Shown: in pieces, positions 1 through 52,997 of the stretch
Layout: each line of letters begins with the position of its first letter
How positions within the stretch are numbered: position 1 is the stretch's first letter
From: a virus
Virus record (IMG/VR): IMGVR_UViG_3300009506_000043
Span: 1-52,997 of that record
Strand: one strand, 5' to 3'
Length of the DNA: 52,997 bases
Made by a program: the position numbers and the translations under genes
The notes under the pieces: model-generated
The model's input: only the letters and a program-made list of their open reading frames with translations
What the model was told of the DNA's origin: nothing
Databases searched by the model: none

Positions 1-58
1 AGCGAAAACTTCGACAGGTCGCATTCCTCGACAGTCCCAACAATCGGATTTTGGTAGC
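1..58. repeat. Circular-assembly overlap, left copy
   Basis: The first 58 bases recur exactly at 52940-52997. A reading frame stays open across the join, so this is the overlap of a circular contig and not a biological terminal repeat. The unit genome is 52,939 bp. Confidence 0.95.
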
Positions 59-677
59 TGCTGCCATAGGGAGTGATGAGGCGCGGCGAGTTGACATAAG
101 TAGTTTCAAAACTGCACTTCGAGAATCGAAACTTACCGATAGGATTGACGCCGATGCCAGCGTTGTCACCGTCCTTCAGCCAAAATTTGCATTCTTCCAA
201 TTGATAAAATCCACCAGGATCGCTCAATCGCAGGCATAAATCCTGGGTGTTTTGGGCGTAGACATCGCAATCAATGAGATCCATTGCACCATAAAGCCCA
301 CCGCCGCCGCCAGCGGAGACTACAGATGACCCGCCGATATTTCCCAGCTTCAGGCCCTCGATGACCCATTTCTTGTAATTGGAAGTTGGACCAAAGGTAT
401 AGGCATAGTTTGTCGTGGCCTCATCGGCGCCTTTCGCGTAGGTATCGTCCGCTGTACTCACGCTCACCAATCGCAAGCTGGAAACCACTGCATTAGAGAC
501 GGCGGCGGTATAACTGGCGACGTGATTCGAGGCAAAAAGAACAATATCATCATCCACGAAGTTCGCAGCTCCAACCCCCGTGATGAGATCCGCGAAACTG
601 TGAGCTGCCTTGGCCCAAGTATCCCAGGGAGTACCGGGAGTGGCGCTGTTGCTGTCGACTTTATAGATGGATCCCAT
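1..677 (-). CDS. Virion adhesin-like protein, N-terminal part (continues at 52939)
   Basis: This is the first half of a 450-residue protein that runs off the left edge and continues in frame at 52939 down to 52264. The start is the ATG at 675-677, beginning MGSIYKVDS, behind AAGGAGCGCGGTCAA. The visible half is rich in Ser, Thr, Gly, Val and Asp with alternating hydrophobic residues, for example VVSSLRLVSVSTADD and CDVYAQNTQDLCLRL, as expected of beta-solenoid or jelly-roll adhesins. It lies among tailspike genes, so a receptor-binding or spike-associated role is likely. No catalytic motif was recognised. Confidence 0.75.
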   Translation of the reverse strand, partial: MGSIYKVDSNSATPGTPWDTWAKAAHSFADLITGVGAANFVDDDIVLFASNHVASYTAAVSNAVVSSLRLVSVSTADDTYAKGADEATTNYAYTFGPTSNYKKWVIEGLKLGNIGGSSVVSAGGGGGLYGAMDLIDCDVYAQNTQDLCLRLSDPGGFYQLEECKFWLKDGDNAGIGVNPIGKFRFSKCSFETTYVNSPRLITPYGSSYQNPIVGTVEECDLSKFS

Positions 678-705
678 TTGACCGCGCTCCTTACGTTAAG
701 ACGTA

Positions 706-1038
706 TCAGCTTTTGCGCATCAAGGTGACTGTTTTCGTGCTGTCATCAGCATTGGTGACGAACTTCATCCAATGCGCCGCGAAGATTGCAATGGGGAAGT
801 CGTAGGTTTTTGTGGCAGCGATGGTGCGCACAACGTCGCTACCATCGGCGTCGACCAGAACCTGGAAAGTGCCGTCGTTCTCGTCAGAGACATAGACGGT
901 GATCTGAGTAGAGCTGTAGCCAGTGGGAACTGCTAAATGCAGGCCAGCATAGTCATGCATCGGAATGGCCGGCGTCGTGCTTAGGGAATTAGTGAGCTTC
1001 GCCTTGACTACATCTGGTAAGCGGATTTGTTCTGGCAT
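706..1038 (-). CDS. Small beta-rich virion protein
   Basis: A 110-residue protein starting MPEQIRLPDV behind the leader motif CGAGGAGACC (1043-1052). Its sequence is mostly predicted beta strand (QITVYVSDENDGTFQVLVDADG, then TKTYDFPIAIFAAHW), with no signal peptide or membrane segment. It sits between two spike genes in the structural operon, so a small head or tail accessory protein such as a spike adaptor or decoration is plausible. No family was recognised; the virion assignment rests on context. Confidence 0.65.
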   Translation of the reverse strand: MPEQIRLPDVVKAKLTNSLSTTPAIPMHDYAGLHLAVPTGYSSTQITVYVSDENDGTFQVLVDADGSDVVRTIAATKTYDFPIAIFAAHWMKFVTNADDSTKTVTLMRKS

Positions 1039-1042
1039 GGAT

Positions 1043-1052
1043 GGTCTCCTCG
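1043..1052 (-). promoter_or_regulatory. Leader motif CGAGGAGACC (SD)
   Basis: Exact copy of the shared ribosome-binding leader, 4 nt before the ATG of the 110-residue virion gene and preceded by CCACTGTA. Confidence 0.8.
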
Positions 1053-1071
1053 TACAGTGGGCGCCAGAGCG

Positions 1072-3036
1072 TTAAGCAGCAGGATAAATTGTGTTGTAGT
1101 GGGGGTCTCCGTATTCGTTGTGCAGATCGGCCTGATGCCCGTAGCGATCGGAGTATTCTTCGCCGTGCGTGTATCCGATGATCGTGTTGCCGTAGACCTT
1201 TACGTCATCTTCATTGGCGTTGTTGGTTTCAATAAAGTAAGTGTTATCGCCCTTAAATGACGTGTTGTTGTGGATCTTGATTCCGGTGCCGGCGAACTGG
1301 TAATAATGTGCCACGGCACCACTGCCCGCGCTGGCAAAAGTGATCGGGTCGCCGCCCTTTGTGGCAGAGATAGTGAAGGTGTCATCCCCTAGCTTTTCTT
1401 TGACCCAGTAAGTCGTTCCAGCGACTTCTATGTCATCCACATTACTGGGGAGTGACCCGCCATTGGCAGAAAAGCCAATCGGCATGTCGGCTTCAAAGGG
1501 ATGGTCGGTAGCAGTTACAGTTGTCGTCGAGATCGTGAAAGAGACAGATGTAACTAGCTTCGTCCGGCCGAGCTGGATATGGCATTTGGTCTGTTGCGGC
1601 GTAGTTGTTTCAAAGACGCCACAGTTTGTGAATTCATTGCCCCAGACGTCATGATCATCTCCCACGGACAATTGAATCGGGGCAACACGAATGTCCTTGA
1701 AGTCATTGTCATGAATTCGTGTGCGATGCGCGTATGGTTGATAATCCTCGCCAGCAGCCAGAAACACGCCATCGTAAAGATTCTCGAATTTGTTTCCATA
1801 CACCTCCGAATCCGGTCCCAGAATCTGAAGGCCATGCCCCAGTTGGGCAGTACCGGCGGCATTCGAGTATCCTCGGATGATGTTGTATCTGACGATGGTG
1901 TGCCTTGCGTCTGACCACATGGCATAAGTGTGATGAGGACTTGCCTCAGGGCAGCCGCCGACATTGACGATGTTGTTTTCAAAAATAATTCCCCACCCTT
2001 CGGCGTGAGTGTCCATGATGGCGCCACCACTATTCTCAAGCCCGCCGCTATTCGCCAGTGGCGGTGAATCGAAGACGTTATTGCGGACCCTGATATTGAG
2101 GGGACAGCCCCAGCGATTGGCTGGAGTGCCGCTACTGATTTCAGAATCCGTGGTGACAGCATGGCGGAAGCCGATGAACCGATTGTCGGCGATCAGAACG
2201 CCATTGGCGGACTGGATGTTTACCCCGTATTGTCCACCGCCGGTTGCTGGCAATGCTGGGGGTTCATGGCCATAGACGTGATTGCCCCAGAATCGAACAT
2301 TAACAACTGCCCGTATATTGACAGCGCCAACACCGCGCCGATGGAATATGCAGTTCTCAATCACAACATCTTGACATGCCCGAATCTCCAAAAACTCGGC
2401 GTAGGAATTTGGCACGAAACTGTCGCTCAGCATGAACTCGATATTGTCGATAACAATTCCCTTTGAGAGTGACAGAATGCCGTACTTCGGCGACGTAGAC
2501 ATGGCGTCCTTAATGAACGACTCGACATAGCAGACGCCGGAAATGTTGTGATATATCTGGTGAATTTCCAGCGGATACTGATTGCCACCGACGGCGTGCG
2601 GTTTGGCGCCAGAAATGGCATTTGAGGCCCACATCATGACCCAATCGCCCTTTACGGGAGTCCCGGCGGACGGCGTGAAACTCTCATCGAAATTGCTATT
2701 GCCGCCAGTGTCATATTGGGTGAGACTCGTGTAATACCATGTGCGATTCCAGGCAAGCGGCTGATTCTGATCAACACTCTCAATGACTGCGCCGCTCCCT
2801 AGGCCACGCAGACTCACTGGGGTTGTGAAGTCGACTTGACCATTCAGCTTGGCGTGTCCTTCCAGCCAGAGGGTTCCGCCGCCCCAGCCATTCAGAACTG
2901 TCGCTGCCGCTTGGAATGCCGCCGTATCAGTTGCGGCGACGCCAGTACCGCGAACACCAACCGCTTTATCTGCGACACCTCGACGCCAAGGACGGTAAGC
3001 GAGTGCGCCAGATGATAGGGTTTCAAAATCGGACAT
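1072..3036 (-). CDS. Tailspike, right-handed parallel beta-helix
   Basis: A 654-residue protein with a pectate-lyase-like layout. The N terminus (RGTGVAATDTAAFQAAATVL and GGTLWLEG) is the classic entry to a phage tailspike beta-helix. It is followed by many short coils carrying Asn, Val and Ile ladders (VVIENCIFHRRG, VLIADNRFIGF, TIVRYNIIRGYS, VYGNKFENLYDG). Such proteins bind and often cleave surface polysaccharide; the catalytic residues cannot be placed by eye. The start at 3036 follows leader motif 3041-3050. It is one of three spike-like proteins here. Confidence 0.85.
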   Translation of the reverse strand: MSDFETLSSGALAYRPWRRGVADKAVGVRGTGVAATDTAAFQAAATVLNGWGGGTLWLEGHAKLNGQVDFTTPVSLRGLGSGAVIESVDQNQPLAWNRTWYYTSLTQYDTGGNSNFDESFTPSAGTPVKGDWVMMWASNAISGAKPHAVGGNQYPLEIHQIYHNISGVCYVESFIKDAMSTSPKYGILSLSKGIVIDNIEFMLSDSFVPNSYAEFLEIRACQDVVIENCIFHRRGVGAVNIRAVVNVRFWGNHVYGHEPPALPATGGGQYGVNIQSANGVLIADNRFIGFRHAVTTDSEISSGTPANRWGCPLNIRVRNNVFDSPPLANSGGLENSGGAIMDTHAEGWGIIFENNIVNVGGCPEASPHHTYAMWSDARHTIVRYNIIRGYSNAAGTAQLGHGLQILGPDSEVYGNKFENLYDGVFLAAGEDYQPYAHRTRIHDNDFKDIRVAPIQLSVGDDHDVWGNEFTNCGVFETTTPQQTKCHIQLGRTKLVTSVSFTISTTTVTATDHPFEADMPIGFSANGGSLPSNVDDIEVAGTTYWVKEKLGDDTFTISATKGGDPITFASAGSGAVAHYYQFAGTGIKIHNNTSFKGDNTYFIETNNANEDDVKVYGNTIIGYTHGEEYSDRYGHQADLHNEYGDPHYNTIYPAA

Positions 3037-3040
3037 TGGT

Positions 3041-3050
3041 GGTCTCCTCG
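3041..3050 (-). promoter_or_regulatory. Leader motif CGAGGAGACC (SD)
   Basis: Exact copy, 4 nt (ACCA) before the tailspike ATG. The copy at 3377-3386 has the same CACCAATG junction. Confidence 0.8.
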
Positions 3051-3054
3051 TCGA

Positions 3055-3372
3055 TCAAGTGATCGGCCATTCCCCGTTCTCGGGATAGCCAGTCAGGAAC
3101 AGCGCCGCGCCAACCCCGGTACACCAATAAAGACCTTTGTCAGTGCCGGTTTGGACTGAATAGAGTCCGGCAGGCGAACCGCTTGCTGGAATAGCCGACT
3201 GTGAATAAGTAACAGCGACGACCTTATGTAATTGGCGAAAACAGATGGGCCGCGACTTGGGATCCAAGGCCAGCTGCCGATCAGCAACCGGCATCCAGCA
3301 CTTCGTCTGATCCGTGACATCTGTGTCGAGCATCACTGTTCCCTTGTCGGGGAATTTGCAGGGATCAGCCAT
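3055..3372 (-). CDS. Small virion-operon protein
   Basis: A 105-residue protein starting MADPCKFPDKG with leader motif 3377-3386. It contains alternating strand-like segments (HKVVAVTYSQSAIPASGSPA, GLYWCTGVGAALFLTGYP) and four cysteines not arranged as a zinc ribbon. Lying between the adaptor and tailspike genes, it may belong to the tail or attach a spike. I recognise no family. Confidence 0.65.
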   Translation of the reverse strand: MADPCKFPDKGTVMLDTDVTDQTKCWMPVADRQLALDPKSRPICFRQLHKVVAVTYSQSAIPASGSPAGLYSVQTGTDKGLYWCTGVGAALFLTGYPENGEWPIT

Positions 3373-3376
3373 TGGT

Positions 3377-3386
3377 GGTCTCCTCG
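3377..3386 (-). promoter_or_regulatory. Leader motif CGAGGAGACC (SD)
   Basis: Exact copy preceded by TTAA, 4 nt before the ATG of the 105-residue gene. Confidence 0.8.
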
Positions 3387-4277
3387 TTAAGCGGCATCCT
3401 CAAAGACGTAGTAATCTCCGTCCTCAAACTGGTAGTAATCCAAATCCTCAAAGAGCCATGCATCGTCCGGCACTTCTTCCGGTTCGCCCTCACCAGGTTC
3501 TTCCGGTTCAGTGACCGGGTACTTGACGTATTGCGTGATTGCTGTAGTCCGCTGGAAGCCGGTCAAGTCCGGCGTTTCGCGAGCAGCGTTGTAACCCAGG
3601 TTGTCTGGGCTCATTGCGCGCCGGTCGAAGTCGATACTGGCGGATAGAAGATCGAGGAAGTGTTGATACTTCTGGCCGCGCTCATCGTCCAAGGTGATCT
3701 CAGCCGCCGCCATGCAGGCAGCCCGAATGGTTTCAGCGTGAGCAGGACCACCCATTGGATATGGATTGGCGCTAGAGAGCATTTCCTGTCGGGCGTAGTA
3801 ACGACCGCGCAGGACATAAGCAGCATCGGGAGTGCGCCAGAGAATAAGCAGGAATGTCTGATCGGATTGGCCATCTGCAATCCGGGGGAGAATGGCGCAA
3901 TAGGTCGGAGCGCCTGAACTGTCGCCGCGCTGCTGATGCCGGCGGATCAGACTTTCCGAGGTGAGCTGGACCTTGCCGTAAGCCGTTGAATCGGAGTAGG
4001 TCAGGGATCCATCCAGGCCGGCGAAGTCATCAGGCAGGCTATACTCGCTGACCCCGGAGATTGTGTTGATCGTCAGGAGCGGCCGGAGGAATGACCATTG
4101 ATGAGCCGACCGCTCGCCAGGCAGCCGGGGAGGTGTGTAGAAGAGTCGCAGGCCGGAAGAGAGAACGTCCTCGACGTCTGCCGTCTCATTCGTCGCCCAA
4201 TCATTCGGATTTCGTGAAAAACCTAGATAGCGGCCGATCTCCCGTCGGAGGCTGTCATAGGTCACGCCGAGAGTCAT
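3387..4277 (-). CDS. Head-tail adaptor (gp11/gp6-like)
   Basis: A 296-residue protein starting MTLGVTYDSLRREIGRYLGF and overlapping the upstream 103-residue gene by four bases (ATGA). The pattern is that of podovirus adaptor proteins below the portal: a helical N terminus, then VEDVLSSGLRLFYTPP, a strand-rich centre (YSLPDDFAGLDGSLTY) and a helical LDDERGQKYQHFLDLLSASI near residues 195-220. The tail is acidic and low in complexity, with repeated FED/FEDGDYY motifs. Function is inferred from pattern and from its place after the capsid genes. Confidence 0.6.
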   Translation of the reverse strand: MTLGVTYDSLRREIGRYLGFSRNPNDWATNETADVEDVLSSGLRLFYTPPRLPGERSAHQWSFLRPLLTINTISGVSEYSLPDDFAGLDGSLTYSDSTAYGKVQLTSESLIRRHQQRGDSSGAPTYCAILPRIADGQSDQTFLLILWRTPDAAYVLRGRYYARQEMLSSANPYPMGGPAHAETIRAACMAAAEITLDDERGQKYQHFLDLLSASIDFDRRAMSPDNLGYNAARETPDLTGFQRTTAITQYVKYPVTEPEEPGEGEPEEVPDDAWLFEDLDYYQFEDGDYYVFEDAA

Positions 4278-4585
4278 GCGAGTTCAGGGTCGTCTCCTTC
4301 GTCGTCAATTTCTTCGAGTTCTTCAAGGTCAGCAGGTTCTGATTCGGGTTCCTCGTCTTCAATCGCCTCAAGCGGAATTTTCCCTGCGGCGGGATCATTC
4401 CAAAGCACGCGGCTGAACTGGCCGTCGATCAGTTCGACCAATGTGTCGTGATTCTGCGTGTAGCCAGGGAGCAACTGCTGGATCCCGAGTTGTTGACACA
4501 GGACGGGGTTCGGGATCACGGCCAATTGAGATTCAATGAACTTGGACAGTGGAACAAGTTCGACCTGTTGTTTCCTTCGTGGCAT
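4274..4585 (-). CDS. Small acidic protein
   Basis: A 103-residue protein with a basic start (MPRRKQQVELV) and a very acidic tail: the last 30 residues are mainly Glu and Asp. The start is set by AAGGAAGGATGA before the ATG at 4583-4585, and the end overlaps the adaptor start. An acidic tail beside capsid genes could shield DNA-binding surfaces or help assembly; that is inference, and no family was recognised. Confidence 0.6.
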   Translation of the reverse strand: MPRRKQQVELVPLSKFIESQLAVIPNPVLCQQLGIQQLLPGYTQNHDTLVELIDGQFSRVLWNDPAAGKIPLEAIEDEEPESEPADLEELEEIDDEGDDPELA

Positions 4586-4690
4586 TCATCCTTCCTTGTA
4601 AAAAGCGGCCTGGCGGGCCAACTGGGCAGATCGAATCCAGAACGCAGAGCCCTAGGGTCCGATGTTTATGCCCACCAGGCCGAGGAACGA

Positions 4691-5173
4691 TCAGACGAAA
4701 CGAATCTTCTTGACGGCGGCCGTCGAAGAGGTATCCACGGTGTCGCAGGCAATCGCAACCGTATCCAGTTCGGTTGCTTCTGCCGTCAGGGTTTGGGCGA
4801 CCAACCCCCAGTCATCGTTGCCAATCATGAGCACAGTGGTTTCTGCGGTCATGTTGGCGTGGGTCAGGGCATTGACATAAGTCCCTTTGTGTGGCTCCGC
4901 GATCTGCACCAATCGGGTGTAATCGGTGCCGCTCTTGAGCCGACGGCCGAGTCCAACAATCACGCCTGCATAGGCGTTTTTGTGGCCGGTCTTCGGTTTC
5001 GTGACCACACGTCCCCTGACCATTTCATCCCATTCGCCTGCAGCGGGAGTATCGCCTACGGCGGTGTCGTAGCAGACGTTGTAGCCGATCGCCACATCTT
5101 CGGTGTCGTTATCCTTGTAGATCACCCACCGCGTGTGAACGATCGGTGCGGCGCAAAACTGAACATTGTGCAT
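4691..5173 (-). CDS. Head decoration-like protein
   Basis: A 160-residue protein encoded directly after the major capsid gene, the usual place for a decoration or cement protein. It opens MHNVQFCAAPIVHTRWVIYK and continues with strand-turn segments (GRVVTKPKTGHKNAYAGVIVGLGRRL, ATELDTVAIACDTVDTSSTA), suggesting a beta-barrel-like fold. Leader motif 5178-5187 fixes the start. No name can be given from sequence alone. Confidence 0.65.
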   Translation of the reverse strand: MHNVQFCAAPIVHTRWVIYKDNDTEDVAIGYNVCYDTAVGDTPAAGEWDEMVRGRVVTKPKTGHKNAYAGVIVGLGRRLKSGTDYTRLVQIAEPHKGTYVNALTHANMTAETTVLMIGNDDWGLVAQTLTAEATELDTVAIACDTVDTSSTAAVKKIRFV

Positions 5174-5177
5174 TCTT

Positions 5178-5187
5178 GGTCTCCTCG
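5178..5187 (-). promoter_or_regulatory. Leader motif CGAGGAGACC (SD)
   Basis: Exact copy preceded by CCACTCAA, 4 nt before the ATG of the decoration-like gene. Confidence 0.8.
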
Positions 5188-5234
5188 TTGAGTGGAGTTG
5201 TTTTCAATTGGCGCTTCGGCCCAGTCAGGATCAC

Positions 5235-6344
5235 TTACGCGCTTTGGGTGACGACGAAATTCCTCCGACGATCGAAGCACTGATACTGCATCCACGAGTC
5301 GTAGTGGACATGCCGGACAGAGTGTTGATTGGGTGCGACGAGCGGTTTCATGCGCACCATGTAGCGGCCGCGCTTGAAGACCATGCGGAAGCTGTTGCGG
5401 TCGATGCCGTAAACAGGATTCTTTCCGTAAGGGTTCTGGTCGAGCGTGGCTGTGCCGGCAGTGTCATGATGAGCGTCCAGCCAGGGCACCCAATTGACCG
5501 GCGTCCGACGGAACCGAACCTCGCCGTCCTTGCTGGCCAGATCATTGCCAAGATTCTGGTTTTGATCTTCCAACAGCTCCTCAAGCCGCTGCACCACCTC
5601 ATAAGTCGTGCAAAGGGCGTGACGAGGCTTCTCGGACTTGGCGACATTCGGGTAGGCGACCGGCGCCCGGAAGTAGCACTTCACCGTCGCCTCACGGAGC
5701 AGGCGAATGAGATCGCGCTTGCTGATGGCCGTGTACTTGCCAGTGAAGCTGGCCCACCGCGTATAGGTCGTCGGCGACAGACCTGCGACGGTACTATGTG
5801 CCGTGTGTGGCACACCGCCATTGAAGCCCTTGGTGTCGTTTCTGACGATCCAGTACGGCACCCCGCAAGGCTTGCGCTGCTCATCCTCATCGGTCGGCGA
5901 GAGAGGGAAGGACCAGAAGTTGTCTTCCACCAGCTCGGCGAAGGAAGTGAGAGCATCATGTCGACGCAACCGAAGCAGATCGACAATGCGGTGAGCATCG
6001 CCGCTCTGGAATTCCGGCTCGTCGACATCATAGGCAAAGTTCGCCGTCTGCTTCGTCCAGCCGAGACTGCAATGTTTGGTCACGTCCATGACCTTGACGT
6101 CATCCTGAGCGTACATTCCAGTGTTTTTGGCCGAACCAGTGTTGCGAACCTTGACCTGCCACTGGAGAAGATCACCGCCGTCGATGCCGACGCGATCATC
6201 CAGAAGCATATTCTGCATCGCGAAATACTGCTGCAGCTCCAATGAGATATCGACCCAGGAATCTTTCTCGAAGTCATGCAACGTATTTTCGACGAGATCA
6301 TCAATTTGGGTGGGCAGAAGCCCAACCGAATAAATGCCAGCCAT
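5235..6344 (-). CDS. Major capsid protein (probable)
   Basis: A 369-residue protein immediately downstream of the scaffold-like gene and upstream of a decoration-like gene, which is the canonical major-capsid slot. It opens MAGIYSVGLLPTQIDDLVEN; the stretch DISLELQQYFAMQNMLLDDR, then DDVKVMDVTKHCSLGWTKQTANFAYDVDE, resembles capsid proteins that tile the head without a cleaved delta domain. The start has TAGGAGATTCAACG before ATG. An HK97-type fold is expected for tailed phages but cannot be read directly. Confidence 0.75.
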   Translation of the reverse strand: MAGIYSVGLLPTQIDDLVENTLHDFEKDSWVDISLELQQYFAMQNMLLDDRVGIDGGDLLQWQVKVRNTGSAKNTGMYAQDDVKVMDVTKHCSLGWTKQTANFAYDVDEPEFQSGDAHRIVDLLRLRRHDALTSFAELVEDNFWSFPLSPTDEDEQRKPCGVPYWIVRNDTKGFNGGVPHTAHSTVAGLSPTTYTRWASFTGKYTAISKRDLIRLLREATVKCYFRAPVAYPNVAKSEKPRHALCTTYEVVQRLEELLEDQNQNLGNDLASKDGEVRFRRTPVNWVPWLDAHHDTAGTATLDQNPYGKNPVYGIDRNSFRMVFKRGRYMVRMKPLVAPNQHSVRHVHYDSWMQYQCFDRRRNFVVTQSA

Positions 6345-6365
6345 TCGTTGAATCTCCTATGTCCG

Positions 6366-7292
6366 TCACGCGCCGGACTGCATGCGATCAATCCGAGCCT
6401 GAAGGCGATCAATGGTCGACTTGCGAACCCCGGTGATGGGATCGCGAGTCTCGTCATCTGGGTGCGCGTTCTTCCCAGATGGCCGACCGATCGTGGTCTT
6501 CTGGCGTTCTTTCAATTGCTTTGCGAGTTCGCCCCGTGTTTTCTCGACCTGAACCTGTGGGTAGAGGGCGGCCACGGTGCGCCGGAAAATGGCCTCGTCC
6601 GAGGAGGTGGCATCCAATTGACGCAGCTGGAAGAAGGCTTCCTGGAGGTTGCCTCTTTGGACATACTCCGCTGAATACGGGGTCAGCTGCTCGATTGATC
6701 CTTTGCCTAGGACGGAGTGGTAGTCATCGCCGAGTTCGGTAATTTGGCCGTCGAACCAGCGAATGAATTCGGCTTCTTGCTGCGCGGTATGATCACTCTG
6801 AAACGTCTGAAGGAGACCGTTCAATTGCTGCACCTGATCGAAGAGTGAACGCAGGGGTTTCACAATCCCCGCGTCGTACTCCTCTTCAAGGGCATTCCAA
6901 TCAACCTGGACCGGCTCAGCTGCGGCCTGGGCAGTTTGCTGCGGGCCAGTCGGTGCAGCGGGAACAGGGGGCTGCGCAGGCTGAAAGCGCTGCTGCTGTC
7001 CCTGAAACATGGTGATTGCGCGTCGGTCAATCTTGGCAATTTCTGCTTGAAGCTGGTCATCAGACAACGAACTCAATTCGTCGTCAGAGAATCCAAGAGT
7101 CTTTGCCGATGCGCGAAGAGGGGAATCACTTGAAGTGGGTGCTGATTCCTTTGGTTCGGCTTGTGCCTGAGAATCTCGCCCTTCCTGCATCTGCCTGGCG
7201 AGCGTGGCTAGTGAAGTGTTTTGGTTGCCGAACTCATTAAAAGCGGCCTGGCCCTCTGCCTCCTGAGGGGCATGAACAACCTGATCTGCCAT
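6366..7292 (-). CDS. Scaffold protein (probable)
   Basis: A 308-residue, Gln/Ala/Glu-rich, largely helical protein between portal and capsid genes. A Pro/Gln/Ala linker near residues 105-125 (PAQPPVPAAPTGPQQTAQ) separates two coiled-coil-like halves. The C terminus is basic (RLQARIDRMQSGA), as in scaffolds whose C-terminal helix contacts the coat protein. ATG 7290-7292 overlaps the previous stop as TGATG; the upstream TTG is less likely. Confidence 0.7.
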   Translation of the reverse strand: MADQVVHAPQEAEGQAAFNEFGNQNTSLATLARQMQEGRDSQAQAEPKESAPTSSDSPLRASAKTLGFSDDELSSLSDDQLQAEIAKIDRRAITMFQGQQQRFQPAQPPVPAAPTGPQQTAQAAAEPVQVDWNALEEEYDAGIVKPLRSLFDQVQQLNGLLQTFQSDHTAQQEAEFIRWFDGQITELGDDYHSVLGKGSIEQLTPYSAEYVQRGNLQEAFFQLRQLDATSSDEAIFRRTVAALYPQVQVEKTRGELAKQLKERQKTTIGRPSGKNAHPDDETRDPITGVRKSTIDRLQARIDRMQSGA

Positions 7293-7561
7293 CAATCGTC
7301 AAAACTGTTCTTCATGTGATACCTGTGGGCTCTGCGATATCGTCGGTAATGCCGTGCATCCCGCATCATCGGGGTGCCATCGGCCCGGTATTCGGTCGGC
7401 ACTCCAGAGCACCGATCAAACTCTATGAATTCGTTGATTTGAGTCGGATGAACCGCAAGGGCCTCGCAGGCCAAGGGATAGCGAGGAATCCCGCAATGAG
7501 CAATATGTGTGACCTCGATTACTTGCCCACTCCTTGGGTCATACCGAAAGAATCGACTCAT
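7292..7561 (-). CDS. Small basic protein between portal and scaffold
   Basis: An 89-residue protein translationally coupled to the portal gene (TAATG at 7561) and to the scaffold gene (TGATG at 7292). It is rich in Arg, Tyr and His, especially RDARHYRRYRRAHRYHMK near the C terminus, suggesting nucleic-acid or charged-surface contact. I recognise no family. Confidence 0.65.
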   Translation of the reverse strand: MSRFFRYDPRSGQVIEVTHIAHCGIPRYPLACEALAVHPTQINEFIEFDRCSGVPTEYRADGTPMMRDARHYRRYRRAHRYHMKNSFDD

Positions 7562-9342
7562 TAAACTCCGGCGGGCCTGGTCAAAGCAGCGCGCTGAGAT
7601 TGCTGGGGGTTCGCCCCCATCAGCGCCTGCAACATGGTCTGTGTGTTTCCTTGGCGAGTGGCGCCCGGTCGATTAACTCGCTCATAAGTCCGTTGTGTGA
7701 CGGCTGCCTGGCGTGCCTCACCTGATGGAGCGGTGCCGGGGGTGGGAATGCCGCCGATCTGAAAGATTTGCTGAAGCTCGGGCAGCGAGAGGTACTTGGC
7801 GAGGTAATCGAAAAGGGCTGCCCCCTTGAGGGCGATGCCTTGCTGAGCGAGTAGCGGAGCCATCGGCAAGGCCAGCTGGGTGATGACTTGCATCAACTGA
7901 CTGGCCCGCTCAGTGGGCGACAGATATTGCATCGAAAAAGGCTCGATCTTGATTGCCAGGTCACTGAGAGAGAATCGCCGCTCTCCAGGAGGCATTTGGG
8001 CGATGACCTGAATGGTTGTCCCAGGGATAGGCCGGATCGCCTCATAGGTTCTGCCAGGATCGTTGTAGATCCGATGGGCCAAATCCTCGATGACCCCCAC
8101 AGTCGCATCTACGACCGCCCTGGTCATCTTGGCGGCCTTCTTGCTGGCAGTGCTGGTCAACATGGCATCCTGCCGAAACGTCTCACTCTGAGGTCCTAGG
8201 CCGCCCAGGGCGTCAAGATTTCCGGCCAACTGGGAGTAGACATCCCTGGCCAGGGTGTAGAACGCCAGATTCTGCTGTGAGGCGCCTCCCATCGAGATTT
8301 GGACAACCGTGTCGGGATGTTCCAAGGGGATCATGTCACCATCATGGGCATCCCGCACCCGGCGGGCATCGTCTTCATTTCCATGCCTGAAAACTGAGAG
8401 ATCCTTTTGCCGGCGGGCCTGGTCAACGAGGCGACGATAGACGGCATTGATTGAGCGATTGAGGGATTTGAGCAGCGCCCCCGGAGCCAAGGGCATCACA
8501 TTCGACGGGACTTCAGAGAAGGAGAGGATATGATAAGGGCTGGTGCGGATCCCATCCCATTCGACGATCTTCATCGCCGCGTTCACATCCTTCTTGTCTG
8601 GGATCGTGACTATCAATCCTTCCTCAGGCAGGCAGATATCCCAAAAGTAAATCTGCCGCTTGAATTCCCGAATGTTTTCGGTTTCCGCGCGCTCATGCCG
8701 GCTGATCTCGGCCGCGCGATCATTCTCCCCATATTCGTCCCCGCCCGCGTCGAGCAGATTTGTTTTGGCGCGAGGATTGAGATCCTCAGCTTGCATGACC
8801 GCTTCGTAATCGACCGGATAGCGATCGCCCAGGAACGTGCATCGCTCCCAGTGTGTTGCCCGCGTGTCATAGACGAAATCATCGAGATCGACGGTCTCCG
8901 CGAAGTATTCTTGGGAGGGAAGGGGCTCGCCTGGAATCAACTCAATGTAGCCGGCGTCAACGAGCCCCGTTTTGAGAATCCCGACAGAGAAAAAGGCATC
9001 CATCACCCATCGCCGGAGGGTGACGTCGATCGCCATTTCCTCCAGCTCCCGATTCAGGATCGCCTCAAAATCCGCAATGAAAGGCAATGCATCCCGATTG
9101 GCCGTGGTCAGAAGGACCTGAGGGCGGTTGCCGGCCAGATGCATTAAGTAGATATCAAGGGTGAGCGCCATTAGGTTGACCGGCATGTCGAATTCGGTGC
9201 CGCCATCCGAATAGCATGTGCCCACAAAATCCTTGATCAGCTCTGTGCGGCGCTTACGGAACTGTTCCAGCTCCGTGTAGCAATCGCGCATGGCATTATT
9301 CAGCCGTTGCAGCTGTCGAGGATCTTCGGGATCGAAAGGCAT
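7561..9342 (-). CDS. Portal protein
   Basis: A 593-residue protein between terminase and scaffold/capsid genes, right for a podovirus-type portal. It opens MPFDPEDPRQLQRLNNAMRD with a helical N terminus. A long central helix-rich part carries GALLKSLNRSINAVYRRLVD and LGPQSETFRQDAMLTSTASK, typical of the stem and wing of portals that form the dodecameric DNA channel. The C terminus is Gln/Ala-rich (TMLQALMGANPQQSQ). The start has AAGGGCAACTGA before ATG. Confidence 0.8.
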   Translation of the reverse strand: MPFDPEDPRQLQRLNNAMRDCYTELEQFRKRRTELIKDFVGTCYSDGGTEFDMPVNLMALTLDIYLMHLAGNRPQVLLTTANRDALPFIADFEAILNRELEEMAIDVTLRRWVMDAFFSVGILKTGLVDAGYIELIPGEPLPSQEYFAETVDLDDFVYDTRATHWERCTFLGDRYPVDYEAVMQAEDLNPRAKTNLLDAGGDEYGENDRAAEISRHERAETENIREFKRQIYFWDICLPEEGLIVTIPDKKDVNAAMKIVEWDGIRTSPYHILSFSEVPSNVMPLAPGALLKSLNRSINAVYRRLVDQARRQKDLSVFRHGNEDDARRVRDAHDGDMIPLEHPDTVVQISMGGASQQNLAFYTLARDVYSQLAGNLDALGGLGPQSETFRQDAMLTSTASKKAAKMTRAVVDATVGVIEDLAHRIYNDPGRTYEAIRPIPGTTIQVIAQMPPGERRFSLSDLAIKIEPFSMQYLSPTERASQLMQVITQLALPMAPLLAQQGIALKGAALFDYLAKYLSLPELQQIFQIGGIPTPGTAPSGEARQAAVTQRTYERVNRPGATRQGNTQTMLQALMGANPQQSQRAALTRPAGV

Positions 9343-9379
9343 TCAGTTGCCCTTGGATCCAGCTGCCCAGAACTGGGTT

Positions 9380-9739
9380 TTATTGTTCGCAGATCAGATA
9401 CTGAAGGGTGGCCGTGTTTGCCAGGGCCTTGGCCCCCGGCGTGCTTGTGCCCGGCCGAAGCAGGTGGGTCTCCCCCGGAGCCAGTTTGTCGAAACAGGCA
9501 TCCGTCGTTCCGATGAGGAGATAAATTGTTTCCGTCGTAGAGGCATTGCGGAAGGCGGCAAATCCGACAGTTGCCAGCTCTCCCAGCGGGATCAATTCAG
9601 GTGTGGTGGTCAGCGCTATCGTGGACTGAATGAACCGGGTGCCGGCGACTGTGATATGATCGACATCGCTTTTGAGTTCGGCCTTAAGGCCATTGAGGTT
9701 GACCGACAGATTCGCTTTGTAGGTGATTTCATTTGCCAT
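9380..9739 (-). CDS. Small virion-operon protein
   Basis: A 119-residue protein starting MANEITYKANLSVNLNGL, with its ATG overlapping the terminase stop as TGATG. Strand-like segments (ITVAGTRFIQSTIALTTTPE, TIYLLIGTTDACFDKLAPGE) suggest a beta-sandwich. The motif MANEITY...L plus a P.GE.HL end occurs in small phage structural proteins; a head-fibre or decoration role is likely but not shown. Confidence 0.65.
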   Translation of the reverse strand: MANEITYKANLSVNLNGLKAELKSDVDHITVAGTRFIQSTIALTTTPELIPLGELATVGFAAFRNASTTETIYLLIGTTDACFDKLAPGETHLLRPGTSTPGAKALANTATLQYLICEQ

Positions 9740-11577
9740 CAGAGCCAAGACTCCTGTCGTTGTCTCTTTTCCTCTTCGCGGCGCTGCCACCGCCAAGCCA
9801 TGCTGCCGTATGGCGGTAGCTGCTCTTGCTTCTTCACTTCAATTTTTGCGACTGACCCTATAGCTTTCCAGGCTAGGGCGTCGGCGATAACCCGGTCTCC
9901 GTGGTTTTCGCCAGCGCTGGTGGGGTCCAAGGTGATCTTGGCTCGGTCATGATCGACCGCCCCGGATGGTTGGTGGATGTAGTGCAGCATTTCCTCCAGG
10001 GCCTGCCGAGAGTGATTCACGAACTCATCCTTATCGATGGCCCGGCTGTATTCCCCGAGGAGTGCCCGCTTGTTCTCGCGATTGGTGTGCCAACCAGGCA
10101 GCTTCGTTCTCTTGCCGCTGACCACCTTTTCGCTCTCCCGCCAATAGAGGCCAGCCATACCCAGGGCCAGCGTCCGCTTGCGAAACTGCAGGCCTGGGCC
10201 ATTGTCTTCCCAGATCAGAAAGGCGATACCAGAGGACCCATGAAACCATTGTCGTAACGCATGGATATGTTCGGCGAATCTTTCGGGTGACTCGTCCGCG
10301 ATGGAATACTCGCCAACCTTTTCGCCGGTGTCGCGATCCAGGATACTCGCAACGGAATTGGTCGACTGTTCCCCACCGGTCCCGGTCGCCACGTCACAGC
10401 CGATGACGTAGTTGCGAGGCGGCGGCTCCCCATCGGCCGTCAGGTGCAACCAGAGGCAGAGGCGGCCCTTGGGATTTTCCTGCCAAAGCGGCTGATAGTC
10501 GTCGGTGAAGTCTAATTCCCCCCGAAGGAAGGGGGGGCAGGCGTATTTGGTGGCATGTCGCTCAATCATGGCCCCATCGAAAAACGGATACCCGGACCCG
10601 CCGTAATCCAGATCCAGCTCCTGGGCAATCAGCGCGGGGACCGGATTCCGGCGGCATTCTTCGTCATACCAAGGGCTGCGGACCTTGCCGTCCAGGACGA
10701 AGGGATAGTCCGGCTGGTAACGGTAGTCGTTGTCCAGGACGTGCAGGATGCCATCCCTAGTGTGATACAGACCTGGCCGCTTGAGAGGATGCAGAGTCCA
10801 GTGGAGGGCCATTTTGACCATGCTCACATTGGTGGCGTTCATCTGCTCCGCGAAGATGCCGGCCATGCCGTGGGGAGTGGAGGTGGCGACCCGGCAATTG
10901 GACACATGCTGCGTCGAGGCCCAGGCGGCGAAGCCGTCATCCGGCCGGAAGCTGCCCAGCTCATCCATCCCAAAGGCTGTCTTGCGGCCACCTCGGGCGA
11001 CATCGGCCGTGGCAGCGTAGCCGGTAATCACTGAGTGATTGGCATGGTTTGTTAGGTTGCACTTGACCCTAGTGAAGGGCGGCACCATCCAGGCCGGTAA
11101 ATGCTCAAGGTGAAAGTCCAGTTTCCACATTAGACAGTCAGGATCATTGGAACTGTCGACACATTCTTCCGTGCGGCTGACAAGCCCATAGGCATGCCGG
11201 TGATAGAACAGCCAGCGGTGGAAAAAGACAGTGAGAAACATCCATGTCATGCCCATGTCGCGGGACTTCTCGATGCCAATGTCTCGCTTCCCCAAAAACC
11301 GATCAAGCGTCAGTAAGACGCGATCCTGAAAGGGGTAAGTCAGAAATGGCAGCACTGCGGGGATGCGCGGTTCATAGATGAACAAAAAGGAATTGACGAA
11401 GAACAGCAAATCGCGGCGACAAAGGATCCAGAGCTGCTGACGTGCATCAGTGTCAGACGCCGCCAGATCCAGAATCTTCCTGCGATACTCCAGATTGGCG
11501 AATGGCTCTTTCGGAACGCGGGAGTATCCGATCAGCTTCGCCAAGCGGTCGTCCACAGGTGGAGCATTGTCGTGCCG
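9739..11577 (-). CDS. terL: Terminase large subunit
   Basis: A DNA-packaging motor protein of about 612 residues. The ATPase part shows an adenine/P-loop motif EKSRDMGMTW (the arginine-type Walker A of terminases) and a Walker B FGMDELGSF. The nuclease part has GCDVATGTGG and the later acidic DRVIADALAWKA, the pattern of an RNase H-like headful or cos nuclease. ATG 11575-11577 (after GAAGAGGCTA) begins MRHDNAPPVDDRLAKLIGY; an ATG at 11638-11640 would add 21 residues but deepens the overlap with the preceding gene. Confidence 0.9.
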   Translation of the reverse strand, partial: RHDNAPPVDDRLAKLIGYSRVPKEPFANLEYRRKILDLAASDTDARQQLWILCRRDLLFFVNSFLFIYEPRIPAVLPFLTYPFQDRVLLTLDRFLGKRDIGIEKSRDMGMTWMFLTVFFHRWLFYHRHAYGLVSRTEECVDSSNDPDCLMWKLDFHLEHLPAWMVPPFTRVKCNLTNHANHSVITGYAATADVARGGRKTAFGMDELGSFRPDDGFAAWASTQHVSNCRVATSTPHGMAGIFAEQMNATNVSMVKMALHWTLHPLKRPGLYHTRDGILHVLDNDYRYQPDYPFVLDGKVRSPWYDEECRRNPVPALIAQELDLDYGGSGYPFFDGAMIERHATKYACPPFLRGELDFTDDYQPLWQENPKGRLCLWLHLTADGEPPPRNYVIGCDVATGTGGEQSTNSVASILDRDTGEKVGEYSIADESPERFAEHIHALRQWFHGSSGIAFLIWEDNGPGLQFRKRTLALGMAGLYWRESEKVVSGKRTKLPGWHTNRENKRALLGEYSRAIDKDEFVNHSRQALEEMLHYIHQPSGAVDHDRAKITLDPTSAGENHGDRVIADALAWKAIGSVAKIEVKKQEQLPPYGSMAWRWQRREEEKRQRQESWL

Positions 11578-11920
11578 CATTAGCCTCTTCAACCAGGTAC
11601 TGGTCGATTTGGTCAAGTAGCTCAAACTGCCGTCGTCCATCGTCCTTTAGTGCAGCCTCCTTCTTCATTCGCTGATAGGTGCGAACCAAGTGAACATGGT
11701 AGAACTCTCGGAAGTGGCCGAGAGCATAGACGAGTAATCCGTAGGCGCCTTCACTGACATTCGGAGGGCGCCGGCGGAAATTCAGAGGCTTGCCGGATTC
11801 CTTGTAGCAGACTTTGCCGTCAACCAACTCGACAAGCCGAATGACCTGATAAACCCACCAGACATCCTCGACGATCGAACCCTCAGAGACAGCCTTATTC
11901 AGACTGATTGCGGGCTGCAA
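11453..11920 (-). CDS. Candidate terminase small subunit
   Basis: An open frame between the giant virion gene and terL. The part VSEGSIVEDVWWVYQVIRLVELVDG ... GLLVYALGHFREFYHVHLVRTY looks genuinely coding and helical. No ATG is available; TTG 11918-11920 or CTG 11900-11902 are the likely starts, so the 5' end is uncertain. The 3' end runs 125-188 bases into terL, and its last 40 residues (QCSTCGRPLGEADRIL...) may be read-through. Position suggests TerS; no DNA-binding motif was confirmed. Confidence 0.45.
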   Translation of the reverse strand: MQPAISLNKAVSEGSIVEDVWWVYQVIRLVELVDGKVCYKESGKPLNFRRRPPNVSEGAYGLLVYALGHFREFYHVHLVRTYQRMKKEAALKDDGRRQFELLDQIDQYLVEEANAARQCSTCGRPLGEADRILPRSERAIRQSGVSQEDSGSGGV

Positions 11921-14900
11921 TGATTTCTCGACGCGCTGTTGCTCTCGCTGTCGTGAAGGCCGCTTCGATTTTCTTAATGTCTCGGGCGGTGGGAGGGTCG
12001 TGGAAGTTGATGCGATTGGCGCGCTCAAGGGCGATCTCTCCTGATCGCTGCACGTATCGCTCGTATTCACCTGTCGACAGTAATTCCTTTCTGCCACGGA
12101 TTGTAATGAAGGGCTTCGGCAGACTGGGATGATATTGCAGGTCCCGTTCCGCTTCGGTCTGATGGGCCTGATTCCATTCCCAAAGCACAACATCTGCGGG
12201 GACTCGCTCACTCAGCCGCTTACCCAGCTTGACTGGTGAGATAACACGATACCACCAGGGAGTGGCTGGTGAAGAAGGCTGGATCACCCGACCCCATTTG
12301 TCGTACTTGTGAATCACGCCAGAGACAGGCAACTCGGCCTTCGCGAGCGTCTTGCGAACCTTAGTGCCAAAGTCGTCACCCTTGCGAATCCGGGTGTCAT
12401 ACACCTCATTGCGACCAACTCGCCAGGGCTGCCGAATGATGTTTGGTACAAATCCAACCAGGACATTCTGAGTCAACTGCGGAATGCCAGAAGCCTCTGG
12501 ATCGGTGAATGCGTTCACGATATCCCCGAGGTTCTGCAGGAAAGTCTTGTCCGTGATCTGCCGCAGGAATGCATCCCATTGAGAATCCGTAAGCGACTTG
12601 CCTTTCTGCCGATTATCCAGAAAGTCAATGATCGCTGGCAGGATTGTCGAGGCTGGTTCGAGGCCGGCATAGCTGAAGAATTGCTGGCCACCCCACGGAT
12701 ATCGGATGGAAAGTGGCGGTGCAACTGCCCAGGCTAGATCACGCGCGAGATAGTTGCGCGGTGAGCTGCCGGTGATGACGGGCGTGTCGTCATCACCCCC
12801 ATAGTACAAGCTGGCAACAGCAGCCGTAATTGCACCCCCAACCATCTGTCGTGCCAGGATCTTATTGAAATTCACTTCATGGCCGTGTTTCTCACTACAG
12901 AGTCGCCAGAGGGGCCAGAGCCCGATCCCTGGAAGTCGGGCCATTGCCGCCTCAAAGTTGTTGAGGGGAAAGTTATAGGTGGGAATCAGGAAGCGCCCAA
13001 ATGGCAGCTTGCGAAGACCTCTCGCCGCCTTCTTTAGTTTCTGCGTGCCAGACCACCCAGCCTGCATGAATGTGGCTTCTAATGCCTCATTGTACGCCAG
13101 CGTCCACGCAGTCGAGCGTCGATCCTTCATGGCGCTTTCGATGTAGCGGGCCATGTGCTGCTTATCGAGTCCAAATCGCTTGGCCTGGCGGTAGGCATGG
13201 GCACCGACCACAGAGTAAGCGTAGATCGTCTTGAACATATCATCAGAGGCGCTGAGTGGCCGCCAGCCAAAGCTTCGCACAAAGCGACCCCATGTGCCTT
13301 TGAGGGCAAACCGTCTATTAAGTACCTCGGTCTTGTAGACATCCCAATCTTGGGCAGCGTAATTCGTGGTGATCCCCAGCTGTTCCGCCAATGCGGATTG
13401 CTCATATGCCCAAGTGCTGGCAAAGTTACGGAGCCCTGGAGCAAGGCCCGCCCACATTCCCTTCAGGATGTATTTGAATTCGCCGAGCTGGGCCCCGGAT
13501 ACTTTCTTGCCAAAGAACTGCTGAGCCGCTTCATTCAGAAGTGCCTCGACGAATCGCTCCGGCCCCAACATCAGCAGGCCGAATCCGGTGTTGGAAATGG
13601 CATTCTTCGCATGTGTATGGGGGCCGCTGAAGATCGAATTGCTGTAGAACTCAAACATCTTGTCGGCCCAGGTTCCGCCCGCCCGCTCGATCATGATGAC
13701 ATTGATCAGCTGCATTGTTGCCAGCTCATCCTGGAGGGCGTCTTGCATCTGGTCAATGCTGATCTCCAACTCCCTGAGCCTCTCCAGGATAGCCCAAGTC
13801 GTTTCTGGGCTGTCAGTATCGAAGATGGCTTCCATGATTTTGCGGGCTCGCTTTGCAACGGGAGAACCCATGCAGATTGGATCGCGCATGTTCAAGACGC
13901 GGCTGATCCAACTTCGGGCCTCGCGGCGATAACGAGACAGATACCACGCATCATCAGCAGCCTCGCGACTGCCAAGTGCGCCGACCGTCATCGCATCGTT
14001 TAAGACCATGTTGATCACGACCATTTCCTCTTCCCATTTCCGAGGATCGTTGCCGAGATCAGCGTGTTCATGTGCCTTCATGTACTCCAGAATTCGATTT
14101 TTCTCCCCGTCGGCATCAGCCTGAACTCTTTTAGCGGCCTTCGCTTCAGCCTCGGCATGGGGATGATACTCGGGCGGGCCGATCTCTTCATCATATTTGT
14201 ACTGGAGGGTGCGACCGGCGATCGTCGTGACCGTATTGGCCCGACCAAGATAACGCTGACGTTCCATGAAGGAACGCATCGCATCGGTCTGGGTAATGCC
14301 CTCCCAGTTGACTCTGGGAGGTGGTTCGCTGGGAGCGAACATCAGAGTAGGTCCCACTCCGGCAATGGCACGACCGCTTATCCCTGGCGGGACTCGTTCA
14401 GCAATCCTTGCAAGACGCGCTTCACCAGCTCGCGTCTCTGTTCCGGGGAGAGGGCCGGTTGGGACGGGCGGCGCTTGGAGTCTTGCCGCCTTGCGGAGAT
14501 TCTTTGGAGCAACTGCTCGGAGTTTTCTGAGGGCTTGTTGGATTTCGGGATCATTTAACAACTCCGCGAATTCAGGAACGGCAGCAATGCTTTCCTGCCT
14601 GAGGGCCTTCACGACCTCCTTGCCCTTGGCTTTGGCCTTCTCCCCGATTTTAGCAGCTGAGGCGGCTTTCAGGAAGGACCAGATGGCGGATTGTGCCTCG
14701 GCAGGTTCAATGTTCAGCTGCTGGGCTGCGCGACGCACAACGGCAGTCAGGGCCAGGTAGAGGGTATGGGAATCAAAGGCGTTATCGGGTCGAACTCCAA
14801 AGAATTCGGCGAGCCAGCGGTCGACCGTCACGGCAGATAGGTCGCCAAGGAGATTCTTGCGAAAACTACGGACCTTCCAGCCGCTCAGCTCCGCGTTCAA

Positions 14901-17900
14901 GGGATTAACCTCAGAAAACGCAGTCACAAGATTGTTTACACTTGCCCCCAATACTTTCGGCTGGAGCCCCAAGAGAAACTCACGAACCTTGTCCGGCTCA
15001 AATGGCTCACCAGCCTCTTCCCAAGCATCCCAAATACGGAGCGCTTCCTTCAGATTCGTCTGTGCGCTGCGCTGTGGAGACGTGGCGGCTAACACATTTA
15101 CGAAACGCGGCGCCTGATCTCCGAAGATGGTAAACAGTGCCTGATGGGCGAATTGATACCACTCTTGCTTGGCGGCGCCGGCCTGAGCGGCGGCGACTGC
15201 TTCCCCGGTCTTGCCTTTGAGTCCCTCGAAGTGTTGAACCACTCGCTGTAGATAAGCCGGCCCAAGACCCCCCAATTCCTCCTCGGTTAGGTAGCGGGCA
15301 ACAGCTGGGGCCGTGAATGTGAAGAGTCCTTTGTCGCCGGCCTGCTGTGCTTCGATCAAGGATAGGAGCGTCTCCCGTACCTGCTGATCGTCAACCGAGA
15401 ATTTATGGTGAGCCTCTTCGCTGAGTTGATCAGCTATCTCCTGCAGCCATTGGTTATATCCGGTCCAGTCATCATCGGTCCAATTCTGAGAAACAAGAAA
15501 CATTCGCTGACTGTAACTGAGCGGCGCATTGGGAGCCTCTTGCCGCTGATGACTGTCCGGCGGCCCATAAAGGGCATCATTCAGCACTTCGGTAAACAGG
15601 TCGACGTCCTGGGTCAGATCGAGAATCTTCTCGTCACCCTGCCGAATGAGAGCGAAGGCGCGTGCCGCGTAATCCGGCTCCTCTGTGGCTGAGACCCCCT
15701 CTTCGTATCCCACGCCGCCCATAATGTCGGGAAACTCTGCGGCGACCGCTCGGCCAATCGTGTCCCACGGCACATCCATGCTTGAATGGTCCTTGCCGGC
15801 ATTCTCGACCTTGCTTAACGTGATCTTGGTCTGGCCGCTCTTGGCCCGAAGCATTTTGCGGGCAGCATTGCGGCGCCGCTTGGGATCGTACTTGAGTGCG
15901 TGCCGTTCACGCAGGTCCTTCAGAATCTCCTTGGTCCATTCCTCCTTTCGCTCGGGCGTAACGGTCTGGTTTTCCTGTGCAGCCCAAGCGTCAATTGCTT
16001 CATCTATCCGCGCCATTGCCAGGGCCTGGCCATTGACGTCATTACTCGGGCGGCCTGGACCTTTGATCAGTTCCGCCCGGCGAGCCGCAACCCGATCTCG
16101 CTGCTCCTTCAATTCATTCAAGACCGCCAGGGCATCAGGATCAGTAAGGTTCTTGGCTCGCCCGAACAACTTCAATAGGGCATCCACCAACCGCTGCCAC
16201 AATGTCGGCTGCTCTTGTAGTAACTGCTCACGGAAGGCGCCATCTGTGAAGAAGGTGCCGACCATCTCGGCCATTGCTTCCCGCCAATACCAGTCCGTCT
16301 TGTTGCCTTTGTCGTCGATCAGGTATTTGCGATACCCGGTCATATCGGGCGGCAGTCTTTTCATGTACTGCTGACCGAACTGATCAAGGCGCGCCTCTCC
16401 CACCAGAGCCTTCAAGACGTCCACTTCAGTAGCATGGGCCAGCTCGTGGCCGGCGGTGTACCAAATTGCCTCCTCAGCGGCTCGCTCGTCCAAGTAGAGT
16501 ACGCGAGGCCCTCGCACTCGTTCATCGACAAAGGAGATTTCTGCGGTGCTCGTGATAATGCGGACGTCATGCCCGAATGCTTGGGCTAATTGCTGCGCCG
16601 CCTTTTCTTGCGAAGAAGACGGTTCCCGCATCGAGGTAACTTCCACAGGCACGCCGAGTTCTTTCATCCGGTCATTGAGCTGTTCCAGCGATAACACCGC
16701 AGGTGGTGCGAGCGGGGGCTTGGCCTTCTCTGGAGCGGCGGGGACGGGCTGTATTTCCGTACCGGTGAAAAACTCCCCGAATCGCTTTCGGAGAATCCTG
16801 CGAACCTTGTCGTAATCGTAGTCCCTCATCCCCCTCCCCATGTCTTGCCGAATGTCAGACATGAGTGCTGGTACGCCTCCGAAACCGTACTGATGGAAGG
16901 TTGGATCGCCACGCTCAATCACATCGAAACGACCCATTACCTTATCAGTAAACGGCTGGTCCTCGTTGAGAGTGGAACCTTGTGGGACATCTAACAGCTC
17001 ACCAAACTCCGCCTCTATCTCCTGGGATATACGATCTGCTTTGTCCTTACTGCCAAGGTAGATGGTATAGTCTTTACCTTTCTGTCCACTACTGCGGCCC
17101 TCCTTGAATAAAACTCCCTTCTCTCTCAGCTTCTGCGTAACCGCATCCCTATTCTCCTTCGAGACGGCTAAATGCAACTTCCAGCCAGCACCCTCTACTG
17201 CCATGTCTTTGTGCATATCAGGAGCATTCGGGCTGCCGGCTGGTGGAACGTAGTATCCAGGAGTCTTCGCCGGCTGACTTACTGGTATTTGCGGGACGAC
17301 GGCTTCGACCTCGGCAGCTGCTGTTGCTGGACCCAACTCCCCAGGCGTCAGCTCCTGATAACGACCAGTGCGCTCAACCATGCGCTGGGCGAGCGCCCGC
17401 CTGATCGTGTCCTCATCCTGCTGGAGATCCTCCTTGCTCAAGGGATAGCCCATTGCCTTCGCAGCCGATGCCAGCCCTTCTTTGTCCAGATCCCTCAGCT
17501 GGTCATATTGGCGCTGGGCGCGTTCTGAAAGTGGGGCTGGCGCTGCCCCTACTTGTGCTTCCGGTGCTTGCTGTGCTTCGGCTTCCGCCCCGTGGCGTAG
17601 CTCAGGCCGGTTTTCGCCTGGGCGATTCTGATCGCTGATCCCTCCGAGTACCCCTTCGCCTGTAGGTGGCGCTTCAGGCGGGCGACTTTCGAGTTTTTCG
17701 GCATGACTGATCTCCTTCTGATAGGGTTTGACTTGCTTAGCCAGGATCTCCCGAATCATCGATTCGCGGGACCGAACTTTTGGAAATCCAAATCTCTTGG
17801 CAATATCCCACTTTGACATTGCCTCCAATTCCTGACGAATAGCATCCTCGGCTTCAGGAAAGGCCAGAACCTTTTCCTTCTGAGCCTCTGGAAGCTCCAG

Positions 17901-19676
17901 CACGCGGAGAAAAGATGGACCACCTCTTGGTGCCTGTTGTGCCGCGAGCCGCTCTTTAGACATCTGGACGATTCTGGCGCGGGCCAGGGCGTCCAGCCCC
18001 AGGTCGGCCAGGTTCTTCCTTGGAACCCCTGCAGCTTCAGCAAACTGGGTCCGGGTAGGAATCTCTGGTAGGTTAGCGAGTGCGTCCCATTGGTCGGGAT
18101 GTTGACTAATGAAGTCGCGGGCCAACTGCGTCCTTTTGTGCTCAGCCGATACTTCCGCCTCGGGAATTTCCTCGACCGGAGTTGGTTCGGGGGTTTCCGT
18201 GGCCGGAATTGGCTCGGGGGCGAGAACCTCCTGAACAGCGGCTTGAAACTCAGTCGGCTCGGCTGCAGGTTCGGCCGGCGGCGCTTCCGTGGCCTTTTCC
18301 CGTTCCTTCCTTGCCGCCGCCAGTCGCTCGCGGAAGTCTTTGGCTAAAGTGATCTGCGGGCCTTCCCCCAGCGCCTCCCTTATCACAGCGGCCCCAGCAG
18401 GGATCCCAAGGAAGCCCAGATACTGAGACATCAGATCGACAGCCAAATCCTTGTAGCGACCTTCCTTGATTTCCTCCAATGTTCGACTGTCGCCAGGCGA
18501 GACCGTCGCGGCTCGGGCAAACTCCTCAAAATACTCTTCCACCATTTCAAGCGGAGGTGCCTGCAGCTGCGTGCGCTTGGCGAATTTGGCGACCTTGCCC
18601 TTACCGAAAATGCTGGCGTGCTTGTTCATCATGAATTGCGCCAGCTTCTTGGGAAAATAGCCCTTCTGCGCCATCTTCCGGGTGGTTCCGCTGATCGTGC
18701 CACCAAGTGCCTCTGAGGCAGCCGTGATCGATTGGCCGATGAATGCCTTGGAGTAGGCAGTCAGTGGGCTTTCGCCTTCCGTCAATCGACGGCGCTCGGC
18801 CTCGGCGGCGATTTGCTGAGGCATGCCAAGGGCCTGGACGGCAGATCGAGCAACGACGGCGGCCACGCGGCCAGAAAGCTTGCGCGTAACGCCCTTAATG
18901 CCGGCCTTGGTGGCGGCTCGCATCGTCATCTTCGCGGCCCCTGCTCCGGCGCGAGCGGCCAGGCCGGCGGGCAGTGCGAATTCGGCAACATAACCTGGCA
19001 GCGAGGTCATGATATCAACGCCGCCCTGCGTCACTCGCTTATACCAGGCTTTCTGATCCTGATTCTCGTGCCAGCGATTCTCCTGGATGAATTGCCCAAG
19101 AAGTAGGTAATCACCTGAATCAGCTTCACCGGCATTGAAGCGATTGACGGCACCTCGGAGTTTGACCAGCTCACCGACTTCTACGCCGGTCCCCACAAAA
19201 GGAATTCTGCTGACCCAATACTTGAGGTTCTCGCGATTAGTCGAGAGATCCTCGAACATGGCCATTGCGCTCAGGAGTCGCTTTTCGGGCAGGGCCTGGT
19301 CATCTGCCCAATCATTCGGCTGAACGCGAGTGTAGGAGGCCAACCATTCGTCCTGATCAATTTGGCCTAGGGCAAATCGATAGTCCTCGGAGCTGCCCTG
19401 CCCTGCGCCTACACGGCGAATTGCTACCTGGGTCGGACGAAGGCCGCTTTCTAATCCGGCTTGAATGTCTTCGGGGACGGCAAACTCAATCTGCTGAGTG
19501 AGTTTGCCAATCCCCTGAGAGGCAGTCTCCATCAGCTTTGAGAGCGGCTTCTGTTCTCCATTGGCGGCTTGCCGGGGACCTTCCTTAAAGAGTCGCTGCA
19601 GACCCTCGTGTGAAATCTCAAGTCCATCGCCGAGAATCCATTTTGTGCCATCCCAGGTTGCGGGTATTTGGGCCAT
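11895..19676 (-). CDS. Giant virion/ejection polyprotein-like protein with zincin peptidase
   Basis: At 2,593 residues it takes about 15% of the genome. Order: helical N terminus with a hydrophobic Ala/Gly segment near 230-260; Pro/Glu-rich linker near 450-520; small helical repeats (ELEAMSKWDIAKRFGFPKVR and GLASAAKAMGYPLSKEDL); a zincin peptidase with HELAH at 1077-1081 and candidate third ligands E1133/E1137 in WREAMAEM; a helical region with NVLAATSPQRSAQTN; and a C-terminal 600 residues resembling large polyvalent-protein ends (GGAITAAVASLYYGGDDD near 2290). Location beside nozzle and Gln-rich virion genes suggests it is packaged and injected with DNA, possibly opening the envelope. Domain names beyond the zincin are tentative. 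Confidence 0.75.
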   Translation of the reverse strand: MAQIPATWDGTKWILGDGLEISHEGLQRLFKEGPRQAANGEQKPLSKLMETASQGIGKLTQQIEFAVPEDIQAGLESGLRPTQVAIRRVGAGQGSSEDYRFALGQIDQDEWLASYTRVQPNDWADDQALPEKRLLSAMAMFEDLSTNRENLKYWVSRIPFVGTGVEVGELVKLRGAVNRFNAGEADSGDYLLLGQFIQENRWHENQDQKAWYKRVTQGGVDIMTSLPGYVAEFALPAGLAARAGAGAAKMTMRAATKAGIKGVTRKLSGRVAAVVARSAVQALGMPQQIAAEAERRRLTEGESPLTAYSKAFIGQSITAASEALGGTISGTTRKMAQKGYFPKKLAQFMMNKHASIFGKGKVAKFAKRTQLQAPPLEMVEEYFEEFARAATVSPGDSRTLEEIKEGRYKDLAVDLMSQYLGFLGIPAGAAVIREALGEGPQITLAKDFRERLAAARKEREKATEAPPAEPAAEPTEFQAAVQEVLAPEPIPATETPEPTPVEEIPEAEVSAEHKRTQLARDFISQHPDQWDALANLPEIPTRTQFAEAAGVPRKNLADLGLDALARARIVQMSKERLAAQQAPRGGPSFLRVLELPEAQKEKVLAFPEAEDAIRQELEAMSKWDIAKRFGFPKVRSRESMIREILAKQVKPYQKEISHAEKLESRPPEAPPTGEGVLGGISDQNRPGENRPELRHGAEAEAQQAPEAQVGAAPAPLSERAQRQYDQLRDLDKEGLASAAKAMGYPLSKEDLQQDEDTIRRALAQRMVERTGRYQELTPGELGPATAAAEVEAVVPQIPVSQPAKTPGYYVPPAGSPNAPDMHKDMAVEGAGWKLHLAVSKENRDAVTQKLREKGVLFKEGRSSGQKGKDYTIYLGSKDKADRISQEIEAEFGELLDVPQGSTLNEDQPFTDKVMGRFDVIERGDPTFHQYGFGGVPALMSDIRQDMGRGMRDYDYDKVRRILRKRFGEFFTGTEIQPVPAAPEKAKPPLAPPAVLSLEQLNDRMKELGVPVEVTSMREPSSSQEKAAQQLAQAFGHDVRIITSTAEISFVDERVRGPRVLYLDERAAEEAIWYTAGHELAHATEVDVLKALVGEARLDQFGQQYMKRLPPDMTGYRKYLIDDKGNKTDWYWREAMAEMVGTFFTDGAFREQLLQEQPTLWQRLVDALLKLFGRAKNLTDPDALAVLNELKEQRDRVAARRAELIKGPGRPSNDVNGQALAMARIDEAIDAWAAQENQTVTPERKEEWTKEILKDLRERHALKYDPKRRRNAARKMLRAKSGQTKITLSKVENAGKDHSSMDVPWDTIGRAVAAEFPDIMGGVGYEEGVSATEEPDYAARAFALIRQGDEKILDLTQDVDLFTEVLNDALYGPPDSHQRQEAPNAPLSYSQRMFLVSQNWTDDDWTGYNQWLQEIADQLSEEAHHKFSVDDQQVRETLLSLIEAQQAGDKGLFTFTAPAVARYLTEEELGGLGPAYLQRVVQHFEGLKGKTGEAVAAAQAGAAKQEWYQFAHQALFTIFGDQAPRFVNVLAATSPQRSAQTNLKEALRIWDAWEEAGEPFEPDKVREFLLGLQPKVLGASVNNLVTAFSEVNPLNAELSGWKVRSFRKNLLGDLSAVTVDRWLAEFFGVRPDNAFDSHTLYLALTAVVRRAAQQLNIEPAEAQSAIWSFLKAASAAKIGEKAKAKGKEVVKALRQESIAAVPEFAELLNDPEIQQALRKLRAVAPKNLRKAARLQAPPVPTGPLPGTETRAGEARLARIAERVPPGISGRAIAGVGPTLMFAPSEPPPRVNWEGITQTDAMRSFMERQRYLGRANTVTTIAGRTLQYKYDEEIGPPEYHPHAEAEAKAAKRVQADADGEKNRILEYMKAHEHADLGNDPRKWEEEMVVINMVLNDAMTVGALGSREAADDAWYLSRYRREARSWISRVLNMRDPICMGSPVAKRARKIMEAIFDTDSPETTWAILERLRELEISIDQMQDALQDELATMQLINVIMIERAGGTWADKMFEFYSNSIFSGPHTHAKNAISNTGFGLLMLGPERFVEALLNEAAQQFFGKKVSGAQLGEFKYILKGMWAGLAPGLRNFASTWAYEQSALAEQLGITTNYAAQDWDVYKTEVLNRRFALKGTWGRFVRSFGWRPLSASDDMFKTIYAYSVVGAHAYRQAKRFGLDKQHMARYIESAMKDRRSTAWTLAYNEALEATFMQAGWSGTQKLKKAARGLRKLPFGRFLIPTYNFPLNNFEAAMARLPGIGLWPLWRLCSEKHGHEVNFNKILARQMVGGAITAAVASLYYGGDDDTPVITGSSPRNYLARDLAWAVAPPLSIRYPWGGQQFFSYAGLEPASTILPAIIDFLDNRQKGKSLTDSQWDAFLRQITDKTFLQNLGDIVNAFTDPEASGIPQLTQNVLVGFVPNIIRQPWRVGRNEVYDTRIRKGDDFGTKVRKTLAKAELPVSGVIHKYDKWGRVIQPSSPATPWWYRVISPVKLGKRLSERVPADVVLWEWNQAHQTEAERDLQYHPSLPKPFITIRGRKELLSTGEYERYVQRSGEIALERANRINFHDPPTARDIKKIEAAFTTARATARREIIAARNQSE

Positions 19677-19683
19677 TAGTACC

Positions 19684-20829
19684 TCAGCGCATCATCATGT
19701 CGAAGAATTCATCCGTGTCTTCTGGACGGGGGCGGCCTCGCGACGGTTCCGGTTCGGGCTCCAGCCATTCATCAGGGATCTCGATCATTCCTGAAGTCCT
19801 CGATGAGGGCTTGGGCGGTGCCGATCCTGGCTTGTTTAGAGGTTTTGGCTGGCCGGATGCAGTTTTAGTCGCGGCCGGTGCCTTGGTTTGTTTCTGCTGT
19901 TTTTCGGCGTGAAGCTTTTCCATTTGATCGAAGAAGGCGTACAGATATTCCGCACCCCTTGCTGCCTGTTGCTCAGGCGTCATCGGGTCGTCATCCGGGC
20001 CAGGCTTGGTGACATTGGCCGCATAACCAAACCAGCGGATAGCGTACTCCCGATCTGACATGATATCGTCAAGTCTCAGCCATCTCGGCGGGCCTGGGAG
20101 TGGTCCCATCTCGTCTTCATTCATCTGTTCCCAACCGCTCTGTCGGTTAATCAATCCGACCTGGCGGCCATCGACCTCTACGCTTCCGACCGCCGCTTGC
20201 ATCTGTTCTTCCTTGGTGGGCGCCTTGCCGAAGAACGTCGGGCTGAATTCCAGGATTTTCTGCAAGTACGCTTGTGCCTTGGCCGGCTTGGTCAGTGTCT
20301 GATTCGCCTCAATCTCGCTTAATTCTCTGAATAGGGCGGAGAATTCGGACTGCTGTTCAGGCGAGAGCGTATATCCATGATCATTGACAAGGGATGTAAC
20401 CGTCTTTAGGGCCAAGTCGGCGACTCCCCACATTGACCGTGTGGCGTCCAACTCTTCGCCTTCAAGACCTGCCTCCCTCGCGGCCTGTCGACGCAACTCA
20501 TATTGCGTCCGCAGTAAATCCTCATCGTCTTGTTGGCGTAACTGAAGTAGTTGCTCTTGATCGAGTGCCCTTTGGCGCTGCAGTTCCTCCTGTTGAGCAA
20601 AGAGGCGCTGTTGCTGCTCGAAGTCAGCGCCAATCCCCAGCATCTGCCGCTCCAGCTGAGCCTGCTGGCCCAGGCGCTGAGACAGCAGATTCATTTCCAT
20701 CGCGCGTTGCTGCATTCGCTCACGCTGCTCCAGCTCCTGTTGCCACTGTAGGTGCTGGCCCATGCCGGTGTAATAACCGATCTGCGCCAGAAACTCAGGA
20801 TCGGGCTCGTGCCTGACAATGATTGGCAT
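19684..20829 (-). CDS. Gln-rich coiled-coil virion protein
   Basis: A 381-residue protein. Residues 25-120 are an almost continuous Gln/Glu/Leu/Arg coiled coil (QQRLFAQQEELQRQRALDQ), followed by a globular centre and a Pro/Lys-rich tail ending EDTDEFFDMMMR. It directly precedes the giant gene (gap 7 bp), which matches internal core proteins of short-tailed phages that assemble with the ejection protein. The start MPIIVRHEPDPEF is behind AACGGAGACCCATC, a shortened form of the leader motif. Confidence 0.65.
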   Translation of the reverse strand: MPIIVRHEPDPEFLAQIGYYTGMGQHLQWQQELEQRERMQQRAMEMNLLSQRLGQQAQLERQMLGIGADFEQQQRLFAQQEELQRQRALDQEQLLQLRQQDDEDLLRTQYELRRQAAREAGLEGEELDATRSMWGVADLALKTVTSLVNDHGYTLSPEQQSEFSALFRELSEIEANQTLTKPAKAQAYLQKILEFSPTFFGKAPTKEEQMQAAVGSVEVDGRQVGLINRQSGWEQMNEDEMGPLPGPPRWLRLDDIMSDREYAIRWFGYAANVTKPGPDDDPMTPEQQAARGAEYLYAFFDQMEKLHAEKQQKQTKAPAATKTASGQPKPLNKPGSAPPKPSSRTSGMIEIPDEWLEPEPEPSRGRPRPEDTDEFFDMMMR

Positions 20830-20841
20830 GATGGGTCTCCG

Positions 20842-21219
20842 TTAAATCAGGCCCCACATGCGGCCACGCGGCAGATAGGAACCTGGGGGGGTCGTCCTGG
20901 AGAGTGGTTGGAAAGGGGAAAACGGTTGAGGGAACGGGAAAATCCCCGGCCGGCTAGGGAGCCCGAAGCTTCCTAAAAAAGGCCTGTTGCCGTATCCATT
21001 TGACGGCCAGCCATATCGGCTCCGCGCTTGTCGGATTCGAGCCCGGCGCTGGACTGGGATCATGGGCGTATAGCCGAAGCCCCCAGTTGCAGCTCCATGC
21101 CAGGGCGTTCCGGGTGGGCCGCCCATTGTGGCGAAGCTCGGTTGATACATTTGCACATTCGGCCAGCCGCTCGATCGCGTCATGCGCAAGAGGTTGTGGT
21201 AATTGATCAGAGGATCCAT
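20842..21219 (-). CDS. Pro/Gly-rich internal virion protein candidate
   Basis: A 125-residue protein starting MDPLINYHNLLRMTRSSGWP; its ATG overlaps the previous stop as TAATG. It is low in complexity, rich in Pro, Gly, Phe and Arg (PSRPGIFPFPQPFSPFQPLS), without cysteine or an obvious fold. Position among ejection proteins suggests a disordered internal core component. No family recognised. Confidence 0.6.
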   Translation of the reverse strand: MDPLINYHNLLRMTRSSGWPNVQMYQPSFATMGGPPGTPWHGAATGGFGYTPMIPVQRRARIRQARSRYGWPSNGYGNRPFLGSFGLPSRPGIFPFPQPFSPFQPLSRTTPPGSYLPRGRMWGLI

Positions 21220-22016
21220 TAGAGTTGTCCTTGCCATTGCCAGATGGGGATTTTGGTGTTGAGATTCGGGTTGATCCATCGGCGCGATGCGGGTGCTGGC
21301 GTGGGACCTGCAGCCGCCCTCTGTCGCCTGATCTCCCGCGCTTTAAGCCATCGCCAGTTCGGTTGGCGGGGTTGAGGTGGTTGACGACCCCACATCAGAT
21401 TCTGCATGGCTGCCGCAAGCCACTGTTGCTGAAGAGGGTGCATCATCCCATAGGGCGAATATCCGCCAGAGCGACCAAGGCCGAGGCCCATCTGATACAT
21501 CTGGGCGCTGTTGGGGCCCGTGTCAGTGCGCCCTTCGATGATGTTGCTTTTCGCCCTCGTGATTGCCAGATCGGCGGCGAGCCTCTGCTGATTGAGCCTC
21601 TCCTGAAGCGCGCCGAGATCCTCATTCATCCCTCGCATGATTCCTTGCTGCTGTGTGGCCATTAGCGAAGAATTGCCAAACCCCCGGCCGACCACGCTGT
21701 TATAGGCGCTCGATGCCATGTCTCGATATCGCCGCTGGATGTTACGCGATTCAGCCTCGCCGGCGCCCTTAAGATAGCCCTCAGCGCGACGACCCATGGC
21801 GCCCCACCCTGCCAGGAGCTGCCGGTAGCGGAGTTCGTTCTCTAAATTGGCTGCGCCCAGACCGGCGCCACCGCCATAAGGTGCCATATATCCACCGGGC
21901 GGCAAGACGAAAGTTTGGACGGGTCCACCCGAGGTGTATGCCCTTGGCGGCTGGACGTTTCTGCCGATGCGCATCCTGCGTTTTCGTGGCGAGCGGGAGA
22001 GTGGTGTAGGTGACAT
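21219..22016 (-). CDS. Internal virion protein candidate
   Basis: A 265-residue protein with a disordered Gly/Pro-rich start (GGYMAPYGGGAGLGAANLE) and a helical centre (RYRDMASSAYNSVVGRGFGN; DLGALQERLNQQRLAADLAI). The amphipathic Ala/Gln helices and setting resemble gp14-type podovirus ejection proteins. Start ATG 22014-22016 has only GGGGACCAATAA before it; ATG 21972-21974 is an alternative. Its first 236 bases overlap the end of the upstream cysteine-rich frame. Confidence 0.6.
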   Translation of the reverse strand: MSPTPLSRSPRKRRMRIGRNVQPPRAYTSGGPVQTFVLPPGGYMAPYGGGAGLGAANLENELRYRQLLAGWGAMGRRAEGYLKGAGEAESRNIQRRYRDMASSAYNSVVGRGFGNSSLMATQQQGIMRGMNEDLGALQERLNQQRLAADLAITRAKSNIIEGRTDTGPNSAQMYQMGLGLGRSGGYSPYGMMHPLQQQWLAAAMQNLMWGRQPPQPRQPNWRWLKAREIRRQRAAAGPTPAPASRRWINPNLNTKIPIWQWQGQL

Positions 22017-22284
22017 TTATTGGTCCCCAGAGAAGGCGATAGAGTCTGCGGTCTAGTTCGTTCAGCCAGGCTTGTCGTGCAACACAACCACAGCCTCCAT
22101 TTCGGCGTTGTTTAATCCCAAGTAAAGTCAGCAGCCGCTTTAAGCGATCTCCCCAGCCCGGCTGGCAACATAAACGCAAGGGATTTATGCGCGTGTTGGT
22201 CGGGCCGAGCAGTCGATTACATCGGATGCAGCGGTGCCTCCATTTGCCATACCTGTACTCATAAAGGAAAAAATCACATCTCAC
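21781..22284 (-). CDS. Cys-rich protein with GCGC...WLN motif
   Basis: GTG start at 22282-22284 overlaps the previous stop (GTGA). The first 90 residues look real: HRCIRCNRLLGPTNTR and a downstream CC suggest metal binding, and LLTLLGIKQRRNGGCGCVARQ then WLNELDRRL matches a motif common in small phage proteins of unknown function. The remaining 77 residues overlap the next gene in another frame, so the true 3' end may be shorter in use even though no stop intervenes before 21781. Confidence 0.55.
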   Translation of the reverse strand: MRCDFFLYEYRYGKWRHRCIRCNRLLGPTNTRINPLRLCCQPGWGDRLKRLLTLLGIKQRRNGGCGCVARQAWLNELDRRLYRLLWGPINVTYTTLPLATKTQDAHRQKRPAAKGIHLGWTRPNFRLAARWIYGTLWRWRRSGRSQFRERTPLPAAPGRVGRHGSSR

Positions 22285-22592
22285 AGCTGTTCCACCATCG
22301 CTGGCAGGCCAAGCGCCAGCAGGTAAAGCAGGCGATGACGGCCCTCGACGGCGTTCCCTTTGACCTTAGGTGGGTTGCGAAGCGGCAATCCATGTCGCTT
22401 CACGTCTGTATGAACGAGCTGAAATGAGCGGCAGTGCCGTTGCCAATCATCCAGATCAGCGAATCTCGTCACAAATTCCGCCGTGCCACAATTGAAGTTG
22501 GCGACCTTCAGGGCTCGGCAGAGCTGAAGCAGGCGATGCTGACCACTCAGCCACTTCTCGGCCATCGGTAATGTGGCAAAATCACGTAACAT
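22281..22592 (-). CDS. ParB/sulfiredoxin-like small protein
   Basis: A 103-residue protein whose start overlaps the upstream 798-residue gene by 11 bases. VEGRHRLLYLLALGLPAMVEQL resembles the GRHR box of ParB-like folds that bind nucleotides or cut DNA. A second, looser copy near the N terminus, SGQHRLLQLCRALKV, suggests internal duplication. Its role in a virion operon is unclear. Family assignment is by motif only. Confidence 0.5.
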   Translation of the reverse strand: MLRDFATLPMAEKWLSGQHRLLQLCRALKVANFNCGTAEFVTRFADLDDWQRHCRSFQLVHTDVKRHGLPLRNPPKVKGNAVEGRHRLLYLLALGLPAMVEQL

Positions 22593-24978
22593 CCTGACTG
22601 TTGTCTATTCTTTCAATGAATTGCAGATTGCGATATTTCGGCACAATGTTCAGGGGCCCGAAAGTTTCCTCGCAGTAATGATGGACCGGATAACATCCAG
22701 GCCCGTATTCTGGATCCTGCATTTCCTCACCCCAGGGGCCGCATCGGTGCTCACCGTCAGTTACGATTGACAGCTCCGGGTCGCGCTCGCAGGTATCATA
22801 AGCCTCGGGAAATAAACAGCGCTTGCACATTTGGGCGTTGACGGCATCGGGATCTTCTTCTGGGTCCGCCTTTTTGACATAACCGCAATCGATGTAATCG
22901 GGACTGTCTGGCGGGATGTGGTTATGGGCAAGATCGCAATCTGGAATCTCCTCACGGCCACCGGTCTCACCGAGATCCCCATAGGGATCAAGCGGAGATT
23001 CGTCTACGCCCCTGGGGAAAAAGCTGGTCATGTCCCATCCAGATCCCCACTCGCTGTTGTCTGAACCGTTCATGACGGCCCACCCATGTTTGATATTGCT
23101 CTGTGGGTGGATCGACATCTTAACGGTGCCGATTAGGTCGTCGAGGTAATCAGTGACGCACACATATTTGCCATTGCTGGTCGCGCGATAACCAATAACG
23201 TCTCCCACTTCAAGATTCGGATCACGACAAGGGCCAGTCTCAAAGGGACGGGGAAGCAGAACCTTATAACCCTTGACCTGCTGGCCTTCGGCTACTGGAA
23301 AATCGTCTTGGTAATTGGGATCATCGGCGTCTAAAGTCACAAGTTCATTGCCGTAACAGTCCTTGGATTCCCGCACGGCGATGTAGTCACAATCTGAGCC
23401 CGTGCGATACCAGTTCGTGACGCACTTACCCCAGCGGACTTCATGCGCGATCATCAATTGAGCCTGGATCGCGAAGATAGGGATGGGGGTTTCATCGTCG
23501 CTGTCGCCCAGGTATGCGCCAAGGAAGCGCTCCCCTTTCTTGATTCGTGATTCCCGGTCGCAGGCATTGATCTGGATCACAAGGCAGTCAACATCTTCGT
23601 CTTCCCAGGGCTCACAAAGGTCCACATCCAGTCCCATCCGTACCAACTTGCCGGGCCAGACGCAATCTTCGTCACATTCAAACCCCTCGCACTCCTCAAT
23701 ACTGGTGGTGCCCGTGATTTCCACTATGGCGAGGCGTGTGAGTTCGGCATGACGAAAGGCATAGAGTGGTCGCTGATCTCCAGTACCCCATGACTCCGCG
23801 ACCTTCACGGCCAAGAATCGCTCGCCTTGCGGCGCGCGGATTGTCTTGTAATGGCATTTATTCGTTGCCATCGCCCAAATCTGGGCGCCATCTTCCCAAA
23901 GATCACAGGCTACTGGGTTGTCGCCTAGATCGGCGATCTGCAGATAACCACTCCAAATACAATTAGCTTCGTCAGCTGCTATCGGATCGCAGGCAGTGGC
24001 GCCAGATTGCTCAAGCCGGATGACCTTGACATCCACGCCAGTAGCCGGAACCTGCTCTGTCTTGATGGCATACAACGGACGACTGCCGGCCCCGCCAGGA
24101 TTGAAAGTCAATCCGGTGTTCCAGGCAAGATAGCGCTCACCACGAGGCGCACTGCCAGTCGCACTACAGGCCCGAATATCCAGGATCCAGATATCTGCGC
24201 CATTCGTCCACGGGGAGCCGCACATTGTCGCGCCGCCGACTGGATCCTGCAGCTTGCCGTTCCACACACAATACCCACTATAAGGTGCAAGCGTGCAGGC
24301 ATCACCGGCCTCATTGATCATGACGACCGCGATTTCATCCGTGGTGGGTGTTTCGTCTTTCTCCTTATTCGTGAGCAGAATGTATTTCTGGCCGACCTCA
24401 TCAAAGACAGCAATCGCCTTATCGCCCGACTCCAGGGTATTTGACTGATCCGCGTCATCATAGATGGTGAGGCTCGTGCCAGGGTTGGCCACATTGGGAT
24501 AGGCGCCCCAGTATCCGTCGACCGAGGCAGATGCACTACTTCCCTTATTCAGCGTTCCGTTCAACGTGACCGCAACAAATCGGGCGTAGCTTTCGAGCGT
24601 GATGATCACTAAAGCGTCTTCAGCAATCAACGGCCGGCGAACCCCAATCCCCTGCATGCCGGCGTAGAAGTTGCGGCGGAAAATCCAGTGCTCCGACCAA
24701 TCATAGGCAGTGTAGTCCTCGCCATTGGCAAGCCAGACCGAACCATTCCAAACCAGCTGCCGGACACCAACCGTGGGAGCGCCGATATTATCAGCCAAGA
24801 CCTGAAAGAGAACCAGCTGATCGCCGATTTGGTCGCCTTCATTGATGGTGATGATGTTGTTGATCTGGTCGGCAACCTGCTCAAAGCCCTTTCTGATGGC
24901 GGCCCAGTTGCGCCGCTCCTGTCCCTGGTGACAAGGATCCAGGATGATCGACTGATAAATTTGCTGCAACTCAGTCAT
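22582..24978 (-). CDS. Tail fibre/collar protein with three tandem modules
   Basis: A 798-residue protein. From about residue 239 there are three copies of a ~100-residue unit beginning CVWNGKL / CIWSGYL / CVWPGKL (near 239, 340, 438), each with an inner IWILDIRAC-like strand, GERYLA/GERFLA, and often RPLYAI/RPLYAF. Near residue 640, HGWAVMNGSDNSEWGSGWD ... FFPRGVDE ... GETGGRE looks like a phage tail-collar domain. Many cysteines follow (CKRC, CGPWG, CYPVHHYC). It overlaps the nozzle gene by four bases, so a receptor-facing tail role is likely. Confidence 0.65.
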   Translation of the reverse strand: MTELQQIYQSIILDPCHQGQERRNWAAIRKGFEQVADQINNIITINEGDQIGDQLVLFQVLADNIGAPTVGVRQLVWNGSVWLANGEDYTAYDWSEHWIFRRNFYAGMQGIGVRRPLIAEDALVIITLESYARFVAVTLNGTLNKGSSASASVDGYWGAYPNVANPGTSLTIYDDADQSNTLESGDKAIAVFDEVGQKYILLTNKEKDETPTTDEIAVVMINEAGDACTLAPYSGYCVWNGKLQDPVGGATMCGSPWTNGADIWILDIRACSATGSAPRGERYLAWNTGLTFNPGGAGSRPLYAIKTEQVPATGVDVKVIRLEQSGATACDPIAADEANCIWSGYLQIADLGDNPVACDLWEDGAQIWAMATNKCHYKTIRAPQGERFLAVKVAESWGTGDQRPLYAFRHAELTRLAIVEITGTTSIEECEGFECDEDCVWPGKLVRMGLDVDLCEPWEDEDVDCLVIQINACDRESRIKKGERFLGAYLGDSDDETPIPIFAIQAQLMIAHEVRWGKCVTNWYRTGSDCDYIAVRESKDCYGNELVTLDADDPNYQDDFPVAEGQQVKGYKVLLPRPFETGPCRDPNLEVGDVIGYRATSNGKYVCVTDYLDDLIGTVKMSIHPQSNIKHGWAVMNGSDNSEWGSGWDMTSFFPRGVDESPLDPYGDLGETGGREEIPDCDLAHNHIPPDSPDYIDCGYVKKADPEEDPDAVNAQMCKRCLFPEAYDTCERDPELSIVTDGEHRCGPWGEEMQDPEYGPGCYPVHHYCEETFGPLNIVPKYRNLQFIERIDNSQDVT

Positions 24979-27668
24979 CGGACTCGCTTTCGTCCAGCGG
25001 ATTTCACAATTGCCGTCAATCGTTCCAGAAACCAGTGATTACCATCACCCTTGCCTTTCACTTTGACTACAGCACTGACCCCACGGGCGCGCGGCCGGGC
25101 TGTGTAGTTCTGTCCCCACCGCTGCCAGCTCCCCGTGGTCCTCAAAGTGCCATGCACGGCATCTTCATGGCCATTGCCGGTATAAACCTCCCACTCAACA
25201 GCACCAGAGGAATGGCCTAGATGCGCGTGAAGTTCAGCCAGTACGCCTTCATTAAAGCCGTCCCGATCAAGATGAAACGGCCCAAGGAGGCAGTAGGATT
25301 CGATGGGATACCCGCCGTCGTCCAAAGTGAATAGCCGATCAAATTGGCGAATGTAGCCATCCCTGCAGGCCAGCAAGACCGTGGGACCACGCGCCCAATC
25401 GAGGCGTTCATGCAGATAGGTGGGCTCATGGTCAGGCTGCAATTGGACCCTCCACCACGCCTTGGCTTCCCAATCAAACCACCAGTGCGGGGACTCCGAT
25501 TCATCCAGCTTCGTGACGAACAGATGAATCCCCCTGCTCTGTACGTCATATTCCAAAGACACAATCTCGCGGTCTGGCGTCAATGAGAGCAATTCGTCTG
25601 GCAATCTTTCACGAGAGAGACTGGTCGGGAAGCCATTACAGCCGGCTGGCATGGCGTAGAGACCATCTGGTGACAGAAAGCAGATCATATCTTCTGGAGT
25701 GCGGCACCAGGCGGTCGGGCCGACGATCCCGATCTTGCGGCTGATTTGATCGACGGTTCCGCCATAACCGGGATCGCCGCGCAGCATCCAAAGAGAGTTG
25801 TAGCAGCCGAAGATCAGACATTCATCGCTGTGCGGGATCATGGCCGTGATGGGATCTGCGAGCTGGCCTGCAAGAGACGGCTGAGCGTAAACTGCGGCCC
25901 CTGAATCTTCTTGGCTGTAATCCCAATCGGTCGGATCACCTTGACGGCTCATGTACCAGATGTGAGGCAGTTCGTCTCGGGCTGCCAAGACAAGGCGATC
26001 GCGGTAGAGAGTGATCAGCCGGCACCCAACCGGAGCGTAACCTTTTCCAGGTGCGGCCTGCAGATACGAGAGCGTCTTGGTCTGCGCGTTGTAGACTTTC
26101 GGAGGCTTGGCGACTTCATAAACAACCTCAACAGGCGACGTAATGGTCCCAGGAAGCGGCGGATCAAAATCCAAGTCATGACCCGAGACCCCGACAATCT
26201 TGTAATTGCCAGCCAAGGCGCTCCCATCCAATCCTTGCTGAACGTCGTCGATCACAATACTTGGCGTCCCCGACCCGGAATAGGTCAGGTTGCCGCTATC
26301 CGCGAGAAGCTTCTCTACATTTTGAGCTGCCAAACTGCCAGTAAACTCGACTTCATATGGGCCGCCATCAGATCCGGTCACGGTGACTGTATCGATGGTC
26401 GAGAGAGCTTCGAGGGCTGCATCAACCGTGGCTGCTGAGGCATTCCATGCAATCGGCGCGGTTTGAGCGCCTTTGAACTGCAGGGCAAAAGTCCCACCGT
26501 CCGTGGTGTAAAGGGAGACTCGCTGCTTTTCATTCTGCGTCCAGTCGGAGCCGGTAATGGTCAGGATATAGTCGTCCGTGACGCCAATCGTCCCAAAGTC
26601 CTTGCCTAAGTCAGTCAGTGTGGCATAAGGACTTGTCACCGCCCCATTGTCACCGCGAGTCGTAACACCGAAATCGGCAATATACAACTTCTGTTCGCGA
26701 TCGACGGCGGTCAATTGCTGATCCTCGGAAAAAGTAATCGATGAGGTGACATACTCCATTGTGTGCGAGGTTGTCTCCACCCATAGCATCTGGCCCGCCA
26801 CGGCCGCCAGCAGATCCTGGCGCTGATTTTTGTCAACATGCTCCTCATTAGCTGGTTGTGAGTATTCGACGAGAAAGCCGCGCACCAGGATGCTTTCATC
26901 CGCGCTTGTAACTCCGATCGAACAATAAAAGTTCGTCATGGTTTGCAGCGCGTAACACAACGAGCGATTGCGCCAAAACAATTGAATTGCGCCGCCATGC
27001 ATCCGAACACTCATTGTGCCGGGGACATTCGGGTTGTCGTCGTAGCTAAGTGACGTGGTGCTATAGATGATGGTGCCGCCACTGCGCTTCGTCAGATTCC
27101 CCTGATAATGACCGTCCGCAAAACTCACCTGGGCCGTCCAGCCGGTCTGACTGGGATCCTGGTTGGCAGTGGCGAGATCAAAATAGATTTCTGCCACACC
27201 CTCGTAGATTGGCTGCTCAGGATTCGGCATCAGGTTAAGTGACAATTCATAAGGGTACACTGTGTCGACGCTCGGTAAGAATCCTGGTTTTGCTCCCCAT
27301 TGATTGCCGATCAGCGAACCGACATTGCCTTGGAATGAAGTGCCAGGCAGATAATCCGGCGGAGAGGCCCACGGTACTGCCTGCAATGTGTCGCGTAACG
27401 CCGTCTTGGTGTAAGCGACTTGTCGTTGAGTTGACTTCGCTTTGATGATGCTGATCTTCGTCAGCAATGAAATCGGTGGAGGCAGTAATTGACGAATGGC
27501 TAAGCCAAGGCCTGGCCGAGACCCTCCGCGCTGACGATACTCGCGCTGATCCTCGGTGCGCACATTGAGCGCATCGGGAGTTGAGTACGGCGCTTGCCTC
27601 TGAGTTCCGAGCGACCTGTCAATGCCCGCAGCTGGCCAGATCAGGTCCAGCTGAGACCTGCGAGGCAT
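24975..27668 (-). CDS. Tail nozzle (gp12-like)
   Basis: An 897-residue protein whose start, LDLIWPAAGIDRSLG ... YSTPDALNVRTED ... RQRGGSRPGLG, is characteristic of podovirus nozzle/tail tubular protein B: a blade that assigns 'all-plus' data followed by beta-propeller-like strands. Propeller-like pieces include YAPVGCRLITLYRDRLVLAA, DECLIFGCYNSLWMLRGDPG and EDMICFLSPDGLYAMPAG. It is the second gene of the virion operon and indicates a short tail. Assignment by pattern only. Confidence 0.7.
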   Translation of the reverse strand: MPRRSQLDLIWPAAGIDRSLGTQRQAPYSTPDALNVRTEDQREYRQRGGSRPGLGLAIRQLLPPPISLLTKISIIKAKSTQRQVAYTKTALRDTLQAVPWASPPDYLPGTSFQGNVGSLIGNQWGAKPGFLPSVDTVYPYELSLNLMPNPEQPIYEGVAEIYFDLATANQDPSQTGWTAQVSFADGHYQGNLTKRSGGTIIYSTTSLSYDDNPNVPGTMSVRMHGGAIQLFWRNRSLCYALQTMTNFYCSIGVTSADESILVRGFLVEYSQPANEEHVDKNQRQDLLAAVAGQMLWVETTSHTMEYVTSSITFSEDQQLTAVDREQKLYIADFGVTTRGDNGAVTSPYATLTDLGKDFGTIGVTDDYILTITGSDWTQNEKQRVSLYTTDGGTFALQFKGAQTAPIAWNASAATVDAALEALSTIDTVTVTGSDGGPYEVEFTGSLAAQNVEKLLADSGNLTYSGSGTPSIVIDDVQQGLDGSALAGNYKIVGVSGHDLDFDPPLPGTITSPVEVVYEVAKPPKVYNAQTKTLSYLQAAPGKGYAPVGCRLITLYRDRLVLAARDELPHIWYMSRQGDPTDWDYSQEDSGAAVYAQPSLAGQLADPITAMIPHSDECLIFGCYNSLWMLRGDPGYGGTVDQISRKIGIVGPTAWCRTPEDMICFLSPDGLYAMPAGCNGFPTSLSRERLPDELLSLTPDREIVSLEYDVQSRGIHLFVTKLDESESPHWWFDWEAKAWWRVQLQPDHEPTYLHERLDWARGPTVLLACRDGYIRQFDRLFTLDDGGYPIESYCLLGPFHLDRDGFNEGVLAELHAHLGHSSGAVEWEVYTGNGHEDAVHGTLRTTGSWQRWGQNYTARPRARGVSAVVKVKGKGDGNHWFLERLTAIVKSAGRKRVR

Positions 27669-28036
27669 TAAGCGGCAAAGGTGCAGTTATAGGCGGTGAC
27701 TTGCCAGCGGAATCCCGCCTGCAGATGGAACGACTCCAGCACACACCACTCGCCGTCGGTGTCCAGGATAATTTGCGTGTTCGTGCTTTGAACGGGATTA
27801 TCCCCGACAGTCTCAATGGTCACGGCGCCGGCCGTCACCTCATAACCGACCAGCACGATCTTTTGGCCTGCAGCCAGGGGTTCGGCAACTTTCCGGGTTT
27901 CGGCGCCGGCTGAAGTGATGAGGATCTGAATGCCGAACTGCTCGACATCTTTGATCACTTCGCCATTGACAACACTGCGAACAGCCTCACCTGTGCCTCG
28001 GACTAAATCCGAGTCGATATTGTGGACACTCGTCAT
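27668..28036 (-). CDS. Small virion-operon protein
   Basis: A 122-residue protein starting MTSVHNIDSDLVRGTGEAV after TTGGAGCGTGCC. Its stop overlaps the nozzle ATG. Strand-like segments (FGIQILITSAGAETRK, QKIVLVGYEVTAGAVTIETVG, VQSTNTQIILDTDGEW) suggest a beta-sandwich. As first gene of the long structural operon it could be a minor tail or decoration protein; no family recognised. Confidence 0.6.
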   Translation of the reverse strand: MTSVHNIDSDLVRGTGEAVRSVVNGEVIKDVEQFGIQILITSAGAETRKVAEPLAAGQKIVLVGYEVTAGAVTIETVGDNPVQSTNTQIILDTDGEWCVLESFHLQAGFRWQVTAYNCTFAA

Positions 28037-28185
28037 GGCACGCTCCAATTTCGAGGCAGCAGCGAGGCAGTCGCCGCCGCCAGCCAGGAGCCCAGTCACC
28101 TAAATTCTGCCGGCCTGGCCGGTTTCAGTAAAGCGTTGTCCCGGCAGGAGCTGCGCCGCCGGGTCCCCCAAGCGGGGGGCGGGGG
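28037..28185 (-). promoter_or_regulatory. Gap with candidate late promoter
   Basis: A TTTACT box (28127-28132), 17-bp spacer and CAGAAT box (28104-28109), each 4 of 6 to sigma70 consensus, point toward the virion operon. The spacer holds the palindrome CCGGCC-T-GGCCGG (28110-28122), which could be an operator. A short CCCCC/GGGGG hairpin lies upstream at 28165-28178. No gene is seen. Confidence 0.3.
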
Positions 28186-28428
28186 TCAAGTCGACCGGCG
28201 CCGCCGGCGTCGCTTGGCCTGACGCAGCGCCTGGTCAATCGCCTCGGCCTGGTGGACGGCGCGGAGATGCTGGCGGTGCCGTCGCCTGAAGTGAATCACG
28301 ACTTGGCCCAGCTGCCACCAGCTAAGGTCGGTCCGCAGCAGATCGCTGACAAGTCGGTCTGCCTCTCGCTGTGCGCGTGCGACCGCCTGGGCGACGCGCA
28401 GGAGGTCTTGTTCGGTGTCCTTTGCCAT
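28186..28428 (-). CDS. Small basic helical protein
   Basis: An 80-residue protein starting MAKDTEQDLLRVAQAV and ending in a run of arginines and lysines (RQAKRRRRRRST). The stop TAG of the gene before lies three bases upstream of its ATG. Helical and strongly basic, it may bind nucleic acid. No family recognised. Confidence 0.6.
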   Translation of the reverse strand: MAKDTEQDLLRVAQAVARAQREADRLVSDLLRTDLSWWQLGQVVIHFRRRHRQHLRAVHQAEAIDQALRQAKRRRRRRST

Positions 28429-28431
28429 TGT

Positions 28432-28842
28432 CTAATCCTCGCCGACGCCTGGTAGGAACCGTTGCAAGGGATCTCCCGACTTGCCGAACAGCGCCAGCTG
28501 TTGCGTGTGCGCGGCGTCCGACTTGGCCTGCGCCTTGAGTGTCGCGCGCCGTTCCGACTCTCGGGCCGTGTCTTCAGAATCGCTCACCTGGGGCTGTAGC
28601 TCGGGCTGCAACGCCCGCTGATGGCCGCGCCCGGTCTCAGCACGCCAGAAGCGCTCAAGGCCTCTCGCGTCGTCCAGGGCCTTCTCGATGGAGTCATAGG
28701 GGCCGATGGGACTTGGCAGGTCAGCTAGTTGAGTATTGGGCGGGCAAAGCGTGTTCCACCTGGCGCAGTGCAGCCAGATCCCTTGCTCGTCGCGCTCCGC
28801 GTGATAGTCGGTGCCCTTAAGGGCTTTCGTTTTAATGATCAC
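28432..28842 (-). CDS. Hypothetical protein
   Basis: A 136-residue protein from GTG 28840-28842 (after TTGGGAG). The N-terminal half, KALKGTDYHAERDEQGIWLHCAR and GPYDSIEKALDDARGLERFW, looks like a small alpha/beta domain; the rest is charged and probably disordered. It lies just after a strong hairpin terminator. No function suggested. Confidence 0.55.
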   Translation of the reverse strand: MIIKTKALKGTDYHAERDEQGIWLHCARWNTLCPPNTQLADLPSPIGPYDSIEKALDDARGLERFWRAETGRGHQRALQPELQPQVSDSEDTARESERRATLKAQAKSDAAHTQQLALFGKSGDPLQRFLPGVGED

Positions 28843-28857
28843 TGTGATTGACTCCCA

Positions 28858-28890
28858 AAAGGAACCCGGCGGGGCACGATCCCCGCCGGG
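28858..28890 (-). terminator. Hairpin terminator after DUF932 gene
   Basis: Perfect 10-bp inverted repeat (28865-28874 with 28881-28890), 6-base loop, followed on the minus strand by TTCCTTTT. It separates the DUF932 operon from the next gene. Confidence 0.75.
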
Positions 28891-28915
28891 CCGTACAGCA
28901 CCGCTGCAGGCTGTA

Positions 28916-29974
28916 CTAGGCTGCGTCCACCAACTGGAGTGCGTGCTGGAATGCGGCCATTGTACGGGCCGCACCTAGCCCAAAGAGGTTGGACTGGACG
29001 CGCCTTTCCACACGGGCCAGATCGTCTGCACCCCGGCCGCGTGTATCGTGCTGGGCGAACTCGCTGTATGAATTAAAGGCGTTCCACCAGCTGGGGCCGG
29101 CGGTCTCGACGTTATGGTTGAAGTGTTGCTGGTACTGGTCGAGTGCCTTGTCCATGCGGGCCAGCCGGCGCTTGGCCAGCTCAGGCTTTTCGTCATCGGG
29201 AACGGGAAAGTCGGCAGCGTACCGCTTGACGAAAAAGTCCAGAAGCTGGGTCAGGTTCACTTCACGCGCCGCCAGCCGCGCCGCCCGCTCCTTGGTGGTC
29301 CTCAAGGCGTAATCGTAACCCGCCAGCGCCTTACGCGCCGCAGCCACCTTGCTTTGCAGATCCCCGGTGTGCTGAATCGAGATCGCGGCCGAATCCCAGC
29401 CGGCCTGATCCTCATTCTCGGGGATCACCATGTGCAGGGTATTGGAACACACAACACGCACCGTGGTCGGCGTCACGCGCAGGCTGGTTTTGCCGTCGTG
29501 TCCATTACTCACGCAGACATAGGGCACCACCTCATCACCATTGGCGATCTGGAAGCTGGCGCCTTGCAGGAGGAACCACAACCTGCGGCCACCGCGAATC
29601 GTGCCGACGGTCTCGCAGAGCACCTGATTGCCGTTCTCCGATTGCTCTAGCAGACACTCGCAAAACTCGGCAACCTCCCTGTTCGTAAACACTTTGTAAT
29701 GATCGGGCGACACGAGGCCCAAACAGGCCCAGGTATCCTCCCGCACATTCGCCACCAAGTCCTCAACCTTCCGATACCCGTCCACATCACCGTCTCCCCG
29801 CAGGGCATCGGGCAGCCGATAGTACAGCTCCCGCTGCCTCACGCCCCAGTCAGCGCCGATCAGCTCCAGCGCTGCCACTGGCGGCATCGCTTCGGGCACG
29901 ACAATGCCCAGGCCATGCCAGGCGCGCTCGTGCGCAAGCATCACGTTGTCGGTGTCTGTGATCTCGTGACTCAT
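28916..29974 (-). CDS. DUF932 phage/plasmid-like protein
   Basis: A 352-residue protein starting MSHEITDTDNVMLAHERAWH, with leader motif 29981-29990. AWHGLG near the start, then VVCSNTLHMV, the helical AAARKALAGYDYALRT and the C-terminal PSWWNAFNSYSEFAQHDTRG match the DUF932 (TIGR03299-like) family common in phages and plasmids, whose biochemical role is not established. Followed by a hairpin terminator. Confidence 0.85.
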   Translation of the reverse strand: MSHEITDTDNVMLAHERAWHGLGIVVPEAMPPVAALELIGADWGVRQRELYYRLPDALRGDGDVDGYRKVEDLVANVREDTWACLGLVSPDHYKVFTNREVAEFCECLLEQSENGNQVLCETVGTIRGGRRLWFLLQGASFQIANGDEVVPYVCVSNGHDGKTSLRVTPTTVRVVCSNTLHMVIPENEDQAGWDSAAISIQHTGDLQSKVAAARKALAGYDYALRTTKERAARLAAREVNLTQLLDFFVKRYAADFPVPDDEKPELAKRRLARMDKALDQYQQHFNHNVETAGPSWWNAFNSYSEFAQHDTRGRGADDLARVERRVQSNLFGLGAARTMAAFQHALQLVDAA

Positions 29975-29980
29975 CGTTTC

Positions 29981-29990
29981 GGTCTCCTCG
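29981..29990 (-). promoter_or_regulatory. Leader motif CGAGGAGACC (SD)
   Basis: Exact copy preceded by CCACGTAA, 6 nt before the DUF932 ATG. Confidence 0.8.
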
Positions 29991-30056
29991 TTACGTGGAA
30001 GGCGCCGCACCGCGCGGCCCCCAGTGGCGCCCCCCGCAGGGAGCGCAGGCTGGAGG

Positions 30057-30269
30057 TCAGAGGTGCTTTATGTCGAAATGAACGCCTCGAATTCCGCAAG
30101 AGCGCCGAAGCTCATCTACCCCTAAACTTGCCTCCCAATGGTCGGCGCATTTAGGGCAGATGCCATACCCGGTGTCACGGTTCCACCATTGCCGGCCAAT
30201 GGTTCCAGCATCACAACAGCAACAAATTAGCCGCCGCACTCGCTTTCGGGTGGAGTTGGCTCTGGTCAT
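30057..30269 (-). CDS. Zinc-ribbon microprotein
   Basis: A 70-residue protein, MTRANSTRKRVRRLICCCCD..., then GYGICPKCADHWEASLG. Two cysteine clusters (CCCC and CPKC) about 20 residues apart fit a small zinc ribbon, with a basic N terminus. It starts three bases after the stop of another zinc-ribbon gene and is the last gene before DUF932. Confidence 0.65.
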   Translation of the reverse strand: MTRANSTRKRVRRLICCCCDAGTIGRQWWNRDTGYGICPKCADHWEASLGVDELRRSCGIRGVHFDIKHL

Positions 30270-30272
30270 GAT

Positions 30273-30413
30273 TCACCCCACATGCTCTACATCGGCGCTG
30301 CCACAGTGTGGACAGCGGACGGGCCCACAGTCAGGCTCGACCGCTGTGAAGTTGTGCCCGCACACATGACAGACAAACTCGAAAACGAGATCCAACCAGG
30401 CGGAGCCGGTCAT
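30273..30413 (-). CDS. 46-residue zinc-ribbon microprotein
   Basis: Begins MTGSAWLDLVFEFVCHVCGH and carries CHVCGHN and CPHCGS, a clear two-knuckle zinc ribbon. ATG 30411-30413 overlaps the previous stop as ATGA, and its own TGA is three bases before the next start, supporting real translation. Such domains usually bind nucleic acid or protein. Confidence 0.7.
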   Translation of the reverse strand: MTGSAWLDLVFEFVCHVCGHNFTAVEPDCGPVRCPHCGSADVEHVG

Positions 30414-30829
30414 GATTCAACCCTCCCGTCTCTGTCCTCCACTCCGCAAGAGGCCAGCGCCGCCATCAGCAACTCGGCGGGGTTGGCCTTCAGCTCCTCG
30501 ACGCGCTGGCGAATATAAGCCACAAACTCCTCCCGGCGATCCCTGATCTCCCGGCAGATGAGCAGCACAACCAATATGTCCTTGCCGTCCAGGGAGTCAC
30601 AAATCGGGGCCAAGGACTCAATCAGCAATCCGTCGCTCGGTGCCCAGTCGGCGGGCAGCTCAGCGAGTATTTCCTTGCCCTCTTGGCTCGAATGAAACGG
30701 CCAACTGACCAGATGCGGCGCCACTTCATTGATCAGCGCATTGGCCGCCTCAACTTCGCGGAGGATCCACATCAGGCCGCGCTCTCGGTCTTCAACGCTC
30801 TCATGCACGGGGGTTTTCAAGAGTGCCAT
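30410..30829 (-). CDS. Hypothetical helical protein
   Basis: A 139-residue protein starting MALLKTPVHESVEDRERGLM behind leader motif 30836-30845. Mostly helical (EVEAANALINEVAPHLVSW; LLICREIRDRREEFVAYIRQ) without cysteine clusters or membrane segments. Its stop overlaps the next start (ATGA). No family recognised. Confidence 0.65.
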   Translation of the reverse strand: MALLKTPVHESVEDRERGLMWILREVEAANALINEVAPHLVSWPFHSSQEGKEILAELPADWAPSDGLLIESLAPICDSLDGKDILVVLLICREIRDRREEFVAYIRQRVEELKANPAELLMAALASCGVEDRDGRVES

Positions 30830-30835
30830 AGCTTA

Positions 30836-30845
30836 GGTCTCCTCG
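30836..30845 (-). promoter_or_regulatory. Leader motif CGAGGAGACC (SD)
   Basis: Exact copy, 6 nt before the ATG of the 139-residue gene. Confidence 0.8.
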
Positions 30846-30847
30846 TT

Positions 30848-31093
30848 TCAGCTTGGGTAGTTGTCGGCATCAGTCAGCAACCGGCCGCAGCTCTCGCAGC
30901 AATAGTCGGTGTCGCTATAGGGTGGATGATCAACGTCAGCCTCAAATTACCCATCAGTGATGCGCTCCGGGGGGACAAACCTATGTCGATTGCCCCAGCA
31001 GCGCCGGCAAAGGTCGATGTTTTCATTCTCCGGGGAGTCGAGATCAACCCCCGACAGAAACTCGTCATTCGTGGGATAACAAAGTCGCGGCAT
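30848..31093 (-). pseudogene. Zinc-ribbon gene split by an in-frame TAA
   Basis: From ATG 31091-31093, with a perfect leader motif, the frame reads MPRLCYPTNDEFLS ... LCRRCWGNRHRFVPPE and stops at TAA 30947-30949 after 48 residues. In the same frame it continues 32 codons to TGA 30848-30850, including PPYSDTDYCCESCGRLLTDA. The CRRC and CESC pairs would form one zinc ribbon, so the stop appears to split an otherwise intact 81-codon gene. It could be a recent nonsense mutation, a sequencing error or readthrough. Confidence 0.6.
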
Positions 31094-31096
31094 CGG

Positions 31097-31318
31097 TCAG
31101 GTCTCCTCGTTATGTGACCAGTCTTGGGCCACGGTGTCGCCCTCTAGGTGCGCCGTAGCCAAATGGTGTTCGACCTGCTGCCACTGGGCAGACAGATCAG
31201 GGGGGCCGTACCCGCCGCACGGTCGACGCCCCCGCGACATAGCAGTGATCAGCTTGGCCAGCTCGTTGCGGGTCACCGTCAACCTCACGGCGTCTGGTGA
31301 AAGAATCTCGACAATCAT
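31097..31318 (-). CDS. Hypothetical protein
   Basis: A 73-residue protein, MIVEILSPDAVRLTVTRNEL, with leader motif 31325-31334. An N-terminal strand pair and helix precede RGRRPCGGYGPPD and a His-rich C-terminal helix (QWQQVEHHLATAHLEG). No family recognised; part of the small-gene operon. Confidence 0.65.
   Translation of the reverse strand: MIVEILSPDAVRLTVTRNELAKLITAMSRGRRPCGGYGPPDLSAQWQQVEHHLATAHLEGDTVAQDWSHNEET
31100..31109 (-). promoter_or_regulatory. Leader motif CGAGGAGACC (SD)
   Basis: Exact copy, 6 nt before the start of the TAA-split gene; it lies inside the end of the preceding gene. Confidence 0.75.
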
Positions 31319-31324
31319 CGTCTC

Positions 31325-31334
31325 GGTCTCCTCG
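31325..31334 (-). promoter_or_regulatory. Leader motif CGAGGAGACC (SD)
   Basis: Exact copy, 6 nt before the ATG of the 73-residue gene; it abuts the previous stop. Confidence 0.8.
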
Positions 31335-31631
31335 TCAATTGCGCTCCGGGCAGTGCAGGTGCAGGGTATTCATTGGGCGCTGCGACTTCAGCTCTTTCGC
31401 GGCGCACTCAGCGCAAGTGTGGTGACAAACTGAAACGAAGGCCACAAACTGGTCGTTGAGTTTGTCGATTGCCTTAAACGCTTCGTCTGGCGTGAGGTCC
31501 TTGAACCCTTCGGTCTCCAGAATCGTGAGCAGCTGGCTGATCGCCTTGAATCCGGGCAGGACGTCCTTGATCACCAGGGCAACCATTGGATGCAGCACGC
31601 CCAAGTCAAGTAGGGTGTGGGTCGTCGCCAT
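31335..31631 (-). CDS. Hypothetical protein with HxxCxxC tail
   Basis: A 98-residue helical protein, MATTHTLLDLGVLHPMVALV, ending VSVCHHTCAECAAKELKSQR ... HLHCPERN. The cluster CHHTCAEC plus a late HC could bind a metal. Leader motif 31636-31645 precedes it. No family recognised. Confidence 0.65.
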   Translation of the reverse strand: MATTHTLLDLGVLHPMVALVIKDVLPGFKAISQLLTILETEGFKDLTPDEAFKAIDKLNDQFVAFVSVCHHTCAECAAKELKSQRPMNTLHLHCPERN

Positions 31632-31635
31632 GTTC

Positions 31636-31645
31636 GGTCTCCTCG
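31636..31645 (-). promoter_or_regulatory. Leader motif CGAGGAGACC (SD)
   Basis: Exact copy preceded by CCCATTAAC, 4 nt before the ATG of the 98-residue gene. Confidence 0.8.
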
Positions 31646-31654
31646 GTTAATGGG

Positions 31655-32086
31655 TTACAGTTTGGCGCGCTCTTCGCACACCTCGCACACGTAAGCCAGG
31701 GTCTCGATCGTCACCGAAATGACCCGCCCGCAGCGACTGCAGGGCAGCCAGTGTCGCAGACCATCTCGTTCTGGGGCCATGACGCGGCTGACGGTGGGAT
31801 CCCAAGTGATTGAAACGGTCCCGTCGGGGTTCACCTTGCCGGAGATACGCAAGCGGCGCCCCTGCAGCTTCGCTTGCTCAAGGCATCGGTCGCAGACCAG
31901 TGTTGCCAGGTCGACGGTCTTGTCAGCCACCGCAAAGCGGCTCAACGTAACCGCGTCATGGCAACGCGAGCATGGAACCCATTGGCGGGCGGTGCCGGCG
32001 AGTCTGGACGGCGCGGGCAAGACTTCATCGGCCGGCCGCCAGGCGATCGTGGCAACGCCGGTCTCAGGGTTGTAGTCTGCTCTCAT
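31655..32086 (-). CDS. Duplicated zinc-ribbon protein
   Basis: A 143-residue protein made of two similar units. Unit one: GVATIAWRPADEVL ... WVPCSRCHDAV ... LVCDRCLEQAKL; unit two: GTVSITWDPTVSRV ... WLPCSRCGRVI ... YVCEVCEERAKL. Each is a strand followed by a CxxC...CxxC ribbon, so the gene arose by internal duplication. Leader motif 32093-32102 sets the start. Confidence 0.75.
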   Translation of the reverse strand: MRADYNPETGVATIAWRPADEVLPAPSRLAGTARQWVPCSRCHDAVTLSRFAVADKTVDLATLVCDRCLEQAKLQGRRLRISGKVNPDGTVSITWDPTVSRVMAPERDGLRHWLPCSRCGRVISVTIETLAYVCEVCEERAKL

Positions 32087-32228
32087 CGGTTTGGTCTCCT
32101 CGTGAGTCTCGGAGCATCTGCTCCTGAAAGGGGAAGAGCGTAAAGGGCAGCCGGTCGGCTCGGGGCTGGCCAGAGAACAGCCAGTGAAAGATGAGCAGGA
32201 TGAGCGGCGAGTAGCTGCTGAGTGTCAT
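32064..32228 (-). CDS. 54-residue putative membrane protein
   Basis: ATG 32226-32228 after GTGGAGGCCTGACCG opens MTLSSYSPLILLIFHWLFSG, a short hydrophobic helix, followed by a polar tail. It fills the gap between two leader-led genes and overlaps the next start by 23 bases. Supported by its ribosome-binding site and position only. Confidence 0.4.
   Translation of the reverse strand: MTLSSYSPLILLIFHWLFSGQPRADRLPFTLFPFQEQMLRDSRGDQTDESRLQP
32093..32102 (-). promoter_or_regulatory. Leader motif CGAGGAGACC (SD)
   Basis: Exact copy, 6 nt before the duplicated zinc-ribbon gene. Confidence 0.8.
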
Positions 32229-32231
32229 CGG

Positions 32232-32465
32232 TCAGGCCTCCACAAAGCAGTTCAAGTTCGGCCCCACCGGATAGCACCCAGGGCAGTCATTCTGGCCGCA
32301 GCCTGGGCACTCATACAGATCGACGCCCGAGCAGCCGGGGCCATGCCACGGGCCGCCGTCGTAGCCGCCGGGCCTGGAGTACCAGCTGCTGCCTCGGGCC
32401 AGCCACACAACAGGGCTGCCGCTGAAGTGGAAGTATTGGCCGGCAGGCAGGTCGTTCAGAGTCAT
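32232..32465 (-). CDS. Cys-rich microprotein
   Basis: A 77-residue protein, MTLNDLPAGQYFHFSGSPVV, with a Gly/Trp/Tyr-rich centre and CPGCGQNDCPGCYP near residue 55, a tight zinc-knuckle-like cluster. The start is four bases into the previous stop. No family recognised. Confidence 0.6.
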   Translation of the reverse strand: MTLNDLPAGQYFHFSGSPVVWLARGSSWYSRPGGYDGGPWHGPGCSGVDLYECPGCGQNDCPGCYPVGPNLNCFVEA

Positions 32466-32647
32466 CTGTCAGGTCTCCTCATTGGCTCAGGTCGAGCGAA
32501 CTTGGGCACTCGGTTAGTCAACACGAGATCACCTTTACGGTGTCCCTCTAGCAGCTTCAGCTCCCAAAACAGGGCACCGAAGCACATCTCGGAGCGGCCG
32601 GTGTACTCGGCGCGGTCGCCCTTCCAAAACGTCTTTTCGCCTGTCAT
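32462..32647 (-). CDS. Small basic protein
   Basis: A 61-residue protein, MTGEKTFWKGDRAEYTGRSE, with SH3-like strand pattern (GDRAEYTGRSEMCFGALFWEL, GDLVLTNRVPKF). It begins behind CGAGGAGCCC, a one-base variant of the leader. No family recognised. Confidence 0.55.
   Translation of the reverse strand: MTGEKTFWKGDRAEYTGRSEMCFGALFWELKLLEGHRKGDLVLTNRVPKFARPEPMRRPDR
32472..32481 (-). promoter_or_regulatory. Leader motif variant TGAGGAGACC
   Basis: One-base variant, 6 nt before the ATG of the 77-residue gene. Confidence 0.7.
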
Positions 32648-32676
32648 GGTTCAGGGCTCCTCGGTAAAGAGTGGAA

Positions 32677-32946
32677 CTACACGCCGGCCACGTCGAGCAG
32701 CCGATCCATCAGCCACTGCGTCGCCCGCTCGAATCGGACACTGACGCCGCGAATCTCATCGGCATCGATCGAATAGGCCTCCAGCTCGGCCCGCATCAGC
32801 TGCCCAATGGTCGGGCCAGGATCGTCTTGCACGTAGTGACAGCGCTCCAGCAGCCGCAGCGCCTTGATGATGACCGCCATCTCGCGGGAAGTGAATCGCA
32901 GCCGTGGCAGGACGGCCGCTTGGGTGGGAAGTGGTTTATGTGCCAT
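32677..32946 (-). CDS. Hypothetical helical protein
   Basis: An 89-residue protein starting MAHKPLPTQAAVLPRLRFTS after AAGGAGACACAATC. Helical (REMAVIIKALRLLERCHYV; RFERATQWLMDRLLDVAGV), without cysteine clusters. First gene of the small-gene operon, just downstream of the promoter candidate at 33012-33040. No function suggested. Confidence 0.65.
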   Translation of the reverse strand: MAHKPLPTQAAVLPRLRFTSREMAVIIKALRLLERCHYVQDDPGPTIGQLMRAELEAYSIDADEIRGVSVRFERATQWLMDRLLDVAGV

Positions 32947-33011
32947 GATTGTGTCTCCTTTTGAGTGTGCCATTAAGTTGTCACCAGTCCATCAGGTCGG
33001 ACCCACAAGAT

Positions 33012-33040
33012 AGTCTAGGCACATATGCCCAGCGGTGCAA
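33012..33040 (-). promoter_or_regulatory. Candidate promoter of small-gene operon
   Basis: TTGCAC (33035-33040), 17-bp spacer, TAGACT (33012-33017) read toward the 89-residue gene. The boxes match sigma70 consensus at four of six each; planctomycete promoters are poorly known to me. Confidence 0.4.
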
Positions 33041-33147
33041 TAACCGAGAACGAGTTAATTGAAAGAAAAGAAAAAGGATTTGACTGACAGGGAGGGGCGG
33101 GACGGAAATGAGGGTGAGGGAAGGGGAGCACCGATGCCTATCAGGCG

Positions 33148-33164
33148 AACTTGTATGACAAGTT
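33148..33164. promoter_or_regulatory. 17-bp operator-like dyad
   Basis: AACTTGT-ATG-ACAAGTT, a perfect 7-bp dyad with 3-bp centre, the size of a lambda-type repressor operator. No second exact copy was noticed. Confidence 0.4.
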
Positions 33165-33645
33165 AAAGGCAGTCGGTCGGGCCGGCGTCGTGCTCGGCTG
33201 GTCAGCAGGCGGAGGCGGGCTCGGCCTCATCCTGTCCGCGCGTCGCGTGCGTGCTTCGCCTTCTGCTTCGGCCTGATCCCCCAAGGGCCAAATCCCCGCA
33301 GGCTGCTCGAGGTGGTGGGGGCTGCGTCAGCCCATGCCTGGGTGCAGGCGGGCGGGCTGCGCTCCCATCAGCGTGCCTGGGCGCGCTCAAGGGGGCCCCT
33401 GGGCGCGGAGGGGGGGCTCCAGGATCTGAACCACGCCCCCCGGGCGAGGCAGGCAGCCTTCCTACCTTATAGCGCCCCTTTAGTCTATACCAGTTCTGGG
33501 AGGGACTTTAGGCAACCTAGGACGTATGGAGCTGTTTACAGTGTGGCCCATACTCTTGGACTGTGTATAACGTATTACCGCGTGCGGGCGGGGGCGGGCG
33601 CGTGTGTGCCTGCGCGTGTGCGCGTGCGCGAGGGGGCGCAGAGAA

Positions 33646-33678
33646 ACGCCCGTCAGCTGGTGGCATCCTGACGGGCGT
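33646..33678 (-). terminator. Hairpin terminator
   Basis: 11-bp perfect stem (33646-33656 with 33668-33678), then TTTCTCT on the minus strand, just beyond the 109-residue gene. Confidence 0.65.
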
Positions 33679-33681
33679 CAG

Positions 33682-33702
33682 CCTACCGATGCTGTCGGTA
33701 GG
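33682..33702 (-). terminator. Second hairpin, tandem with 33646-33678
   Basis: CCTACCGA paired with TCGGTAGG, 5-base loop; immediately after the stop of the 109-residue gene. Confidence 0.5.
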
Positions 33703-33720
33703 GGTGTGTCAAAGGTTCCT

Positions 33721-34050
33721 CTAGGAATTGTTCTCCAGCCGCAGGATCTTAATGCGGAGCCGCAGGATCTCCATATCGGCCAGGCTGTCCGGTTCGGTCT
33801 GGAAGCCGCAGGCGGTGCATCTGACTAGGGAGCCGCTGTCGGTCGATGAATCGTACCCTTGAACAACGGGCAGCTCTCCGCATCGGGGACATGGGGTATC
33901 TTCTACTGCATCCACCCCTGTCGAGGCATGGCGGCCAGGTCGGTGTTTCTCGCAATCGAATAGATGGCCGCGAAACATCGACTCCTCCAGCGTAATGCGT
34001 TCCTCCAGTTTCTGGGCCAGTTTCTGGAGCTGGATATCTGCGTCACTCAT
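33721..34050 (-). CDS. Zinc-ribbon protein with terminal coiled helices
   Basis: A 109-residue protein starting MSDADIQLQKLAQKLEERIT. A central TPCPRCGELP ... RCTACGFQT is a clear CxxC...CxxC ribbon, flanked by helices at both ends (MEILRLRIKILRLENNS). ATG 34048-34050 is preferred over the GTG just upstream (AGGGGCTGAGTG). Tandem terminators lie on either side. Confidence 0.7.
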   Translation of the reverse strand: MSDADIQLQKLAQKLEERITLEESMFRGHLFDCEKHRPGRHASTGVDAVEDTPCPRCGELPVVQGYDSSTDSGSLVRCTACGFQTEPDSLADMEILRLRIKILRLENNS

Positions 34051-34078
34051 CACTCAGCCCCTGGTCGTTCCTTCCAGT

Positions 34079-34119
34079 AAAAAACCCGCCAGGAAAGGAA
34101 CACGGAAAACCTGGCGGGT
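34079..34119 (-). terminator. Strong Rho-independent terminator
   Basis: ACCCGCCAGG/CCTGGCGGGT, perfect 10-bp stem, followed on the minus strand by six T residues. Confidence 0.8.
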
Positions 34120-34150
34120 CGAGCGAGAGGGAAGCCCTTGGTTCTCGGTG

Positions 34151-34188
34151 AAAATACCCGCCGGAGCGGGCGTCTCGACCCCGGCGGG
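34151..34188 (-). terminator. Terminator after coiled-coil gene
   Basis: CCCGCCGG paired with CCGGCGGG (34157-34164, 34181-34188), then TATTTTC on the minus strand. Confidence 0.6.
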
Positions 34189-34226
34189 CGGTCCGTATGC
34201 GACAACCCCGGTGTGGGGCGCGGCGT

Positions 34227-34688
34227 CTATTGTCGTCCGGGGGCCGGCGGCGTCAACCCTTGAATTGGCCGGAGGATGGACATGCCTTCCAATCCGTCTT
34301 CACCGGCGGGGCGGTCAAGAGCCTGCTGGATCCGTGCCAAAAGCGTCTCCAGCTCCATCCTCAGGTCGTAGGTGTCCGCTCGCCTGTTGTCTTCTTCAGC
34401 CTCCAGCTCGTCACACTCCTCCTGTAGCCACGGCTGGCTCTGGCCTAGCAGTTCTCGCAGCCGCTGATTGTCGGCCTCTTGCCCTTCAAGACGCCTCTTT
34501 ACCTCGCCCAGCACAGCAAAGGCATCCGAGCGCTCTAGAATCGCCTCATCACGCTCCTTACGCAGCTTGAGAATTTCATCCAGAGCTTCGCCAACAGTCG
34601 GTCGCTTTTGTGTTGTATTTTCAAATACCGTGTCAAGCATCTCTAGATCGCGGAGAATCGTCCGCAGTTTGCACACGATATCAGCCAT
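34227..34688 (-). CDS. Coiled-coil protein
   Basis: A 153-residue protein, MADIVCKLRTILRDLEMLDT, with a long Glu/Arg/Leu coiled coil (residues 35-125, e.g. RRLEGQEADNQRLRELLGQS). The segment ADNQRLRELL resembles EDNQRLKELLNRWL in the 208-residue protein at 38088, suggesting related proteins. Start follows GGAGGGGTGAG. Divergent from the plus-strand gene. Confidence 0.7.
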   Translation of the reverse strand: MADIVCKLRTILRDLEMLDTVFENTTQKRPTVGEALDEILKLRKERDEAILERSDAFAVLGEVKRRLEGQEADNQRLRELLGQSQPWLQEECDELEAEEDNRRADTYDLRMELETLLARIQQALDRPAGEDGLEGMSILRPIQGLTPPAPGRQ

Positions 34689-34801
34689 CTCACCCCTCCT
34701 GCTCGGGTCACATCGGAAAGGATCCAGTCTAGATCGAAGTCTGGCGAGGCTTAACCCTGGAAATAATGCAGGATTTGAGTAGACTTGGAGAGGAGGAAAT
34801 C
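34689..34801. promoter_or_regulatory. Divergent intergenic region
   Basis: Separates the only plus-strand gene from the minus-strand coiled-coil gene. A TAGACT box (34726-34731, minus) recurs as at 33012, with a weak upstream TTAAGC; TAATGC near 34764 could serve the plus strand. No operator seen. Confidence 0.3.
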
Positions 34802-35305
34802 ATGCCACACCGATGGTTGAAGCGCCGGCCCGAATTGACGGTCCTGCAGCTCAAGATCCCAAAGAAGTGGGAACCGATTCTGCGAGACTTGTTTGCAAAT
34901 CCGAGGGATTTCCACCAATGGCTTCGTGGGAAGATTGAGGCAGAGCTTGTCGAACCTTTCCAGAGGCGTGTATTAAAAGATGAATCTGCGAACCGGTTGA
35001 ATGAGAGATGGCGGCAAGGGTTGCGGGCCGAGGAAGCCAGGCTGGCCGAGGAGCAGTTTTGGAAGCGGCCGAGGGGCCTGGTGTGGACCTTCACATCCAC
35101 AGGGTATGTGGGGTGCTCGGATGTGGAGGACGGGGAGGCCGGGTTTATCGACGAGCACGGGATCTGGCATCCCAGGAGCCGGCATGCGGCGGAAGAGGTG
35201 GCGATCGGGCTCAGGCGATACCTCCAGTTGCGGGGCCCGGACACATTGGAGAAGCTGGGACCGAGATATCAACGTTTTTCCAGCAGGTATCATGCAGGGG
35301 TCTGA
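34802..35305 (+). CDS. Lone plus-strand gene, unknown function
   Basis: A 167-residue protein starting MPHRWLKRRPELTVLQLKIP after GGAGAGGAGGAAATC. Composition is protein-like (PKKWEPILRDLFANPRDFHQ, WLRGKIEAELVEPF, a charged helix RWRQGLRAEEARLAEEQFWK, then TFTSTGYVGCSDVEDGEAGF), whereas the opposing frame is Ser/Cys-rich noise. Its 3' end converges with and overlaps 95 bases of the HTH gene, so each could affect the other's expression. An antirepressor or lysogeny regulator is possible but unsupported. Confidence 0.65.
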   Translation: MPHRWLKRRPELTVLQLKIPKKWEPILRDLFANPRDFHQWLRGKIEAELVEPFQRRVLKDESANRLNERWRQGLRAEEARLAEEQFWKRPRGLVWTFTSTGYVGCSDVEDGEAGFIDEHGIWHPRSRHAAEEVAIGLRRYLQLRGPDTLEKLGPRYQRFSSRYHAGV

Positions 35306-35600
35306 CGGGATCGGGGCGCGGCGGCTTGTTGGGGCCGACCTCATCTAGCTTGGGTTTGCCATCTGGGACAGGCACTCGCCGGCAGACACAGATGTTCAGA
35401 TGATCGAGGATTGGAGCCAGGCGATCACCGGACAGGTCACTGCGGCCCTGTAAGTACCTATGCAGGTGGTCCAATGTGCAAGGGAACCGCTTGTGGGTCT
35501 TCCGCTCGTATTCGATGATCAGCCCAGGGCGACTCAATCCACGGCGCTTAAGCTCGATCATGATGATGCGGCGGAAGCAAAGGGGATTACGGCGGGACAT
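35211..35600 (-). CDS. HTH repressor-like protein
   Basis: A 129-residue protein, MSRRNPLCFRRIIMIELKRR. The run GLSRPGLIIEYERKTHKRF ... LDHLHRYLQGRSDLSGDRLA resembles an XRE-type helix-turn-helix: two helices, a turn, and a conserved L.R.LQGR. A Pro-rich, possibly disordered tail follows. Start after TTGGAGATACG. It faces the lone plus-strand gene tail-to-tail and has a promoter plus dyads upstream, so it is the best repressor candidate. Confidence 0.6.
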   Translation of the reverse strand: MSRRNPLCFRRIIMIELKRRGLSRPGLIIEYERKTHKRFPCTLDHLHRYLQGRSDLSGDRLAPILDHLNICVCRRVPVPDGKPKLDEVGPNKPPRPDPVRPLHDTCWKNVDISVPASPMCPGPATGGIA

Positions 35601-35625
35601 CGTATCTCCAAGCGAAGAGGGGTGA

Positions 35626-35699
35626 AGGCAGGTCTATCTGCCTCCACCATAAAGACCCCGCATTTGAATTGCAATCACCCATATGGGGAATTTTGCCCC
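35626..35699 (-). promoter_or_regulatory. Promoter and dyads of HTH gene
   Basis: TTGCAA (35669-35674), 17-bp spacer, TATGGT (35646-35651). Downstream dyad AGGCAG-N6-CTGCCT (35626-35643) and palindrome CCCATATGGG (35678-35687) could be operators, consistent with autoregulation. Confidence 0.4.
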
Positions 35700-35729
35700 G
35701 GACACTCCGAGGCGGGGGTACTATCTCCG

Positions 35730-36077
35730 TCACCCACCTGAAGGCGGGCAGGCCGGTAGGAGGATCGGAGGTGTGAATTGGCGGACGATCTTCCTCACCG
35801 GCCTGCGAGCGACTGTCTTCTTTTGGATCAAGTTGGGTCCTTGGATCTTGGATTGAGAAGGTTTAGCAGGAGGGACGGGCTGAGCGATTGACGCACTTGC
35901 AGGCGGAATCCACGGATATAGGTTCGACATGCGAGTTGCATCTGCAGAAACGGCCGGCTTGACTGGTAGGAAAAACCAGGCACGCCAGCGCTGCGCGTTG
36001 ACTGGCGGGACGGGGCTGGCCAAGAGGACCAGCGTCAGCGCGGCAGCAGATAGAAGTCTGCAAGTGTTGGTTCCCAT
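35730..36077 (-). CDS. Secreted Pro-rich protein
   Basis: A 115-residue protein with a textbook signal peptide (MGTNTCRLLSAAALTLVLLA ... PVNA, cleavage near 28), then a basic, Pro-rich mature part (PPAKPSQSKI, KKTVARRPVRKIVRQF). Start after GCAGGAGTGGACGG; it overlaps the end of the peptidase gene by 43 bases, so the two may be co-translated and work together outside the cytoplasm. No lipobox recognised. Confidence 0.6.
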   Translation of the reverse strand: MGTNTCRLLSAAALTLVLLASPVPPVNAQRWRAWFFLPVKPAVSADATRMSNLYPWIPPASASIAQPVPPAKPSQSKIQGPNLIQKKTVARRPVRKIVRQFTPPILLPACPPSGG

Positions 36078-37003
36078 CCGTCCACTCCTGCTAATGCGAA
36101 TGTATCTCGGGCTGGCAGCATGCGGGTCGCTGCGACATCAGCGTCAATCAAAAACACGCCGGGAGGAAGTAGAATCTCCTCTCCGGTCTGGAGGGTGACA
36201 CGATTGTTCCCTCCTGGGGAATTCTGGCCCCATGACTGCCAAATTCCAACCGTCTGCAGTCCATTGGGGTGGCTGGGGTGCTTGATCAGTACGGCGCCAC
36301 AGCCTTCCATACAATGAGCCCAGGAGCCCGACGGTTGACACATGCCGTATTGATCCCGCGTCTCAGTAAACCCTTGGTTACTGCAGAAGGCCAGTGGCTT
36401 GTAACTCCAGAAGCAGGAGAGCATGACGTCTCGGGTGAGGACCAAGGAGGCGTCACTGATCAAGTGCTTGCGGGCCTCGGGCTCGATGGCGTCGGGCATC
36501 CCGGTATTGCCCCAGGAGACACAGAAGGTTTCGTCATTGTCGGGCGACAGATCGATAACGGCACCATCCCCGACCTCATACTTAAGCCTCAGGAGGACAC
36601 CTATCTGCTTCACAGACTTCGCTGCCCAGGCCCCGGTGGATCCATCGCCTCGGAGGCCGCCGCCGCCAATCTCGACGCGAGAGGGGCCGTAGATCGAGGC
36701 CGGCGCCACCTTGGCGAACCACTCCTCAATGTCTCCATGTTCCAGAATGTCGGCCAGGGCAACGTGTTCGACGGCGCGGGAAAACCCCTGGCCGACGCAG
36801 GTTCCTCGGGCCTGGTAATGGGCGGGGTTGATCTTGCCCAGCATCTCAAATTCCAGATCCCAGAAGCAGACGTCCTTAGGTTCGGCCCGCCGCATCAGGG
36901 AGAGGCCGACGTCCGATTCATGCAAGATCGGATTCGGAAGGGTTTTCAAGACCGCCTCAACGGCGGCAGGATCGTCGATCCATCCAAAAGGTCCGGCGGG
37001 CAT
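36035..37003 (-). CDS. Papain-like (C1) cysteine peptidase
   Basis: A 322-residue protein. YQARGTCVGQGFSRAVE (C69, with Q64 five residues before) mirrors the QxxxxxCW active-site region of papain, H230 in SWAHCMEGCGAVLI matches the catalytic histidine, and GIWQSWGQNSPGG matches the NSWG box with Gln in place of Asn. Start MPAGPFGWIDDPAAVEAV after AAGGAGTATCGCC. Without a signal peptide and next to a secreted protein, it could mature virion proteins or help lysis; both are inference. Confidence 0.6.
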   Translation of the reverse strand: MPAGPFGWIDDPAAVEAVLKTLPNPILHESDVGLSLMRRAEPKDVCFWDLEFEMLGKINPAHYQARGTCVGQGFSRAVEHVALADILEHGDIEEWFAKVAPASIYGPSRVEIGGGGLRGDGSTGAWAAKSVKQIGVLLRLKYEVGDGAVIDLSPDNDETFCVSWGNTGMPDAIEPEARKHLISDASLVLTRDVMLSCFWSYKPLAFCSNQGFTETRDQYGMCQPSGSWAHCMEGCGAVLIKHPSHPNGLQTVGIWQSWGQNSPGGNNRVTLQTGEEILLPPGVFLIDADVAATRMLPARDTFALAGVDGWEPTLADFYLLPR

Positions 37004-37019
37004 GGCGATACTCCTTGAT

Positions 37020-37047
37020 GCGCCACCCCAGGCCGCCAGGGTGGCGC
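37020..37047 (-). other. Strong hairpin before peptidase gene
   Basis: GCGCCACCC paired with GGGTGGCGC, 10-base loop, between the 117-residue gene and the peptidase. No T-run, so possibly an mRNA structure rather than a terminator. Confidence 0.4.
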
Positions 37048-37089
37048 GAATGAATTACGTCGAGTCGACCTGCGAAAGCGTCAATGATC

Positions 37090-37443
37090 TCAGGGCCTAT
37101 TGACGATCGAGTCGTGGATCTCCCTGACGACGGCGCCTTCCAACTCAACGGTCGCCTCGATCAAGTTCCGAAACATCGCATCACCACCCGCTTCACGGAA
37201 TGGACGCCGCCCGACGGCTCGAATCGCTCGATTGCGCCAGACCATGTATCGCAGACCAGTGACGTTTTCGGCGACCTTGGGTACGTTCTCGGGCTCCAGA
37301 TTGCACAGCTCAATGATGAGCGGCAGGAGTTCCTCGATGATTTGGATTATCACCAAAATCACTGAGGGATCAAAAAGTGACAGTTCGGGGAAGGTCTTGC
37401 GATGGACCATTTCCGCTACTTGAACAGTGGGTCGTGCAACCAT
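37090..37443 (-). CDS. Hypothetical protein with hydrophobic helix
   Basis: A 117-residue protein from ATG 37441-37443, set by leader variant CGAGGAGACT; begins MVARPTVQVAEMVHRKTFPE. Residues 27-48 (PSVILVIIQIIEELLPLIIE) form an amphipathic or membrane-associated helix; the rest is charged. The frame stays open 45 codons further to ATG 37576-37578 (MQNTNSIPVIFRG), an alternative longer product. Confidence 0.55.
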   Translation of the reverse strand: MVARPTVQVAEMVHRKTFPELSLFDPSVILVIIQIIEELLPLIIELCNLEPENVPKVAENVTGLRYMVWRNRAIRAVGRRPFREAGGDAMFRNLIEATVELEGAVVREIHDSIVNRP

Positions 37444-37446
37444 TTC

Positions 37447-37456
37447 AGTCTCCTCG
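37447..37456 (-). promoter_or_regulatory. Leader motif variant CGAGGAGACT
   Basis: One-base variant preceded by CCACTGTAA, only 3 nt before ATG. Confidence 0.7.
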
Positions 37457-37589
37457 TTACAGTGGAAAGTGCAGTCAACAATTTGAATGTCGTAAATGCC
37501 AGTGTTCGTGATTGCTCCCCAGCAGGGGGCGATTGTGCAACCACGAAATATCACCGGAATGCTATTCGTGTTTTGCATCGCAGTACCCT

Positions 37590-37688
37590 TCAGAAAGGCA
37601 TGAAGCAGTCACGCAGAGTTCTCACGATCACCCACAAGGTCAATCCGATGCCACCAATCACTGCGGCATACAGACATAGGCGAGTCAC
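37590..37688 (-). CDS. 32-residue membrane peptide
   Basis: GTG 37686-37688 overlaps the previous stop as GTGA. The peptide begins MTRLCLYAAVIGGIGLTLWV and ends CFMPF, one hydrophobic helix with basic flank. Coupling to the upstream gene argues for translation; holin-like or regulatory roles are open. Confidence 0.45.
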   Translation of the reverse strand: MTRLCLYAAVIGGIGLTLWVIVRTLRDCFMPF

Positions 37689-38086
37689 CCCTCAATTTCT
37701 GCCTGAAGGATGGACCAGCGGTAGATCAGATAGTCGAAGGCTATATGCGCCGGCGCATCATTCCTGATGCTCGTATTCGCAGCCTCTTGCCAGTCATCAA
37801 GTAGGAGTTTCATGCGGTCAACCAGTCCTTGGAGTCGGTTCTTGTCGATCTGCAGCTTGTGGGCCCCAATAACGAGCCTGTCGTACTCCTGGATCAACCA
37901 GACGTGATGTGACGCAGCGGCATTAACCGTAGAAAAGTCCGCCCTCACATCTTCGCCCTGCATGATCGTATAGCCGCCCAAGCTGTTGCCATGCATTCTT
38001 ACCCGAAACTTCCTCTCGTTTTTCTGAGTCGACGATAGCTCGTGTGGCAAATTGTGGATGAACGGATCTCTATCTCCATTTGGCAT
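37685..38086 (-). CDS. Hypothetical protein
   Basis: A 133-residue protein, MPNGDRDPFIHNLPHELSST, after AGGAGGGGTGAC. A strand-rich front (KFRVRMHGNSLGGYTIMQ) and helical end (LVIGAHKLQIDKNRLQGLVD) are visible. Starts just after the upstream stop. No family recognised. Confidence 0.6.
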   Translation of the reverse strand: MPNGDRDPFIHNLPHELSSTQKNERKFRVRMHGNSLGGYTIMQGEDVRADFSTVNAAASHHVWLIQEYDRLVIGAHKLQIDKNRLQGLVDRMKLLLDDWQEAANTSIRNDAPAHIAFDYLIYRWSILQAEIEG

Positions 38087-38087
38087 G

Positions 38088-38714
38088 TCACCCCTCCTGA
38101 CCCCCGGCGGTGAAGCCAAGGGCTTCTTCGGTATCTGCGACCAAGTTAGCCTCTTCATCGATTGTCCAGCCAATGAGCCACCGGTTCAGTAACTCTTTCA
38201 GCCGCTGATTATCCTCACGAAGTTGTGCCTCCCTGCCGCGCACTTTATCGACGATGGCAAACTGGCTGACGACGATCTGAGCCATTTGGTTCTCGGTAGA
38301 ATCAAGACACTCTTGCGAACCTCGTTCCAGCTTGGTGACTACTCGACGCAAGTTGGTGAGGATTTCGTTTTTCGTTTCCATCCCAGCCATCCTTTCTGGG
38401 TTAGTCACCTTCACAAATCCAAGAAGGTCGTCGTTAAACTCCTGCAGTGCCACATGGGCGATCGCTTGACATTGATCAAGCGCGACAGCGCGCCCCTCAA
38501 GGTATGCCTCTCTCATATCCGCTGGACCCCTCAAGGGAACGCGACAAATCTTCTTCAGCGCCTTCAGTAGGATTTCCTGGCGCCGGATCAATTCAGCGTT
38601 GCGTTCAATATCGTTCATCACAGCCTTCCTTTGCACCGATGGAATCCATATGGCCCGGCCAAACTCGGCTTGCTTGCGCGATTCGGGATCGGGTGGCAGT
38701 TGATCAATCCCCAT
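38088..38714 (-). CDS. Coiled-coil protein
   Basis: A 208-residue protein from ATG 38712-38714 after AAGGAGGCGGGTGAG, beginning MGIDQLPPDPESRKQAEFGR. Middle and C terminus are coiled-coil-like (REAQLREDNQRLKELLNRWL), resembling the 153-residue protein at 34227. ATG 38607-38609 (MNDIERNAEL) is a possible internal start. No family recognised. Confidence 0.6.
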   Translation of the reverse strand: MGIDQLPPDPESRKQAEFGRAIWIPSVQRKAVMNDIERNAELIRRQEILLKALKKICRVPLRGPADMREAYLEGRAVALDQCQAIAHVALQEFNDDLLGFVKVTNPERMAGMETKNEILTNLRRVVTKLERGSQECLDSTENQMAQIVVSQFAIVDKVRGREAQLREDNQRLKELLNRWLIGWTIDEEANLVADTEEALGFTAGGQEG

Positions 38715-38826
38715 CTCACCCGCCTCCTTCACGCTGTCTTGTCTTGTGCAGTCCGAAGATGTCAGGGCTGATGTCGTCCAGTCGTATGGCATGCGATGCC
38801 GTGTGGTGAAGTGCGGTCGTGCCGCG

Positions 38827-39330
38827 TCATAACTTCTTGTTATTCCCATCCGAGAACAGCCGTAGGGTATCTCCGATCGCCAGCCGACCATTACGGGCCG
38901 TGACCGCCCCGAGTAACTTCTGTTGCGACTTCGGGCGCATGAACAGTGCCACGGTGCCAAGTACACTGGCGGCCAGGCTGTGGCGTGTCTGGGCCTCCTC
39001 GGGTAGTTTGTCGAATTCAACACGCTCCAGGCGCCAAAGCTTTCGCTTGGTCAGCCGCTTGAGTGAGGTCATGGATTGGTCGCTGACGCTGGCCTGCTCC
39101 TGGGGCGTGAGTAGTTTGATTCCTTGGCGCGGGATGCAGTCAAACAGGCGGCCGGTTTCGCGCTCGGCTATTTTGCGGGCAGTCATCAGGCAACCGCGCA
39201 TCTCCTTAGTGACGTCGGCGCCGGCGATGACGCTCAACACCCCGTAGCTGATTAACTCATAATCATTATGCTCGACCGACTCAATCAGTCGCCGGGCAAG
39301 CATCTGTGCTTCGATTTTCGGTGTAAACAT
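38827..39330 (-). CDS. Hypothetical protein
   Basis: A 167-residue protein, MFTPKIEAQMLARRLIESVE, with a helical front (ISYGVLSVIAGADVTKEM), a basic centre (SLKRLTKRKLWRLERVEF) and an end GRLAIGDTLRLFSDGNNKKL. ATG follows TTTACGAGGAACGATC, a shortened leader. Possibly DNA-binding; no motif confirmed. Confidence 0.55.
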   Translation of the reverse strand: MFTPKIEAQMLARRLIESVEHNDYELISYGVLSVIAGADVTKEMRGCLMTARKIAERETGRLFDCIPRQGIKLLTPQEQASVSDQSMTSLKRLTKRKLWRLERVEFDKLPEEAQTRHSLAASVLGTVALFMRPKSQQKLLGAVTARNGRLAIGDTLRLFSDGNNKKL

Positions 39331-39583
39331 GATCGTTCCTCGTAAACATGAGTTGTGTTGTCAGGTGCGGCGTCGTCGAATGTAGTCGTGAGCGATTGAG
39401 TCGCTCGTTGTCTAATGTGAACTTGGGGCATCGAATTCTGTCGGATGGAGTGACGTGAGGTGATGACTAGATGAGATTCGTCCCATGATGTCTAGATTCG
39501 TCTTGAGAAAACCCATTGAGATGCGTGTCGTGATGAAACGATTCATGAAGATGCGTGTCATGGTGTAGTTCCCAGAATGACTC
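39331..39583. other. Non-coding stretch with direct repeats
   Basis: No convincing gene; a 49-codon minus frame (MTRIFMNRF...) has a weak site. On the minus strand GACACGCATCT occurs twice (about 39525-39536 and 39549-39560), and GACGAATCT twice (about 39478 and 39493). It probably holds regulatory sites for flanking genes. Confidence 0.4.
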
Positions 39584-40141
39584 TTAGCTCCAGTCGACCT
39601 TTAGGACGTCGAATCGACCATAGAATCCGTTGTTGCTGGGCCGGAATGTACCGAGTCCGATGAATTGTCCCGCATCGCGCAATGTGAGTTCAAAAATCTC
39701 CTCGGTAATGATGTCATCTAACACCAGCACCTCGGCAATCGCTTCCCACTTCATGATGCGAGGAAAGATTTTCCATACTCGGCCCTTACCGCCCCGCTTG
39801 CCGTCAGCCGGCACGTACAGGTGAAATTTGTCAACCTTCTCCAATGGGACTCCAAGCAGCAGGGGCTCGACGCAGAGGATGCCGGCCACGAAGTGCTTTG
39901 TATACTTCTGGTTGCCCTTGCCGGGAATTTTCATGCTTTTGTAAGACGCGGCCTCGGAGAGACAGTTCTTCAGTGCCATTGGCGGAATGAAGACCTCTCC
40001 CTCTTCAGTGACATGCGCCTTGCGCTTCCAGATGCGCTCCTCCCAATCCTCCCAAGTCGCATCCCTAGGCTTTGTCTCGGGCACTGGCGCCGACTGACAC
40101 ATCGGCGTCACGGACTTGAGTAGACAAACTGCAGTCTTCAT
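39584..40141 (-). CDS. Hypothetical protein
   Basis: A 185-residue protein, MKTAVCLLKSVTPMCQSAPV. Segments IPPMALKNCLSEAASYKSMK and GLGTFRPSNNGFYGRFDVLK occur in phage proteins of unknown function next to recombination genes. Start after TAGGAGAGACCC. Three 10-bp repeats lie just upstream. Confidence 0.6.
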   Translation of the reverse strand: MKTAVCLLKSVTPMCQSAPVPETKPRDATWEDWEERIWKRKAHVTEEGEVFIPPMALKNCLSEAASYKSMKIPGKGNQKYTKHFVAGILCVEPLLLGVPLEKVDKFHLYVPADGKRGGKGRVWKIFPRIMKWEAIAEVLVLDDIITEEIFELTLRDAGQFIGLGTFRPSNNGFYGRFDVLKVDWS

Positions 40142-40160
40142 GGGTCTCTCCTAGACTAGG

Positions 40161-40193
40161 GACGGGTTCTGACGGGTTCTGACGGGTTCTGAC
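40161..40193. repeat. Three tandem 10-bp repeats GACGGGTTCT
   Basis: Three exact copies at 40161-40170, 40171-40180 and 40181-40190, plus GAC. The period matches one DNA turn, suggesting a protein-binding site upstream of the 185-residue gene. Confidence 0.75.
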
Positions 40194-40204
40194 CAGTGTG
40201 GCCA

Positions 40205-40492
40205 TTACCAAAACTCCTGGCATCGGTTGGCTTCCTCCACGTTGCTTTGAAACCAACCGACTTGAAACGGATCAATGATCTCATACCACCACTCAATCCT
40301 CGTCGTCAGAATCTGGCGGCCGTCTGGCAGCTGAAATACAAGCATGTCTCCTTCATTGCGATAACAGAAAGCATCGCAGTATTCGACGGGAATGAAGATG
40401 CTCGCCGGGCTCTGCGGAATGTAGACAATCATCACTTCCGACTCATACGGATGCAGGATGATCAACGCTGCTACGATCCACGGCCTGGTCAC
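40205..40492 (-). CDS. Hypothetical protein
   Basis: A 95-residue protein, MTRPWIVAALIILHPYESEV, coupled to the preceding gene (ATGA). IVYIPQSPASIFIPVEYC and GRQILTTRIEWWYEIIDPFQ suggest a small alpha/beta fold. No family recognised. Confidence 0.6.
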   Translation of the reverse strand: MTRPWIVAALIILHPYESEVMIVYIPQSPASIFIPVEYCDAFCYRNEGDMLVFQLPDGRQILTTRIEWWYEIIDPFQVGWFQSNVEEANRCQEFW

Positions 40493-40734
40493 GTCATCAC
40501 CCCACAGCGGAAGTGTTCCTTCAGCATCTCATGGGCGCGAGTGATGGCCTGACCATCACCTTGTTCAACTCCCTCATACATGCAGCGCAACACGTCAGCA
40601 GCCAACTCACAAGCGCGATCGATGCTGCTGACATGGCCGCCTGTCTTCACCACACAACCGCAGGGCATTTCCTTGATGCCGGGAGTCAAAAAGGCCTCCT
40701 CCTGCCGCCGTCGCAGTTCAGAATCCACGTCCAC
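40489..40734 (-). CDS. Small helical protein
   Basis: An 81-residue protein from GTG 40732-40734 (nine bases after TTGGAGG), MDVDSELRRRQEEAFLTPG. Contains GCVVKTGGHVSSIDRACELA and an end AHEMLKEHFRCGVMT. The longer open frame upstream lies in the previous gene and is rejected. No family recognised. Confidence 0.5.
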   Translation of the reverse strand: MDVDSELRRRQEEAFLTPGIKEMPCGCVVKTGGHVSSIDRACELAADVLRCMYEGVEQGDGQAITRAHEMLKEHFRCGVMT

Positions 40735-41401
40735 GCTGGGCAACCTCCAATCCGGTCGCGATGGCCTTCCAGGTTGTCTTATAGTCAGATTTAGTTCGCT
40801 GCTGCTCTTCAGACCAGGCAAGAAGTCGCTGGGCCAATTCTTCATGAAAGGGGATCCATGCTTCCAGCGAGGATCCCACCGCTTTCTCCGACGCAATTCG
40901 CGTCGCGATTCGGATTTCATTCGGCGTGTGGATGGATACAGCAATTTTGTCTCCAACATCTCGATAAACCTTTGCCAGAGGGGCCGCCTTGTCTCGGTGC
41001 GCGGCGGGCACGAGCCTCGCCACCATCTCCGCGATCTGCTTCGCCAGGTCATTTGGAGGCGGAGGAGGGGGAGGAGGAGGCACAGGATCATCAGGGTCTG
41101 CAAACACCACGATGTGTTGTGAGCGAACATTATTTTCCTTCACCAATACTGCGACAGTTTGCTTGGCGGCCCCGGTGAAAATAGCCGTGGTGCTATTAGG
41201 ATCGGGGCAAAAATGGACGTCGATTTCAACGAGCTGCCCATCCTTGATCGTCAGCACCCAAATATCCGAATTCGGGGCAGCCACAACCCGCACAAGCGAG
41301 GGCGGATTGCATGGCACGGGGTTGGCCGGCGTGATATCCACAGCGAAGCACGTCCCTGACAGCCCCAGCAACAGAAGTGAGAGAGTGAGTAACCGCATCA
41401 T
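40718..41401 (-). CDS. Secreted protein with polyproline hinge
   Basis: A 227-residue protein with a signal peptide (MMRLLTLSLLLLGLSGTCFA), a strand-rich front domain to about residue 100, a run of nine prolines near 107-115, and a helical rear domain. The two-domain exported layout could bridge cell layers in lysis or superinfection exclusion; no family recognised. Confidence 0.6.
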   Translation of the reverse strand: MMRLLTLSLLLLGLSGTCFAVDITPANPVPCNPPSLVRVVAAPNSDIWVLTIKDGQLVEIDVHFCPDPNSTTAIFTGAAKQTVAVLVKENNVRSQHIVVFADPDDPVPPPPPPPPPNDLAKQIAEMVARLVPAAHRDKAAPLAKVYRDVGDKIAVSIHTPNEIRIATRIASEKAVGSSLEAWIPFHEELAQRLLAWSEEQQRTKSDYKTTWKAIATGLEVAQRGRGF

Positions 41402-41814
41402 AAATTCTCCAGTGCCTCAAGCAGTTCCTCGAAAAAGGTCACGGCAACACCTGGGATCGCCATATCGACATGCTCGGTAGCAAATCGCAGCGCCACTTCC
41501 ACCAACTCGTGCAACAGCAGGATGTAGACTTGTTCTGGGAGCAAGTCCGATTTGATGGGCACGGTGCGCAGTTGATTCAAGTATCTGACTGCCGCGAGCG
41601 ACAAGGAGCTGTCACCACGAAGCCTCTCACCATCATGGAAGACCTTGGCGATGAGCCAGAGCAGTAGATAGGCGCCGTGGTAGTACAGGAACGGATTTGA
41701 GAACTCTTCCAATTCCAAGAGTTGTCTCGCCCGATTGAGCATGTCGACTGGCAGTGGTGCGTTCTCGAACTGCTTCTCCATCAGCCGCATGTCCACCGGA
41801 TACAGATGAAACAT
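41398..41814 (-). CDS. Hypothetical protein
   Basis: A 138-residue helical protein, MFHLYPVDMRLMEKQFENAP, after GGGAGGCACTG. It contains a hydrophobic stretch FLYYHGAYLLLWLIAKVF and an end VAVTFFEELLEALENL. The stop overlaps the next start (ATGA). No family recognised. Confidence 0.6.
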   Translation of the reverse strand: MFHLYPVDMRLMEKQFENAPLPVDMLNRARQLLELEEFSNPFLYYHGAYLLLWLIAKVFHDGERLRGDSSLSLAAVRYLNQLRTVPIKSDLLPEQVYILLLHELVEVALRFATEHVDMAIPGVAVTFFEELLEALENL

Positions 41815-41825
41815 CAGTGCCTCCC

Positions 41826-41912
41826 TTAGTTGAAGTGATCTGTGAGAACCATCCCCAGCCCAATGAGGATCACAAACACCAGGAACATCGAAGCATCAAG
41901 TGGCAGCATCAT
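41826..41912 (-). CDS. 28-residue membrane peptide
   Basis: ATG 41910-41912 lies two bases after the resolvase stop, after GAAGGTAACTGAC. MMLPLDASMFLVFVILIGLG is nearly all hydrophobic, then MVLTDHFN. A one-pass microprotein, perhaps a toxin, holin-like or regulatory peptide; evidence is location and hydrophobicity. Confidence 0.45.
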   Translation of the reverse strand: MMLPLDASMFLVFVILIGLGMVLTDHFN

Positions 41913-41913
41913 G

Positions 41914-42417
41914 TCAGTTACCTTCAAAGAGTCGGGGTAGGGGTAAGTGTCGAGAAAGAAAATGGCGACGACCGTATTCAGCGAGCAATGTTGCGTCGGC
42001 ATACCGTTTCGTGAATTTCACATTCGGCCAGAGATCCTCAGCCTTTTGCTTGCTGACGTTCTTGTCACCCTTGGTCACGCAACCGAAATAGGTTTGCCAG
42101 GTCAGGGGCGCAACGAATTCGGCGCGTAGCTTGCAGGCGACCAGAAAGCCCTGAATCATGCCGTAGGAGACACCGAGTTTCCATGTGCCCTGCGATCCGC
42201 GATGTGCAGTGGTCATGCGATTCGGCAGCGCCCAAAGTTTTTCCACAGTCACAAGCTGGACTGGAAAGGTTTTGCCCAGGTACGCCAGGCAGTCATAGAG
42301 ATCCCTCGGAGTCTGCTTGAGCGTCCACCAACCTGCAAACTCACCGCTCGATCGCAGTGCTACAATCGCGCCGGACTGGCCGGGGTCGATGCCGAGAAAC
42401 ACCCACGCAGAGGGCAT
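41914..42417 (-). CDS. RuvC-like Holliday junction resolvase
   Basis: A 167-residue protein with the RNase H-fold pattern: FLGIDPGQSGAIVAL (catalytic Asp), LVTVEKLWALPN (Glu) and KRYADATLLAEYGRR (Asp). RuvC-type phage enzymes cut recombination or packaging branches as dimers. Start ATG 42415-42417 (MPSAWVFLG) follows the upstream stop by 17 bases; ATG 42472-42474 adds 19 residues. Located between loader and membrane genes. Confidence 0.75.
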   Translation of the reverse strand: MPSAWVFLGIDPGQSGAIVALRSSGEFAGWWTLKQTPRDLYDCLAYLGKTFPVQLVTVEKLWALPNRMTTAHRGSQGTWKLGVSYGMIQGFLVACKLRAEFVAPLTWQTYFGCVTKGDKNVSKQKAEDLWPNVKFTKRYADATLLAEYGRRHFLSRHLPLPRLFEGN

Positions 42418-42433
42418 CGCGGTACTCACCGGT

Positions 42434-42985
42434 TCAGGCTGCCGCTGGGGCAATTTGGCTTCTAGCCCATTCATCCAGCGATTCCTTTTGCTTCGTGATG
42501 GATTGAGTCGTATCAACAAGTAGGTCTCTATCACAACGATAGACGGCAGCGTGGCCGCCTTTTTTCTCGCCGGCGGCACAAGTGCATTTCGCAGCGGCGG
42601 TCGCCCAGGCTGCGCGTTGTTCGCGTGATTGAATCTCGCCAGCGGCGAAGGCGAGTGCAATCGTGACCGCCGTCTGATGCCAGATGGTCACAAACCCAGT
42701 GTCGCGGCAGATCGAACACTCATAGTGATCGCGGCGCCAATGGGCATCCTCACTGAGTGTCGGATGTAGGTCGTGCTTGATATGCACGGCGATTGCACGC
42801 AGTTCGCCAGGCCGTGGCATCCAATGTGTGTCGCGCCGCAGCCATTCATCAACTGCAAGGATCAAGGCATCATCAGGCAGGTCGCAGAGAACATCCTTCC
42901 AGATGGCCAATTCGTCCGGGTTGATCTCCTGATGCAAGCCGGTGCAGAGTCGAGAGTACGCGGCGGTGATGTGGGAGGCGTTCAT
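42434..42985 (-). CDS. Helicase-loader-like protein
   Basis: A 183-residue protein, MNASHITAAYSRLCTGLHQE. The N terminus (EINPDELAIWKDVLCDLPDD ... WLRRDTHWMPRPGELRAIA) matches the SPP1 G39P/loader pattern. A central YECSICRDTGF ... CTCAAG suggests a zinc-binding part, as in some loaders. It directly follows the initiator gene, as P follows O in lambda. Probable role: bring host DnaB helicase to the origin. Confidence 0.55.
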   Translation of the reverse strand: MNASHITAAYSRLCTGLHQEINPDELAIWKDVLCDLPDDALILAVDEWLRRDTHWMPRPGELRAIAVHIKHDLHPTLSEDAHWRRDHYECSICRDTGFVTIWHQTAVTIALAFAAGEIQSREQRAAWATAAAKCTCAAGEKKGGHAAVYRCDRDLLVDTTQSITKQKESLDEWARSQIAPAAA

Positions 42986-43914
42986 TGCTTGCAAAACCTC
43001 CCAGGGATTTTGATGCGCCGTTTTCGCTCGGATGCGGCATCCAGTTCCTCCGGCGTCATCTCGGACTTGGGCTTCTTGCCGTCCTTGGGCTCAAAGAGGC
43101 CCTGGTAGCCATTGGCGATCGAGTGGCGGAGCGCAGCGATTGCTCGATCCCTGCCCCAGCCTTCCAGCTTCTGGAGCGTCTCGTAGGCGCCGGTTTCCTT
43201 GATCGGCTTGTGGATCTCGCTCCGGTGCCGAACCCAGTCGAGCCAGGCGGCAAACAGCTCGTCATCGTGGAAAAGGCTCGGCCAGTACAACCGGTCGCAG
43301 AGACCGGGAGGACGGGGCGGTGGGGGGGGGAGCCTTTCTGTAGATTCTTTTGAATCCAAGACATTTGATTCCGAATCCTGGGTAGGATCAAGAGATACCC
43401 TAGCGCCTTGGTTACTACTGTCGTACGACCGGGTCACTACGACCGGGTCACTACGACCGGGTCGTACGACCGGGTCACTACGACCGGTTGAAGCATTTTC
43501 CCCCTCTTCTGGGGACCAGAGTGTTACGACCGGGTCACTACGACCGGGTCGTACGACCGGGTCACTACGACCGGTTGAAGCATTCCGAGTGAGGAATCCG
43601 CCCATCCTACTCACCCGACCCTTGACATGGCGGGGGGCGTGATCGTGCCAATCGTGGATCAGGAGCCGGTACGTTTCATCGCGGTCGAGCCAGCCGGTTT
43701 CGATGAGGGCGGCCAGCAGCTCTTGGGGGTCGCCAGGCCAGTCGGCGAAGATGGCAATTTCCTCGTCTGTGTATCGACCGATATCACCTCTTGGACACTC
43801 CGTCGTGGCCGACATCCAGAGACACTCCAGGAGCCCGACAGCCTCATGCTTCGAGAGTCCCAGGTGGCGCTGAAAGCGGCGGAACTTCAATAGATCAGGC
43901 GCAGTGTGAATCAC
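42982..43914 (-). CDS. Replication initiator-like protein
   Basis: A 310-residue protein from GTG 43912-43914. N terminus APDLLKFRRFQRHLGLSKHE ... IAIFADWPGDPQELLAALIE resembles phage initiators and DnaD-like winged helices. The centre holds tandem ASTGRSDPVVRPGRSDPVV, encoded by the iteron array. The C terminus (AFAAWLDWVRHRSE-like helices, AIAALRHSIANGYQGLFEP) recalls primosome loading domains. It precedes a loader-like gene, giving an O/P-style pair. Confidence 0.65.
   Translation of the reverse strand: MIHTAPDLLKFRRFQRHLGLSKHEAVGLLECLWMSATTECPRGDIGRYTDEEIAIFADWPGDPQELLAALIETGWLDRDETYRLLIHDWHDHAPRHVKGRVSRMGGFLTRNASTGRSDPVVRPGRSDPVVTLWSPEEGENASTGRSDPVVRPGRSDPVVVTRSYDSSNQGARVSLDPTQDSESNVLDSKESTERLPPPPPRPPGLCDRLYWPSLFHDDELFAAWLDWVRHRSEIHKPIKETGAYETLQKLEGWGRDRAIAALRHSIANGYQGLFEPKDGKKPKSEMTPEELDAASERKRRIKIPGRFCKQ
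43424..43579. repeat. Nine-iteron replication origin candidate
   Basis: Nine near-identical units, TACGACCGGGTCAC and variants, at about 43424, 43438, 43452, 43465, 43479, 43525, 43539, 43552 and 43566. A 60-bp block (43438-43497) is exactly duplicated at 43525-43584. GTCGTACGAC palindromes join some units. An array inside its own initiator gene is how lambda ori is organised within O. Confidence 0.7.
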
Positions 43915-44473
43915 GGGAAGCGGGCCTTTCTGCGAGTTCTTTCTTGAGGTATCGCATGGCGTATAAACGGTGTGCGGGAAAGACGCAGGCGCCGGTCTCT
44001 CGGTTGAATGCTTTCTCCCGGTGAATACATTGACAGGCGACAATCTCGCGTGATTGCCAGCCGATTAACTCGATAGTTGTGATATTGACCATTCTGCAAA
44101 GGACGAAATAGTCGGCGGCGAAAGTTGTATCTGGCGGGAAAATCATCTCCAGCTTGTGCAGTGGCATTGTGCGGAGATTTATGGCCCTGGTCTTGACCTG
44201 AATCGTCGCATTAGAATCCTGCAAATCTATGGAATCGTCGCCGCCAGGCAGGATGCGCCGATCGACGTTGAAACCTAAATATCTGCCGACCGCCATTTCG
44301 CCCATCAGGCCAAGCCAGTGCGAACCGAATCCGGCCTCAACCCAATCGACGCGATGTTTGGCACCCGATTTCTCTTTCGCCTCCTGCCGAAGCCTGGCGA
44401 GGCGACAGGCATTCTCGACCTCGATGGGCTTGAGTTCGATCGGTTCAAAATTTTCAACTGTCGTAAAGGACAC
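43895..44473 (-). CDS. PD-(D/E)XK-like nuclease
   Basis: A 192-residue protein, MSFTTVENFEPIELKPIEVE. HWLGLMGEMAVGRYLGFNV, then DDSIDLQDSNATIQVKTRAI gives the E...D...QxK order of PD-(D/E)XK nucleases, followed by FVLCRMVNITTIELIGWQSR and KKELAERPASRDSHCA. It could process recombination intermediates. ATG follows GGAGGCGTCTGGTGTCC-like sequence; it overlaps the HTH gene slightly. Confidence 0.6.
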   Translation of the reverse strand: MSFTTVENFEPIELKPIEVENACRLARLRQEAKEKSGAKHRVDWVEAGFGSHWLGLMGEMAVGRYLGFNVDRRILPGGDDSIDLQDSNATIQVKTRAINLRTMPLHKLEMIFPPDTTFAADYFVLCRMVNITTIELIGWQSREIVACQCIHREKAFNRETGACVFPAHRLYAMRYLKKELAERPASRDSHCA

Positions 44474-44726
44474 CAGACGCCTCCTTATGTCTCATTGGTG
44501 GCACCCCTCGCAGCTTCTCGCCGCGATTGGTGACAGAATTGGCTCGAATCCATTGCAGGGCCTCGTCGCCGAACACAAAGGCCGTGTGGCCGATGTAGCG
44601 GACGATGAACCCTCGCCTTCTGTATCGCCTGATTGAAGTGCGCTTCCAGCCGAGGATGCGTTCAAACTCCTCCAGCGGATACAGCGCGTTCCGTGAAATA
44701 CAGGCTGCTGGCGCACGTTCCGTCAT
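44454..44726 (-). CDS. Small HTH DNA-binding protein
   Basis: A 90-residue protein, MTERAPAACISRNALYPLEE. LEEFERILGWKRTSIRRYRR then RGFIVRYIGHTAFVFGDEAL is the winged-helix pattern of excisionase/MerR-like proteins. ATGA overlap with the zinc-protein gene and a GAGGAGGAGT site fix the start. Could be a recombination directionality factor or regulator. Confidence 0.65.
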   Translation of the reverse strand: MTERAPAACISRNALYPLEEFERILGWKRTSIRRYRRRGFIVRYIGHTAFVFGDEALQWIRANSVTNRGEKLRGVPPMRHKEASGVLYDS

Positions 44727-45304
44727 GACTCCTCCTCTTTTACTGGTCTGCCGCGCATCCCCGAGAGTCCAGCGACAACCGAAAGCAACTCCCTGGGTAT
44801 GCGCTCCCTGAGAAACTTGCGGACATACCGAACCTTTTTGAACGACCCAAATAGTCCCTTGCTTCGGTTTGGCCGAAGTGCATAAACAGTCCACCGGCAG
44901 TCCGATGCGTGGTTCACAACATGGATCGTGCGGAGGAAGCAATACTCGTCCGGCAGCAATTCGGTCATCTCGTCCTCTTGGCCTTCCAGATACAGGTAGC
45001 ATTCATCGCTGGTTGTCAGGTGAATGAAGAGACCGAGTGTATGTGTGAAATTGCCACCACAGCCGCCGCAGCGCAACAAGGATCTCTTCCTCTTTGTCGG
45101 CAGCTGCCGCAGGTCTAACATGGGCCCGCCGCACTCGTTGCAGTGAGCGGCGTGTGTGATACGAGAGACTTCCTGGTAAGCGACGTTGCGCTCGGCCCCG
45201 CAATCAGCGCAGCGATGTTTGCCGAGGCCTAGGATGATTGGATTGCGACCATCTTGGGGATCCATTGGGATCATTTCACCGCCGATGCGTTGCCAGGTGC
45301 TCAT
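44723..45304 (-). CDS. Zinc-finger protein
   Basis: A 193-residue protein from ATG 45302-45304, MSTWQRIGGEMIPMDPQDG. It shows CADCGAERN, CNECGGPML, then CGGCGGNFTHTLG, at least two zinc sites. The rear (TVYALRPNRSKGLF, KKVRYVRKFLRERIPRELLS) is basic. DNA- or RNA-binding in the recombination operon is likely; function unknown. Confidence 0.65.
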   Translation of the reverse strand: MSTWQRIGGEMIPMDPQDGRNPIILGLGKHRCADCGAERNVAYQEVSRITHAAHCNECGGPMLDLRQLPTKRKRSLLRCGGCGGNFTHTLGLFIHLTTSDECYLYLEGQEDEMTELLPDEYCFLRTIHVVNHASDCRWTVYALRPNRSKGLFGSFKKVRYVRKFLRERIPRELLSVVAGLSGMRGRPVKEEES

Positions 45305-45314
45305 GCGAATGTCC

Positions 45315-46421
45315 TCACGCGGCTCTATTTGCGAGCTCAGCGGCTCGCTCGTCACAGGCGACAAAGATGGCGTCCATTGTTTGTTGGTCGGCGTAACCAG
45401 CGAAGCGAGTGCCCACCCGCTCCACTTCCTCATGGGTGGTTGCTCGCGCGAGTGCGTTTCGTAAGGCCTCAGGTGTGTATTGGAGGGCAACGTGCTCATC
45501 ACTGGATTCCTCTGTTTCTGTGGGTGATTCTTCAGGGACCTCCTTCAACTCCTCGACGGCCGGCGCCGGTGATTCTGCCTTCTGCGATTTGGCCTTTCGT
45601 CGCGGCCCAGCAAGTCGATCTGTGACAGTGCCCGCAACAGGCGTCGATTCACCGAACCAGGTCTCGACCGTTTCGATTCCATCCTTGATTGATTGGTAAA
45701 CGCGAATGAGATTGAGCAGCTCAGGCTCGCGAGTTGCTGCGAGATTGTGCTGCAGAAACGCCTCCAGCATCCCGGTAGTGACGCCGAGTACGGCGAATTT
45801 CTCAGTGCATCGCTTGATTCGAGCTGGAAGGGGTTCAGATGACGTGCTTAGGGTTTTATCAACCTCATCGCTCATCAGCTCTTGCAGGTATCTGGGAATG
45901 ACCTGCTGCATGCAGGCCCTGAGCCGGCGGGCACCCATGTTCGCGTTGTGCTCATAGATATCCCTTGGGTCAACGAGCGGCTCTGGCCCTTCGCGCTTTG
46001 AGCGCAAGTGCTCATTGATCCAGCCACGGCTCACAAGTACGTTGCTCTCCAGGTCTGCGGCGAAAGCCATCAAAGAGGATTCTCCTGGCCGGCGCTCGAC
46101 TTCGCTCCAACCTGAGTAGACGTTCTTGTAGATCCTGGCCAGTTCGAGCACGGCATGAACACTGAGACCGGAAACGATCTGATTCCCGCGCTTGTAGGCG
46201 TACTTGGCCTTTTCGCAGAAGGTCCGGCTCTTGCAAACTCCGACGACCTTGTTGACGCATTGCATCTCGTCGCGAGGGAATCGCTTGGCGAGCAGCATGC
46301 CAGACTGAATCTGATAGCTGATGCGTGCAGACTCCAGATCCAGCTGGCGGCTGGAGTCAGCGATCGCGGGCAGAGATTCCGTTTCGATCTCACCTTGTGA
46401 GGTAACAAGTTCGGTTCCCAT
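45315..46421 (-). CDS. Candidate single-strand annealing protein
   Basis: A 368-residue protein after TAGGAGGTCCAT. SGLSVHAVLELARIYKNVYS ... SSLMAFAADLESN ... VDPRDIYEHNANMGARRLRA and VIPRYLQELM match a widespread phage family (GPS.RLAE.., DLETN, SRDIYE.VANMGARRLRAC.L..IP) found beside RecE/YqaJ-type exonucleases and thought to anneal DNA. The rear is Glu/Pro-rich and disordered. Family role is from memory, not confirmed. Confidence 0.55.
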   Translation of the reverse strand: MGTELVTSQGEIETESLPAIADSSRQLDLESARISYQIQSGMLLAKRFPRDEMQCVNKVVGVCKSRTFCEKAKYAYKRGNQIVSGLSVHAVLELARIYKNVYSGWSEVERRPGESSLMAFAADLESNVLVSRGWINEHLRSKREGPEPLVDPRDIYEHNANMGARRLRACMQQVIPRYLQELMSDEVDKTLSTSSEPLPARIKRCTEKFAVLGVTTGMLEAFLQHNLAATREPELLNLIRVYQSIKDGIETVETWFGESTPVAGTVTDRLAGPRRKAKSQKAESPAPAVEELKEVPEESPTETEESSDEHVALQYTPEALRNALARATTHEEVERVGTRFAGYADQQTMDAIFVACDERAAELANRAA

Positions 46422-46430
46422 ATGGACCTC

Positions 46431-47336
46431 CTAATCGGGCATTTCGAGTGGAATGGTTTTTCCCCAACCTTGAGGAAACCAGTTGTCGGTCTCATAACGC
46501 TGCAGCAGTTCGTCGAGCCAGGTATCAGCTCGCCACCGACCGAAGGCGAGAAAACGCGGCGTGTCCTCGTAGACGTACACGTCGTAGGGCGGGCTGTTGC
46601 GAATCACGACCCAGACGAACCGCCAGCCAGTCTTTCCGGTCAGCGCTTCAATGGCTTCGAGATAAGTGACCGCCTGGACGTCGTAGCAGTACCGCTTGCA
46701 CGCCCACCGGAACGGGTAAGGCTCGGGATCCTGGGCGGTCTTGACGTCCACGACGAGCTGCGGGCGCCAGAGAACAAGGTCCAGTTCAGCCTTGCGACCG
46801 ACCTCTGTCCGAGGGCATTCCCAGAAGATTTGTACGTTCCAATCGTGCTTCAGCCGGCCAAACAGGAGACTGTTGGCAGCTTCATGACTGCGCAGATTGG
46901 CCAGGACTTGCGTGTAGCAACCCCACTTGCCGTAGCGATCTTCGATTTCAGGAGAGGTGAGGAGCTCGGCGCCTGCCGGTTGCGAGTCCCGGTAGTTAAT
47001 CCAGGCGGATCCCTTGCGATGCCCATCGGCATTCAGAGCGGTGGAGGGGATGTGGCGGATCGTCGAGGGGCAGCCCCCGGATCGGATGGCCGCCTCGCAC
47101 GCGATTCCCCAGGCTTGAGATGGGGTTGGGTCACTGGGCGGAACGATCTTCTGGACGCGGGTCCGCCAGTACAACAGAGGCGCCTGGTGAGCGAAAACCA
47201 CGTCACTCTGGGCGAGCAGCCGATGGTCTCTGTACTCTTGAGCGCCTAAGCAGACTCTCAATGCGCCGTTCACCGGATCCCCGCGCTTCGGTGGAGTCCG
47301 GCAGCACTGTACGGTCTTGGGGGTGCCAGAGGTCAT
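46431..47336 (-). CDS. RecE-like PD-(D/E)XK exonuclease
   Basis: A 301-residue protein, MTSGTPKTVQCCRTPPKRGD. AELDLVLWRPQLVVDVKTAQ carries the D...DxK core; RYCYDVQAVTYLEAIEALTG is the following QxxxY helix of RecE-type nucleases. Such enzymes make 3' single-stranded tails for the annealing protein encoded just after. ATG overlaps the CsrA-like stop as ATGA. Confidence 0.75.
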   Translation of the reverse strand: MTSGTPKTVQCCRTPPKRGDPVNGALRVCLGAQEYRDHRLLAQSDVVFAHQAPLLYWRTRVQKIVPPSDPTPSQAWGIACEAAIRSGGCPSTIRHIPSTALNADGHRKGSAWINYRDSQPAGAELLTSPEIEDRYGKWGCYTQVLANLRSHEAANSLLFGRLKHDWNVQIFWECPRTEVGRKAELDLVLWRPQLVVDVKTAQDPEPYPFRWACKRYCYDVQAVTYLEAIEALTGKTGWRFVWVVIRNSPPYDVYVYEDTPRFLAFGRWRADTWLDELLQRYETDNWFPQGWGKTIPLEMPD

Positions 47337-47671
47337 AGCCGGCCCTCAGGCGTTGAGAGAGGATTTTGATCTTTCGACGACTCCCCGGTCGGGCGTCGGT
47401 CGGCGTCGGCGGATCCCCGATTGGAATCCAATCCACAAACCTTCTCAGGTTCCCGACTGCGAGAAAGTGCTCGATGCAGTTCCTCGGTTTGTTGTTCAGG
47501 CAGTTGTCGTCTAATGAGGACATCATGTGGAGCCCAGATAGATGAATGAACGCACTTTCCCCGCACCGATGAGACCATCACTTCGATGATGACCTCGGCA
47601 GGCATTGGGGGGACGATCAAGTAGAAGCACTCGCCCGTCTTGCGAGCAATCGTCAGCCGACCATGCGGCAC
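47333..47671 (-). CDS. csrA-like: CsrA-family RNA-binding protein with C-terminal extension
   Basis: A 112-residue protein from GTG 47669-47671 after GGAGGAGAA. RLTIARKTGECFYL aligns to CsrA LILTRRVGE (R10 equals CsrA R6), and EVIIEVMVSSVRGKCVHSSIW ending APHDVLIRR aligns to [26 protein letters not shown] (R55 equals R44). Both RNA-contacting arginines are kept. CsrA binds GGA motifs near ribosome-binding sites. About 50 extra disordered residues follow. It heads the recombination operon. Confidence 0.7.
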   Translation of the reverse strand: MPHGRLTIARKTGECFYLIVPPMPAEVIIEVMVSSVRGKCVHSSIWAPHDVLIRRQLPEQQTEELHRALSRSREPEKVCGLDSNRGSADADRRPTGESSKDQNPLSTPEGRL

Positions 47672-47967
47672 TTCTCCTCCAATTGACGCCGTTCAAATCC
47701 ATCGGCAGAGGATACATCGAGAAGGCGAAGCACAGCAACTTGTCACATCGAAACAGGACCAAATCGATGTGTTGTCACTTCCTGTCACTTCCTGTCACTT
47801 CCTGTCACGTCGAAAAACGTGCGCTTATGACACGCGCACAAGAGGTGCGAAATGCTTCGCGCAGAGAAGGTGTGAATTTCCCGATGAAAACAGCACAGTC
47901 TCAATACGGGATTTTGAAAGTGGCAGGGGGTGCGCAGGCAGTGCTTCGGATAGTGCTTCGCCTGCAT

Positions 47968-47997
47968 AAAAAAACCCCTGTTTTTCAAGGGGTTTTT
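47968..47997. terminator. Bidirectional terminator in attP
   Basis: AAAAACCCC paired with GGGGTTTTT, 10-base loop, T-runs on both strands, between int and the csrA-like gene. Confidence 0.8.
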
Positions 47998-48003
47998 CGT
48001 TCT

Positions 48004-48029
48004 GGCAGGGGCACCACAACCCCCTGCCG
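48004..48029. terminator. Second hairpin near int end
   Basis: GGCAGGGG paired with CCCCTGCC, short loop, close to the int stop; no strong T-run. Confidence 0.45.
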
Positions 48030-48042
48030 AGGGGCGATTTTG

Positions 48043-49263
48043 TCACTTCCTGGCACTTTCTGTCACTATTTCCTGGGAAATTCGGATTGACTTGCGGCCA
48101 GGAAGTGACTTTGGCACTCTATGCCGGCGCCGAGATGCTTCGCTTTTTACTTCGCCCTCTTCGACCGCCAGTCTCAAGTGCTCCTCCGTCACTTGCAGGT
48201 AGTGTTGCTCGGCGACGCGGCTGGAATGACCGATCCAACCGGCGACAACATGCGAGGGGAATCTATCATTTAATTCTGTCTCTCTGCTCGATCGCATGTT
48301 TTGAAAAAGCTTCGGCCAAGGTATAATACCACGACTCCGCAAAGCGCGCTTGACTCTGTGGTAAACCGTGGGCCCTGTCATCGTCGGATCGTCGATAATC
48401 TGACCCTTAGACTCATGTTGCCAGCGCCGACTCAAAACCTCCCTGACGTCGGGGAAGAGTGGAATCATCCGAATTCGGCAATGCGGGTGCCTGGCCGTCT
48501 TCTGGCAGGTCACACGAAGCGTCCCGCCTTCCCAGTCAATATCAGCCCAGTCGAGCGGGAGGACCTCAGAGGGCACCCTGAGGCCTCCAAAACGGGCCAG
48601 GACGGCGACCAAATACGAGTCGTCATCCAGATCGTCGGCCAGGCTGCGGATCGATTCCTGGGGTACCCAGACGCGCCTAGCGGCCAGATCCGGCTTCGGG
48701 GGCCGAATGCCGGCGAATGGATTGACTGGCAGCCACTGTTTGGCCACGGCCGCCGCGAAGAACTGGCCGGCCTGCCGAAACCGACTCTCCACTGTGGCAG
48801 TCGAAAGCGGCTCGCCCTTGACCGCACCATGCTGGCTGAGCCAAACCAAAAACTCTTGCGCGTCTCCCCGGCTGACCGATCCAATCAATCGATCCGGGCC
48901 GAAAAAAGTCAGGAGATTTCTCTTTACCTTAGCGTGAATTTTTTGGGTAGAGGAATTGACCTGGACAGTTCGGCTGGCGTAGTCAAGCAAGGCGGCCAGC
49001 GTGGCCTGTGGGGCTTCCTCAAGGACCCCAAGCCGGGCGAGACGTTGTGTCATTTGCGGACTCAGGCCTGTGACCCAGGCCCTGGTTTCAGGGTCAAGCG
49101 GCAGGCCGAGCCGCCTTGTGCTCAGAATCATGTCGATGCGCCTCGCGAGTTGCTGCGCTTGGCGCCTCGACGCAACGCCGAGTCGCAGAGTTTGCCGCGA
49201 CCCGTTGAGGTTCCGAAATTGAATCCACACATGGCCTTTCGGCCTCCTGACAACTGACGCCAT
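48043..49263 (-). CDS. int: Tyrosine integrase, planctomycete type
   Basis: A 406-residue recombinase from ATG 49261-49263 (GGAGGCGCATG; an adjacent upstream ATG is alternative). N-terminal MASVVRRPKGHVWIQFRNL and a SAM-like core-binding part precede the catalytic domain: FGGLRVPSEVLPLDW (Arg), CQKTARHPHCRIRMIP (Lys region), FQNMRSSRETEL (box II, His replaced by Asn/Gln), GWIGHSSRVAEQHYLQV (His and Tyr). The box II variant and AEQHYLQVTEEH ending fit integrases I associate with Planctomycetes. attP lies at its 3' end. Confidence 0.9.
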   Translation of the reverse strand: MASVVRRPKGHVWIQFRNLNGSRQTLRLGVASRRQAQQLARRIDMILSTRRLGLPLDPETRAWVTGLSPQMTQRLARLGVLEEAPQATLAALLDYASRTVQVNSSTQKIHAKVKRNLLTFFGPDRLIGSVSRGDAQEFLVWLSQHGAVKGEPLSTATVESRFRQAGQFFAAAVAKQWLPVNPFAGIRPPKPDLAARRVWVPQESIRSLADDLDDDSYLVAVLARFGGLRVPSEVLPLDWADIDWEGGTLRVTCQKTARHPHCRIRMIPLFPDVREVLSRRWQHESKGQIIDDPTMTGPTVYHRVKRALRSRGIIPWPKLFQNMRSSRETELNDRFPSHVVAGWIGHSSRVAEQHYLQVTEEHLRLAVEEGEVKSEASRRRHRVPKSLPGRKSIRISQEIVTESARK

Positions 49264-49552
49264 CATGCGCCTCCAGTGTTTTGAGATATCGTTCCACAGC
49301 GGATCGCCTGATCCGCACAATCCTCCCTCCGCAACTGACGGTAGGGAGTTCGCCCGCCTCGATTTTGCGCCGTAGAGTGCGCGATGAGACGTGCAACAAA
49401 TTGGCAGCCTCTGCGTAAGTCAGAAGTTGCGCTTGAGGGATGACCTGGACTGATTCCAGTGTCAATGACCCTTGGAGGACTTGGTCTGCGAGCCACAGAC
49501 CGATCACCTCGCCGAGAACTCGGCACGCCTCGACAATTTCGTCCCTTGACAT
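49094..49552 (-). CDS. Xis-like HTH protein overlapping int
   Basis: A 152-residue protein, MSRDEIVEACRVLGEVIGLW. LLTYAEAANLLHVSSRTLRR then KIEAGELPTVSCGGRIVRIR is a typical excisionase/MerR-like winged helix. Start after AAGGAGGCCCCTA. It runs 170 bases into int, recalling lambda xis-int overlap. Most likely controls excision or int expression. Confidence 0.65.
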   Translation of the reverse strand: MSRDEIVEACRVLGEVIGLWLADQVLQGSLTLESVQVIPQAQLLTYAEAANLLHVSSRTLRRKIEAGELPTVSCGGRIVRIRRSAVERYLKTLEAHDGVSCQEAERPCVDSISEPQRVAANSATRRCVEAPSAATREAHRHDSEHKAARPAA

Positions 49553-49574
49553 TAGGGGCCTCCTTAGTGGGATT

Positions 49575-49584
49575 GGTCTCCTCG
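49575..49584 (-). promoter_or_regulatory. Displaced leader motif CGAGGAGACC
   Basis: Exact copy about 22 nt upstream of the Xis-like ATG, where the working SD is AAGGAGG; preceded by CCCACGATACC. Too far to act as the SD, so it may be a remnant or a binding site. Confidence 0.6.
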
Positions 49585-49638
49585 GGTATCGTGGGTCCCA
49601 TCACGTCTTTAGATTAACGCCAGAACGGCGTCAGTAAC

Positions 49639-49667
49639 GGGCATTTTTGGAATATACATAAATGCCC
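49639..49667. terminator. Hairpin after membrane gene
   Basis: GGGCATTT paired with AAATGCCC, 13-base loop, between the membrane coiled-coil gene and the integration module; could stop readthrough. Confidence 0.55.
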
Positions 49668-49676
49668 AGTCGCCTG

Positions 49677-50066
49677 TCAAGAAGACGGCAGATCACTTCC
49701 CTCAAATCTAGGTGCATTCGAGGAAGAATTCGTCAAAATAAGACCTAGGCGCTCCATCGTCCGCTCAATTCGCTCAAGAGTGGCCGCCTGATTCTCGATG
49801 AGTTTTCTGAGCTCATCCATGTTTTTGAGCAGACTCTCATTATTTTCCGCAAGTTTCTTGTTGAGGGCCGTGGACTGTTCGATGTATTTGATGGCATAGG
49901 TGCGAATGTCCCGCCACTCGTTACTCTCTTCACGCCACCGCTGGCCGGCGAAGCCAAGAAGGAGAAGTGTGAGCGCAGCCCAAGGGCCGGCACGAATCAC
50001 CTGACGCTTGAGTTCCAGTGTGAGCGATCCGTTATTATTATCACCCGCAGACTTGACGGCATTCAT
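49677..50066 (-). CDS. Membrane coiled-coil protein
   Basis: A 129-residue protein: polar start, one membrane helix (AGPWAALTLLLLGFAGQ, about residues 26-42), then a long coiled coil (NKKLAENNESLLKNMDELRK, ATLERIERTMERLG). The topology resembles inner-membrane spanins or holin-associated proteins. It ends the spike-side virion operon, where lysis genes often lie. No partner recognised. Confidence 0.55.
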   Translation of the reverse strand: MNAVKSAGDNNNGSLTLELKRQVIRAGPWAALTLLLLGFAGQRWREESNEWRDIRTYAIKYIEQSTALNKKLAENNESLLKNMDELRKLIENQAATLERIERTMERLGLILTNSSSNAPRFEGSDLPSS

Positions 50067-50089
50067 TGCGTCACCAACCCTTCATCTTC

Positions 50090-50563
50090 CTAACAAGCAA
50101 TTCGGAAATTGCCGCCATTCGCAGAATCAAGGAAGTCCAACTTGAAGTCGCTACCATTCGTTACCCGATCAGGCCCATCGATGTAACCGATCAATCGTGA
50201 TGTGGTGTCATCGGCCGTGCCCTCCTTGATCAGGACGGCGGCAACAACGGTATAGCCTGCTTGTAGGGAAATCCAAGTTAAATCTCCGATTGTGACTTCA
50301 ATTCGCGCAAGCGTGAAGTTCGGGGCCTTCGTAATCTCCGCAGTCTTTCTGCCCGAATTTCCCCATCCAGGAACATATCCTGTGCAACTCAGCTCAGCAT
50401 CGACAGGATCATTTGCCCCTTCCGCATCCACGACAAGATGCGCTTTACTTGGTGTATAGACTGTGGTGTTTGAGAGCAACATGATCTTCAACGTGTCATT
50501 GAAGAGGTCAATTGTGCCATCAAAGCAGTCTTCCAGGCCTTTAACATACCAATTTGTGGCCAT
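50090..50563 (-). CDS. Small virion protein
   Basis: A 157-residue protein, MATNWYVKGLEDCFDGTIDL. LKIMLLSNTTVYTPSKAHLV, ARIEVTIGDLTWISLQAGYT and VAAVLIKEGTADDTTSRLIG suggest a beta-sandwich tail or head protein, a pattern seen in small phage structural proteins. Located between spike and membrane genes. Confidence 0.65.
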   Translation of the reverse strand: MATNWYVKGLEDCFDGTIDLFNDTLKIMLLSNTTVYTPSKAHLVVDAEGANDPVDAELSCTGYVPGWGNSGRKTAEITKAPNFTLARIEVTIGDLTWISLQAGYTVVAAVLIKEGTADDTTSRLIGYIDGPDRVTNGSDFKLDFLDSANGGNFRIAC

Positions 50564-50572
50564 GCTATTTCC

Positions 50573-52261
50573 TCACGATCTAATGCGCAACTGCCAGCAG
50601 GATTCCGGCGTAACGTATGAAAAATATCCAGTTGCGTATGCCGTACCTGCCTCAGCCTGCATCACAATTGGAACGAGCGTTTCACCTAACCGATGATCAA
50701 TCGCATAGTTTCCCACGATACGTTGATAAAATGGTTCAGCAACAAAGCAGTGATCCCCAATGATCAGACAACTGTAAGGGACGTTGTAAAGATTGATATC
50801 CACGCATGGTGATGTAGCTTCACCAGCATCAGCAAGAAAAGTGATAGTGCCGATTACAGCGGTGAATGCTACCGCATAGTCGCCAATAATCTTTTGATCG
50901 GTCAGTGGACCGGAAAAACAATGATCGCCAATAATTCGCTGGTTACTTTCGCCCGCAGGTGGGGCCGGCGTGGTCTTCCTAATGATAAATGCATCAAACC
51001 GCCAATCCGCTTCATTTACCCATGCGGGCAGTGATCGGTTAAAAGGCGCCGTAATTGTGCCAGAACTAACTATACCCGTGTCTACCGGAGTGCCCCAGCG
51101 ATCCAGGGGGTCCAGGAGTTCGTAATGATCCCCATCATCAAGCCATTCAGAGACATCGATATCGAAAGTGCTTTCCCCCTGGAACCCTACGGCACCAACA
51201 TGCGCGCGGAGGGGATCGTATTCATTGATATGAAAATGAACCAGCGGCGACGTCGGTATTGGGATGCCATCTTCCGGGTTCGCAGTAAAGTAGCCACTCC
51301 ATTCCGTTGTCCAATAGACATCATGCCACCAGAAGTTGTAATTAGCGTCTGGATAATGCGGCCAAGAAACAGGATCAAATACATTTGTGTTCATCCCGCC
51401 CCAAAGCACAACATTGTTTTCGACGCGCAAATCCTCGCCGCCAACCGTGTAGCCAAAAGCAATCGTCGAGCACGCTGCTAGGTTGCCTGTCCAATACAGA
51501 TGTTTATTGCTGGACGGATTTTGACCCCCGATTTGCAGATCCCCGCCCGGATTGCCTCGTTTCCACCAATGTATGTTGCCTTGGATATCAAAATTGTCCG
51601 TCTTGCCGGTCTTGCTGTAGACGTGAATGTCATAGTCCCAGGATTGGGCAAAGAAACAATGCCGAACATGCTTGAACTTGCCATCATCAGCATTGTTCTG
51701 CGTATAGATTCCATGACCCCGATACTTACCCGTGCCATACCATCCATTGTCATAGATCGAACAGCCGTAGACTTCCGCATCGTCATCTGCTGGGGCCCAT
51801 AGACCTATCCCATTACCGCAGGCGGCATGAATCGAACAGTTGATCAGCTTGTGGCCAGATCCTGAAATGATGTGGACGCCGCCGTCAGGGTAATCAATTT
51901 CCCCCTCGATACGGTCGTCGTTGATAGCTTCGGCTACAATGATCTCCAAATCGTAGATGCGGACATAAGTAGCCGGTGGCGGACCAATGTACGTGTTGAG
52001 GCCGCCGTCAACAATGACATGCGCCCCTTCGATCGGGCGGATATGGATCGGTGCAGCCTGGGTTCCGTAAAGGCGATATGTGTACCCGATGCTATCGACG
52101 GAACGGTCAGGATGAACATAAGTTCCGGCGGCAATCCAAATCGTGTCACCCGGCTGAACCGTCGAATACTTCGAGCCAAGTGCAGACAGAAGGTCCCACG
52201 GCAGTTCCTGTGTTCCAGGATTCTCCGAGTTACCGGTAAGCGAGACGTACCAATCGCCCAT
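50573..52261 (-). CDS. Beta-helix tailspike with IIGD repeats
   Basis: A 562-residue protein, MGDWYVSLTGNSENPGTQEL. The start GDTIWIAAGTYVHPDRS ... HIRPIEGAHVIVDGG is the DUF1565/pectate-lyase entry; Asn-ladder coils follow (HKLINCSIHAACGNGIGLWA, RVENNVVLWGGMN). The end has four short repeats (RIIGDHCF, KIIGDYAV, LIIGDHCF, RIVGNYAI). ATG 52259-52261 preferred; GTG 52265-52267 alternative. Second beta-helix spike in the genome. Confidence 0.75.
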   Translation of the reverse strand: MGDWYVSLTGNSENPGTQELPWDLLSALGSKYSTVQPGDTIWIAAGTYVHPDRSVDSIGYTYRLYGTQAAPIHIRPIEGAHVIVDGGLNTYIGPPPATYVRIYDLEIIVAEAINDDRIEGEIDYPDGGVHIISGSGHKLINCSIHAACGNGIGLWAPADDDAEVYGCSIYDNGWYGTGKYRGHGIYTQNNADDGKFKHVRHCFFAQSWDYDIHVYSKTGKTDNFDIQGNIHWWKRGNPGGDLQIGGQNPSSNKHLYWTGNLAACSTIAFGYTVGGEDLRVENNVVLWGGMNTNVFDPVSWPHYPDANYNFWWHDVYWTTEWSGYFTANPEDGIPIPTSPLVHFHINEYDPLRAHVGAVGFQGESTFDIDVSEWLDDGDHYELLDPLDRWGTPVDTGIVSSGTITAPFNRSLPAWVNEADWRFDAFIIRKTTPAPPAGESNQRIIGDHCFSGPLTDQKIIGDYAVAFTAVIGTITFLADAGEATSPCVDINLYNVPYSCLIIGDHCFVAEPFYQRIVGNYAIDHRLGETLVPIVMQAEAGTAYATGYFSYVTPESCWQLRIRS

Positions 52262-52263
52262 CG

Positions 52264-52997
52264 TCACGCCTCATCGACTAGGCTTACATCGGGACAAATC
52301 CACAAGTGAGTCGAAGGGACAGCGAGGCCAAAATCATAGAAAATCCAACCCGGTTCAGTGGGGTTAATTCCAGGAATCACCAGCTTGTATTTGGTGTAAG
52401 GCCCACCGGGCTCCGTCCAGGTAGATGAATCGGTCTTCAAGTAAGGCGATGTACCGGCTGCCTTGCCGTCGCCATAGGTCGCGAAAGTCGATAGCCATTC
52501 ACCATCGGCCGTGCCGGATTCGCTATTCCAGCGCACCCTGGCTCCAACTTCGTCATCGGTCAGCCCTGAGTCGTCAGAAAGTAGATAAATCGTCAGTTGC
52601 TTAGACCCAGTGGCATCATGCCATTTCGATAAGGTCTGGGGAAGCCAGCCGATATCCAGGCGATTTGCACTCGCATTTGTGTAGAGATCATAGGCCCAGC
52701 TGTTTTCGCCGTCTGATCCCGTGCGGTAGACACTTGTCTGCTGCTTCCCATGAGTAAGCCCGTAGGCAACAGAGTCATACAGGCCGAGGGGAGTCTTGGA
52801 GAGTGCGCCGACGGCGCAGAACTTGGCTCGGATGTGATCACCGCGCTTTATTGTGCCATTACAAAGCGCGTACCCACTTTTCAAAACGCATCGCACAAAC
52901 TCACATTGTATTATTGGAACCGTGGGGCAGTACATCAGGAGCGAAAACTTCGACAGGTCGCATTCCTCGACAGTCCCAACAATCGGATTTTGGTAGC
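52264..52997 (-). CDS. Virion adhesin-like protein, C-terminal part
   Basis: Continues in frame from 1-677. The ending runs from the join through SLLMYCPTVPIIQCEFVRCV, GLYDSVAYGLTHGKQQTSVY and TIYLLSDDSGLTDDEVGARV to GLAVPSTHLWICPDVSLVDEA, a strand-rich carbohydrate-binding-like domain. The stop at 52264 overlaps the next gene's GTG. 52940-52997 duplicates 1-58, so the whole protein is 450 residues, not two genes. Confidence 0.75.
   Translation of the reverse strand, partial: YQNPIVGTVEECDLSKFSLLMYCPTVPIIQCEFVRCVLKSGYALCNGTIKRGDHIRAKFCAVGALSKTPLGLYDSVAYGLTHGKQQTSVYRTGSDGENSWAYDLYTNASANRLDIGWLPQTLSKWHDATGSKQLTIYLLSDDSGLTDDEVGARVRWNSESGTADGEWLSTFATYGDGKAAGTSPYLKTDSSTWTEPGGPYTKYKLVIPGINPTEPGWIFYDFGLAVPSTHLWICPDVSLVDEA
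52940..52997. repeat. Circular-assembly overlap, right copy
   Basis: Exact repeat of 1-58; see that entry. Confidence 0.95.

Follow-up and report, generated by a model that had tools for sequence, protein, structure and literature searches.

The window, that is, the whole stretch of DNA analyzed here (52,997 bases, record IMGVR_UViG_3300009506_000043, which represents a whole virus), very probably contains the origin at which a temperate phage starts its replication, lying within the phage's own initiator gene in the manner of the O/gp38-type origins. An iteron origin inside the initiator gene is what the original prediction had proposed, and it is supported by the location of the repeats in the linker of the protein, by constraint at the DNA level and by the presence of iterons at the same place in relatives. 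The record has an exact 58-bp direct terminal repeat (1–58 = 52940–52997) and is therefore probably a complete genome of ~52,939 bp. It encodes a tyrosine integrase and a large terminase, from which we infer a temperate tailed phage. Among bacterial genomes, the closest relative of the initiator comes from a MAG of the Pirellulales (L026; 45% identity over the best-matching segment), so that the host may be a planctomycete, as far as the nearest relative of one gene can indicate.

The start codon of the initiator gene (Table 1) was picked from the alignment of homologues and a GAAAGG-like SD, and it lies inside the terminal part of the upstream ORF 43895–44473; the mechanical ORF (hereafter, the long ORF) extends to a TTG at 44043. 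The gene product is a supported candidate for a phage replication initiator. When compared with the PHROGs profiles, its N-terminal part matched phrog_9474, "replication initiation protein" (1.8e-19, residues 53–143 of the long ORF), and also phrog_13246, "replisome organizer", while the C-terminal part matched phrog_678, "replication initiation O-like" (2.6e-08, residues 265–324 of the long ORF). The Pfam and NCBIfam profiles gave no match for the initiator. No O-type N-terminal domain was found in it, and because the N-terminal domain matches phrog_9474 and phrog_13246 and not an O family, we do not class the protein as an O protein, even though it would work like one. In an AlphaFold model built with 50 aligned sequences, residues 11–110 reach pLDDT values of 94–98 and residues 121–210 are mostly below 50; the repeats are encoded within and around this latter, predicted disordered part. 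Neither a sequence search of the PDB nor a Foldseek search with the model returned a significant match. The adjoining ORF, which occupies the position of a helicase loader, had no significant family match in profile searches and no homologues, and its single-sequence structure model was too poor for use.

Table 1. Features of the initiator locus and of the genes discussed in the text (positions in the window).
Feature	Position	Strand	Basis
Initiator gene, 310 aa, GTG start at 43914	42982–43914	-	ORF list; phrog_9474 / phrog_678 / phrog_13246
N-terminal domain, residues 1–110, presumed iteron-binding	43585–43914	-	phrog_9474 match 43615–43887; AlphaFold
Disordered inter-domain linker encoding the repeats	43285–43584	-	pLDDT, residues 121–210
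C-terminal O-like domain, presumed contact of helicase or helicase loader	43060–43251	-	phrog_678, phrog_18589
Iteron block A, five units (43424, 43438, 43452, 43465, 43479)	43424–43488	+	Repeat search
Iteron block B, four units (43525, 43539, 43552, 43566)	43525–43575	+	Repeat search
60-bp duplication, copy 1	43438–43497	+	60/60 identical to copy 2
60-bp duplication, copy 2	43525–43584	+	60/60 identical to copy 1
AT-rich stretch, candidate unwinding element, directly 3' of the iterons (gene direction)	43335–43414		GC content
G-rich tract (coding strand C-rich, poly-proline)	43307–43329	+	Explained by encoded prolines, shuffle fraction 1.0
ORF in helicase-loader position, adjoins initiator	42434–42985	-	ORF list
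Holliday junction resolvase, replication-recombination cluster	41914–42660	-	phrog_1770 3.1e-16
Exonuclease VIII-like / PDDEXK protein, replication-recombination cluster	46431–47336	-	PF12684 3e-08; phrog_412 9.1e-20
Tyrosine integrase gene	48043–49320	-	phrog_1 3.5e-31

Nine TACGACCGG units lie within 43424–43574, all inside the minus-strand initiator gene. Their start-to-start spacings are 14, 14, 13 and 14 bp in block A and 14, 13 and 14 bp in block B, with a step of 46 bp between the blocks, so that the nine units of 13–14 bp and the exact 60-bp duplication described in the original prediction are both confirmed, as is their location within the initiator coding sequence. The 60-bp match cannot be extended by one base at either end. 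The whole record has seven copies of an 11-bp core, ACGACCGGGTC, all of them within the array, and the 8-mer CGGTCGTA was observed nine times in the gene vs. at most three times in any of 2000 same-protein codon shuffles. The spacing of 13 or 14 bp is not a multiple of three, and the units are consequently read in three frames: four of them encode SDPVV, as had been claimed for the array as a whole, while the other five encode RPGR/TGR (four units) or TRSY (one unit). The DNA unit is thus kept while the peptide differs across frames, which argues that it is the DNA, rather than the peptide, that is repeated and constrained.

We then surveyed 82 initiator genes that share the N-terminal domain (the window, L008–L016, L023–L026 and L029–L106, with duplicates removed, although some closely related pairs, e.g., L085/L088 and L057/L060, are still in the set) and compared them with 140 other, similarly long ORFs of these loci, which are mechanical ORFs rather than curated genes. 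The scan was based on alignment A3, alignment A2 being without conserved stretches. The repeat score exceeded that of all 20 same-protein codon shuffles in 30 of the 82 initiators vs. 9 of the 140 controls; 26 of these 30 arrays start at nt 275–410 of the gene, and 18 of the 30 have their unit in each of the three reading frames. A local periodicity of 10, 11, 13 or 14 bp, which breaks the reading frame, was present in 29/82 initiators and 1/140 controls, with about 10 of the 29 (period 10) stemming from a pentamer tract, described below, and not from iterons. Around half of the family showed no clear array in the repeat test, which requires near-identical 9-mers and misses degenerate iterons. 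Arrays with a 12-bp period (e.g., L085, L098) were dropped as evidence at the DNA level, as they keep the frame and could be peptide repeats. The iterons themselves are diverse: the Pirellulales L026 gene, the nearest bacterial homologue, has TTCCGGAA at 10–11 bp spacing in the same place, L008 has TCGCGAACG, Microcystis phage Mae-JY24 has AAACCGTTC, L057 has ACTCCAGTA and L091 has TGCAACCCC, while the O protein gene of Gifsy-2, whose product has the C-terminal domain in common, carries TATCCCCGA repeats at 11-bp spacing. Judging from the sequences compared, the place of the iterons is conserved across the family and their sequence is not. A search of other viral contigs for exact pairs of the iterons gave only two single matches (L107, L108), both in unrelated sequence, which we judged to be due to chance.

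The units contain the odd palindrome GACC-S-GGTC. Odd palindromes are common in operators, and in iteron plasmids clustered initiator sites can serve handcuffing or autoregulation, so the repeats might instead be sites at which the initiator or a repressor controls transcription or copy number, with the origin located elsewhere. GC skew would agree with this reading: no extremum was found at 43.5 kb, where the original prediction had placed one, the detrended extrema lying near 12.8 and 31.3 kb, and skew across the record neither supports nor locates an origin at 43.5 kb. We give this result little weight, because in temperate phages the orientation of the genes and the time spent as a prophage both shape the skew. 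Against control sites, the units lie ~330–490 nt into the gene, away from its start, relatives carry their iterons at the equivalent internal place, and the same layout is used as ori in well-studied phages (PMC7466680, PMC6316719). We therefore consider this explanation improbable.

Less probable still is that the array is a minisatellite that grew by slippage or duplication in a disordered linker and has no function as DNA. Linkers of this kind tolerate repeats, the two 60-bp copies are offset by 87 bp (29 codons) and keep the frame, and so do the 27-bp unit pairs. The copies look recent since there are no differences between them, and by themselves they are no proof of constraint. Nevertheless, growth of this sort is at odds with spacings of 13 and 14 bp read in three frames, and with the unrelated, frame-breaking repeats found at the equivalent place in homologues far more often than in control ORFs. 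Finally, it is highly unlikely that the true origin is the region of 10-bp TGTCACTTCC direct repeats beside the integrase gene (47773–48110), which is mostly non-coding but neither in nor beside the initiator gene, and whose repeats flank a central stretch near the tyrosine integrase gene as in the arm-site layout of attP. These repeats (47773–47812, 48041–48067 and 48097–48109) bracket a short non-coding stretch and are probably the integrase arm sites of attP.

An origin embedded in the initiator gene, which we prefer over these explanations, would also have a candidate unwinding element at hand. The 80-bp AT-rich stretch next to block A has 41% GC vs. 57% for the record, within the lowest 0.3% of 80-bp windows, and among the 12 such regions in the record it is the sole one between 33.1 and 48.2 kb. 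The chance of finding one so near the array by accident is roughly 5%, as estimated from these 12 regions. The unwinding element of lambda has the same position relative to its iterons. Across the family, a comparison of AT content downstream vs. upstream of the arrays showed no significant dip (p = 0.39). From the arrangement in the window we infer origin activity together with binding, melting and helicase loading: the N-terminal domain of the initiator would bind as a multimer to the nine iterons, which are centred on GACCSGGTC; once loaded, this complex would melt the AT-rich stretch adjoining block A, and the C-terminal O-like domain would recruit the replicative helicase via a loader, whereupon replication would start.

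A second element was found downstream of the iterons in many of the relatives. Tandem 6-bp tracts are present in 32 of the 82 initiator genes and 5-bp tracts in 12, either kind being found in 44/82 vs. 0/140 controls. Carriers include L064, L073, L088, L093, L095, L097 and L101, with the tracts at about nt 330–580 of the initiator gene. The 5-bp units are CCAAA or CCAAG and the 6-bp units CCAGAG and others, the opposite strand being G-rich. The 6-bp tracts mostly encode X-Pro repeats and could have been selected as peptide, while the 5-bp tracts look as though they were selected as DNA, because their units pass through all three frames. In the ten genes that have both an out-of-frame array and a 6-bp tract, the array invariably begins first. 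The template strand is also enriched in G-runs (50/82 initiators vs. 6/140 controls), which we considered as a separate signal and rejected: in same-protein shuffles the enrichment was largely accounted for by the proline-rich linkers, with a mean chain of 7.5 observed vs. 6.3 in the shuffles and p ≤ 0.05 in 20 of the 82 genes. At the place of the tract, the window has only poly-C, which is accounted for by prolines. Tentatively, the linker of this family might encode a two-part DNA module, consisting of phage-specific iterons followed by a C-rich tract for strand opening or strand choice, though we regard this as doubtful. The role proposed for the tract can be likened to that of the DnaA-trios, which adjoin DnaA boxes.

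The surroundings of the initiator gene are as expected for a replication-recombination cluster, to judge by the predicted exonuclease VIII-like protein and Holliday junction resolvase among its neighbours. Between the exonuclease and the initiator, at 45315–46421, lies a gene for a phrog_3657 protein (1.6e-65), a family without known function; its position makes it a candidate single-strand annealing protein. Elsewhere in the record, GACGGGTTCT is repeated three times, exactly, at 40161–40193, directly upstream of the minus-strand ORF 39584–40141, and is a possible operator. The minus strand also contains a single ORF of 2593 aa (11895–19676), very long given the size of the phage.

These results narrow a predicted origin to ~250 bp in what is probably a phage of planctomycetes, and we know of no origin described for planctomycete phages. 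They also indicate that a frame-breaking repeat period inside an initiator gene could be used as a simple origin finder where iteron sequences are not conserved, and that pairs of initiators and iterons could be collected to study the joint change of the recognition domain and its site.

The lambdoid origin is located in the middle of the O gene and comprises an AT-rich region and a set of iterons, four in lambda and six in Stx phages; in the Stx phages, the extra iterons add in-frame residues to O (PMC7466680). As in these phages, the iterons and the AT-rich tract of the window occupy the central part of the initiator gene, between the parts presumed to bind DNA and to recruit the helicase, and the C-terminal domain matches the O-like phrog_678. 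The parallel with lambda ori that had been drawn at the outset, with other iterons and more copies, thus holds: there are nine units here, of unrelated sequence and 13/14-bp spacing. The N-terminal domain differs, being of phrog_9474 with no match to the O family, and no homologue of lambda P was seen in the present phage. In SPP1, oriL sits in gene 38 and is bound by the product of this gene, with direct repeats and an AT-rich unwinding element inside the initiator gene, as proposed here, and the module includes a helicase loader gene (PMC6316719), whereas the present phage has a loader candidate by position only. No sequence match to SPP1 was found for the initiator or the repeats, and SPP1 has a second origin, oriR, of which no counterpart was seen. 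The replisome organizers ORF13 of TP901-1 and Rep2009 of Tuc2009 bind direct repeats in their own genes (PMC8965321); the present initiator, whose binding is presumed, resembles them in layout, and their hosts are lactococci. Closest in the N-terminal domain are the phrog_9474 initiators of Paenibacillus phage Harrison, which had no clear array in the repeat test, Microcystis phage Mae-JY24 and Pirellulales L026. Several initiators of this group have out-of-frame iterons in the equivalent linker, with other sequences and spacings, mostly of 10–12 bp. The embedded-origin layout is therefore already known from experiments on lambda/Stx phages, SPP1 and TP901-1/Tuc2009 and appears here in a new lineage, which is set apart by the family of its N-terminal domain, by how many units it has, by the 13/14-bp size of these iterons and by the probable host.

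Follow-up and report, generated by a model that had tools for sequence, protein, structure and literature searches.

The DNA analyzed here, one virus record of 52,997 bases that we call the window, raises a question at the point where its recombination genes begin: what is the short reading frame that stands first among them, and what could a protein resembling the RNA-binding regulator CsrA do in that place? The locus comprises the following features:

47333..47671, minus strand: csrA-like gene, 112 aa; core at about residues 5-56, helix to about residue 72, low-confidence tail beyond
47672..47682, minus strand: Shine-Dalgarno region UUGGAGGAGAA ahead of the csrA-like GTG
46431..47336, minus strand: exonuclease VIII / PD-(D/E)XK-like gene (PF12684, E 3e-8; phrog_412, E 9e-20)
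45315..46421, minus strand: gene for a RecT-like annealing protein (phrog_3657, function unknown, E 1.6e-65)
47773..47804, no strand assigned: three tandem 10-bp repeats TGTCACTTCC
47970..47997, no strand assigned: terminator-like inverted repeat that separates the integrase gene from the csrA-like gene
48043..49320, minus strand: tyrosine integrase gene, upstream of the csrA-like gene on the same strand
49094..49552, minus strand: gene for an excisionase-like HTH_17 protein (PF12728, E 4e-12)

Reading frame and neighboring genes

The csrA-like ORF runs for 112 codons on the minus strand from a GTG start to a TGA stop; GGAGG precedes the GTG at a distance of four bases, and the stop codon overlaps the start of the exonuclease gene (47336) as ATGA. 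The ORF is genuine, and the phage gene that a preliminary description of this DNA had claimed at 47333-47671 is borne out by its start codon, Shine-Dalgarno sequence and overlap. The codon scores of the frame (7.1 for the core, 4.7 for the tail) exceed the wrong-frame 95th percentile of 1.3; among reference-gene chunks, whose 5th percentile is 1.4, 25th 9.8 and median 14.1, they fall in the lowest quarter. For the tail, the annotated frame scores 4.7, an alternative minus frame 2.4 and an open plus-strand frame 4.6, so that codon use leaves the frame of the tail unsettled. An open minus-strand frame of 107 codons (47203-47526), which has no family match in Pfam, overlaps both the tail and the start of the exonuclease gene.

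Along the minus strand the order is HTH, integrase, terminator-like hairpin, csrA-like, exonuclease VIII-like and RecT-like. The csrA-like gene had been described as heading the recombination genes, and it is indeed the first of a minus-strand run, separated from the integrase gene by the hairpin. The interval from the hairpin to the csrA-like gene yielded no sigma-70-type promoter, and the place of the gene as operon head therefore stands on strand, spacing and hairpin. An Rfam match to FinP over the hairpin (47970-47997) was below threshold (E 0.7) and was disregarded. The product of 45315-46421, which has no Pfam match, matched phage genes of which several are annotated RecT-like; used as single queries, the exonuclease and the RecT-like protein gave no confirmed viral relatives.

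Similarity of the product to CsrA

The Pfam family CsrA (PF02599) is the sole match of the window protein up to E 10, with 17.5 bits (E 0.0041). This falls short of the curated gathering score of 27 bits, which is a threshold for automatic naming and not a biological feature, and we therefore name the protein CsrA-like, a divergent homologue, rather than CsrA. When PF02599 was searched against the whole record, the csrA-like ORF was the only match up to E 10 (E 1.4e-4). In NCBIfam two CsrA models came out on top (E 0.026 and 0.048, below their cut-offs), with an unrelated reductase model close behind both (E 0.068), and in PHROGs a CsrA-like family ranked first (E 0.05). CsrA was not found when the window protein was compared with the PDB by phmmer.

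These scores can be set against controls with two profiles of our own, one made from 7 phage CsrAs and the other from 19 CsrAs. The first gave the window protein 12.2 bits, reached by none of 20,000 shuffles (13,360 reported, best 7.1), and the second gave 15.8 bits, reached by none of 50,000 (34,962 reported, best 13.5). Both profiles placed the csrA-like ORF first among 768 stretches of the window, the next scoring 7.1 with the 19-CsrA profile, with which 5,489 stretches taken from the loci of terminase relatives reached 9.2 at best. The profile alignments span residues 29-56 or 29-62 only; the match of beta-1 and R10 depends on the local Pfam alignment (residues 8-56) together with the multiple alignment. 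Homology to the CsrA core thus exceeds chance by the shuffle and window-stretch controls, and is joined by the canonical csrA found in a related phage, G026, described below.

When the window protein is aligned with 18 viral CsrAs, R10 falls opposite R6 of CsrA and R55 opposite R44. R10, A47 and R55 are invariant in all 19 rows, which confirms the earlier claim that both RNA-contacting arginines are kept, and L6, V33, I45 and P48 are nearly so; the AP motif (A47, P48) is retained. The window protein has serine for the near-invariant glycine at position 44, lacks the acidic residue that follows R44, and carries an insertion in the beta-2/beta-3 turn. The beta-1 arginine R6 of CsrA contacts RNA. 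R44, at the beta-5/helix junction, is described as an RNA-contact arginine of CsrA in excerpts from PMC7366521.

Searches of viral contigs, phages and plasmids found no close homologue of the window protein. Phages gave only a short match to a Gordonia phage (residues 16-50, E 0.3), which was dismissed as chance similarity, and matches at E ≤ 1 in 225 of 392 genomes of the phylum of G041 were read as noise; the best of these (E 3.3e-4) contains two internal stops.

Position of csrA in terminase relatives

Relatives were reached through the terminase, by a single-protein search (25 loci) and an alignment search (best 80 of 232) of viral contigs. The terminase search of genome contigs gave 41 loci, with a Phycisphaerae MAG at the top, a Deltaproteobacteria MAG second, Planctomycetota and others later, and Lentisphaerae and Vampirovibrio lower down; to judge from these relatives, the host of this temperate phage is likely a planctomycete. 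Of 59 sampled genomes of the likely host phylum, 24 carry CsrA genes that score above the cut-off. In the phylum of L114, single genomes can hold many matches to the family (17 in G119, one of them below the cut-off, and 9 in G095), which appear to be a strong paralogue expansion. In the window, the terminase gene adjoins a single ORF of 2,593 aa (11895-19676, minus strand), which we guess to encode a very large virion protein.

PF02599 was searched in 65 viral records: it was found in none of the first 25 terminase relatives, many of which are fragments, and in 2 of 40 further loci (L155 and L157), the 40 being those that remained of 63 after 23 on contigs of 4.1-7.3 kb were left out. L155 belongs to G026 (IMGVR_UViG_3300007094_000015), whose terminase identity, at 56%, is the highest found. 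The HTH protein of G026 is homologous to that of the window (29% over 110 aa), as is its integrase (43% over 381 aa, E 5e-97). Its csrA, 301 bases past the integrase gene, encodes a canonical CsrA of 60 aa (82 bits to PF02599) and is followed by an ORF resembling a DEDD exonuclease on visual inspection (weak PHROG match to DNA polymerase, E 1.7e-5; none in Pfam), then by a RecT-like gene (phrog_561, E 5e-10) and, further on, by a RecD2-like helicase gene. G026 thus resembles the window in that csrA stands after a homologous integrase and before an exonuclease-looking ORF and a RecT-like gene; unlike the window protein, its CsrA is tail-less, and the next ORF is DEDD-looking rather than exonuclease VIII-like.

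Neither the exonuclease nor the csrA-like protein of the window was found in any of the 25 terminase relatives, and the window RecT-like protein was found in 1 of 21 records, a Candidatus Brocadiaceae genome and not G026. Because the exonuclease and the RecT-like protein were not found in these relatives beyond that one record, the synteny consists of HTH, integrase and the place of csrA; and since, in addition, nothing passed E 1e-3 when the window protein was compared with G026 CsrA by BLAST, the link between the two csrA genes is one of place and family. This position is the best support for the identity of the window protein.

The profile scores relative to their controls and the canonical csrA at the same place in the nearest relative together make it likely that the window protein is a divergent CsrA homologue. 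The family assignment of the preliminary description is upheld by these two results and by the CsrA-guided model discussed below, but not by a hit above cut-off: where a significant CsrA hit had been expected, a match exists at 17.5 bits, under the Pfam cut-off.

Surroundings of csrA in other viruses

A scan with G026 CsrA gave 17 viral loci, G026 included, whose neighboring genes were judged by BLAST against reference genes and by Pfam for 10 chosen ORFs. In 5 of them (L243, which is G026, L256, L251, L252 and L255) csrA lies near probable recombination genes, while the same limited look showed no recombination gene in the other 12. L256 has an integrase (27% over 164 aa), a csrA (56 bits) separated from it by 3 kb, a RecT (PF03837, E 3.5e-31) and a replication protein similar to that of the window (42% over 125 aa). 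An AAA ORF directly follows csrA in L251, L252 and L255; in L251 the ORFs are AAA_24 and then DUF669 by Pfam, which we take to be a phage annealing module, and the similar ORF layout of L252 and L255 was the basis for grouping them with it. Record G027 has, at L220 1483-2105, a second divergent csrA, with LWRK replacing LTRR, that overlaps an endonuclease-like gene by ATGA, as the csrA-like gene of the window overlaps the exonuclease gene.

E. coli CsrA matched 91 of 50,697 records of a phage collection at E 0.1, including at least one 691-kb Salmonella contig filed as phage, and the context of csrA was read in seven phages of this collection. In phi297, csrA is on the same strand as PD-(D/E)XK nuclease and RecT genes and lies upstream of them by ∼1.3 kb, and in PSTCR8lys an exonuclease gene lies ∼3.4 kb downstream of csrA. 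Within 3.5 kb downstream of csrA, PA8 and Fyn8 have hypothetical genes only, and two Vibrio crassostreae/tasmaniensis phages have no annotated recombination gene. What is most interesting about the locus is this recurrence of csrA beside integrase and recombination genes, and the order integrase, csrA, nuclease/RecT offers a concrete place in which to seek diverged copies and phage uses of CsrA.

C-terminal tail and predicted structure

Past R55/Q56, the expected end of the last CsrA strand, the window protein continues for 56 residues, in agreement with the tail of about 50 residues noted earlier. The tail is not the novelty it had seemed: the CsrAs of phi297, PA8 and Fyn8 have 123 aa, and excerpts from PMC7366521 describe the C-terminal extension of CsrA as highly variable among taxa. 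The tails of phi297 and the window gave no alignment at E ≤ 100, and we have therefore kept the window protein out of the RsmM/Bci type.

A single-sequence model of the window protein was poor (pLDDT 43), while a model guided by the 18 viral CsrAs reached an overall pLDDT of 71, with the residue blocks 11-20, 31-40 and 41-50 each averaging above 90 and the tail near 50. The guided model, whose guide alignment holds CsrAs, has strands at 15-20, 27-37 and 40-46 and a helix at 59-72; beta-1 and beta-5 are not strands in this single chain, as expected of a lone chain without their partners. In Foldseek the top 13 rows were all CsrA/Rsm (E 0.012-0.14, none below 0.001), and the best VIA match had Z 6.0 and rmsd 2.7 over 55 residues, with unrelated folds appearing from rank 8 on (Z 3.8) among the rows shown. 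Because the guide sequences are CsrAs, this likeness is partly built in and serves as a consistency check, not as independent proof; with that qualification, the predicted structure is consistent with the CsrA fold.

Repeats and the putative attachment site

Beyond the three tandem copies, TGTCACTTCC occurs twice at 48041-48062 and once, inverted and inside the integrase gene, at 48099-48110. The six copies, of which two are inexact and one of these is inverted, flank the hairpin between the integrase and csrA-like genes. The arm-type integrase sites of lambda show such a layout, and the repeats are probably integrase arm sites, with the attP region here. On the minus strand the tandem repeats ahead of the csrA-like gene read GTGACAGGAA, which contains GGA, and GGA-bearing repeats of this kind look like CsrB-type motifs; we rejected their reading as CsrA sites, given that the hairpin has copies to its left and right and that one copy, in inverted orientation, is within the integrase gene. 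A clustering probability calculated for the repeats is circular, the pattern having been chosen from the cluster itself, and carries no weight here. The Shine-Dalgarno sequences of the window and G026 csrA leaders both include GGA, with GTGACAGGA upstream in both, and no GGA-hairpin target was identified.

Elsewhere in the window, 14-bp units TACGACCGGGTCAC are repeated at 43424-43584 within a replication-initiator-like gene (42982-44043); in our estimation they resemble the iterons in lambda gene O, and they are probably the phage origin.

Proposed function and alternative explanations

How might such a protein act? With moderate confidence, we read it as a diverged CsrA homologue that would serve as an early, dimeric RNA-binding regulator of translation; RNA binding in itself seems to us reasonably probable. 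The diverged gene would probably descend from a canonical phage csrA at the same place. Its product, a small regulator predicted to dimerize and to bind RNA, would be made early from the recombination operon, its translation presumably coupled to that of the exonuclease. Through the two retained arginines, which CsrA uses on GGA-bearing RNA, it would then, at the start of lytic growth, alter the translation of host mRNAs and possibly of phage mRNAs. By analogy with the published phage CsrAs, host translation is probably what the protein adjusts early in infection, though it may also regulate itself, and the earlier suggestion that it could shift host metabolism or time phage translation is a reasonable one.

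A minority possibility is that the protein is derived from CsrA but is no longer a stand-alone RNA regulator, having drifted or been repurposed, for instance as a partner that spoils host CsrA or for a function borne by the tail. Its strong divergence from the canonical CsrA of G026, the lost glycine, the turn insertion and a tail unlike that of phi297 would suit a repurposed copy, and host CsrA may be present to interfere with, given that 24 of the 59 sampled genomes mentioned above have it. Such a copy is harder to reconcile with RNA-contact arginines and an AP motif that are still present, an intact frame with a good Shine-Dalgarno sequence, and codon scores above those of wrong frames, albeit in the lowest quarter of reference chunks.

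It is also unlikely that the protein mainly regulates the phage's own transcripts, repressing or timing translation of its leader and of the exonuclease/RecT operon. The position at the head of the operon, the ATGA coupling, the GGA in the Shine-Dalgarno sequences of both the window and G026 csrA and the shared upstream GTGACAGGA point in this direction, but any good Shine-Dalgarno sequence includes GGA, no GGA was shown to lie in a hairpin loop, and the GTGACAGGA copies of the window, present on both sides of the hairpin, are better explained as integrase arm sites. Doubtful in our judgment, too, is the idea that one planctomycete temperate phage lineage durably keeps csrA by the attachment site, within its integrase/recombination control region, and that in this phage the gene has diverged into a dedicated switch for early phage mRNAs, gaining a new C-terminal tail, and does not mimic host CsrA.

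That the protein is a small phage protein of an unfamiliar family, similar to CsrA by chance and located at the usual spot of small early genes, would fit the sub-threshold profile scores, the phmmer search of the PDB and the poor single-sequence model, but is improbable given that no shuffle reached its score in either test (0 of 20,000 and 0 of 50,000) and that the nearest relative has a canonical csrA at the corresponding place.

Relation to known phage CsrA proteins

Considered as a diverged CsrA homologue, the window protein is a fairly ordinary example of something already known, since phage-borne CsrAs, tailed ones included, have been described. Excerpts from PMC7366521 count CsrA in 30 of 2,517 phage genomes and mention extended C-termini; the portions of PMC8450108 used here, a survey of GenBank phages and IMG/VR, correlate phage CsrA with host CsrA and propose it as a possible repressor of CRISPR-Cas (anti-CRISPR). 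A full-text search of the open-access literature turned up no description of csrA from planctomycete phages. As the window protein illustrates, a phage csrA gene can become so divergent that the standard Pfam threshold misses it. As far as its excerpted methods indicate, the survey in PMC8450108 started from PF02599 at E 1e-4 and then built a phage-specific profile; surveys seeded in this way may therefore undercount phage CsrA.

Bci of the Pseudomonas phage AUS531phi (phi297-type; RsmM type in excerpts from PMC7366521) shares with the window protein a long C-terminal extension and a temperate phage. It has 123 aa, with the CsrA domain at residues 1-51, and deletion of bci lowered infection and altered quorum-sensing genes, motility, biofilm and pyocyanin, according to the parts of PMC7546807 consulted. 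The phi297-type protein, from a phage of Pseudomonas, has a canonical core, with 67-69% identity to E. coli, whereas the core of the window protein is diverged. Overexpression of host csrA reduces prophage release (excerpts from PMC12371270).

In Vibrio phage VvAW1 a CsrA-like gene overlaps an exonuclease gene, as in the window; its product has a canonical core without a long tail, and it follows the exonuclease gene, whereas that of the window precedes it. The Bcep22-like phage JC1 also carries a CsrA (gp47), whose gene sits between virion genes, and one unique peptide of it was seen in virions (PMC9144972, in part).
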